Shown: in pieces, positions 1 to 35,442 of the stretch
Layout of the letters: each line of letters begins with the position of its first letter
How positions within the stretch are numbered: position 1 is the first letter of the stretch
Assembly (NCBI GenBank): GCA_015711825.1
Contig: JACVJD010000023.1
Span: 1-35,442 of the forward strand
Direction of reading: 5' to 3'
Length of the DNA: 35,442 nt
Source of the DNA: Candidatus Solincola daggyaiensis
GTDB lineage: Bacteria > Actinomycetota > Geothermincolia > Geothermincolales > RBG-13-55-18
The notes under the pieces: generated by a model
The model's database searches: none
What the model was told of the DNA's origin: nothing
The model's input: the letters and a program-made list of their open reading frames with translations, nothing else
Position numbers and translations under genes: made by a program

Positions 1-1
1 T

Positions 2-121
2 GGCGAGCGGATGCGAGCTGCAGGCGAGCGCGGCGAGGACGGGGCCTGGCACGCATACCTCCGCGCGATGTCCCGGAGGGAGGCAGCTCGGTGCCGTTCG
101 TCGTGGCCAAGCGTGATTTAA
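2..121 (+). CDS. possible 3' end of an unidentified gene
   Basis: Reading frame 2 is open from the left edge to a TAA at 119-121 and would encode about 39 residues ending in RSSWPSVI. It stops one base before the converging gene that ends at 123, which is the tight tail-to-tail packing seen elsewhere in the window. The peptide is rich in Arg, Ala and Glu and I recognise no family. In GC-rich DNA an open frame of this length can occur by chance, so the call rests on position more than on content. Confidence 0.3.
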   Translation, partial: GERMRAAGERGEDGAWHAYLRAMSRREAARCRSSWPSVI

Positions 122-122
122 G

Positions 123-629
123 TCAGGATTCCGTCATTCTCGTGATCGCCGCAGCCAGTTCATCCGCCCTCTGGGAACCGAACAGCACTTTTTTCCCGCC
201 CACCATTTCCAGCTGCACGCCGCGGTTTCCGCTCACGTTGTAGGCCTTGCCTCCTCGGGCCCAACGTATCCCCCAGCCGCCGTACTCCAGGATGGGGCGG
301 TAGGTGCGTGCCTCGGCACGCAGGATGTCCGCCCTCGCTATCTCGTGCCAGCGCCGGTGAAAAGGGTAGTAGCGGAAACGAATCCCCTCCCCGCGCACCT
401 CCACCACCAGCCGCGCCGAGATAAAAAGCAAGGGCAGCCCTAATCCGACCAGCAGCCAGATGAGAACGATCAGCCAGTCCGGCGCCGGACGGTCATCGAA
501 CTCCTTTCCCGCTATCACCTGGTAGATGAACGCGGACCAGGCGAAGCCCGAGGCCGCCGCTAACAGAAACCACGCCCACCACAGGCGGAAACGCTGTTCC
601 TCGCGGAACGTGGCTCTACCCTCGCACAT
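123..629 (-). CDS. small two-helix membrane protein of unknown function
   Basis: The 168-residue product starts with a charged segment (FREEQRFRLWWAW), followed by two hydrophobic helices at about residues 17-37 and 51-72, then a soluble basic C-terminal domain with a strand-rich look (GIRFRYYPFH, YNVSGNRGVQL). This layout matches small bacterial membrane proteins annotated only as DUFs (DUF6141-like is my best guess). I chose the ATG at 629 because AGGAAGGGG lies just upstream. A longer reading frame extends to 770, but its extra residues are Arg-rich and not protein-like. It stands alone, followed by nothing on its strand. The function is unknown; the C-terminal domain would be cytoplasmic if the basic residues follow the positive-inside rule. 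Confidence 0.7.
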   Translation of the reverse strand: MCEGRATFREEQRFRLWWAWFLLAAASGFAWSAFIYQVIAGKEFDDRPAPDWLIVLIWLLVGLGLPLLFISARLVVEVRGEGIRFRYYPFHRRWHEIARADILRAEARTYRPILEYGGWGIRWARGGKAYNVSGNRGVQLEMVGGKKVLFGSQRADELAAAITRMTES

Positions 630-678
630 AACGCCGGACCCCTTCCTTCTCCTGGGCGGACAATGCCGCTGTAAGCCC

Positions 679-706
679 TTTATACATGCGACGTCAGGCA
701 AAACAA
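679..706 (-). promoter_or_regulatory. candidate promoter of the two-helix membrane protein gene
   Basis: On the minus strand TTGTTT (701-706) and TATAAA (679-684) are separated by 16 bases, about 50 bases upstream of the chosen start at 629. The local sequence is clearly more AT-rich than its surroundings. This is a moderate match to a housekeeping sigma promoter. Confidence 0.45.
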
Positions 707-791
707 GCCTGTCGGCTACGCCTCGCCGTAGTCCGCGCACATGATGGACCCACCTTGCGCGGCCCCGCATACCGACGCCAACCCCAGTATA

Positions 792-3242
792 TCAAGCTTT
801 CTCGCCCGCGCCGCGCCTGCGCTCCATCCTGCCCGCCCACCAGGCGAGGAGGGAGGGCAGGACCAGCAGCGAGGCCAGGAGGGCGAAGGTCAGCGAGAGG
901 GCGGTGATGCCCCCGAAGCGGCGCAGTGGGGTCACATCGCTGGCGGCGATGATGGCGAAGGCGCCGGCGGTGGTCACCGCCGCGGCCAACAGGGCCTTGC
1001 CCACGTGCATCACGGTGCGGCGTATGGCCTCGTCGATCTCCACCCCTCCCTCGTGCCACTCCTCGCGGAAGCGGTGGGTTACGTGGATGCCGAAGTCGAT
1101 CCCCGCCCCGATGACCAGCGAGGATATCATCACGGTCATGAAGTCCAGGGACCAGCCCAGGAGCACCAGCGAGCCGATCTCCAGCGCGATGCCCAAAAAG
1201 ACCACGCTGGTCGCCGCCAGGCCGAAGAATACCGATTTGAAGACCAGCATCACCACCAGGGCGCAGAGCAGCAGCGCCAGCCCGGAGGTCTTGAGCTGGG
1301 TGGGCAGGATGTTGCTCAGGAGGTCGCTCATGAGCACGGGCATGCCGCTGTAACCCATGCTCAGCGCGGGGTTCTCGGCGGTCACCCGCGCCCCGGCATC
1401 GCGCATGATCCTGGTGATGCGCTCCATATCGCTCTCCACCCCGCGGGCGACGCGCACGCTGATCATGGCCGTCTTCCCGTCCTGGCTGACGAGGCGCGCC
1501 CCGCCTCCGCCCCCGTTGCCCTGCAGCTTCATGAGGGATGAGATGATTTTCTCCTTGTCGTCGGGGATGGCGCCCTGGTTGACGTTGCGCACCACGTCCG
1601 CGATGCTCATCACCTTGTCGCGCGAGATCAGGGGCTCGCCGTTCTCGTCCAGCTCCCCGGTGGAGGATATCTCCTCTTCGTAGCGCAGCATGGAGCGCAG
1701 GCTCTCCGGCTCCAGGATATCCCCCTCCACCAGGGCGTAGGCCACGCTCTGCCCTCCGAAGTACTCGCCGATCTTGCGCGAGGCCAGCATGGAGGGGGTA
1801 TCTCCTTTCATCATCTTGGAGAGGTCGGCCTCGGTGGAGAGGTTGAAGCCCAGGGCGATGCACCCCGCGAGGATGATGACGGTTATGATCCCCACCGCCA
1901 GGCGGTGGTGTTCCGAGAGCACCGCGAGCCTGGCCAGGGAGCGGTCAAGCCATGATTCCCCTTCGCCTTTCCGGCGCCTGCTGTTTTTACGCTCCCAGCG
2001 CTCCTGCGCCCTGCCCCCGCGGTCACGCAGCACGATGGCGGCCGGCAGCAGGGTCACGGAGAGGAGGAAGCTGAAAAGAACGCCCGCCACGCAGAGCACC
2101 CCGAACTGCACGATAGGAGGCATATCGGAGATGGCGAAGGAGGCGAACCCGAAGGCGGTGGTCACGGCGGTGAGGAACACCGCCACCCCGGTGGTCACCA
2201 CCGCGGCCACCGAGGAGGCGTGGGGGTCCTTGCCGCTCCGGCGTTCCTCGTAATAGCGCGACATAACGTGGATGGCATAGGCGATGTCCACCCCCAGCAG
2301 CAGCGGCATGATAGCCGTGCTCTGATAGGTGAAGGGAAAGCCCAGCCATCCCGAGAGGCCCATCACCCAGATGATGGTGAGGATGATGACCCCCAGGGTC
2401 AGCAACACGTCCGACAGCCTGCGGAAAGTGAAGAAGAGCACGATGACGATGAAGATCAAGGCCAGCCCGAAGAGCAGACGCGTCTCCTTCATGGTCTGCT
2501 GGTTGGAATCGCGGTTCTGGGTGGCGCTCCCGCTCTCGTAGAGGTCGATGCCCGCGAGGCCGGCGAAGTATTCCCGCGTGCTCTCCTCGAAGGCCCCCAC
2601 CCTTTTGATCTGCTGGGAGGTGTTGAGGTCCGGGTTTATCTTGGCCGTGATGAGTATGGCGTCTCCCCCGCGGGAGATGCCCTTTACCCCGCCCCCGGGC
2701 ATCCCCAGCCTGCCGGCGCGCTCGGCGGAGTACTCCATGTTCCTGTGCACCTGCTCCACCAGCTCCTCGTCTCCCAGGGAATCGACCTTGTGCAGGAGCG
2801 GTTCGTCCCCGGGCTCCGCCCCGGTCACCGGGAAGTAGCTCATGCCGTCCAGCGGGGTCTCCACCTCTATTACGAAGCTCTCCCATACCTCGGCATCCTT
2901 CTGGATGTGTGCGGGATAACCCGCGACCTTGCGCAGCACGCCGCCGGAGAGCACCTCCCCTTCCAGCAGTATCTGCTCCTCGCTGGTGCCCCCGAAGACG
3001 TCCTCCGCCTTATCCAGGACCCTGACCGACTCCATATCCTTGGGGAGCATGCTCTTGTATCCGTACTCCGACTTCAGGAACTTGAAGCCCCCCAGCGCCA
3101 GCGCGGTGACCGCCAGCACCATGATGATGACCGGTACGGGCCTCTTCTCGCTCTGCGACGCCAGCCACCTGAACACCTTCTCTACCACTTTTTTTCGCGC
3201 CTCCTTCTCCAGCTTATACGCCCTGCTCCATTCCCTTTTCAT
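792..3242 (-). CDS. RND-superfamily exporter, MMPL/HAE-3 type
   Basis: The 816-residue protein has the duplicated RND layout. One helix lies near residues 36-52, followed by a large extracytoplasmic loop and a five-helix block at about 255-405. A second half then repeats this: a helix near 445-467, another loop, and a final block at about 645-805. Helix 4 and its counterpart carry matching acidic motifs (GVDIAYAIHVMSRYYEE and GAGIDFGIHVTHRFREE), as expected for proton-driven RND pumps. Length and single-chain form fit actinobacterial and archaeal MMPL proteins rather than AcrB. AGGGG-type Shine-Dalgarno sequence precedes the ATG. It lies 71 bases downstream of, and in the same direction as, a MarR gene, so it is probably the exporter that regulator controls. 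The substrate (lipid, hopanoid or drug) cannot be read from sequence. Confidence 0.9.
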   Translation of the reverse strand: MKREWSRAYKLEKEARKKVVEKVFRWLASQSEKRPVPVIIMVLAVTALALGGFKFLKSEYGYKSMLPKDMESVRVLDKAEDVFGGTSEEQILLEGEVLSGGVLRKVAGYPAHIQKDAEVWESFVIEVETPLDGMSYFPVTGAEPGDEPLLHKVDSLGDEELVEQVHRNMEYSAERAGRLGMPGGGVKGISRGGDAILITAKINPDLNTSQQIKRVGAFEESTREYFAGLAGIDLYESGSATQNRDSNQQTMKETRLLFGLALIFIVIVLFFTFRRLSDVLLTLGVIILTIIWVMGLSGWLGFPFTYQSTAIMPLLLGVDIAYAIHVMSRYYEERRSGKDPHASSVAAVVTTGVAVFLTAVTTAFGFASFAISDMPPIVQFGVLCVAGVLFSFLLSVTLLPAAIVLRDRGGRAQERWERKNSRRRKGEGESWLDRSLARLAVLSEHHRLAVGIITVIILAGCIALGFNLSTEADLSKMMKGDTPSMLASRKIGEYFGGQSVAYALVEGDILEPESLRSMLRYEEEISSTGELDENGEPLISRDKVMSIADVVRNVNQGAIPDDKEKIISSLMKLQGNGGGGGARLVSQDGKTAMISVRVARGVESDMERITRIMRDAGARVTAENPALSMGYSGMPVLMSDLLSNILPTQLKTSGLALLLCALVVMLVFKSVFFGLAATSVVFLGIALEIGSLVLLGWSLDFMTVMISSLVIGAGIDFGIHVTHRFREEWHEGGVEIDEAIRRTVMHVGKALLAAAVTTAGAFAIIAASDVTPLRRFGGITALSLTFALLASLLVLPSLLAWWAGRMERRRGAGEKA

Positions 3243-3313
3243 CCCCTTTCCGCCGGCGGTGCCGCCGGGCGCCGCCCGAGGTCACGGCATCCCGCTCGGA
3301 AGAGGGCTCCCGC

Positions 3314-3781
3314 TCAACCCGCGCCTCTCCCGCCGCCGCGCGCCGCCTCCAATTGGTCGCCTATCTTTTTGAACACCGCCAGCAGGCACTCCCTCTCGGA
3401 AGGGGAGAGGCCGCGCAGCACCGCCTTCATGTCCTCCACGCGCGCTCTCTCGACGCGCGATGCAAGGCGCTTGCCCTTGGGGGTGAGGGTGAGCCTTACC
3501 ACACGCCGGTCCTCGCGGTCGCGAGCCCTGGTTATGAGGCCCTTCTCCAGCAGGCGGTCCGCCATGCGGGTGATGACGCCCTGCGTCACGCAAAGGCTCC
3601 TGGCCACCTCGCCCGCGGTCACGCCTCCCCTTTCCGCGATGAGGAGAAGGAGCATCACCTGGGGAAAGGAGAGGTCCTCTCCCGCTTTCCACCTCCGTTC
3701 CTCTCGGAAACCGTGGAAGGCGCGCATGAGCGCCTCCAGCAGCTCGCGGGCGTAGCGGTCGAGTTCTTGCTCGTTTTCCAT
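3314..3781 (-). CDS. MarR-family transcriptional regulator
   Basis: The 155-residue protein has the MarR fold. N-terminal and C-terminal helices provide dimerisation, with a winged helix-turn-helix at about residues 38-100. The recognition helix region reads VTAGEVARSLCVTQGVITRMADRLLEKGLI, and the wing contains the hallmark DxRxxR segment (DREDRRVVRLTLTPKGK). MarR repressors bind palindromes as dimers and release DNA on binding small phenolic or lipophilic ligands. It precedes the MMPL exporter in the same direction, and a perfect inverted repeat lies 24 bases upstream of its start, so autoregulation together with the exporter is likely. The start ATG has AAGGAT about ten bases upstream. Confidence 0.9.
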   Translation of the reverse strand: MENEQELDRYARELLEALMRAFHGFREERRWKAGEDLSFPQVMLLLLIAERGGVTAGEVARSLCVTQGVITRMADRLLEKGLITRARDREDRRVVRLTLTPKGKRLASRVERARVEDMKAVLRGLSPSERECLLAVFKKIGDQLEAARGGGRGAG

Positions 3782-3804
3782 ACCGGTTTATCCTTGACTA
3801 AACC

Positions 3805-3827
3805 AATATTTGACTCTAACAAATATT
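3805..3827. promoter_or_regulatory. candidate MarR operator, perfect inverted repeat
   Basis: AATATTTG (3805-3812) and CAAATATT (3820-3827) are exact reverse complements with a 7-base spacer. They sit in an AT-rich patch in otherwise GC-rich DNA, 24-46 bases upstream of the marR start. Size and symmetry fit a MarR dimer site overlapping the promoter. A TTGACT hexamer also occurs twice here on the plus strand (3794 and 3810). Confidence 0.55.
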
Positions 3828-4218
3828 AACCTGGATGATAGCGGCCGCGCGCCGCGGCGTCAAGACCCCCGGGCGCCCGCAAGGGCGCGAGGCGGAAGCG
3901 CAGAGGCACGCGGTGCGACGTATTTCCCTATAACCCGGGCGGTCGAGCGCGTCGAGCCGGCGCAGCGGGCGTGCCATCCGGCGCTCTTGAGGAACCGTGC
4001 AAAAGAAAAGGGCTGTAGCGGTGCCATCCCTTGTACAGGAGCGCCGGGCTCATCGACCAAGCTCGTGTTTCCCTCGCGAGCGCCGGCGATATCCTCGGCA
4101 GCGGCGGCGACAGGGGCGAGGGGTTTTTCGAATATGCCCGTGTTTCCACACGAGTTCTATGGCGACATCCCCCGCGCGGGCAACGACAGGGGAGGCGAGT
4201 TCATCAGCTATACTCGTG
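3828..4218. other. intergenic stretch without recognisable genes
   Basis: Between the marR promoter and the end of lgt I see no frame with protein-like composition on either strand, no tRNA, and no clear terminator. Open frames here are Arg/Ala/Pro-rich GC-driven artefacts. Confidence 0.5.
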
Positions 4219-5031
4219 TCACCCCTGCCGTATCTCCTCCGCCGCTTCCCCGTCCCGGCGCGCTTCCTTCTCTCCAATATCCGAAACCGCCACGGCACCG
4301 GCCCCTGTCCTCCTCTCCCTGAGGAGGACGAGCAGGGCGGCGGACACGGCGAGGGCGAGGCTTACCGCCTGGAAGAAAAGGCCGGCCCGCGCGTCGGCGT
4401 GAAAGCGGAAGAACTCGTTGATGAAGCGCACCAGGCCGTAGCCGGCAAGGGAGAGCAAAAAAAGGTCCCAGGGGCGCCGCAGCCGCTTCCTCACCAGCAG
4501 GAGCACCACGAAAACCGCCGCGTCCATGACCATCTCGTAGAGCTGCGTGGGGTGCACCGCGGTGGCGGCGCCCGGAAAGGTCACCGCCCAGGGCAACCCC
4601 GAGGGTTTGCCGCCGCAGCAACCGTTGAGGAAGCACCCCACCCTGGCGACGGCCAGGGAGAGGGGCAGCGCGAGCCCCACGGAGTCGGCGACCTCCCCCG
4701 TCGGAAGGCCCATACGCCTCACCAGGAGAACGCAGCAGGGCACGGCCAGGGCCAGCCCGCCGTAATAGACCAGTCCCCGCATGTTGAAGTCGAAAACCTG
4801 TCCCCATTTCCCGGAGAACTGTTCCAGGTGTCCGGCGACGTAGAAGATGCGCGCCCCCAGCACGCCGCTTATGGCCGCCACCGCCCCTATCATGTACGCC
4901 GCCGACGCGTCCTGGCCGCGCCTCGCGAGCTCATGGCGGACCACGAATATCCCCGTCAGAAAGGCGAGGAAGAGCATCACCCCGTAGGAATATACCGGGT
5001 AGGAGGCGATGTGAAAGAGCACCGGGCGCAT
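4219..5031 (-). CDS. lgt: prolipoprotein diacylglyceryl transferase
   Basis: This integral membrane enzyme transfers diacylglycerol from phosphatidylglycerol to the lipobox cysteine of prolipoproteins. The 270-residue chain has about seven hydrophobic helices. It shows the family signature ARVGCFLNGCCGG (around residues 148-160), in the Cys-containing variant common in Gram-positives. It also has the conserved YYGG motif, HPTQLYE, and the late RFINEFFRFH segment that holds the conserved Arg. Length is typical. The start ATG at 5031 is preceded by AAGGAAGGA. The C-terminal tail after the last helix is a charged, variable extension. It is not obviously in an operon; a direct repeat region lies upstream. 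Confidence 0.95.
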   Translation of the reverse strand: MRPVLFHIASYPVYSYGVMLFLAFLTGIFVVRHELARRGQDASAAYMIGAVAAISGVLGARIFYVAGHLEQFSGKWGQVFDFNMRGLVYYGGLALAVPCCVLLVRRMGLPTGEVADSVGLALPLSLAVARVGCFLNGCCGGKPSGLPWAVTFPGAATAVHPTQLYEMVMDAAVFVVLLLVRKRLRRPWDLFLLSLAGYGLVRFINEFFRFHADARAGLFFQAVSLALAVSAALLVLLRERRTGAGAVAVSDIGEKEARRDGEAAEEIRQG

Positions 5032-5161
5032 GGCGGTCCTTCCTTTCTCGTTCCCGATCGACGCTTGACCACCATGATTTTAGCAGTATGCGCCTCGCCT
5101 TCCAGCGTGGTTTTGCATCTTGTAGCGGTCAAACATGGTCCGCATCGGAGGCGTTCCGGCT

Positions 5162-5275
5162 CATGCCGCGTTTCTTGAAGTCATCGCAGAGGGGCTTGGG
5201 AGGTCGACGTCTTCGACATCTTCGACGCCGCAGATAAGCATGCCGCGTTTCCTGAAGTGATCGCAGAGGGGCTTG
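5162..5275. repeat. two 37-bp direct repeats upstream of lgt
   Basis: Copies at 5162-5198 and 5239-5275 match at 35 of 37 positions (both begin CATGCCGCGTTTC and end GAGGGGCTTG). They are 77 bases apart, which is not a multiple of three, so the repeats are not an in-frame peptide repeat. The spacer contains smaller GTCTTCGACATCTTCGAC-type repetition. This may be a remnant of a mobile or regulatory element. Confidence 0.7.
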
Positions 5276-5314
5276 TCCTTAAAAAGAGGGAATGGGCGGT
5301 TCACGACCATCTCC

Positions 5315-6997
5315 TCAAGGCTCCTCCATGAGGATAAAAACGGCGGTGGTGGAATAATCCCCGGGGACATCCTCCCAATCCAGGGAGAGCATGAGGTCGA
5401 GATCCACATAAACCCCACCCGGTTGGGAGGTGCGGTCGCGGGCGGGGGAGAACATCTCCGCCCCCGCGAGGTCGAAGGACCTCCAGGCCCCCGCCCCTGC
5501 TAACGACCACTGCAGCCGGGAGATGGGAATGACCGCCGGGGGCGTCTGGGAATCGTCCTCCAGGTCGGTGCCGGCCCGCGCCAGCATGTTCCAGCGCGTG
5601 GAGCTCAGCACCCGCAGCCGCACCGCGTAGGGTGGGCTTCCGCCCCCCACCAGGTAGGGAGAGCCCTCGGGGCTCATGGCACCGAAGTCCACCGACCCCC
5701 CTCCCGGCGAGCCGTCCCGGTTGTAGGTCTCGGAAAGGCTCAGACTCAGGATGTCGGCGGTGCGGAAAGTCCAGGAATAGGGCGCCGCCAGGGGATTGCC
5801 GGCGAGATCCCTTACGCCCGCGCTGACGCTCGCGGTGTAGGTATAGCCGTAAAAGAGCTCGTCGGCGGGGTCAAAGGTAGCGGTCATAGCGCCCGCGTCA
5901 TAGCTCACGCTCCCGGGCACCGGGTTGCCTTCCTCGTCCACGAGGGTGAAGGTGGAGGCGTTGACGGTGCTGGCATCCACGCCGTTGGCCTCCAGGAAGC
6001 GCACCTGCACCTTCGCGCCCACCTCCACGTTGACCTCGCCGTCGGCCGGAGCGGTGCCTTCCACCCTGGGAGGTGTCCAGTCCACGACGACGCGGTTCCC
6101 GGCGCCCGGCGCCTCCACGTTGGCCACGGCGTCGGCGGCGCGGCTGCGTATCACGTACGCCCCCTCTCCCGGAATGGGCGACCAGTCGTAGAACCAGGAG
6201 GAGTAATCCCCCGGGGAGGCGGGGGTGGCCGGGGCCCAACCCGCGCCGCCGTCCACGGACACCTCCACCTGCGCGACCCCGCTGGCGTCGGGTGCCGGAT
6301 CCGAGGAGGTCCCCTCCAGCCTCAGGGAGACGGCATTGGTATAGGCGCCGTCGGCCGGGACGGCGACCGCCGAGGCCGGAGGCGTGATGTCGTATATGAA
6401 GCGCGCGCGCAGCAGGTCGATGTAGAGATCGGTGCGCAGGGAATCGGGGCCGCCGAGAACGGTGTCGGTATCGGCGATGCGAAGCTGGAATTGACCTGCC
6501 GCGCCCACGAACCTCCTGGCGAGGAGGCGGTCGCCGAGGGAAAAGCGGAGGGTATCGTCAGGCGCGGTGGGAAGCATCCCCAGGGGACGCCAGGCGGCAT
6601 CCCAGGCGCCCGCCTGGTAATCGTAGAAGCGCAGGTACCAGGCGTCGTCGGTCCTGGTCTGGTACCCCTCCAGGTCCACCTCTATATCCACGAGCTTCTC
6701 CCTGGAAGCCTCGCTGAAGGCCTGCCATCCACCCCAGGTCATATCCAGGTAACGAAACCCGCCTGAAAGCCCTTCGCGAACCCTCATGTAGGTGTTGTCG
6801 GAGGCCTGCACCGCGGTGAAGTCGCCGCTCACCCTGGCGCCACGCGTAAAGGTGGGGTTCGCGGTCGGCACCTTGTAGGCGGAATCCGCCCGGCCGCATT
6901 CGGGTATCGAGAACGACGCCATTGCGCACAGCAGCAACGCCGAGGCCAGGATGGGCAGCAACCGGCACGGCTTGGATGCAAGACCAAACCCCTTCAT
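5315..6997 (-). CDS. secreted multidomain protein with Ig-like and WxL-like C-terminal domains
   Basis: The 560-residue protein begins with a signal peptide (hydrophobic LLPILASALLLCAMASF, likely cleaved near residue 38). An N-terminal beta-rich domain follows, rich in Trp/Tyr and ending near YDITPPAS. Next are an Ig-like segment (EVSVDGGAGWAPA, VIRSRAADAVANVE) and a Big_5/SbsA-type Ig domain from TPPRVEGTAPADGE to YSWTFRTAD. The C-terminal ~140 residues (from about 418) align with the 175-residue protein at 9698: VDFGAMSPEGSPY versus VDFGGGSLDPETGSY, VLSSTRWNM versus VRSNVNWRL, and LSLDWEDVPGDYST versus LTVTWEESPDTYTA. The domain resembles WxL surface domains. The start overlaps the stop of the upstream gene as TGATG, implying translational coupling with the membrane-anchored partner. 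No sortase signal or C-terminal membrane anchor is present. Confidence 0.75.
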   Translation of the reverse strand: MKGFGLASKPCRLLPILASALLLCAMASFSIPECGRADSAYKVPTANPTFTRGARVSGDFTAVQASDNTYMRVREGLSGGFRYLDMTWGGWQAFSEASREKLVDIEVDLEGYQTRTDDAWYLRFYDYQAGAWDAAWRPLGMLPTAPDDTLRFSLGDRLLARRFVGAAGQFQLRIADTDTVLGGPDSLRTDLYIDLLRARFIYDITPPASAVAVPADGAYTNAVSLRLEGTSSDPAPDASGVAQVEVSVDGGAGWAPATPASPGDYSSWFYDWSPIPGEGAYVIRSRAADAVANVEAPGAGNRVVVDWTPPRVEGTAPADGEVNVEVGAKVQVRFLEANGVDASTVNASTFTLVDEEGNPVPGSVSYDAGAMTATFDPADELFYGYTYTASVSAGVRDLAGNPLAAPYSWTFRTADILSLSLSETYNRDGSPGGGSVDFGAMSPEGSPYLVGGGSPPYAVRLRVLSSTRWNMLARAGTDLEDDSQTPPAVIPISRLQWSLAGAGAWRSFDLAGAEMFSPARDRTSQPGGVYVDLDLMLSLDWEDVPGDYSTTAVFILMEEP

Positions 6998-7668
6998 CAA
7001 GGCTCACCCTCCCCGCCTTGCTCCGCCCGCTTGCCCCTGCCCCTCGCAAGGAACAGCGCCAACGAGGTCGCGCTCACCAGCAAGGCCCCCGCCAACGCGG
7101 CGGCCAGGACCCCCAGGGGGAAGCGGTCTTCCCCGCCGGTCCCGCCGCCCTCCGCCGCAAGCACCTCGATCTCCGCCAGCACCGCCACCCCTCCGGAGAA
7201 ACCCACGCCCTCGTTTTCCCCCTTGAACGGCTGGAAGGAAAGGGCGAAGCGATGGGTGCCCCGGTCGGCATCCTCCGGCACCCTCACCGTGAAAGGACAG
7301 CGCTCCCGCGCGCCCGGGAGGAGAGCTATCCTCTCCTTGCCCGGTATAACCCATGAACATATCTCGTCCACGGCGAGCACCGTCTCCCCTCCCTCTCCTT
7401 CCCTCACCAGCAACACCTCGGGCAGGAGCGTGACCTCCACGTCCCCCTGGTTGATGAGCTCCACCTCCACGCGGTGTTCCTCTCCCGGCGCCATGCTCAG
7501 GGGGATGCGCGTCGGCGTCACCGCCACCACCTCGCCGCATAGCGCCAGCCCTCCCTGGGCGGTGGTGGCCGCAAGGCACAACATCAGGGCCGGCGTGGCC
7601 AACGGCAGGAGGCTTTTCCTCCGTGCGGGCTTCACCGTGCCGGAAACCTCTGCTCCTTCCCCGGCCAT
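6997..7668 (-). CDS. membrane-anchored DUF916/WxLIP-like surface protein
   Basis: The 223-residue product has an N-terminal signal segment (LLPLATPALMLCLAATTAQG), then a single beta-sandwich domain opening with TPTRIPLSMAPGEEHRVEVELINQG. This pattern is typical of the DUF916 (WxL-interacting protein) N-terminal domain. A C-terminal membrane helix (VLAAALAGALLVSATSLALFL) is followed by a short basic tail, so the domain is displayed outside. The start at 7668 is preferred over in-frame starts at 7695 and 7704 because GAAGAAGGAG lies just upstream. It is translationally coupled (TGATG) to the large secreted protein, the arrangement expected of a WxL protein and its partner. It is shorter than Firmicutes WxLIPs, which usually have two extracytoplasmic domains. 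Confidence 0.65.
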   Translation of the reverse strand: MAGEGAEVSGTVKPARRKSLLPLATPALMLCLAATTAQGGLALCGEVVAVTPTRIPLSMAPGEEHRVEVELINQGDVEVTLLPEVLLVREGEGGETVLAVDEICSWVIPGKERIALLPGARERCPFTVRVPEDADRGTHRFALSFQPFKGENEGVGFSGGVAVLAEIEVLAAEGGGTGGEDRFPLGVLAAALAGALLVSATSLALFLARGRGKRAEQGGEGEP

Positions 7669-7948
7669 GTCGCTCCTTCTTCCGAAAACGGGCATGGCGG
7701 TCAAACCTCTACCTCGGCGAAAGAGCGGAATCCTTGCCGCCTTTCTCTACTATATCTTTCGGACGCGCGCAGCGGTTAGATTACCTGTTTCCGGTCAACG
7801 GCACCGCTCCCGCATGACCTGGATCAACCCCGCGGCCATCCCGTCTTCCGCCCCCCGAAGGTTTGAGGACGAGTATCCCCTGGCGGGCGGTTCTTGGCGC
7901 TTTCACTTCGTGGTGACGCCAGGGAGCCCAGGTCCACGCCCGCCCCGT

Positions 7949-7984
7949 GGGCGAGAGCCCGGCCGTTTACCGGGCCCCTCGCCC
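7949..7984. repeat. strong GC-rich hairpin in the divergent intergenic region
   Basis: GGGCGAG and CTCGCCC (7949-7955 and 7978-7984) enclose a second pair, CCCGG and CCGGG, around a CCGTTTA loop. There is no T-run on either side, so it is not a normal intrinsic terminator. It lies about 280 bases upstream of the 7668 start. Confidence 0.5.
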
Positions 7985-8042
7985 TCGATGCCATAAACAT
8001 TAGCAGGAGCGTTTCGAATTGAAGAAGGCCGGGAGGTCACCC

Positions 8043-8131
8043 TATCATCCTGACAAAACAAGCAAATGCTGCCGGGGGCATGGGGCGATCTCCCGAAGGT
8101 TCGCTCTGGGAACCATGGCCATGCGCCCGGC
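8043..8131 (+). promoter_or_regulatory. promoter-proximal structured element, copy A
   Basis: A -10-like TATCAT (8043-8048) is followed after 13 bases by GCAAAT (8062-8067). Then comes GCCGGGGGCATGG (8071-8083), which pairs with CCATGCGCCCGGC (8119-8131) at 12 of 13 positions. The loop contains a second hairpin (GGTTC 8098-8102 with GAACC 8110-8114). Copy B at 8240 has the same -10/13-base/GCAAAT spacing and the same GCCGGGGGC block. It may be a leader or small RNA element; the class is not one I can name. Confidence 0.45.
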
Positions 8132-8141
8132 CTACGAAGCT

Positions 8142-8185
8142 GAGGGGGTAAATTCAAGCAACTCCTGCAAATAACCCCCGCTCTT
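8142..8185 (+). terminator. possible terminator hairpin after element A
   Basis: GGGGGT (8144-8149) pairs with ACCCCC (8174-8179) across a 24-base AT-rich loop, followed by GCTCTTTCC. The T-run is short. If active, it would end a transcript starting near 8055 and make element A a short stand-alone RNA of about 130 bases. Confidence 0.3.
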
Positions 8186-8239
8186 TCCGACCGGCAGCTC
8201 CGCTTTCGGGCGACTTCCGCCCTCCTCGTTTCCCCATGC

Positions 8240-8313
8240 TATAATATGCCTGTTTTCGGCAAATAACGCCGGGGGCTATGGGGAATCACCCTTTCATGCT
8301 ATGTTTCTCCGGC
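8240..8313 (+). promoter_or_regulatory. promoter-proximal structured element, copy B
   Basis: A consensus -10 TATAAT (8240-8245) is followed after 13 bases by GCAAAT (8259-8264), then GCCGGGGGCTATGGGG (8268-8283). GCCGG can pair with CCGGC at 8309-8313, enclosing a GGG/CCC mini-hairpin. The 3' side of both copies reads CCGGCCT. The predicted transcript start is about ten bases before GCAAAT, so the element would form the 5' leader of the small secreted protein gene at 8362. No good -35 is visible. Confidence 0.5.
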
Positions 8314-8361
8314 CTCCACGCGCCGTCTTCAAAGTAGAAGGCGAGCGAGGAAAGGACGGAG

Positions 8362-8586
8362 ATGAGCGGGCACGCTAAATGGATGAGGGTCATGGTGTTG
8401 CCGCTGTTGATCCTGGCCCTGCTGCTGCCGTTCCCGGCTCTCTCCGCGGCGGGGGAATCCGGCTCCGTTTCCGTCAGCGTGAGGATAGGCCCTTGCATCA
8501 GCTTGACGTCGTGGGGCGGGGTGAAAAGCAACGTCTCCGTCGCCGCCTTCGCGGATTCCTCCTTCCTCACCGTCATGGCCCGCTAG
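8362..8586 (+). CDS. small secreted protein (74 aa) with truncated WxL-like strand pattern
   Basis: The 74-residue product has a clear signal peptide: a basic start (MSGHAKWMRVM), a hydrophobic core LPLLILALLLPFPA, and an ALSAAG cleavage region. Only about 45 mature residues remain. They start with alternating SVSVSVRIGPCISL, then VKSNVSVAAF. This resembles the first strands of the secreted proteins at 9698 and 5315 (VTAPVAQTIRLSV, VRSNVNWRL). AAGGA lies five bases before the ATG. It is the only plus-strand gene in the surface locus, and its last 14 bases overlap the converging gene that ends at 8573. It may be a genuine small surface peptide or a truncated WxL-like gene. Composition and start signal argue that it is translated. 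Confidence 0.6.
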   Translation: MSGHAKWMRVMVLPLLILALLLPFPALSAAGESGSVSVSVRIGPCISLTSWGGVKSNVSVAAFADSSFLTVMAR

Positions 8587-9613
8587 AGGGCGCGCCCTTC
8601 TGCTCCCCTTCCTCTCTCTCCAGCCTTATACGGATGCGCAAGCGACCGCGGCGTCTTCCTTCCCCTCCGCGCCTGCGCCTGAAAAAGCGTATGCCGAACC
8701 AGGCCGCTACCGCCAGAAACGCTGCGAACAACAACCAGAGCAGGGGGAACACCGTGAACCCGGCCTGCGCTCTTTTCTCCACCTCGAAGGTGAACTGGTC
8801 GGGGCCGTACATGATCACCGCCTCGGCCTTGAACCTCCCCAGGCAGGGCGGGGAGGGCAGCGAGCCCTCGAAGTAGCGCACCGTCCCGGGAAGCACGGTC
8901 ATGGTGCCCAACTCCACCTCCCCCGCCCCCCGGCCGAAGGCGGCGCGGTAGCGGAGAACGGCGAAGACGGTGATGTGGACGTTGCCGCTGTTCTCCACCG
9001 CCAGCCGGTAGCGCATATCCCGCGAGGGCCATCCCGCCCGCCCCTCCTCCGGAGGCCCCCACAGGGAAAGGTAATCGCTTTCCACCTCCAAGCCGGCGAT
9101 CGAGCACTCCCTGACGATTTCGCCGGGGACGGTGAGCAGAACCTGGCACCCTATGCGCGGGGTGAGCTCCGCGCCCTGTCCGGGCGAGGGAGGGGAGGCG
9201 TCCTGGAAAAAGAGCACCGCGAAATGCCCTCCCGGCTCCGCGTCCACGGGGACGTTCATGCGGAAGGAGGGGTTGGCGGACGCCCCGGCGGGCAGGTCGA
9301 AAACATCCTCGCCCTCCAGCTCTATCCACGGCGCGCACGAGTAGGGATACGAGCCGGGTTCCTCGAAGAGGAAGGTGTTGTCGGGCGTCACCGCGAAGTC
9401 CATGGCGTAGACGCGCAGCAGCAGCGGGTCGGTGCCGCTGTTGCGCAGCTCGATGGAGAAGCGCGCCGTATCCCCGGCGGGCACCTGCAGCTCCACCTTG
9501 GCGGGGATGACCGTGAGGTCGAAGCCCTGGGCCCTGGCCGCGGGCGCCCCGGCCAAGCCGCCGCAGAAGGCGGCGACGGCGATCGCCAGCACGCACGTCA
9601 ACAACCTTTTCAT
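8573..9613 (-). CDS. membrane-anchored DUF916/WxLIP-like protein
   Basis: The 346-residue protein has a signal peptide (LLTCVLAIAVAAFCGGLAGAPAARA, cleaved near residue 28). The first beta domain starts at FDLTVIPAKVELQVPAGDTARFSIELRN and includes APWIELEGEDVFDLPAG and VPVDAEPGGHFAVLFF, the standard DUF916 pattern. A second beta domain (MRYRLAVENSGNVHITVFAVL onward) follows. A membrane helix at about 291-312 is followed by an Arg-rich cytoplasmic tail. This two-domain, one-anchor layout is the full WxL-interacting-protein architecture. It sits directly downstream of the WxL-like protein at 9698 in the same direction. It appears to have its own promoter, because a terminator separates the two genes and a TATAAT lies six bases before the ATG. 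Confidence 0.75.
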   Translation of the reverse strand: MKRLLTCVLAIAVAAFCGGLAGAPAARAQGFDLTVIPAKVELQVPAGDTARFSIELRNSGTDPLLLRVYAMDFAVTPDNTFLFEEPGSYPYSCAPWIELEGEDVFDLPAGASANPSFRMNVPVDAEPGGHFAVLFFQDASPPSPGQGAELTPRIGCQVLLTVPGEIVRECSIAGLEVESDYLSLWGPPEEGRAGWPSRDMRYRLAVENSGNVHITVFAVLRYRAAFGRGAGEVELGTMTVLPGTVRYFEGSLPSPPCLGRFKAEAVIMYGPDQFTFEVEKRAQAGFTVFPLLWLLFAAFLAVAAWFGIRFFRRRRGGEGRRRGRLRIRIRLEREEGEQKGAPSSGP

Positions 9614-9619
9614 GATCAG

Positions 9620-9650
9620 ATTATAGACGTTAGGGGCCTTTCCCCGCCAA
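9620..9650 (-). promoter_or_regulatory. candidate leaderless promoter of the WxLIP-like gene
   Basis: TATAAT on the minus strand (9620-9625) ends six bases before the start codon at 9611-9613. A TTGGCG lies 19 bases further up (9645-9650). No Shine-Dalgarno sequence is present between, so transcription would begin at or next to the ATG. Confidence 0.45.
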
Positions 9651-9679
9651 GAAAGAAGCCCGGGCCGAGGCCCGGGCTT
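9648..9679 (-). terminator. intrinsic terminator after the WxL-like protein gene
   Basis: An 11-bp perfect stem (9656-9666 with 9669-9679, core AGCCCGGGCC) has a two-base centre and is followed on the minus strand by CTTTCTTGG. It lies 18 bases after the stop codon at 9698. Confidence 0.75.
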
Positions 9680-9697
9680 TCCGCATCCGGAGGATGT

Positions 9698-10225
9698 TCA
9701 CCGCGAGATGACGGTGTAGGTATGGGTCGCGGTATAGGTGTCTGGGGACTCCTCCCAGGTCACCGTGAGGGCGTAATTGACGCTGACGTCGATGTTGTTT
9801 CCCTTGATGCCCTCGGCCACCATGGTGGGCGATCCGGTCGGCCCGAACTCCGTGGCGCTCCCCCGCGTCGCCGTCACCTTGCCGCTGCTAGACGACGAGG
9901 TGAAGGTGAGCTGGCCGGAGGGGATTACGTTGGCCGGATCGTCGTTCCCGGTGAGGTCCCTGTTCTTCTCCACCTGCAGCCTCCAGTTCACGTTGGAGCG
10001 CACCGTGGCGTTGAGGCTGTCGGCGTAGGAACCGGTCTCGGGATCCAGGCTTCCCCCGCCGAAATCAACCGCGTTCTTGGACACGGAGAGGCGTATGGTC
10101 TGGGCCACCGGAGCGGTCACGGTGACCTGTTCGGGGTTCGCCGCCAGGGCGAAACCTCCCACCGCCACCGCGAGCAAGGCCGCCAACGCCCCCATCAGGA
10201 CCGCTGCTCTCGTCTTTCCTTTCAT
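9698..10225 (-). CDS. secreted WxL-like domain protein
   Basis: The 175-residue protein has a signal peptide (AAVLMGALAALLAVAVGGFALA, cleavage after AAN or ALA near residue 29). The rest is a single beta domain of about 145 residues beginning VTVTAPVAQTIRLSVSKNAVDFGG. It contains one W-x-L motif (SNVNWRL) and a late Trp (TVTWEE), the spacing characteristic of WxL domains. The C terminus of the 5315 protein is homologous. The mature protein has no anchor, so attachment would be by non-covalent binding to the wall or to the partner encoded next door. An excellent AAAGGAGG sequence precedes the ATG, and a strong terminator follows, suggesting high expression as a single-gene transcript. It could be a major surface or spore-envelope protein. 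Confidence 0.7.
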   Translation of the reverse strand: MKGKTRAAVLMGALAALLAVAVGGFALAANPEQVTVTAPVAQTIRLSVSKNAVDFGGGSLDPETGSYADSLNATVRSNVNWRLQVEKNRDLTGNDDPANVIPSGQLTFTSSSSSGKVTATRGSATEFGPTGSPTMVAEGIKGNNIDVSVNYALTVTWEESPDTYTATHTYTVISR

Positions 10226-10638
10226 CTTCGCCTCCTTTATTGAAGATTCGCTTTCTCTAAGAGCTATCGCCTTTTCCGGTTTATAAATCGATGATCCAGG
10301 TCAACTTGGAGCGTTCCATTCCGCGAATGGAGATATCGCGGCGGCAAACGGCGCCTGGCGGAGGTGAGCGGAACCCCGCAAAACGCCTTCACCGAGGCCC
10401 TGTCCGAGGCCGTAACCTTTCCAGCCGAGACACGACCCATACTTCCCCGTGTTTTTCAAGCGCGTTGCGGACCGGTCATGGGCAAGGCCATTCTCTTTGC
10501 GGCCGCATCGCGGCCCTCAACTCCCGCCGCATTTCTTCCGAAAACATACATGGGTAATGCCCGGCATGAGCGTGGCGCCGGGCGTCCCGGGGTGGGGCGG
10601 ATATACAAGGCGTGATTCGTCTCAGGGGTATTTCCCGT
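10226..10638. other. divergent intergenic region between WxL-like and repeat-protein genes
   Basis: It holds the Shine-Dalgarno AAAGGAGG of the minus-strand gene and a -10-like TATAAA at 10280-10285. Two inverted repeats are present: TCCATT/AATGGA at 10315-10331 and GGCCGC/GCGGCC at 10501-10515. I see no convincing gene or full promoter. Confidence 0.4.
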
Positions 10639-11505
10639 ATGGTCGTTGAAGGGCAGACCGGGCGGAGTTTCTTCACCACGCAACTGGCGCGCATGTTGGA
10701 GGGGGAGGGCGTGAAGGTGCCTTCCTATCTCATGGACCTCCTGGACAAGCCTTTTTCCTCCTTCACGTCCGATGACCGCGCCCTTTACGAAGGACAGATA
10801 AAGGCGAAAGGCCTGTTGCAGCTCTTCGCCAAGCTGCTGCGCAAAGCCTACGAGGCGTCGCCGGAGAGCTCACGCCACAGCTGGCGCGGCATGTGCCACC
10901 TGCTCAAGGACTCCCCCATCAAGGTCTGCGCCGCCTTCGTCCTGAGCGCCGAGGAAGGCGTAGCCGCCCAAGGGAACGCCGCTGCGAGCGCCATCCAGCG
11001 CGGCGCCCCACCCCGCGCTCCCGGGACTGCGGCGGCGCGGGAGGTCACACCCGCCGCTGACGCCTCACGCAAGAGCTTCTTCACCAAGAAGCTGGAGCGC
11101 AAGCTGGAGGGGCGCGGGGTAAAGGTGCCCGCCGCCATCATCTCCTTGCTGGACAAGCCCTTCCAGGACTTCACCCCCGAAGACAGGGAGCTCTACGAGG
11201 CGGAGTTCAAGGCCAGACAGCTCATCATCCTCTTCTCCGACCTCCTGGACGAGCTCTACGAGGAAACGGGGAAGTGCGAAAGCGGCTGGAGCGCCATGTG
11301 CCGTTTCCTCAAGGACACCCCCATGAAGTTGATCGCCACCTATGTGCTCAAAGAGGAGGAAAGGCTGGAGGAGGCGGAGGAGGAGGCTGCACCGCAGCTT
11401 GCCGCCGGCGCGCAGCCGCGCGAGAAGTACAACGTGCGACCCTACCAGCCCTCGCCGAACAAGGATAGGGCCGCGGCGGAAAGGCGGCGCGGGCTTTTAC
11501 GCTGA
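10639..11505 (+). CDS. orphan protein with two tandem ~97-residue repeats
   Basis: The 288-residue product consists of two homologous segments, at about residues 10-106 and 145-241. About half of the aligned positions are identical. Shared blocks include SFFT, GVKVP, LLDKPF, DR-LYE, MC--LKD and the end EE. An Ala/Pro-rich linker joins the repeats, and a Glu-rich then basic tail ends the protein. It is mostly helical, with no signal peptide or membrane segment, so cytoplasmic. I recognise no family. The ATG at 10639 is preferred to the GTG at 10612: it has CAGGGG about eleven bases upstream, and the extra residues add nothing conserved. Upstream and downstream genes face away or converge, so it appears monocistronic. 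No function is proposed. Confidence 0.8.
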   Translation: MVVEGQTGRSFFTTQLARMLEGEGVKVPSYLMDLLDKPFSSFTSDDRALYEGQIKAKGLLQLFAKLLRKAYEASPESSRHSWRGMCHLLKDSPIKVCAAFVLSAEEGVAAQGNAAASAIQRGAPPRAPGTAAAREVTPAADASRKSFFTKKLERKLEGRGVKVPAAIISLLDKPFQDFTPEDRELYEAEFKARQLIILFSDLLDELYEETGKCESGWSAMCRFLKDTPMKLIATYVLKEEERLEEAEEEAAPQLAAGAQPREKYNVRPYQPSPNKDRAAAERRRGLLR

Positions 11506-11697
11506 GGAAGGCGCGCGGAAGCCGCGCTCCCGACGCGTGGCCGCGGAGCCGTTTTGATCACCGCCGCGAAGTCCGAGGGCGGGATTAAGGGAGAGGAGGC
11601 GTGTCGCCGCGGGGCGCCGACGGAACCACCGGCCCCGACCCCGCAGAAAGGGCTCGCCAGCGGCCTCTCTCCGACGACGTGCGGTGCGGGCATCGCA

Positions 11698-12345
11698 TCA
11701 GGTGACCAGGCCGCGGCGCAGGGCGGCGGCCACCGCCTCGGTGCGGTCGCTCACCCCCAGTTTCTCGAAGATATGGGCGATGTGGGTCTTCACCGTCTGT
11801 GCGCTGATGAAGAGCTCCTGGGCGATCTCGCGGTTGGATTTGCCGTCGGCGAGGAGTTGCAGGACCTCCAGCTCGCGGTTGCTGAGGCCGTAGGTCTCGC
11901 GGTTGCGCCGCGCCAGGGCCACGTATTCCTTGAGCAGCTTGGCCTGGGCGTCGGGGTGAAGGGTGGCTCCCCCCTTGTGCACTTCCTTGATGGACTTCAC
12001 CAGTTCATCCAGGCCCGCGTTCTTGAGCAGGTAACCGGTGGCTCCCGCCTTCACCGCCTCGTAAACGTAGGCCTCCTGATCGAGCATGGTCAACATGATC
12101 ACCGCCGCCTCCGGGCACTCCTTTTTCAGCAGCCTGGTGGCGGTGATCCCGTTCATGACCGGCATGCTCACGTCCATGAGCACCACGTCGGGACGCAGGG
12201 ACCTGGCCTTGGCCACCGCCTCCTCGCCGTCCCCTGCCTCGCCCACGATCTCTATCTCCGGGTTCACGCGCAGCAGGTTGACCAGGCCCTCCCGCACCAG
12301 GCGGTGGTCGTCAACCACCAGCACCTTGATGGTCCTGTCGCCCAA
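11698..12345 (-). CDS. NarL/FixJ-family response regulator
   Basis: The 215-residue protein has a receiver domain at about residues 6-122, with the acidic pair VVDDH, the phosphoacceptor in LMDVSMPVMNG, and the conserved Lys in YLLKNA. A LuxR-type helix-turn-helix follows at about 150-210 (LSNRELEVLQLLADGKSNREIAQEL, then SAQTVKTHIAHIFEKLGV). The start codon is TTG at 12343-12345, preceded by GGGAGGTG that lies within the last codons of the kinase gene. Kinase stop and regulator start are one base apart, so the two are translationally coupled and almost certainly form one system. Target genes are unknown; the tandem-repeat orphan lies just downstream but on the opposite strand. Confidence 0.93.
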   Translation of the reverse strand: MGDRTIKVLVVDDHRLVREGLVNLLRVNPEIEIVGEAGDGEEAVAKARSLRPDVVLMDVSMPVMNGITATRLLKKECPEAAVIMLTMLDQEAYVYEAVKAGATGYLLKNAGLDELVKSIKEVHKGGATLHPDAQAKLLKEYVALARRNRETYGLSNRELEVLQLLADGKSNREIAQELFISAQTVKTHIAHIFEKLGVSDRTEAVAAALRRGLVT

Positions 12346-12346
12346 T

Positions 12347-13969
12347 TCACACCTCCCTGGTTATCCCGCGTAGGGGCAGCATGGCGATGACCGCGGTCCC
12401 CTTGCCCTTGCCCGCCCTTATCTCCAGCGAGCCCCCCAACGACTCCGCGCGTTCCCTCATCCCCACCAAGCCGAAGCCGCCCGAGAAGCGGCGTTGGGTG
12501 CCGGCGGGCTCCAATCCCACCCCGTCGTCTACGACCTCCAACACCAGGGAGTCGCCCTCCACGCGCAACGCCACCCGCACCCGCGTGCATCGCGAGTGTT
12601 TCAAAGCGTTGTTCGTGGCCTCCTGGGCGATGCGGAAAAGCGCCGTCTCCGCCTCCAGGGTGAGGGGAGGGAGACTCTTTTCCTCCCTTTCCAGGACGAT
12701 GCGGCAATCGGCTTTCTCCTGCAGCTGCCTCACGTGCTTCTCCAGCGCCACCGCCAGGCCGAGGTCATCGAGAACCGAAGGCCGCAACCCCGCCACTATC
12801 CTGCGCATCTCGGCGATGCTCCCGTCCATGATCTCCTCCGCCTCCCGCAGGGCGCGGGCCGCCTCGCTGTCCGCGTCACCCATACGCACCGCGCACAAGC
12901 GCAGGCGGTAGAGGGCGCTCACCAGGTTCTGGATCACCCCGTCGTGCAGCTCCACCGCCACCCTGCGGCGCTCGTCCTCCTGTGCGGTGATGACCTTCTG
13001 GAGCAGTTGGCGCTGCACCTCCTCGTCGTAGCGGAGATCGTCATAAAGGCGCGCGTTCTCTATGGCCATGGCGGCCTGGTTCGCTATGGCCGTCAGCAGC
13101 TCCCTCTCCTCATCCGTGAAGGACATATCCTCCCGGCGCCCGAGGAACACCGCCCCGGTGATCCCTCCCTTGACCTTGAGGGGCAACAGGAACACCGCCT
13201 TAAGCTCGCTCAGCAACCCTGGCTCCTCTCCCTCCACCAGGTCCTTCGCGGCGACGCGCAAGGGGCCGCCGGCCTCGCCCTCTCCTCCCCCCGTCAGCTC
13301 CCGCAGGCGCTCGGGGGCCAGGTCGAGCCTCGCGGGCCCCCGTCCGTCCCCATCGCAGGTCGCGCAGGCGGAGGCGATGCGCAGGGAACCCTCCTCGCCG
13401 TCGAAGAGCCCGATGCAGCAGAGATCGAGGTCGAAGAGCTTCAGCAGCTCCCCGGTGATGAAGGATAGGATGTCGTCGATCTCCAGGGTGGAGATGAGGG
13501 TCTCGGTGACGCGGTAAAGGGTCGAGACCTGCAGGCCCTTGATGCGGTCCCGCCTGATCTCCTCCTCCACCTTGCGGTGCCGCGGCTCCAGGGCTTTGGC
13601 CACGTATCCCTTAAGGGCCTCGGGGTCGAAGGGCTTGGTGATATACTCGATCGCTCCCCCGCTGTATCCCCTGATGCGGTCCACGTCGGAGTGGCGGGCG
13701 GTTACCACCACCACCGGGATGCCCGCCGTGGCCTCCTGGGACTTGAGGGCTTTGAGGACATCCCAGCCGTCCATAACCGGCATCATGATGTCCAGCAGTA
13801 TGCAATCGGGAGGGCGGCGCGCCACCTCCTCCAGCGCCTCCCTGCCGTCGTGGGCGATACGCACCTCGTACCCCTCGAACTGGAGGTTCAAGGCGATGAT
13901 CCTGGCCACGTCGGGCTCGTCGTCGACCACCAGGATATCGGGCTTCCCCTCCTCGTCATCCCGCCGCAT
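12347..13969 (-). CDS. cytoplasmic histidine kinase with N-terminal receiver domain (REC-GAF-HisKA_3-HATPase)
   Basis: The 540-residue protein has no membrane segment. Residues 10-125 are a receiver domain (ILVVDDEPDVARI, phosphoacceptor in CILLDIMMPVMDGWD, Lys in ITKPFDP). Residues about 150-320 form a GAF domain with Cys residues in DLCCIGLF and SACATCDG. About 335-405 is a NarX/DegS-type dimerisation domain with the phosphorylated His in RVAVELHDGVIQNL. About 430-535 is the ATPase (N box EATNNALKHS, G boxes VVDDGVGLEP and GGFGLVGMRERAE). A receiver at the front of a kinase suggests that an upstream phosphorelay or another kinase tunes its activity. Its partner is the coupled NarL-type regulator. 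The GAF Cys pairs could bind a cofactor or sense redox, but this is inference. Confidence 0.93.
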   Translation of the reverse strand: MRRDDEEGKPDILVVDDEPDVARIIALNLQFEGYEVRIAHDGREALEEVARRPPDCILLDIMMPVMDGWDVLKALKSQEATAGIPVVVVTARHSDVDRIRGYSGGAIEYITKPFDPEALKGYVAKALEPRHRKVEEEIRRDRIKGLQVSTLYRVTETLISTLEIDDILSFITGELLKLFDLDLCCIGLFDGEEGSLRIASACATCDGDGRGPARLDLAPERLRELTGGGEGEAGGPLRVAAKDLVEGEEPGLLSELKAVFLLPLKVKGGITGAVFLGRREDMSFTDEERELLTAIANQAAMAIENARLYDDLRYDEEVQRQLLQKVITAQEDERRRVAVELHDGVIQNLVSALYRLRLCAVRMGDADSEAARALREAEEIMDGSIAEMRRIVAGLRPSVLDDLGLAVALEKHVRQLQEKADCRIVLEREEKSLPPLTLEAETALFRIAQEATNNALKHSRCTRVRVALRVEGDSLVLEVVDDGVGLEPAGTQRRFSGGFGLVGMRERAESLGGSLEIRAGKGKGTAVIAMLPLRGITREV

Positions 13970-14368
13970 ATGACGCCTCTTCCCGCGCGCCGCACCGAAC
14001 CCCCGCTGAAGGCGTCAGCTTGATCGCCTTTAGACCTAGGGGACGACGTGCGCTCGACATCCGACCGCGGGCCGCATGCCCGCATCCCTGCGATATCATT
14101 ATTATGAAGCGTCGGCAGGAAACGCGTTTTCTTTAACCTCCGGAGGCAGAAAAGGGAGGCGTGAACGCCGCCGTCATCCGGCATAAACATACCTCCCTCC
14201 GCCACCCATGTGCCGGCCTCGGGGAGAGACGCACGCCACGGGTACCCGGCATGGTAAACATGGACGAGGCGTGATCCGGCGCGGCAAAGCGAAGGGGGCT
14301 CTGAGATGAAAGCGTCCTTTCGGCATCCTCTAACGTAAAGGGGGTCGGATCCCCAGCGGCAAAAAGAA
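13970..14368. other. intergenic stretch between kinase gene and tRNA-Thr
   Basis: No protein-like frame is visible. An AT-rich patch (CATTATTATGAAGC near 14098-14111) may hold the kinase promoter, but hexamer spacing is not convincing. A short GGGGATCC-type hairpin and a T-run (14361-14368, reading TTCTTTTT on the minus strand) directly follow the tRNA 3' end. Confidence 0.4.
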
Positions 14369-14444
14369 TGGAGCCGACGAGGAGACTCGAACTCCTGACC
14401 TGCTCATTACGAGTGAGCTGCTCTACCTGCTGAGCTACGTCGGC
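14369..14444 (-). tRNA. tRNA-Thr, anticodon CGU
   Basis: The 76-base minus-strand cloverleaf has a seven-pair acceptor (GCCGACG/CGTCGGC) and a D arm GCTCAGCAGGTAGAGC. The anticodon stem GCTCA/TGAGC has the loop CTCGTAA (anticodon CGT), and the T arm reads AGGAG-TTCGAGT-CTCCT. The 3' CCA is encoded, after a T discriminator. The CGU anticodon reads ACG threonine codons. Confidence 0.96.
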
Positions 14445-14507
14445 CCCGACATCGATATCGCCATCACCAAGGTATTATAGCGCTTATCCTCGCCGATTCC
14501 AGGCCCC

Positions 14508-15470
14508 CTAACGGGGAGGGGCCATCTCGATATCCATGATATGTTCCTTCATCTTGTGGGTGAACTGCAGGGTCTCGAAGACGTGGTCGATGCGTCTCTG
14601 GATCTCCCCTATACGCTTTTCGTCCCGCTCGGGGCTGAAGAGATGCCCGAAGCGTCCCTGCGCCCGCAGGTACTCCTCCACCGGCACCAGCTTGGACTGC
14701 CCCTGGATGATGCGCTGGGTGCCCGCGGTGTAGGTGGTCTTTCCGTCCTCGTGCTCGTAGAGCATCCACATGCCGCTCTGTACCGCCAGCCGCGCCACCT
14801 TTATGGTGTGGCTGGAGGGGAACTTCCAGCCCGGCGGGCATGGCGCCTGTATCTCTATGTAGCGAGTGCCTTTGATCTCTTTGGCCCGTGCGAACTTGCG
14901 GAACATGTCCGTGGGGTAGGCAAGGGATGCGGTGGCCACGTAGGGGATGCCGTGCGCCACCATGATCTGGGCCACGTCCTTGCGCCACTCCTCCTTGCCC
15001 TTAGTGGTGTTGGTGGTCCAGGCGGCGTAGGGGGTGGCACCGCTGCGCTGCGTCCCGGTATTGGAATAGGCCTCGTTGTTGTAGCACACGTAGATGAAAT
15101 CGGCGTTGCGCTCCGCCGCCCCCGAGAGGGCCTGGATGCCTATGTCGTAGGTACCCCCGTCCCCCGCCCACACCAGGATGGTGGGCTTTTCCTCCAGCAC
15201 TCCCCTCGCCACCAGGCGGTCCGCCGCCGCCGACAGCCCGGAGGCGGTGGCGCCCCCGGTGGCGAAGGCCATGTTCAGGGTGGGCAGCTCGAGGGCCGAG
15301 ACCGGGAAGGGGCTCTGGAACACGGAGGTGCAGGAGGCGATGACCGAGAGGACGGTGTTGCGCCCAAGGGCCTTGAAGGCCACGCGGATGGCCGCGCTCC
15401 CGGGACATCCCTGGCAGGCGGCGCTGCCCTGCAGGAAGAGCTCCTCCTCCGGGAAATCCTTGAGTTTCAA
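14508..15470 (-). CDS. porB: 2-oxoacid (pyruvate):ferredoxin oxidoreductase, beta subunit
   Basis: This is the thiamine-diphosphate-binding subunit of the CoA-dependent, ferredoxin-linked oxidoreductase that interconverts pyruvate with acetyl-CoA and CO2. The 320-residue chain has the Cys pair ACQGCPGSAA (about 18-27), which with a later Cys holds the proximal 4Fe-4S cluster. The ThDP/Mg motif is WAGDGGTYDIGIQAL, followed by CYNNEAYSNTGTQRSGATP, the segment typical of pyruvate-type PorB. APCPPGW lies further on. It overlaps the porA stop by four bases (ATGA). It is last in the order G-D-A-B, the four-subunit archaeal/thermophile form. Pyruvate is the likeliest substrate by motif, but 2-ketoisovalerate cannot be excluded. 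Confidence 0.93.
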   Translation of the reverse strand: MKLKDFPEEELFLQGSAACQGCPGSAAIRVAFKALGRNTVLSVIASCTSVFQSPFPVSALELPTLNMAFATGGATASGLSAAADRLVARGVLEEKPTILVWAGDGGTYDIGIQALSGAAERNADFIYVCYNNEAYSNTGTQRSGATPYAAWTTNTTKGKEEWRKDVAQIMVAHGIPYVATASLAYPTDMFRKFARAKEIKGTRYIEIQAPCPPGWKFPSSHTIKVARLAVQSGMWMLYEHEDGKTTYTAGTQRIIQGQSKLVPVEEYLRAQGRFGHLFSPERDEKRIGEIQRRIDHVFETLQFTHKMKEHIMDIEMAPPR

Positions 15471-16687
15471 CGCGCGCCCCCTTTACTCCCCAGTCTCTCC
15501 ACACCGCTTTTGCTCACCAGGTGGTGCCGATTGAGGCGCACCGAGGGCCAGACGCTCCCGGCATCCAGCCTGCCCTCCAGGGCGGCCACGGCGTTCTCGG
15601 CTATGAACTCGTAGGTGACGTCCCTGCCTCCCAGACCGGTGACGAGATCGTAGATGACGGCGTCGCCGTGTCCGTACAGGGATGCCTTGACCTCGGAATA
15701 AAGCGGCCCCTCCATGCCGAAGGAGATGCTGCGGTCGAGGACCAAGACCTTCTGTAATCCCGCCAGCAACCTCCTGCATTCCTCCACCGGGAAGGGGCGG
15801 TAGGAACGCACGCGTACCAGCCCGAAACGGTGTCCCGCCTCGCGCAACGCCTCCACCGCCACCCTGGCCTCCGAGGCCATGCTGCCCATGGCCACCAGGG
15901 CGTGCTCGGCGTCCTCAATGCCGTAGGCGTCCACCAGCTCGCCGTGGTACCCGCCCACCGTTTCCCGGTATTCCCTGGCCGCCGCCTTGACGACCTCGCG
16001 CGCGTTCTCCATCCCCCGGAACATGGAATAGCGCACCTCCTCGTAGTCGTCGGGATAGATCACCGACCCGTGGGTGAGGGGGTGATGGAGATCCAGCCTC
16101 CACAGGGAGCGGAAGGGCGGCAGGAAGCGGTCCACGTCCTCCTGGCTCGGTATCTCCACCTGCATATAGTTGTGGGAGAGAAAGATGGCGTCGTAGCACA
16201 CCATCACCGGCAGGTTCACCTTGGGGTCCTCGCTGATACGATATGCCTGGATGACGGTATCCAGGATCTCCTGGTGCGAGGCGCAGTGGATCTGAATCCA
16301 GCCCGTGTCCCGCGCCGCCAGGGTGTCCTGGTGATCGCACCAGATATTCCATCCCGGACCGAGGGCGCGGTTGACGTTGACCATGACCATGGGCAGCCGT
16401 ATCCCCGCCGCCCAGTGCAGCAGCTCGTGCATGTAGGCGAGGCCGTGGGCGGAAGTGGCGGAAAAGGAGCGCACCCCCATGGCCGCGGAAGCTATGAGCG
16501 CCGCCATGGCGCTGTGCTCGCTCTCGACGGGGATGTACTCGCATTGCATCTCGCCCTCGTCGATGAAGCGCGATATCTCCTCGATGACCTGGGTCTGGGG
16601 GGTAATGGGATAGGCGGAGACGACCTCCACTCTCGCCAGACGCACTCCCCACGCCGCCACGTGGTTTCCCGTCTCCACCAGTCTCAT
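15467..16687 (-). CDS. porA: 2-oxoacid (pyruvate):ferredoxin oxidoreductase, alpha subunit
   Basis: The 406-residue protein carries the ThDP pyrimidine-binding domain with the family signature VVSAYPITPQT near residue 23. The catalytic Glu region is EYIPVESEHSAMAALIASAAMGVRSFSATS. The DII and C-terminal transketolase-like domains follow (LVAMGSMASEARVAVEAL, RVRSYRPFP). Length is normal for the alpha subunit of four-subunit enzymes. Start and stop overlap the neighbouring porD and porB genes by four bases each, so the subunits are co-translated in order. It is cytoplasmic. Confidence 0.93.
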   Translation of the reverse strand: MRLVETGNHVAAWGVRLARVEVVSAYPITPQTQVIEEISRFIDEGEMQCEYIPVESEHSAMAALIASAAMGVRSFSATSAHGLAYMHELLHWAAGIRLPMVMVNVNRALGPGWNIWCDHQDTLAARDTGWIQIHCASHQEILDTVIQAYRISEDPKVNLPVMVCYDAIFLSHNYMQVEIPSQEDVDRFLPPFRSLWRLDLHHPLTHGSVIYPDDYEEVRYSMFRGMENAREVVKAAAREYRETVGGYHGELVDAYGIEDAEHALVAMGSMASEARVAVEALREAGHRFGLVRVRSYRPFPVEECRRLLAGLQKVLVLDRSISFGMEGPLYSEVKASLYGHGDAVIYDLVTGLGGRDVTYEFIAENAVAALEGRLDAGSVWPSVRLNRHHLVSKSGVERLGSKGGAR

Positions 16688-16968
16688 TGTTTCTTTTCCT
16701 CTTTAACCATGCTTATGGCGCCGCGCGGGCATTCCTCCGCGCAGATGCCGCATCCCTTGCAGTAGTCGTAATTGATGCGTATGTCCTTGTTTATGCAGGC
16801 CTCCGGGCAGTATATCCAGCAGAGCAGGCACTTGTTGCACCTCTCCCCGTCCAGGACGGGGATGAAGACGCGCCAGGAACCCGTCAGGCCCGCGCTCCCC
16901 TCGGAGGGCACCGAAAGGGTGGTCACGAACCCGATCTCCTCCGCTTCCTTTTTCTTCCTTTTCGGCAT
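16684..16968 (-). CDS. porD: 2-oxoacid:ferredoxin oxidoreductase, delta subunit (2x[4Fe-4S] ferredoxin)
   Basis: The 94-residue product contains two classical cluster motifs, CNKCLLCWIYCPEAC and CKGCGICAEECP, which relay electrons from the ThDP site to ferredoxin. The basic N terminus MPKRKKKEAEE precedes a short linker. The start at 16968 has GGAGG ten bases upstream; the frame remains open further up, but that stretch overlaps porG and is Pro/Arg-rich. It sits between porG and porA in one transcript. The last residues (KEEKKQ) overlap the porA start. Confidence 0.92.
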   Translation of the reverse strand: MPKRKKKEAEEIGFVTTLSVPSEGSAGLTGSWRVFIPVLDGERCNKCLLCWIYCPEACINKDIRINYDYCKGCGICAEECPRGAISMVKEEKKQ

Positions 16969-17005
16969 CGCAATAACGCCTCCAGCCGATGGGGCCGTCC
17001 GCCCC

Positions 17006-17611
17006 TCACCGCACGGCGCCCCTGGCGGCCTTGCGGCCGGGCACATCCGCTCCCTTGATCTCCACCACGGAGGTGAACCCGCGCCGGGCCGCCTCCATGC
17101 TCGCCTCCACTCGCCCCGGGGGAACGCTTTCCCTTATCACCTCCGTCACCGCCTCCAGGGGCACCAGCTCGGTAACGTAGGACACGGCGCCCAGGAAGGC
17201 GATGTTGGTGACCGGCATGCCCTCGACCTCCATGCCCAGGTCGATGGCGATAGAGGTCCCGTCCACGGCGAAGACGGGGAAGGGGAGTCCGGCCAGCTTT
17301 TTCGCCGCCTCCTCCTCCTCTTTCGCATTGACCAGCAACACCGTGCCCTCCTTAGTGCCCTCCTCCAGCGCGGCCTCCAGCACCGCGGGGCTCATGACCA
17401 CCAGGAAATCCGGCCGGTAGATCTGGCTGCGCAGGTAGATGGGCTTTTCGTCCATGCGCAGGAAGCACTTTACGGGAGCGCCCCTGCGTTCCGCGCCGAA
17501 AAAGGGGAAGGCCTGCACGTACTTGCCCACCAAGTCTCCCGCCCTGGCGAGCATGTTGACGAGGGTAACGGCTCCCTGACCTCCCAGGCTGTGAAAACGC
17601 ACTTCTACCAT
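17006..17611 (-). CDS. porG: 2-oxoacid:ferredoxin oxidoreductase, gamma subunit
   Basis: The 201-residue protein begins MVEVRFHSLGGQGAVTLVNMLARAG, the glycine-rich opening of the gamma (domain III) family. It also has the conserved FPFFGAERRGAPVKCFLRMD segment and the later MPVTNIAFLGAV. It is the first gene of porGDAB. TATAAT immediately abuts the ATG, so it cannot serve as the -10 for this start; the true promoter probably lies in the AT-rich stretch near 17660-17690. A Shine-Dalgarno of only AGGT is visible. Confidence 0.93.
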   Translation of the reverse strand: MVEVRFHSLGGQGAVTLVNMLARAGDLVGKYVQAFPFFGAERRGAPVKCFLRMDEKPIYLRSQIYRPDFLVVMSPAVLEAALEEGTKEGTVLLVNAKEEEEAAKKLAGLPFPVFAVDGTSIAIDLGMEVEGMPVTNIAFLGAVSYVTELVPLEAVTEVIRESVPPGRVEASMEAARRGFTSVVEIKGADVPGRKAARGAVR

Positions 17612-17764
17612 ATTATACCTATTCGCTTACCTTGCTTAAGGCGTCTCCGGCTCTCCCCAAAGACAGTAACAATATATAGCACAAGGTGGGGGAGGCTGTC
17701 GATGACGGCGCACCGCCGGGGAGGAAAGAGAGGGCCTCGCCGCGGCGGCGAAACCACGCACCCC

Positions 17765-18631
17765 TTAAAGCTCCAGGTCCGTGTCCTCCACCACCTCGTC
17801 CTCGCCCTCCTCCGGCTCCACCTCGACCTCCCGGGGCTCGGGGCCGAACCAGGTCGCGGGCAGGACGACCTTTTCCCCGCTCTCCAGCTCCACCGTCACC
17901 TTCTCGTGCATGACGTCGTGGGCGACCACCCTGCCCTCGCCGCGCTCCGTCTCCACCTTCTCGCCGATATCGGGCACCCAGTGCAGGAAGCGGCGGTAGG
18001 AATCCTGCTCGTAGCGGAGGCAGCACATCAACCTCCCGCACACCCCCGAGATCTTGGCGGGATTGAGGGGGAGGTGCTGCTCCTTGGCCATGCGTATGGA
18101 GATGGGATGGAACTCCTCCAGAAAGGACGCGCAGCAGAGGGTGAGCCCGCAAGGTCCCAGCCCCCCCACCATCCTGGCCTCGTCTCTCACCCCGATCTGC
18201 CGCAGCTCGATGCGCGTCTTGAGGGCGGAGGCCAGGTCGCGCACCAGGTTGCGGAAATCCACCCTTCCGTCCGCGGTGAAATAGAAGGTGATGGAAGAGC
18301 CGTCGAAGGCGTAGTCTATATCGATGAGCTTCATGGCCAGCTGGTGCTTGGCGATGAGCTCCTGGCACTTGCGCATGGCTCTCTCGCGTCGGATATCGTT
18401 GCGCTGCGCCTGCTGACGGTCACGGTCCGTGGCCCGCCTGATGACTTTTCTCAGTTCCACCCGCAACACCTCGTCGGGTATCTCCATGGGAGGGGCCACC
18501 ACCCTGCCTAACTCAACCCCCTTGGAGGTGGGCACGATGACCTCGTCGCCCACGCGCAGGGAAAGCCGGTCGGGGTCGAAGTAGGACGGTTTCGCGCCCT
18601 TTTTAAGCGAGACTCCAACCACCACTGCCAT
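17765..18631 (-). CDS. ricT: PSP1-domain protein, RicT/YaaT-like
   Basis: The 288-residue protein has the PSP1 C-terminal domain, with Cys motifs GPCGLTLCCASF and GVCGRLMCCLRYE. In Bacillus the corresponding Cys residues of RicT help bind 4Fe-4S clusters in the RicA-F-T complex, which stimulates RNA maturation and phosphorelay. The N terminus (VVVGVSLKKGAKPSYFD) and the central RIELRQIGVRDEARMVGG are typical. A very acidic tail (EPEEGEDEVVEDTDLEL) is specific to this copy. It lies 22 bases after holB in the same direction, matching the Firmicutes tmk-holB-yaaT order. RicA and RicF homologues are not in the window. Confidence 0.92.
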   Translation of the reverse strand: MAVVVGVSLKKGAKPSYFDPDRLSLRVGDEVIVPTSKGVELGRVVAPPMEIPDEVLRVELRKVIRRATDRDRQQAQRNDIRRERAMRKCQELIAKHQLAMKLIDIDYAFDGSSITFYFTADGRVDFRNLVRDLASALKTRIELRQIGVRDEARMVGGLGPCGLTLCCASFLEEFHPISIRMAKEQHLPLNPAKISGVCGRLMCCLRYEQDSYRRFLHWVPDIGEKVETERGEGRVVAHDVMHEKVTVELESGEKVVLPATWFGPEPREVEVEPEEGEDEVVEDTDLEL

Positions 18632-18653
18632 GTCCTCTCCTCTCGGCTGCCCG

Positions 18654-19817
18654 CTATGAGCGAGCGCCCTTTATTTCCAGCATCAGCCAGTTCATCACCA
18701 GTTCCTGGTCCACGTTGGCCTCCAGGGCTTTCTTGGCTCTACCCAACGCCCGCAGGATCCGCGCCGCTTCCCGGGAGCCCTTGCCCAGGGCCTCCCTCTC
18801 CAGGTCCTCCCTCCGCTCCAGGTTCACAAGGGGAAGGCCGCCGGGCTTTTCGTCCCATGCCCCGGCCACGCTAAGCAGCATTATATCCCGGTAAAAGGAG
18901 GCCATGCCATCGAGGAAATCGAACAGGGCCTGGCGGCGCAAGCGGGCGCTCTCCCGTTTCCGGGCCTCCTGCCACCTCTTCTCCAGCTTCTCCACCACGC
19001 GCTTGTCCAGGGCCTTGCGGTACGCCTCCATCCCCTCCTCCCCCGCCGGCGTTTCCGCTCCCGACGCGTCCCTCAGTATTCCCCCGGCCCGCTCCAGCAA
19101 GGCGAGCAGGGAGGACTTGCTCTCCGTCGCCGCCACCTCCACCCCGCGGCTCCAGAAACCCGCCAGCTCGGGCATACGCGCCCACAGCAACGCGCGTCCG
19201 AAGATGCCGCCGCTCAACCGCGCCAGGCGTTCGGCTTCTTGCGGGGGCATGGCGAATTCCCTCCTCAGGTAGCCCTCCACCTCCCGCTTTCCCAGGGGCG
19301 AGAACCTCAGCTCGTGGCATCGCGAGGCTATGGTGGGGAGCAGGCCCTCCGCCCCCGCGGCCACCAGGATGATGCAGCTCCCCGGGGGCGGCTCCTCCAG
19401 GGTCTTCAGGAAGGCATTGGCGGCGGTCTCGTTCATGCTCTCGGCCTCGTCTATCACCGCCACCTTGCGCGAGGCCTCCAGGGGCTTGACGCTCAGCTCC
19501 CTTTCCAGCTCCCGAACCTGATCGATGTGTATCTGGGCTCCCTCCGGCTCCACCAGATGGAGGTCGGGATGCATTCCCCTGGCCACCTTAAAGCAGGAGG
19601 GGCAACCATCCGGCGCGCCGGAGGGGCACAGCAGGGCGGCGGAGAAGAGCAACGCCGTGGTGTGTTTGCCCACCCCCCGCGGGCCGGTGAAAAGCATGGC
19701 GTGCGGGACCTCGCCGCGCTCCAGCACGCCGCGCAGGAAGGAGATCGCCCTCTCCTGCCCGAAAACCGCGTCCCAGCCGGTGGGGGAAACGAGGCTCACG
19801 CGCTCTCCCGGTATCAT
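18654..19817 (-). CDS. holB: DNA polymerase III, delta' subunit
   Basis: This AAA+ clamp-loader subunit of about 387 residues has the Walker A variant GPRGVGKHTTALLF. A Zn-binding Cys cluster lies in CPSGAPDGCPSCFKVA, then GMHPDLHLVEPEGAQIHIDQVREL. The segment AVIDEAESMNETAANAFLKTLEEPP (Walker B and SRC-preceding region) and ASRCHELRF (sensor) follow. The start at 19817 (MIPGERVSL) has AAAGGAT upstream; the frame stays open to 19916, but that portion is Pro/Arg-rich. It follows tmk by about 195 bases and precedes ricT by 22, the classic replication-linked cluster. Confidence 0.92.
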   Translation of the reverse strand: MIPGERVSLVSPTGWDAVFGQERAISFLRGVLERGEVPHAMLFTGPRGVGKHTTALLFSAALLCPSGAPDGCPSCFKVARGMHPDLHLVEPEGAQIHIDQVRELERELSVKPLEASRKVAVIDEAESMNETAANAFLKTLEEPPPGSCIILVAAGAEGLLPTIASRCHELRFSPLGKREVEGYLRREFAMPPQEAERLARLSGGIFGRALLWARMPELAGFWSRGVEVAATESKSSLLALLERAGGILRDASGAETPAGEEGMEAYRKALDKRVVEKLEKRWQEARKRESARLRRQALFDFLDGMASFYRDIMLLSVAGAWDEKPGGLPLVNLERREDLEREALGKGSREAARILRALGRAKKALEANVDQELVMNWLMLEIKGARS

Positions 19818-20011
19818 GTCATCCTTTTTCCTTTGCGGGTGTCTTTCTCCTATGCGGCCAGCCCAGGGCGGGAAAGGCGCCTTGCCCGCCAGGCCGCGGC
19901 CTTGAAGGGGCCCCATGCGCCATGTTCGGTATTTTATCCGTCATGCATGCGGCGTGACCACGGCAAGCGCCCGCTTGCGCCGTCTGCCTCCACGGATGAG
20001 CGCTCCCTTGC

Positions 20012-20671
20012 TCAGGAGAGCAGCGGGGTCACCACCTGCATGACCTGGTGGTGGATGTTCTCGGGCTTGTCGACGCCGTTGAGGATCACGAAGCGATGCG
20101 GGAAGAACTTGGCCAGGGTCTTATACGCCTCCTGCACCTGCTCATGGAAGGCCTGGGCCTCGCTCTCGATGCGGTCCAGAACCCGCTTGCGCTCCATGAG
20201 GCGCTTAAGCCCCACGCGAAAGGGTATCTCCAGGAGAAAGGTGACATCGGGATAATGGTCGTCGGTCACCCACTCGTTGAGGTTCTGGACTCCCTCCATG
20301 CCGATCCTCCGCGCCACTCCCTGATAGGCGAGGGTGGAGTCGATATAACGGTCGCAGAGCACCACTTTGCCCCGGTCCAGGGCCGGCTTTATCACCTCGT
20401 AGAAATGCTGCGCGCGGTCCGCGGCATAGAGCACGGTCTCCGTCATGGGGTGCATCTCCTTGAAGGAGGGGTCGAGGAGGATGCGCCTTATCTCCTCGCC
20501 GATGCGCGTGCCTCCCGGCTCGTGGGTGGCGATCACGTCCACCTTCATGCGCAGAAGGTGGGCATGCAGCATGTTCATCTGGGTGGTCTTACCCGATCCC
20601 TCCACCCCCTCGAAGGTGATGAAGAGGCTTCTCCTGCCGCCTCCTCTCGCCGCCTCTATGCTGTTAGCCAT
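20012..20671 (-). CDS. tmk: thymidylate kinase
   Basis: The 219-residue enzyme phosphorylates dTMP to dTDP. The P-loop is FEGVEGSGKTTQ. The DR(Y/F) motif appears as LCDRYIDSTLAYQG, and HEPGGTRIGEEIR is the substrate-binding loop. The LID region is RKRVLDRIESEAQAFHEQV, lacking the Arg-rich form of E. coli (type I versus type II differences). Length is typical. AGGAGG precedes the start closely. It is the first gene of a tmk-holB-ricT group. A short N-terminal extension (MANSIEAARGGGRR) precedes the core. Confidence 0.95.
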   Translation of the reverse strand: MANSIEAARGGGRRSLFITFEGVEGSGKTTQMNMLHAHLLRMKVDVIATHEPGGTRIGEEIRRILLDPSFKEMHPMTETVLYAADRAQHFYEVIKPALDRGKVVLCDRYIDSTLAYQGVARRIGMEGVQNLNEWVTDDHYPDVTFLLEIPFRVGLKRLMERKRVLDRIESEAQAFHEQVQEAYKTLAKFFPHRFVILNGVDKPENIHHQVMQVVTPLLS

Positions 20672-20738
20672 GGCCTCCTCTTCCCTCGCGCTCCGTCCTT
20701 TGCGTGTCCGTCAAGCCCTTATCTTACACCATGTGAGT

Positions 20739-20762
20739 GCCGGACAATATCGACGGTCCGGC
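20739..20762. repeat. inverted repeat between fumarase operon and tmk
   Basis: GCCGGAC (20739-20745) and GTCCGGC (20756-20762) are exact reverse complements around a ten-base loop, just after the fumarase beta stop. No T-run follows on the minus strand. It may be a weak terminator or a protein site. Confidence 0.4.
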
Positions 20763-20768
20763 AGGAGC

Positions 20769-21347
20769 TCACAAACCCTCGAGGTGGGAGAACACGTCCC
20801 CGCCGACCAGGTCGTATCCCACCACCACCGGGAAATCCTCCACCTCAAGCTCGTGGATCGCCTCCGGGCCGAGCTCGTGAAACGCCACCACCTTTATGGA
20901 TCGCACCCTGGACCCCAGCAGGGCCGCCGCTCCCCCCACCCCTACCAGGTAGAGGACTCCGTGCTCGCGCAGGGCCCGACGCGTCTCGGCGGAGCGCGGA
21001 CCTTTCCCGATGCAGGCGGCCACGCCCTCCGCCGCCAGGCGCGGGGTGAAGGGGTCCATGCGCGAGGCGGTGGTGGGACCCACCGACCCCGAGGCCTTGC
21101 CCTCCGGAGCGGGGCTGGGGCCGGCGTAGTAAACCGTCTCCCCCTCGAGGCGGACCGGCAGCGGCTCCCCCCGCTCCAGCATCTCCACCAGCCTGCGGTG
21201 GGCCTGGTCCCTGGCGGTGATCATTTTCCCCTTGAGCAGGAGCAGTTCCCCCGCCCTCAGCTCCCCTCGCACCTCGCGCCCCAGGGGCAGAGAAACCCTT
21301 TTCTCCACTCGCTCTCCTCGTGCTCCGCGCCCTCTATCCTCCGCCAA
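20769..21347 (-). CDS. fumB: class I fumarate hydratase, beta subunit
   Basis: The 192-residue protein is the C-terminal (swivelling) subunit of the two-subunit, oxygen-sensitive fumarase/tartrate dehydratase family. Recognisable segments are LLLLKGKMITARDQAHRR near residue 40, YYAGPSPAPEGK, the conserved GPTTASRMDPFTP, ACIGKG, and VAFHELGPEAIHELEVEDFPVVV. Its partner alpha subunit lies further upstream in the same operon, but an MFS gene is inserted between them. Because malate dehydrogenase heads the operon, fumarase activity is more likely than tartrate dehydratase. Confidence 0.9.
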   Translation of the reverse strand: MAEDRGRGARGERVEKRVSLPLGREVRGELRAGELLLLKGKMITARDQAHRRLVEMLERGEPLPVRLEGETVYYAGPSPAPEGKASGSVGPTTASRMDPFTPRLAAEGVAACIGKGPRSAETRRALREHGVLYLVGVGGAAALLGSRVRSIKVVAFHELGPEAIHELEVEDFPVVVGYDLVGGDVFSHLEGL

Positions 21348-21350
21348 CCC

Positions 21351-23177
21351 TTACGCCTCCCCCGAGCCGGAGTCCTCGCCCTCACCTTTATCTCTTTCCG
21401 GCTTGCCGGCGTTCCCCATCGTCGCCGCCTCGCCCCTTGCCTCCTCCGCTTCGAGATCCGCGTCCTCGCCCTCGCCCGCCACCGCTTTCTCCGCGGGCTT
21501 TTTCGCGGTCCCGCCGCCGGCTTCCCCTTGCGCCGGCAAGCCCTCCCGGCCTTCCCCCCCGGCCTCGAACAGCGGTCCCGGTTCCCCCTCCATGCCTTCT
21601 ACCCTTCCCTCTCCCGCCTTCTCTCCGGAAAGGTCGCCGCCCGCATCCCCCGGCCCCTCGCAGAGGGGCGCCGCTGCCCCGTGCAGGCGCCGGAAGACGG
21701 CGTCACGCGGATTCCAGCCGAAATAGCGGTGGAAGGCGCGGTGGCCGAAAAGGCCCGCGCCGAGGACGACCAGCCCTCCGACGAAAAGGATCACCTGGGA
21801 CCCGTTTAGCAGATACTGGAAGTCGGCCTCTCTACCGTCGATGGGGCCTTTAAAGGACCCGCCCACCCTCACTATCCATAGGGACACCGGGCTCAATCCC
21901 AGCCTGCGCCCCAAACCGGTGATGAGGTCGGCGAGGGGACCGGCGAGCATGATGGAAAGGAATATGGAGGCGCGCATGATCACCTGTATGGTGGCGAAGG
22001 CCCGTCCCCTGAACTCCTCTTCCAGGGTCTCGTGCAACAGGGTCACCATACCCACGATGGCGTATCCCATGAACATGCCGCCCGCGAAGACCACCATGAA
22101 CGACAGCCATGCCACGGTGAGCAGGGAGAACACCACCACCCCCAGCCCGAACCCGGAGATGGCCAGGCCCAGCAGCCTCTCCTTGCGCACGCGGTCCTTG
22201 AGCGCGCCCGCCAGGATGGAGCCCCCCATCATGCCGAAGAGCAGGGTAGTGAGGATATACATGAAACGGGAGTTGCTCCCGCCCAGCACGTACTTCACGA
22301 AGCCCACGGTGAGAACGTAGATGGTGCCGCCCCCCAGAAAGCAGGTGAGGGTGAGGATGAGCACTATGCGGGTCAAGGGGTTGTGGCGCAGGTAGTCGAA
22401 ACCCTCCCGGAAATCGTTCTTGACCTGGACGGTGGACATGCGCACTCTTTCCTCCTCGGAGCGGCGCTTGAACCCGATGTGGTAGATGAGCCAGGCCGAG
22501 ATGAGGAAGGTGAGGGAATCGACCACGAAGGCCGCCTTGTTGGGATCCACGTACCTGCCCATGAACTCCGGGTTCACCCTGCCGAGCCAGGCGAAGAGGC
22601 CGATGATGCTGCCGGCGATGGCGGTGCCGAAGGCCATGGAGGCGTAAAGGGTGAGCATGTTGAGGGAGTTGGCGTTGGTGAGCTGCTCCTGCTCCACCAG
22701 GTCGGGTATGGAGGCGTCCTTGGCGGGGCCATAGACGATGGTGAAGGTCTCGATCACGAAGACCAGCACGCAGATGGCGGGGAGGTTGGTGGCGAAGGGG
22801 AGGATGAGCACCAGCAAGGCGCGGCTGAGGTCGCACAGGATGAGGGTGCGCTTGCGGTCCAGGCGGTCGATGATGATGCCCGCCAGGAAACCCAGCAGCA
22901 CCGCGGGCAGGAACTTGCACAGCATCATGAGGCTGATGGCGTAGCTCTTGCCGCCCGATATCTGGTCCACGAAGGCGAAGAGCACCGCCACGATCACCCA
23001 GTCCCCTATAGCCGAGACCATCTGCCCCGCCCACAGGCGCAGGAAATCGCGGTTGCGGAGCAGGTCGCGATAGGCCGAGGGCTTTATCTGCAGGTTATCC
23101 TGGGTGCGCTGGAACGCCCTAATCCTTGCCTCGTCGTCGAGGCATCTCCCTTTCGCAAGCTCTTCTTTTTGCGTCAT
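21351..23177 (-). CDS. MFS transporter (MFS_3/EntS-like) with long acidic C-terminal tail
   Basis: The 608-residue protein has 12 predicted helices in its first ~480 residues. The opening RNRDFLRLWAGQMVSAIGDWV and the loop GIIIDRLDRKRTLILCDLSRA (the MFS A-motif position) place it in the MFS_3 group, which contains exporters such as EntS. The last ~100 residues are a low-complexity Gly/Glu/Ala tail without hydrophobic segments, likely disordered in the cytoplasm. It starts two bases before the fumarase alpha stop region and ends four bases before fumarase beta, so it is firmly inside the operon. A C4-dicarboxylate role is suggested only by this position; the family usually exports small molecules. 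Confidence 0.88.
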   Translation of the reverse strand: MTQKEELAKGRCLDDEARIRAFQRTQDNLQIKPSAYRDLLRNRDFLRLWAGQMVSAIGDWVIVAVLFAFVDQISGGKSYAISLMMLCKFLPAVLLGFLAGIIIDRLDRKRTLILCDLSRALLVLILPFATNLPAICVLVFVIETFTIVYGPAKDASIPDLVEQEQLTNANSLNMLTLYASMAFGTAIAGSIIGLFAWLGRVNPEFMGRYVDPNKAAFVVDSLTFLISAWLIYHIGFKRRSEEERVRMSTVQVKNDFREGFDYLRHNPLTRIVLILTLTCFLGGGTIYVLTVGFVKYVLGGSNSRFMYILTTLLFGMMGGSILAGALKDRVRKERLLGLAISGFGLGVVVFSLLTVAWLSFMVVFAGGMFMGYAIVGMVTLLHETLEEEFRGRAFATIQVIMRASIFLSIMLAGPLADLITGLGRRLGLSPVSLWIVRVGGSFKGPIDGREADFQYLLNGSQVILFVGGLVVLGAGLFGHRAFHRYFGWNPRDAVFRRLHGAAAPLCEGPGDAGGDLSGEKAGEGRVEGMEGEPGPLFEAGGEGREGLPAQGEAGGGTAKKPAEKAVAGEGEDADLEAEEARGEAATMGNAGKPERDKGEGEDSGSGEA

Positions 23178-23178
23178 C

Positions 23179-24033
23179 TCATACCTCGGTGGAGCTTCGC
23201 CGCAGGGAATGGCAGCATATAACCACCCCCACGGGCAGGCAGGCGATATGGGTCGGGGCCTCCTCCACGTGCACGTCCAAGGCGGTGGTCTCCCCGCCCA
23301 GGCCCGCTGCCCCTATCCCCAGGGAGTTAACGGCCGCGAGCATCCTCTCCTCCAGCTCCGCCAGCTCGCGCCTCGGGTGGCGCTCGCCCAGCGGCCTCAG
23401 CAGGCTCCTGAGCGCGAGCTCGATGGCCCCCGAGGCGTCGGCTCCCACCCCCACGCCCACCACCATGGGCGGGCAGGCCTGGGCCCCTTTGAGACGCACC
23501 GCCTCGAGCACGGCATCGGTGACCCCACGCGGGCCATCTCCCGGGAGCAACATGAAAAGGCGGGTGGCGTTCTCACTCCCCCCGCCCTTGGCCATGAGGG
23601 TGAGGCGCGCCTTCCCGCGCTCCCCTCCCTCCTCCACGTGCACCTGTAGCGGGGTGTTGTCCCCGCGGTTGGCGCGACCGAAGAGAGGGTCGTCGACGAG
23701 AGACGAACGAAGCGGGATGCGGGCGGTAGCCGCTCGCAGGCCCGCGTCGGCCGCCTCGCGATACCCGCAGGGAAGGGAGACCCCCTCCCCCAGCTCCACG
23801 AAAAGGTGGAACATGCCGGTGTCCTGGCAGAGGGGAAGCTTTTCCTCCCGCGCTATGCGCGCGTTCTCCAGCAGCATCTCCAGGGCGTAACGCGCCAGCG
23901 GGCTCGCTTCCGCCTCCGCCGCCCGCGCCAAGGCATCCTCCACGTCGGGCTGGAGATCCAGACTGGCGCGCACCGCCAGCTCCTCCACCGCCGTGGCCAC
24001 GGCATTAAGCGTCAATTCCCGACAGCCAGCCAT
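23179..24033 (-). CDS. fumA: class I fumarate hydratase, alpha subunit
   Basis: The ~284-residue subunit binds the catalytic 4Fe-4S cluster. Conserved Cys residues occur in LPLCQDTGMFHLFVELG, in KGAQACPPMVVGVGVG, and in VGVVICCHSLRR near the end. Other hallmarks are NRGDNTPLQVHVE and MAKGGGSENATRL. The start at 24033 (MAGCRELTLNAV) has GGTGGAG just upstream; a GTG at 24054 would add seven residues but has no ribosome site. The start overlaps the mdh stop by about 29 bases, implying coupled expression of successive steps malate to fumarate. Cytoplasmic and oxygen-sensitive by family. Confidence 0.9.
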   Translation of the reverse strand: MAGCRELTLNAVATAVEELAVRASLDLQPDVEDALARAAEAEASPLARYALEMLLENARIAREEKLPLCQDTGMFHLFVELGEGVSLPCGYREAADAGLRAATARIPLRSSLVDDPLFGRANRGDNTPLQVHVEEGGERGKARLTLMAKGGGSENATRLFMLLPGDGPRGVTDAVLEAVRLKGAQACPPMVVGVGVGADASGAIELALRSLLRPLGERHPRRELAELEERMLAAVNSLGIGAAGLGGETTALDVHVEEAPTHIACLPVGVVICCHSLRRSSTEV

Positions 24034-24949
24034 CGAGCTCCACCGCTCTTTCACGCAAGGTGGCGGCGCAGGCCTCCAATTCCTCGCGCTCTCGCTGCAG
24101 GAGGGGAAGCTCCACGATCCTCTTCCAACCCCCCCATCCCAGGACCACCGGAACCCCCAGGAACACGTCCTCGAGCCCGTACTCGCCTTCCAGCCTCACG
24201 CTCGCCACCACCTGCATGCCCTCGTCCATGAGCACCGCCCTCACCATGCGCGCTACGCAGGCCGAGGGGGCGTAATAAGCGCTGCCCTGCTTGAGCAGGG
24301 ATACGATCTCGGCGCCCCCTTCCCTGGTCCTGGCGTTGAGCTCCTCCAGCCCGGCGGGGGGCAGGAGCTCGCTCAGAGGCACGCCGGCCACGGAGGTGAG
24401 GCGCGGCAGGGGAAGCATGGCGTCGCCGTGGCTTCCCAACACCATGGGCTGGACCTGCCCGGGAGGCACACCGAGCTCCGCCGCGGCGAAGCAGGCGAGG
24501 CGCGACCCGTCGAGCAATCCCGCCATGCCCATCACCCGCTTCCTGTCCCAGCCCGTCACCCTCCAGGCCAAGCGGGTCATCTCGTCCAGGGGGTTGGTGA
24601 CCATGATCATCACCGCTGCGGGCGCGGCTGCGCTCAGCTTCTCCACCACCTCCCGCACCACGGCGGCGTTCTTCTCCAGCAGGTCGGAACGGGACATGCC
24701 GGGTGAGCGCGGGAAACCCGCCGTAACCACCACCACGTCGCTGCCCTCGGCCAGCGCGTAGTCGCTCCCCCCCACCACCCGCGAGGGCGAGGAGGTCAGG
24801 GGCAGCGACTGCGCGATGTCCAGGGCCTTACCCCTCGCCAGGTCCCCATAGATATCGATCAGGGACACGTCCGCGATCCCCTGCTCCGCCACGCGCATGG
24901 CGGTGGTGGATCCGACCTGGCCCGCCCCGACCACGGCCACCTTGCGCAT
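24005..24949 (-). CDS. mdh: malate dehydrogenase, LDH-like type
   Basis: The 314-residue enzyme interconverts malate and oxaloacetate with NAD(H). The nucleotide loop is VVGAGQVGSTTA (residues 5-16), with an acidic residue after strand 2 (LIDIYGD) that favours NAD. The substrate loop AGFPRSPGMSRSDLL has Arg where lactate dehydrogenases have Gln, supporting malate. The catalytic His lies in VLGSHGDAMLPLPR. It heads the mdh-fumA-MFS-fumB operon. The start has AAGGAGGG upstream. The last ~30 residues overlap the fumarase alpha gene. Confidence 0.93.
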   Translation of the reverse strand: MRKVAVVGAGQVGSTTAMRVAEQGIADVSLIDIYGDLARGKALDIAQSLPLTSSPSRVVGGSDYALAEGSDVVVVTAGFPRSPGMSRSDLLEKNAAVVREVVEKLSAAAPAAVMIMVTNPLDEMTRLAWRVTGWDRKRVMGMAGLLDGSRLACFAAAELGVPPGQVQPMVLGSHGDAMLPLPRLTSVAGVPLSELLPPAGLEELNARTREGGAEIVSLLKQGSAYYAPSACVARMVRAVLMDEGMQVVASVRLEGEYGLEDVFLGVPVVLGWGGWKRIVELPLLQREREELEACAATLRERAVELDGWLSGIDA

Positions 24950-25121
24950 AGGCCCTCCTTTCCCCGCTCTCCATGTCTAGGCTATTTTCCTACAAGCCCT
25001 CGCGGGCGCGCAAATGCGGATGGGTGGCGGCAGCTCTTGGGGCCCCCTTTTTCGGGGGAAAAAGAGAAGCGCGGAACCGGCGAGAAGGCATATGGCCCGG
25101 GGCAGGCCCTGGGGGCCGCTT

Positions 25122-27173
25122 TTACCCGGCGTCCTGCTCCTCGCCCTTGGCCGCCTTCTTGCTGGGGCAGGAGGGGTCGAGGCAGAAAGTCCACGGCTTG
25201 CGGCCCTTGTTCAGGGCGCGAACCTTGGGGGAGCCGCAGTCGGGGCAGTTCTCTCCCGTGGGCATGATGGTGCCGGTTTGGGGCAGGGGATAGGTGGTGG
25301 TGCACTCGGGGTAGCCGCTGCAGCCCACGAACCTCTTCTTGCTTTTCTTGGCCTTGACCATACGCAGGTTCGAGCCGCAGGAGGGGCATGATCCCAGGAT
25401 ACGGTCCTCCTTGATGCCGTTGCGGATCTCCGCCGCCACCTCGTCGCGGCTGTTCTCCAGCAGATACATGACCTCGGCCAGGATGTCGCGGGACTTGTTC
25501 ACCACCTCTACCTGGGTCTCCGCTCCCTCGGCTATGGCGTCCATGTCCCGCTCCAGTGCCGCGGTCATCTCCGGCGACGAGATCACGCCGGCGAATTTGC
25601 GCAGGGCCTCGGTGACCGCCACCCCCGTCTCGGTGGGGGTGATGGGATCGCCGTAGATATATCCCCTCTGGTAGAGGCTCTCGATGATGGAGTGACGGGT
25701 GGACTTGGTGCCCAGCCCCAACTCCTCCATCTTCTCGATGAGCTTGCCCTGGCTATAACGTGGCGGGGGCTGCGTTTCGCCCTGTTTCAGCTCCGGCGGC
25801 CCTTCCACGCGCAGGACCTCTCCCTTCTCCAGGTGGGGCAGAACGACCTCCTTCTTGCGGCCGTAAGGATAGTAGCGGTACCATCCTTCCTCCACGGTGC
25901 GGCTGCCGCGGGCCACGAAGGGCTCGAGCCCGCAGGAGAGGTCGGCGCGCACGGAATGGACCACCGCCTCGTCGGCCAGGGTGGCCATAAAGCGGCGCGC
26001 CACCAGCTCGTAGATCCTCCACTCCTGGGGGGAAAGGTCGCCCTTCGCCGCGGCCGCGGTGGGGTGGATGGGCGGGTGGTCGGTGGTCTGCTTTTTGCCT
26101 CGCGTGGGTTTGAGCTCCTCTTTCCCAAGCAACGTATGCGCCTCCTCCTTGAACTCGGGGCTGCGCGCCAGCTCCCGCAGGATGCCCCGAAGGTCCAGGG
26201 AGGGGGGGTACACGGTGTTGTCCACGCGGGGATAGCTGATATACCCGTTCATGTAGAGGTTCTCCGCCACGCTCATGGCCTTGGCGGCGGAGAACCCCAG
26301 GGAGGCGGCGGCGGTGAGCAGTCCGGTGGTGTTGAAGGGAATGGGCGGCTTGACCATCCTCTCGCTGGCCTTGATCTCCGTCACCCGCGCGGCGTCCCCA
26401 AGGCGCGAGAGTGCCTCCTCCGCCTCCTCCAGCTTGAGGAAGCGCTCCGCGGCGTGAGTGGCCTGGAAACATTCCCCATCCTTGACGCACTCTATTTTCA
26501 ACGTCCAGAAGGGGGTAGGGACGAACTCCTTGCGCTCCTTCTCGCGGTCCACGATGAGGGCGAGGGTGGGGCTCTGCACCCTCCCCACGGAGAGGAAGTG
26601 TTTGCCCAGCCGCGTGGACGCCAGGCTGATGAAACGGGTAAGGCTGGCCCCCCAGATGAGGTCGATGTCCTGCCGCGCCTCCCCCGCCGAGGCGAGATCG
26701 TAATAGGGGTCCTCGAGCTGCGCGAACACGCGCTTTATCTCCGGGGGGGTGAGAGCGGAAAAGCGGGCCCGCTTCACGGGGATATCCGGGCGCACTTCCT
26801 TGATCTTGTTGATGGCGTCAACCCCGATCAGCTCGCCCTCGCGGTCGAAGTCGGTGGCGATGATCACCTCGTCGGCCTTCCGGGCCTCGGACTGCATGGC
26901 CTTGATGAGGGCCTTGTTGGTGGGGACCTTCACGATGTCGGCGTGGATGAGCTCGCGCGGCTCCACGTCCTGCCACTGCTGGTACTGCTCGGGGAAATCC
27001 ACCTTGAGTATGTGCCCTTTAAGGCCCATGCAGTGCACCTCGTCCCCGTTCATCTCGAAGGCGTACACGGGGTTGCGCGAGCGGTCCAGGGCGCGAGCCT
27101 TGCCGTCCGAGAGTATGGACGATATGCGCCTGGCGGTGGTGTTCTTCTCGGTTATGATCAGCTTAAGCGCCAT
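25122..27173 (-). CDS. topA: type IA DNA topoisomerase I, archaeal-like
   Basis: The 683-residue enzyme relaxes negative supercoils. A TOPRIM domain (residues 1-150) holds the E and DxD motifs ([27 protein letters not shown]). The cleavage domain has [15 protein letters not shown] and the active Tyr in [16 protein letters not shown]. The linking segment [22 protein letters not shown] is standard. Two C-terminal Zn fingers are CPSCG-(n)-CSGYPEC and CPDCG-(n)-CLDPSC. The N-terminal wording and the SYPRVDN active-site context resemble archaeal TopA and TopB more than the usual bacterial YMRTDS form. It is flanked by intergenic gaps and appears to be a single-gene unit. Confidence 0.9.
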
Positions 27174-27281
27174 CTCATCCCCGCCTTCTGGCTAACATTC
27201 GGCAAATATCCGTAGCACATTTAGCTGTCGGGAGTCAAGGAAAGCCCATCATCTCGCCCAAGAACGACCGCAACGCGAAAG

Positions 27282-27302
27282 GGGCCGGGCTGAGCCCGGC
27301 CC
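27282..27302 (-). terminator. intrinsic terminator-like hairpin after hppA
   Basis: GGGCCGGGCT (27282-27291) and AGCCCGGCCC (27293-27302) form a near-perfect stem about 22 bases after the hppA stop, followed on the minus strand by CCTTTCGC. The T-run is short, as is common in GC-rich genomes. Confidence 0.65.
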
Positions 27303-27324
27303 TCTCTCCGCTTCCTGAACCGCG

Positions 27325-29433
27325 CTACCTTATGAACAGGGGCGCGAACACCAGGGCGATGACCGACATCACCTTGATCATGATGTTCATGCACGGGCCG
27401 GCGGTGTCCTTGAAGGGATCGCCCACGGTATCGCCCACCACCGCGGCGGCGTGGGTCGGGGTCCCCTTGCCCCCCAGGTTCCCGGCCTCGATATATTTCT
27501 TGGCATTGTCCCAGGCTCCGCCGGCGTTGGCCATGAAGATGGCGAGCAGGAATCCGACCACCAAGGCGCCGGCCAGGTATCCCGCCAGGGCCTGGTTGTC
27601 CCAGAGGCCGATGACCACCGGGCTTATCACTGCGATGCTCGCAGGGGGGATCATGCGCTTGAGGGCCGCCTTGGTGGAGATGTCCACGCATTTGGCGTAC
27701 TCCGCCCGCACTCCTTCCTTGCCTTCCTTGAGCCCCGGTATATCCCTGAACTGCCTTCTTACCTCCTCGATCATGCTGTAGGCGGCCCGCCCCACCGCCT
27801 TGATGGCCATGGAGGAGAAGAGGAAGGGAAACATGCCGCCCAGGAAGAGCCCGACCACCGTCTGCCAGCGGCCCAGGTCGATGATCTCGATACCCACCGC
27901 GGTGGTGTAGGCCTTGAAGAGGGCCAGGGCGGTGACCCCCGCGGAGGCGATGGCGAACCCCTTGGCGATGGCGGCGGTGGTGTTGCCCAGGGAATCGAGG
28001 CTGTCCGTTATCTGCCGCACCTCCGGCGGGCGCCCGCTCATCTCCGAGATGCCGCCGGCGTTGTCGGCGATGGGGCCGTAGGCGTCCACCGAGACGGTCA
28101 TGCCGGTGGTGGAGAGCATGCCGATGGCCGCCAGCGCGATGCCGTAGATGCCGCTGTTGGCCACGTCGGGCATGGCCCAGTTTCCCGCCAGGTACGCGCC
28201 GGCGATGGCCCCCACCAGGAGAAGGATGGCGCCCGCGGTGCTCTCCATGCCCTCGGAAAAGCCGGAGAGGATGGTGGTTGCCGCGCCGGTCTGGGAGGAC
28301 TGCGCTATCTCCTTAACCGGCTTGTATCTGTCGGAGGTATAGAACTCGGACACCCACCCGATGGCCAGCCCGGCCGCCAAACCGCATAGGATGGAGATCC
28401 AGAACCCCACCGGGTGCTGGACCGCCTCCACTCCCCTCAACCAGAAAAGCACCACTAAAAGGGTGCCCACGGTGGTCAGTAAGGCGGCGGAATAGCTGCC
28501 CGCGTTCAGGGCCCGCGAGAGGTGCGCCCCCTCCCTGGCCCGCACGAAGAAAGTGGCGATGACCGAGGCCAAGATACCCACCCCGGCGATTATCATGGGC
28601 AGGAGAACGCCCTTGGTCACTCCGTCCGCGCCGGAAACGGCGAAAACCGTCGCCGCCAGGGCGATGGGGGCCACGATGGAGCCCACATAGGACTCGTAGA
28701 GGTCGGCCCCCATGCCGGCTATATCGCCCACGTTGTCCCCCACGTTGTCGGCGATGACCGCGGGGTTGCGGGGGTCGTCCTCGGGTATGCCCGCCTCCAC
28801 TTTGCCCACCAGGTCCGCCCCCACATCGGCGGCCTTGGTGTAGATGCCGCCTCCCACGCGGGCGAAGAGGGCCACCGAACTGGCCCCCAGGCTGAAGCCC
28901 GCGATGATGGAGGCCTGACCCGCCGGGTCAGTTACCACCTGCCACCACTTCACGAACACAAGATAGACGATGGACAGCCCCAACAGCCCCAGGCCGGCCA
29001 CCGTCAGACCCATGACCGCCCCGCCCCGGAAGGCGATCACCAGCGCGTCCTTGGTGCCGCGCTCCGCGCCGTGGGTGGTGCGCACGTTCGCCTTGGTGGC
29101 GATGTTCATCCCCACGAACCCCGCGGTCATGGAGAGGGCGGCGCCGAAGACGTAGGCGATGGCGGTGTAGATGCCGGTGTAGGTGCTCTCTCCCCCGCCG
29201 GCGGGCTTATACCAGATGAAGATGGCGATGAGGGCGAAAAAGATGACCACGAAGGCGGTCAACACCTGGTATTCGCGCCTTATGAAGGCCATGGCGCCCT
29301 CGCGGATGGCGCTGGATATCTGCTGCATCTTCTCGTCACCAGGGGCCTCCTTTACGACCATCCTGGCATAGACGAAAGCCATGATCAGGCCCGCCAGGGC
29401 TGCGCCGCCGGTAGCTAAAGCCCAGTACTCCAT
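27325..29433 (-). CDS. hppA: membrane-bound ion-translocating pyrophosphatase, K+-dependent type
   Basis: The 702-residue integral protein couples pyrophosphate hydrolysis to H+ or Na+ pumping and has about 16 helices. Catalytic motifs are [32 protein letters not shown] (positions near 195-227), followed by [10 protein letters not shown]. The late repeats are [16 protein letters not shown] and DNAKKYIE. The segment [16 protein letters not shown] has Ala where K+-independent enzymes have Lys, which predicts K+ dependence. Whether H+ or Na+ is pumped is not decided here. AAGGAGTG precedes the start. The gene is divergent from a DtxR regulator 269 bases away. Confidence 0.96.
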
Positions 29434-29634
29434 ATCTCACTCCTTCCCATGCCTCTAGACAGCGTTCCGATAAGGCCTGTATATCTCTAAGGCGGTCGCC
29501 GGAGCCCCGGCAACGCATAACCGCCGAATATCCCTTGCCGCACTCCGGTCCCGGCCTTGCCGCCTCCGCCGGGACGGTATTCAACGAAACGGATAACCCA
29601 CAGCCGGCAGGGCTGTTTTTCACCCTAAGCCGGC

Positions 29635-29665
29635 TTGAAAATTCGGAACGCCGAAATTATAATTT
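29635..29665 (+). promoter_or_regulatory. promoter and overlapping palindrome of the DtxR-family gene
   Basis: TTGAAA (29635-29640) and TATAAT (29658-29663) are spaced 17 bases, the best promoter in the window. The palindrome AAATTATAATTT (29654-29665) covers the -10, and TTCGG/CCGAA (29642-29646, 29651-29655) lies in the spacer. A regulator bound here would block transcription, so autoregulation is plausible. Confidence 0.75.
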
Positions 29666-29702
29666 GGAAAACTCAAAACATCAAGAGCTGGCCGGAGGGA
29701 AG

Positions 29703-30383
29703 ATGAAAAGCGGCAGGGGAACGCCGGCAAAGGACCCTTTCAGCGAATACCTGAAGCATATCTTCCGCCTGGAAAACGTATCCAGACCGGTCTCTACCTC
29801 CGCCCTCGCCGAGGCCATGAACGTCGCCCCCTCCACGGTGACCGATACCCTCAAACGCCTCGCCGAAAGGGGGTTGATCAACTATGTGCCCTACCATGGG
29901 ATCACCCTTACCCCCGAGGGCCAGAAGGCCTCGGTAAAGGCCATCCGCAGGCACCGTATCGTGGAGAGGTTTCTCACCGACATGCTCGGGTTCGAATGGC
30001 ACGAGGCCCACGAGGAGGCCCTGCTCTTCGAGAACAATATCTCCGAGGAGGTGGAGCGGCGTCTTTTCGTGGCCCTCAACCGCCCCAAGGTCTGTCCCCA
30101 CGGCTACCCCATCCCCTCCAAGCCGGAGGACGTCAGGATGGATGAGACCACCCTCTATTCGCTGGAGCCCGGCGATAGGGCCGAGGTCATCAGCGTCAAG
30201 GACGACGAGCCGGAGCTGCTGCAATTCATGGCCTCCATGGGCATAAAACCCGGGGTGAAGATAAAAATAGAGGCCAAGGACCCCTTCAAGGGGCCCCTGC
30301 AGGCGCTGGTGGGCAGGAGCCGCCGCACCGTGGGCTGGCACCTCGCCAACTCCATCCACGTGAAGAAGCTGGGCGGCGAGTAA
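29703..30383 (+). CDS. DtxR/MntR-family metalloregulator with FeoA domain
   Basis: The 226-residue protein has a winged helix-turn-helix (residues 11-75, VSTSALAEAMNVAPSTVTDTLKRLAERGLI) and a dimerisation/metal domain at about 76-140. That domain ends CPHGYPIPSK. A C-terminal FeoA/SH3-like domain follows at about 146-225. Compared with Corynebacterium DtxR, the ancillary-site residues His84, Glu88 and His103 are kept. The primary-site Met, Cys and His are replaced by Glu15, Leu107 and Asn111, with Glu110 kept. This suggests altered metal preference or function. The start at 29703 has GGAGGG just upstream; the frame is open further 5' but that portion lies upstream of the promoter. Target genes could include the divergent hppA or itself. 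Confidence 0.92.
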   Translation: MKSGRGTPAKDPFSEYLKHIFRLENVSRPVSTSALAEAMNVAPSTVTDTLKRLAERGLINYVPYHGITLTPEGQKASVKAIRRHRIVERFLTDMLGFEWHEAHEEALLFENNISEEVERRLFVALNRPKVCPHGYPIPSKPEDVRMDETTLYSLEPGDRAEVISVKDDEPELLQFMASMGIKPGVKIKIEAKDPFKGPLQALVGRSRRTVGWHLANSIHVKKLGGE

Positions 30384-30735
30384 CTCGACCCGATCGATCC
30401 TTCCGATATAGACGATCTCATGGGTACGACACATGGGTTCGGCGGCCGCAACGGCACACGGAGGGCACGGCTGAAGAGGGCGCTCCGAGGAAGCAGCGGA
30501 CAGATGCCCGCCCCCGGGGCGTCCCCGTCTTGCCTATGGCTCCCGCTATGCCTCCACGCCTCCCTTGCCCGGCGCGAGTGATCGAGATATCCTTTCTATC
30601 CATGCGTCTTTCCCGGCCTTGCGCCTATCGGGGATGTCATCGGCCTTTCATGGCCTGTTTTCCTCGCCCTTCCCGGGTTGTGCCGCAGCCGGTTTACGCC
30701 GTGCAGCCCGGATGACGCCTGGGCGATCTACCGCT
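30384..30735. other. convergent intergenic stretch without recognisable genes
   Basis: This region lies between the stops of the DtxR-family and translin-like genes. I see no protein-like frame, tRNA or strong terminator hairpin with a T-run. Confidence 0.45.
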
Positions 30736-31383
30736 CTACAGGGTATCTCCCGAAGCCCGGATGATGTTCTCCTCCAAGCGTGCGATGGCCTCCTTAAGCT
30801 TGCTCTGCCTCAAGGCGGTGGTGAGGTCTCCGCGCGTGCGTTCCATGATGGCCCTGGCCATGTCCGTGGTGCGGCGAAGACCGCCGGTGATGGCGTCAGG
30901 GTAGTCGAAGGAGACCAGGATATAGTAGATGTCGTCCATGTAGGTCAGAAGCTCGTCGCCCCTCTCCAGGTGCCCCTCGCGGATGAGGTCCAGGATGGAG
31001 CGGCGCAGCTCCCCCACCGCCTCCCCCAGACCGTTGAGGTAGGCCGGATACTCCACGCCCAGCTCCTCGGGCTCGGGCAGGGGCTCGCCGTTGATGAGGG
31101 CGTAGGTGGCGCGCGCCTCGGCGTATTCCTTCTGGGCGTCGTGGACGAATCCGGCGGTGTAAACCTCGGGGTGGTCGCGGGTCATATGGGTGATGCCGGC
31201 AGAGAGCTCCTCCGCCTGGGCAATGAGGCGCAAAGCCTCCTCCCTCTCCCCGCGGTGCACGGAGCGGATGATATAGCTGGAGGTCTGGACCAGCGAGCGG
31301 CAGGCCTTTAGCACCTCCTCCCGAGTGGAGTTCTTGGCGTCGAAGTCGGCCTTGATGCGGCTACGCAGCGCTTCCCAGTCCAT
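30736..31383 (-). CDS. translin-family protein
   Basis: The 215-residue all-helical protein matches the translin/TRAX fold pattern. An N-terminal helix with basic and acidic residues leads to ACRSLVQTSSYIIRSVHRGEREEALRLI, the family core near residues 28-55. The segment AGFVHDAQKEYAEARATYALINGE (about 84-107) follows, the E-x-x-E-A region, and the C-terminal helix contains PDAITGGLRRTTDMARAIMERTR. Eukaryotic translin binds single-stranded nucleic acid, and TRAX is a nuclease; the second of these segments holds acidic residues that could correspond to the TRAX site. The start at 31383 has GGAAGGAG upstream. It is divergent from an aminotransferase. Confidence 0.78.
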   Translation of the reverse strand: MDWEALRSRIKADFDAKNSTREEVLKACRSLVQTSSYIIRSVHRGEREEALRLIAQAEELSAGITHMTRDHPEVYTAGFVHDAQKEYAEARATYALINGEPLPEPEELGVEYPAYLNGLGEAVGELRRSILDLIREGHLERGDELLTYMDDIYYILVSFDYPDAITGGLRRTTDMARAIMERTRGDLTTALRQSKLKEAIARLEENIIRASGDTL

Positions 31384-31782
31384 GACATCTCCTTCCGGAC
31401 CCGCCGGGGGCGGTACGATCCCCTCTCCTCCGTGATAATCATATCCCCTTGAGGGCTTCAGGAAAACAGGCCGCGCCTTGGGCGACGGGGCAGCCCCGTT
31501 GCGCGCCCCTACTCGCCGCGCCGGCATCGCGTGCCGCCAGGAGTCCGCTCCCCTCTGCGTCCCGGCAAGGGCTTTCCTGGCGTGCACGCGCCCGTTATCC
31601 CCCGTCCTCTTTTCTCCCCCGAAATCCCCTATAATAATCTCTACCCGCTCTACCCGCAGGCGGGAAGGCGTCCCCGGGAGCGGGCATGCCGCCGGGAGAC
31701 CTCGCCCCGTCGGGCGCGGGCCGTTAAGCGGGGAGGTCGTGGCGCCGCCAGGGAAGTGGGCCGGGCAGCCAGGAGGTCGATC
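31384..31782. other. divergent intergenic region between translin-like and aminotransferase genes
   Basis: A consensus -10 TATAAT (31630-31635) on the plus strand lies about 150 bases upstream of the aminotransferase start; no good -35 is visible. The remaining sequence is GC-rich with no protein-like frame. Confidence 0.45.
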
Positions 31783-32949
31783 ATGCCGGCCAGACGCGGA
31801 GAGCGTATCCCGCCCTTCATAGTCATGGAGGTGCTGGAGAAGGCCATACACATGGGTCGGGAGGGGCACGACGTCATCCACATGGAGGTGGGCGAGCCCG
31901 ACTTCGACACGCCGCGCTGCGTGAAGGAGGCGGCATGGCGCGCCATGCTGGGGGGGGAGACCCACTACACCCACAGCCTTGGCCTGCACGAGCTGCGGGA
32001 AGCCATATCCGACCATTATCGGAACCGCTACGCGGTGGAGGTGGATCCCGAGCGAATCGTGGTGACCAGCGGGAGCTCCCCGGCCATGCTGCTGCTCTTC
32101 GCCGCCCTCCTGGATCCGGGCGAGGAGGTGATCCTCTCCAACCCGTGTTACGCCTGCTATCCCAACATCGTGGAATTCGTGGACGGCGTGCCGGTGGAGG
32201 TGCCCGTCTTCGAGGAGGAGGGATTCCAGTACCGCCCGCGGGACATCGAGGCGAAGCTGGGGCCGCGCACCAGGGCGGTGATCATCAACTCCCCCTCCAA
32301 CCCCACCGGCAACCTCCTCGAGCCCGAGGTGATGCGGGAGATCGCCGCCCTCGCGGAACGGGGACTCTACGTGGTCAGCGACGAGATTTACCACGGGCTG
32401 GTATACGAGCGCCGGGAGCATTCCATACTCGAGTTCACCGACCGCGCCTTCGTCATCAACGGCTTCTCCAAGCTCTACGCCATGACGGGCTGGAGGCTGG
32501 GGTACCTCATCGCGCCCGAGGAGTTCGTGCGACCCATCCAGAAGATGCAGCAGAACCTGTTCATCTCCGCCAACGCCTTCGTGCAGAGGGGCGGGATAGC
32601 CGCCCTCACCGAGGCGGGGGAGGAGGTGGCGGCCATGGTGCGCACCTACGACGAAAGGCGCCGTTTCCTTCTCCCGAGGTTGCGCGAGATAGGTTTCGCG
32701 GTGGCGGTGGAGCCCCACGGAGCCTTCTACATCCTCGCCAACGCCCGGGCCTTCACCGACCATTCCTACGCCTTCGCCCTTGAGCTGCTGGAGGAAGCGC
32801 ACGTGGCGGTGACGCCCGGCATCGACTTCGGCAGCGGCGCCGAGGGTTTCATACGCTTCAGCTACGCCAACCACCTGGATAACCTGGCGGAGGGCGTGCG
32901 CAGGCTGGGGGAATATCTACAGGGAAGACGGCGGCGGTCTAGGCCCTGA
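31783..32949 (+). CDS. PLP-dependent class I/II aminotransferase
   Basis: The 388-residue enzyme has fold type I signatures. EVGEPDFDTP lies near residue 32, GGETHYTHSLGLHELREAI and VTSGSSPAMLL bind the cofactor phosphate, and INSPSNPTGN gives the Asn contact. VSDEIYHGLVYE holds the Asp that pairs with the pyridine nitrogen. The Schiff-base Lys is in NGFSKLYAMTGWRLGYL, and the C-terminal Arg is in GFIRFSYAN. The start at 31783 is supported by AGGAGG six bases upstream; the longer upstream frame is not protein-like. It resembles aspartate/alanine/aromatic aminotransferases of thermophiles; the exact substrate cannot be assigned. Confidence 0.93.
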   Translation: MPARRGERIPPFIVMEVLEKAIHMGREGHDVIHMEVGEPDFDTPRCVKEAAWRAMLGGETHYTHSLGLHELREAISDHYRNRYAVEVDPERIVVTSGSSPAMLLLFAALLDPGEEVILSNPCYACYPNIVEFVDGVPVEVPVFEEEGFQYRPRDIEAKLGPRTRAVIINSPSNPTGNLLEPEVMREIAALAERGLYVVSDEIYHGLVYERREHSILEFTDRAFVINGFSKLYAMTGWRLGYLIAPEEFVRPIQKMQQNLFISANAFVQRGGIAALTEAGEEVAAMVRTYDERRRFLLPRLREIGFAVAVEPHGAFYILANARAFTDHSYAFALELLEEAHVAVTPGIDFGSGAEGFIRFSYANHLDNLAEGVRRLGEYLQGRRRRSRP

Positions 32950-33236
32950 CCGCGGGAGCGAGGGCAGTATGTACCCGTATACCCGCTCCACGGCCACCCG
33001 GTGGATGGGTCACAGGCGGCGGGCACCGACAAGTGAGGCGTGCAAGGGTGGCTAAGCGGCGCGGCGGCCCGTTTTAGAAACCGTCGTCGCCGGTATATAT
33101 ACTAGCAAATGCGATCGGGAGTAGTAGTTGAGAAAGCGGCCGCGGCGAAGGCAAGCTGATTGCCATACGCTAGGAGGTTCTTTTCGCAACGGAGGTGGTG
33201 GCTTTGATAAGGAAAGGCAGGGGGAGCTCGCCGTTC

Positions 33237-35442
33237 ATGCGCAAATCCCCCGGGGGAGAGCACGAGGAAAACCGCGATTCCTCACCACACGCATCCCTCG
33301 TTTCCGGGATCATGCGTAGGCGCGTGGTGTGCCTTGCAAAGAGGTCTCGCGGGCATTCAGGCCTCCGCCCTCCCGCCGCGTCCTCATTCCTTTCCTCGGG
33401 AGGTCTTGGCGACGTCCTTTGCTCTCTCGGCGTGTTCTTCCTCGCGACGGCGATCGTCCTTTTCACTGCCCGCGCACCGGCCGAGGCCGCCCCCAAGGAG
33501 GAGGTAGGCCGTTGGGCTCGCGGCGATATCATCCTGCGTCCGGAGCCTGATATGCTGGTGGAGGCGGCGCGGGAGGCCCTGACCCGAGGGTTGCGTTTCG
33601 TGAAAGGGCTGCCGGGAGGCATGCTGCTCATGCGGGCCCCCAGGAGCGTGGACCTCGCCCACCTGGAAGCTCTTCCCAGCGTTGCCTGGGCGGAGCCGGA
33701 CCTTCCCTTTCACGCCGCCGCGAACCCCAACGATCCCGATTACCCGTTGCAGTGGTACCTGCAGAAGATCGGCATGCCGGCGGCATGGGACATCGCCGCC
33801 GGAGGCGACCCTTCAGTGGTGGTGGCGGTGGTGGACTCGGGCGTGGCCTACCGCGATTCCGGCACCTTCCGCCGCGCCCCCGACTTCCCCGCCACTCGTT
33901 TCATCCCCGGATACGACTTCGTCTCCAACGACGATTTCCCCGACGACGAGTACGGGCACGGCACCCACGTGGCGGCGATCGTGGCCTCTTCCTACGACAA
34001 CGCCTTCCGGGCCGCGGGCATGGCCTATTCCTGTTCCATCATGCCGGTGAGGGTGCTTGACGGCACGGGGTCCGGAACGGCGTCCAGGGTGGCCTCGGGC
34101 ATATACTACGCGGCGGACAACGGCGCCCGCGTCATAAACCTCAGCCTCGCCTCCCCCCGCCACAGCAAGGCGGTGGGAGACGCGGTGAGATATGCCTACG
34201 AGACGGGCGCCCTCTGCGTCGCGGCGGCAGGCAACGAGGGCTCGGACCCCGGCTATCCCGGGGGCATGGACTGCCCGGCCGACGAGGGCATATACGTGCT
34301 GGCGGTGGGGGCCACCGACTACCTGGACCGACGCGCCCATTACTCCAACTTCGGCGAGGGGCTCGACCTGGTGGCGCCGGGCGGGGACCTCACCCGCGAC
34401 GATAACGGCGACGGTTACGGCGACGGCATCCCCCAGGAATCGTACCGCGTCGCGGGCAACCACCAGTCGGGTTTCGCGCTCTGCTGGGGAGAGGGCACCA
34501 GCATGGCGACACCACAGGTGAGCGCCGTCGCCGCCCTGCTCCTCTCCCTGGACCCCAAGCTCACGCCGGGCGAGCTCTCCGACATCATCGCCTCCTCCGC
34601 CTCCGACCTGGGGACACCCGGGTGGGACCAATACCACGGCCACGGGCTGCTGGACGCGGAAGCGGCGCTGGCCTCCCTGGAGGTCAACACCTGGTACTTC
34701 GCCGAGGGTACCACCCGCTCCGGCTTCGAGGAGTGGCTGTGCGTATTGAACGCAGGGGGAGAGGAGGCAACGGTGGAGTTCACCTTCCTTATGCCCGGGG
34801 GAGAGACCAAGACCGTCGCCTACAAGATCCCCGCCGCAAGCAGGTTCTCCCTCAACGTGGAATCCCAGGTGGGAGCGGATAAGGACGTGGCGGCAAAGAT
34901 CTCCAGCCCGCAGCCCATGGTGGCGGAGCGGGCCATGTACTACAGCTACCGGGGAACGGTGGAGGGGGGATCGGCGACCCTGGGAGCCCGCCATCCCGGC
35001 ACCACCTGGTACTTCGCCGAGGGCACCACCCGCTCCGGCTTCGAGGAGTGGCTCACCCTGGCCAACCCCGGGGACGAGGACGCCCTGGTCACCGTGGAGT
35101 ACATGCTGGGGGCGGGCCAGGGGGACAACCTGGTGGAGGAGTGGCTGGTGCCGGCGCGCTCGCGGGCCACCATCAACGTCAACCTGGCGGTGGGACCGGA
35201 CAAGGACGTCTCCATGCGCGTCACCTCCGACCGCGCGGTGGTGGCGGAGCGTCCCATGTATTTCAGCTACCGCGGCTCCATCCCCGGCGGGCACAACGTC
35301 ATGGGGGCTCCCGGCCCCGGCACCACCTGGTACTTCGCCGAGGGCACCACCCGCTCCGGCTTCGAGGAGTGGCTCACCCTGGCCAACCCCGGGGACGAGG
35401 ACGCCCTGGTCACCGTGGAGTACATGCTGGGGGCGGGCCAGG
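33237..35442 (+). CDS. secreted subtilisin-like serine protease with C-terminal repeats (3' end cut by window)
   Basis: The frame runs open to the window edge. A signal segment (LGVFFLATAIVLFTARAPAEA) is followed by an I9-like propeptide (GDIILRPEPDM to AWAEPDLPFH). The S8 catalytic domain then has Asp200 (VVDSGVA), His241 (YGHGTHVAAIVAS), Asn in CVAAAGNEGS, and Ser422 (GEGTSMATPQVSA). The triad is intact, so it should be active. From 34689 a ~105-residue beta repeat begins (TWYFAEGTTRSGFEEWL ... VAERAMYY), with three copies visible. The start is uncertain. ATG 33237 has GGGGGAG ten bases upstream; TTG 33204 (GGAGG eight bases upstream) and ATG 33312 are alternatives. The long basic N region is unusual for a signal peptide. 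Confidence 0.88.
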   Translation, partial: MRKSPGGEHEENRDSSPHASLVSGIMRRRVVCLAKRSRGHSGLRPPAASSFLSSGGLGDVLCSLGVFFLATAIVLFTARAPAEAAPKEEVGRWARGDIILRPEPDMLVEAAREALTRGLRFVKGLPGGMLLMRAPRSVDLAHLEALPSVAWAEPDLPFHAAANPNDPDYPLQWYLQKIGMPAAWDIAAGGDPSVVVAVVDSGVAYRDSGTFRRAPDFPATRFIPGYDFVSNDDFPDDEYGHGTHVAAIVASSYDNAFRAAGMAYSCSIMPVRVLDGTGSGTASRVASGIYYAADNGARVINLSLASPRHSKAVGDAVRYAYETGALCVAAAGNEGSDPGYPGGMDCPADEGIYVLAVGATDYLDRRAHYSNFGEGLDLVAPGGDLTRDDNGDGYGDGIPQESYRVAGNHQSGFALCWGEGTSMATPQVSAVAALLLSLDPKLTPGELSDIIASSASDLGTPGWDQYHGHGLLDAEAALASLEVNTWYFAEGTTRSGFEEWLCVLNAGGEEATVEFTFLMPGGETKTVAYKIPAASRFSLNVESQVGADKDVAAKISSPQPMVAERAMYYSYRGTVEGGSATLGARHPGTTWYFAEGTTRSGFEEWLTLANPGDEDALVTVEYMLGAGQGDNLVEEWLVPARSRATINVNLAVGPDKDVSMRVTSDRAVVAERPMYFSYRGSIPGGHNVMGAPGPGTTWYFAEGTTRSGFEEWLTLANPGDEDALVTVEYMLGAGQ
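34689..35442 (+). repeat. tandem ~105-codon repeats in the subtilase C terminus
   Basis: Repeats begin at 34689, 35004 and 35325 with TWYFAEGTTRSGFEEWL. Each visible full unit ends with a VAER-MY-SYRG motif. Copies 2 and 3 are identical at the DNA level over at least 127 bases (34995-35121 versus 35316-35442, offset 321), while copy 1 has diverged. The array continues past the window edge. Confidence 0.9.

Follow-up and report, generated by a model that had tools for sequence, protein, structure and literature searches.

In the window, the 35,442-nucleotide stretch of Candidatus Solincola daggyaiensis DNA analyzed here, four genes probably make up a divergent surface-display locus of the WxL/WxLIP type, organized as two docking modules. 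The host is a hot-spring-type actinobacterium. An ORF check placed all four ORFs on the minus strand at the positions given in Table 1. One module consists of a small WxL-like secreted protein and the membrane protein anchor A; the other pairs anchor B with a large secreted protein that carries a Big_5 and a WxL-like domain. The sequence-only reading had claimed that each secreted gene adjoins an anchor gene, which is the case in both modules. The modules are separated by ~870 bp that hold a convergent mini-ORF, and BLASTP finds anchors A and B to be homologous (E 3e-6). By layout, the window matches a WxL cluster, in which at least one WxLIP gene lies beside a small and a large gene, with WxL-like proteins replacing WxL proteins.

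Table 1. Features of the two-module locus (positions in the window; residue ranges refer to the encoded protein).
Feature	Position	Strand	Basis
Large WxL-like secreted protein	5315..6997	-	ORF; anchor B overlap; five homologues
C-terminal WxL-like domain, large protein residues 416-561	5318..5755	-	hhalign to small WxL-like family, 97.8%
Big_5 Ig-like domain, large protein residues 308-414 (counted from TTG at 7000)	5759..6079	-	Pfam E 2.8e-24
Anchor B, WxLIP-like, 235 aa	6997..7704	-	PF06030 E 0.031; family HMM E 5e-18; BLASTP to anchor A
Convergent ORF, 74 aa	8362..8586	+	Homologues in the same convergent place in loci L097, L098, L099 and L100
Anchor A, WxLIP-like membrane protein, 346 aa	8573..9613	-	Profiles, HMM, model, fold search
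Anchor A transmembrane helix (residues 291-319) and basic tail RRRRGGEGRRRGRLRIRIR	8576..8746	-	Helix H291-319 in model; tail charges
Anchor A second Ig domain, HBD/DUF3324-like, ~residues 166-289	8747..9118	-	Collinear hhalign; HMM; model
Anchor A first Ig domain, PGBD/DUF916-like, ~residues 30-165	9119..9526	-	PF06030 matches the region in orthologues; hhalign to Bacilli WxLIP
GC-rich hairpin with T-rich tail, terminator or attenuator	9656..9679	-	Directly 3' of small gene; 10 bp stem
Small WxL-like secreted protein, 175 aa	9698..10225	-	ORF; family alignment, 19 members; AlphaFold2 model
W81-x-L83 codons (SNVNWRLQV), WxL motif 1 counterpart	9977..9985	-	Alignment and profile match

That the anchors are divergent relatives of WxLIP (DUF916/DUF3324) is well supported by profile matches in both directions and by fold, which bears out their earlier description as proteins of DUF916 pattern. 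Direct Pfam and NCBIfam scans of the window proteins gave hints only, and anchor A itself has no PF06030 match. PF06030 is nevertheless the Pfam model matched by most members of the anchor family (15 of 27, best E 2.4e-6), while PF11797 was not reported by Pfam among these matches. When PF06030 was searched over relatives, its matches fell on anchor A orthologues, with one actinobacterial relative above the cut-off. Aligned by hhalign to nine Bacilli WxLIPs, the anchor A family scored 96.8% probability (E 3e-10), collinear across both Ig domains, against 4.6% and 13% for the negative controls. The anchor family HMM found the WxLIP gene in all ten of ten Bacilli loci (E 1.5e-22 to 1.4e-4), with the next non-member at 0.21, and also matched a Bacilli ORF that consists of DUF3324 alone (E 7e-5). 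These Bacilli WxLIP genes had been fetched with an artificial consensus probe built on the published motif, and the later analyses drew solely on the natural sequences that it retrieved. Neither phmmer with a WxLIP-like protein from genome G052 nor the anchor-family profile run against PDB sequences recovered a WxLIP. Among 350,542 PDB chains searched with the anchor A model, ranks 1 and 2 went to the solved Enterococcus WxLIP (9i25_C and 9i1y_A), 9i25 being a solved WxLIP-WxL complex; the TM-scores are modest (0.36/0.45), and PapD-like chaperones, nearly equal, rank next.

The architecture of anchor A is that of the Bacilli WxLIPs (DUF916-DUF3324, PF06030/PF11797; PDB 9i1y, 9i25): a signal peptide, a pair of Ig-like domains whose order agrees in both the profile alignment and the model, a C-terminal membrane helix with a basic tail, a similar length (346 aa against 337-365 aa), and an adjoining small secreted partner. 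Unlike WxLIP, the window anchors fall below the Pfam cut-off, and the NQIDKxxxYFDLK motif is absent from the anchor family alignment; EEPGxYxYSCAxW and AEPGGH are conserved in its place, the latter within the first Ig domain of anchor A. Anchor B diverges further from WxLIP, as it has only the first Ig domain, followed by a transmembrane helix and a basic tail, and thus lacks the succession of PGBD and HBD.

The kinship of the secreted partners to WxL proteins is less direct. The earlier claim that the two share a C-terminal domain was confirmed by BLASTP (E 8e-7) and by profile-profile alignment (97.8%, E 1e-12, 127 columns). The small protein is built by a signal peptide and one beta-sandwich domain (AlphaFold2 pLDDT 86.6, all-beta past the signal peptide); W81 is invariant and L83 nearly so in the alignment of 19 family members. 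The first W-x-L strand resembles that of WxL proteins (xGWxLxVkqxxqF and NxxWxLxVxKxxDL), and the small-family profile matched Bacilli WxL motif 1 with 89% probability over 31 columns around this motif only. Like the WxL family (PF13731), the partners come in two forms, a small protein of one domain and a large one with the domain at its extreme C-terminus, a position found in 75 of 75 large partners; the WxL domain of large WxL proteins is likewise C-terminal (PMC10599100). The likeness ends at the last strand, where profile alignment pairs YTATHTYTV with Bacilli YxTTLTWxL, so that the second W-x-L has become Y-x-V. The conserved Trp lies one strand earlier and is followed by no x-L in nearly all members; the final Trp strand proposed from sequence is therefore not the second WxL motif. 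None of the 19 small proteins matches Pfam WxL, and genome G000 has no PF13731 match. The partner HMM reached two Bacilli WxL proteins (E 8e-5 and 4e-4), both with high composition bias, and the large protein, compared with Bacilli WxL profile to profile, gave only 0.2%. The solved WxL chain 9i25_A does not figure among the 50 fold matches listed for the small-protein model. A partner profile widened with Patescibacteria sequences scored 7.6% against WxL, worse than the narrow profile, on which we therefore relied. Thus, the sequence-only assignment to WxL held as regards gene context, the arrangement of domains and W-x-L motif 1, and failed for PF13731 membership and the second motif; since the WxL model failed and the second W-x-L is missing, the partners are filed only as WxL-like.

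The lack of Pfam WxL matches and the low score of the widened profile would fit an unrelated beta-sandwich family that converged on W-x-L, with the anchors being generic membrane Ig proteins (NEW3/CARDB-like) without WxLIP function; some anchors do weakly match other Ig-like models, fn3_5 and NPCBM_assoc. We regard this as quite unlikely, given the reciprocal profile matches between anchors and Bacilli WxLIPs with their clean gap, the WxLIP as top structural match, and the same small/large/anchor gene architecture.

The genes are kept together in relatives, as the earlier reading had asked. Of the 31 genomes from the class, 17 have both anchor A and the small gene and none has only one of them at a comparable score, i.e., they co-occur in 17 of 17, and the small gene lies directly upstream in all 14 genomes in which both share a contig. 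Seven genomes carry the genes for anchor B and the large protein side by side. In genome G012, the anchors and the large gene lie together and the small gene sits at the end of another contig; in G001, the two modules are on separate contigs. The ATG of the large protein at 6997 shares its A with the last base of the anchor B stop codon (TGATG), so the two genes are probably translationally coupled; the true start of anchor B may lie downstream of its TTG. More widely, a WxL-like neighbor was found at 73 of 78 anchor loci, including Patescibacteria, Thermoleophilia, and one Dehalococcoidia MAG, a count obtained with an HMM iterated on those same loci. The rate of WxL-like matches falls with gene distance from the anchor (51%, 23%, 9%, then none of 225 genes at a distance of four or more; reversed sequences gave 0), a gradient that guards only partly against profile drift. 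Given this distribution, the proposed 'actinobacterial version' of the system is too narrow a description.

The convergent 74-aa ORF runs into the 3' end of the anchor A gene. It encodes a signal peptide and then ~45 aa that look like the opening strands of the WxL-like fold; a Pfam search gave no match. Iterated-HMM matches to ~95-aa ORFs 3' of anchor A were considered as false positives, a reading dropped in favor of a conserved mini-ORF.

In general terms, the proposed mechanism can be rationalized into four steps. (i) Export: judging by their signal peptides, all four proteins would leave the cell by Sec. (ii) Anchoring: the C-terminal helix and charged tail predict that anchors A and B are held in the bacterium's own membrane with the basic tail in the cytoplasm, presenting PapD-like Ig domains, two by A and one by B. 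(iii) Docking: the WxL-like domain may be an incomplete beta-sandwich, completed non-covalently by a strand or hairpin of the anchor's first Ig domain; from fold, gene pairing and the Bacilli WxLIP-WxL case, A would hold the small protein and B the large one. A published AlphaFold2 prediction has WxLIP completing the WxL fold with a strand (PMC10599100), and the partner and anchor models of the window match the pilins and the chaperones, respectively, of chaperone-usher systems. (iv) Display: the small protein, with its own ribosome site and terminator, would be in excess and might form a surface layer or platform, while the large protein could extend an arm, made of its Ig repeats and N-terminal beta domain, that binds ligands or surfaces.

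For gut Bacilli proteins, a published proposal has the WxLIP helix entering the membrane of a host cell and the second Ig domain attaching to host tissue (PMC10599100), which would make the locus a host-attachment device. Among anchors with a C-terminal membrane helix, K/R residues are more numerous behind the helix than in front of it in 108 of 115 (mean 4.7 vs 1.2); a basic tail ends nine of nine Bacilli anchors too. These positive-inside tails argue that the anchors sit in the bacterium's own membrane rather than a host's; moreover, judging by record titles, Ca. Solincola relatives and many pair-bearing Patescibacteria are environmental MAGs. A host-attachment role is thus highly improbable.

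The structural matches also suggest another arrangement, a chaperone pilus of a monoderm, in which the small proteins would be donor-strand pilins, the anchors tethered PapD-like chaperones or the fiber base, and the large protein a tip adhesin. The best fold matches of the small-protein model are TLP-1b (9ikk) and chaperone-usher pilins (e.g., CfaB, the PapG pilin domain, CsuA/B). Together with the PapD-like chaperones that follow WxLIP among the anchor matches, the models would place a two-Ig chaperone fold beside an incomplete pilin-like Ig fold, as in the PapD/PapG, CsuC/CsuA, and CfaA/CfaB systems. The segment NPEQVTVTAPVA directly past the small protein's signal peptide is moderately conserved yet forms no strand in the model; 75 of 75 large partners have an adhesin-like architecture; and some genomes carry several tandem small genes. 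The small gene has its own strong ribosome site, and the hairpin 3' of it is the strongest terminator-like site in the region. Similar hairpins in the corresponding position at L094, L097, and L106 bring the number of genomes to four, which suggests that the small protein is made in excess. However, the fold matches have TM-scores of only ~0.4-0.5, the chaperone-like protein of the window is membrane-anchored, unlike those of chaperone-usher pili, no sequence similarity to chaperone-usher proteins was detected, and the account given of Bacilli WxL proteins is one of binding to peptidoglycan rather than of fibers (PMC10599100). We hold the pilus reading as a tentative possibility.

By description, the locus also resembles archaeal threads and TasA-type donor-strand filaments in its secreted beta-sandwich subunits, donor-strand logic, and a companion protein whose first strand is alike; archaeal threads have no recognized chaperone gene (PMC9715654, PMC9674648). 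A broader and rather doubtful proposal is that WxL/WxLIP represents one branch of a very ancient, widespread donor-strand system of bacteria with a single membrane, among them Actinomycetota and Patescibacteria. In such a system, PapD-like proteins held in the membrane would assemble secreted pilin-like subunits into fibers or layers, as an unrecognized counterpart of chaperone-usher pili.

WxLIP anchors are known from lactic acid bacteria. According to the literature, WxL proteins hardly occur outside Lactobacillales and Bacillales, and their role is explained by attachment to the gut host (PMC10599100, PMC9772566). With the same pairing in other phyla, including the tiny Patescibacteria, the proposed WxL-type docking of surface proteins goes back much further and is far more widespread than described so far. 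Since the anchor family occurs in many lineages of Patescibacteria and, among the Actinomycetota, in 38 of 198 genomes sampled, with a secreted partner close by at 73 of the 78 loci inspected in detail, its basic job is unlikely to be the binding of gut tissue. Host attachment by Saccharibacteria is an active question, and the locus offers candidate surface proteins for this group; searches of the open-licence literature found nothing on Saccharibacteria with WxL or Patescibacteria with DUF916. Strand donation by a membrane-held Ig domain is a simple prediction that can be tested in culturable organisms.

The anchors are relatives of the WxL-interacting protein (WxLIP) of Bacilli, whose domains are DUF916 (PF06030) and DUF3324, and fold and sequence evidence agree. 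WxL and WxLIP profiles were built from natural WxL clusters taken from Bacilli plasmids, and profile-profile comparison aligned the anchors with DUF916/WxLIP at 96.8% (E 3e-10) over 242 columns spanning both Ig domains, with off-diagonal controls at 4.6% and 13%, bearing out the sequence-only reading. An anchor HMM built from actinobacterial and Patescibacteria anchors recovered the WxLIP gene in 10/10 Bacilli loci, separate DUF916 and DUF3324 genes included, the best non-member reaching only E 0.21. Anchors A and B are homologous to each other (E 3e-6). Scanned alone, window anchor A gave no PF06030 match and anchor B only E 0.031; a PF06030 run over 59 genomes picked up orthologues of anchor A, and PF06030 is the Pfam model that the majority of the family matches (15/27 members). 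The AlphaFold2 model of anchor A (pLDDT 86.9) shows a pair of beta-rich domains followed by a C-terminal helix, and the solved Enterococcus WxLIP takes ranks 1 and 2 among 350,542 PDB chains; PapD-like fimbrial chaperones rank closely behind, so fold alone would not decide its identity. In the 9.2-Mb actinobacterial genome G052, the gene next to a PF06030 match above cut-off matches the WxL family (PF13731) weakly; at its loci L059 and L020, the PF06030 protein lies beside a 441-aa protein whose end is a WxL-like block, GPAGWSLTGKVTDFSG; these may bridge the window family and Bacilli WxL.

The two secreted proteins share their C-terminal domain, as had been read from the sequence (BLASTP E 8e-7; hhalign 97.8%, E 1e-12), but their proposed WxL identity stands only in part. 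The first motif of the partners, NxxWxLxVxKxxDL, aligns over 31 columns with its Bacilli counterpart (89%), whereas Pfam WxL matched no member of the partner family and the last strand carries Y-x-V in place of the W-x-L of Bacilli. Our claim is accordingly limited to a common role and, probably, common ancestry; it does not include membership of the WxL family. The mature-domain HMM matched Bacilli WxL genes modestly (8e-5 and 4e-4, composition-biased), and the small-protein model (pLDDT 86.6) best matches TLP-1b and chaperone-usher pilins.

Coordinates of the locus, its neighbors, and related features in compared genomes and loci
Feature	Location	Strand	Size	Remark
Small WxL-like secreted protein	window 9698-10225	-	175 aa	first of four genes in order
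Anchor A	window 8573-9613	-	346 aa	second in order
Gap, anchor A to anchor B			870 bp	
Anchor B	window 6997-7704	-	235 aa	after gap
Large protein	window 5315-6997	-	561 aa	last in order
Conserved convergent mini-protein	window 8362-8586	+	signal peptide + ~45 aa	behind anchor A
Mini-protein homologue	L098:1314-1601	-		
Mini-protein homologue	L099:8306-8587	-		
Mini-protein homologue	L100:6566-6853	-		
Mini-protein homologue	L097:8291-8890	-		
Response regulator and kinase	window 11698-13969	-		LuxR-type; receiver-GAF-histidine kinase
Duplicated protein	window 10612-11505	+	297 aa	two VKVP...LLDKPF...LYE blocks; no Pfam match
Split anchor A	G013:C8:104301-105208			two frames

Among the 31 genomes of the actinobacterial class Ca. 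Geothermincolia, 17 have both anchor A and the small gene (nominal Fisher value 4e-9, shared ancestry ignored). At comparable scores neither gene occurs without the other; one distant genome gives a marginal, partial match to the anchor (5e-6). Where the two share a contig (14/14 cases), the small gene immediately precedes anchor A in the same orientation, and in the remaining three genomes both genes are at contig ends; relatives thus keep the pair together, as the proposal required. Anchor B adjoins the large gene in seven genomes, and in G001 both occupy a separate contig from the other pair; the locus is therefore two separable modules. In the window's draft genome (3.0 Mb, 190 contigs), the anchor B stop and the large-gene ATG share one base (TGATG). 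Immediately after the small gene comes a strong hairpin whose tail is T-rich, with similar hairpins in three relatives, and TATAAT lies 6 bp ahead of the anchor A ATG; the small gene and anchor A thus seem to be neighboring transcription units and not a single tight operon. The adjoining response regulator and kinase are possible regulators. In the window's own genus, the G002:C14 pair is far more distant (31% and 36% identity) than pairs of other genera of the family, which suggests replacement or transfer; the split anchor A of the G013 draft is either a frameshift or an assembly error.

A C-terminal hydrophobic segment occurs in 115/118 anchors, with K/R more numerous after than before it in 108/115 (mean 4.7 vs. 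1.2); a basic tail also ends 9/9 Bacilli anchors. Such a charge bias is expected of proteins that sit in the membrane of the producing cell with a cytoplasmic tail, and it argues against insertion of the helix into a host membrane. In Bacilli, a WxLIP hairpin is predicted by AlphaFold2 to complete the WxL sandwich (PMC10599100), and a solved WxLIP-WxL complex exists (9i25). The most economical reading is that the membrane-held Ig domain would likewise donate a strand to its pilin-like partner, PDNxFxFEEPGxYxYSCAxW, among the most conserved stretches of the first domain of anchor A, being the candidate hairpin. The data directly support anchor homology, gene pairing, domain architecture, and the topology pattern, and from these we infer anchor-partner contact, the donated strand, the stoichiometry, and the ligand of the large protein; small subunits may also polymerize. 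The ~45 residues of the mini-protein resemble the first strands only of the WxL-like fold, and it is possibly a cap or donor peptide.

Published surveys confine WxL almost wholly to Lactobacillales and Bacillales (PMC10599100, PMC9772566), and we found no paper in the open literature tying WxL or DUF916 to Saccharibacteria or Patescibacteria. The WxL-like/anchor family is much more widespread: one anchor-profile scan of genome contigs returned 78 loci, in Geothermincolia, Thermoleophilia/Gaiellales, other actinobacteria, one Dehalococcoidia MAG, and many Patescibacteria (Saccharibacteria, Parcubacteria, Gracilibacteria, Berkelbacteria, and others). The suggested "actinobacterial version" is thus present in Actinomycetota (anchor in 38/198 sampled genomes; G032 and G035, outside the class, with a WxL-like neighbor) but extends beyond them. 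A WxL-like gene lies within the fetched stretch at 73/78 loci. Counted in genes away from the closest anchor, match rates are 51%, 23%, 9%, then 0/225 from four genes outward, and reversed sequences gave no WxL-like match; every one of the 75 partners >300 aa carries the domain at its very C-terminus. Nine loci, mostly Saccharibacteria (L145, L159, L161, L165, L168, L169, L171, L138, L141), repeat one layout: anchor, convergent small WxL-like gene, 1-5 tandem ~340-aa WxL-like genes, and second anchor. The Dehalococcoidia MAG carries a WxL-like/anchor pair at 34% identity (L107), in a class that is not known to have peptidoglycan. Unless this pair stems from contamination, the basic function must be something other than binding peptidoglycan.
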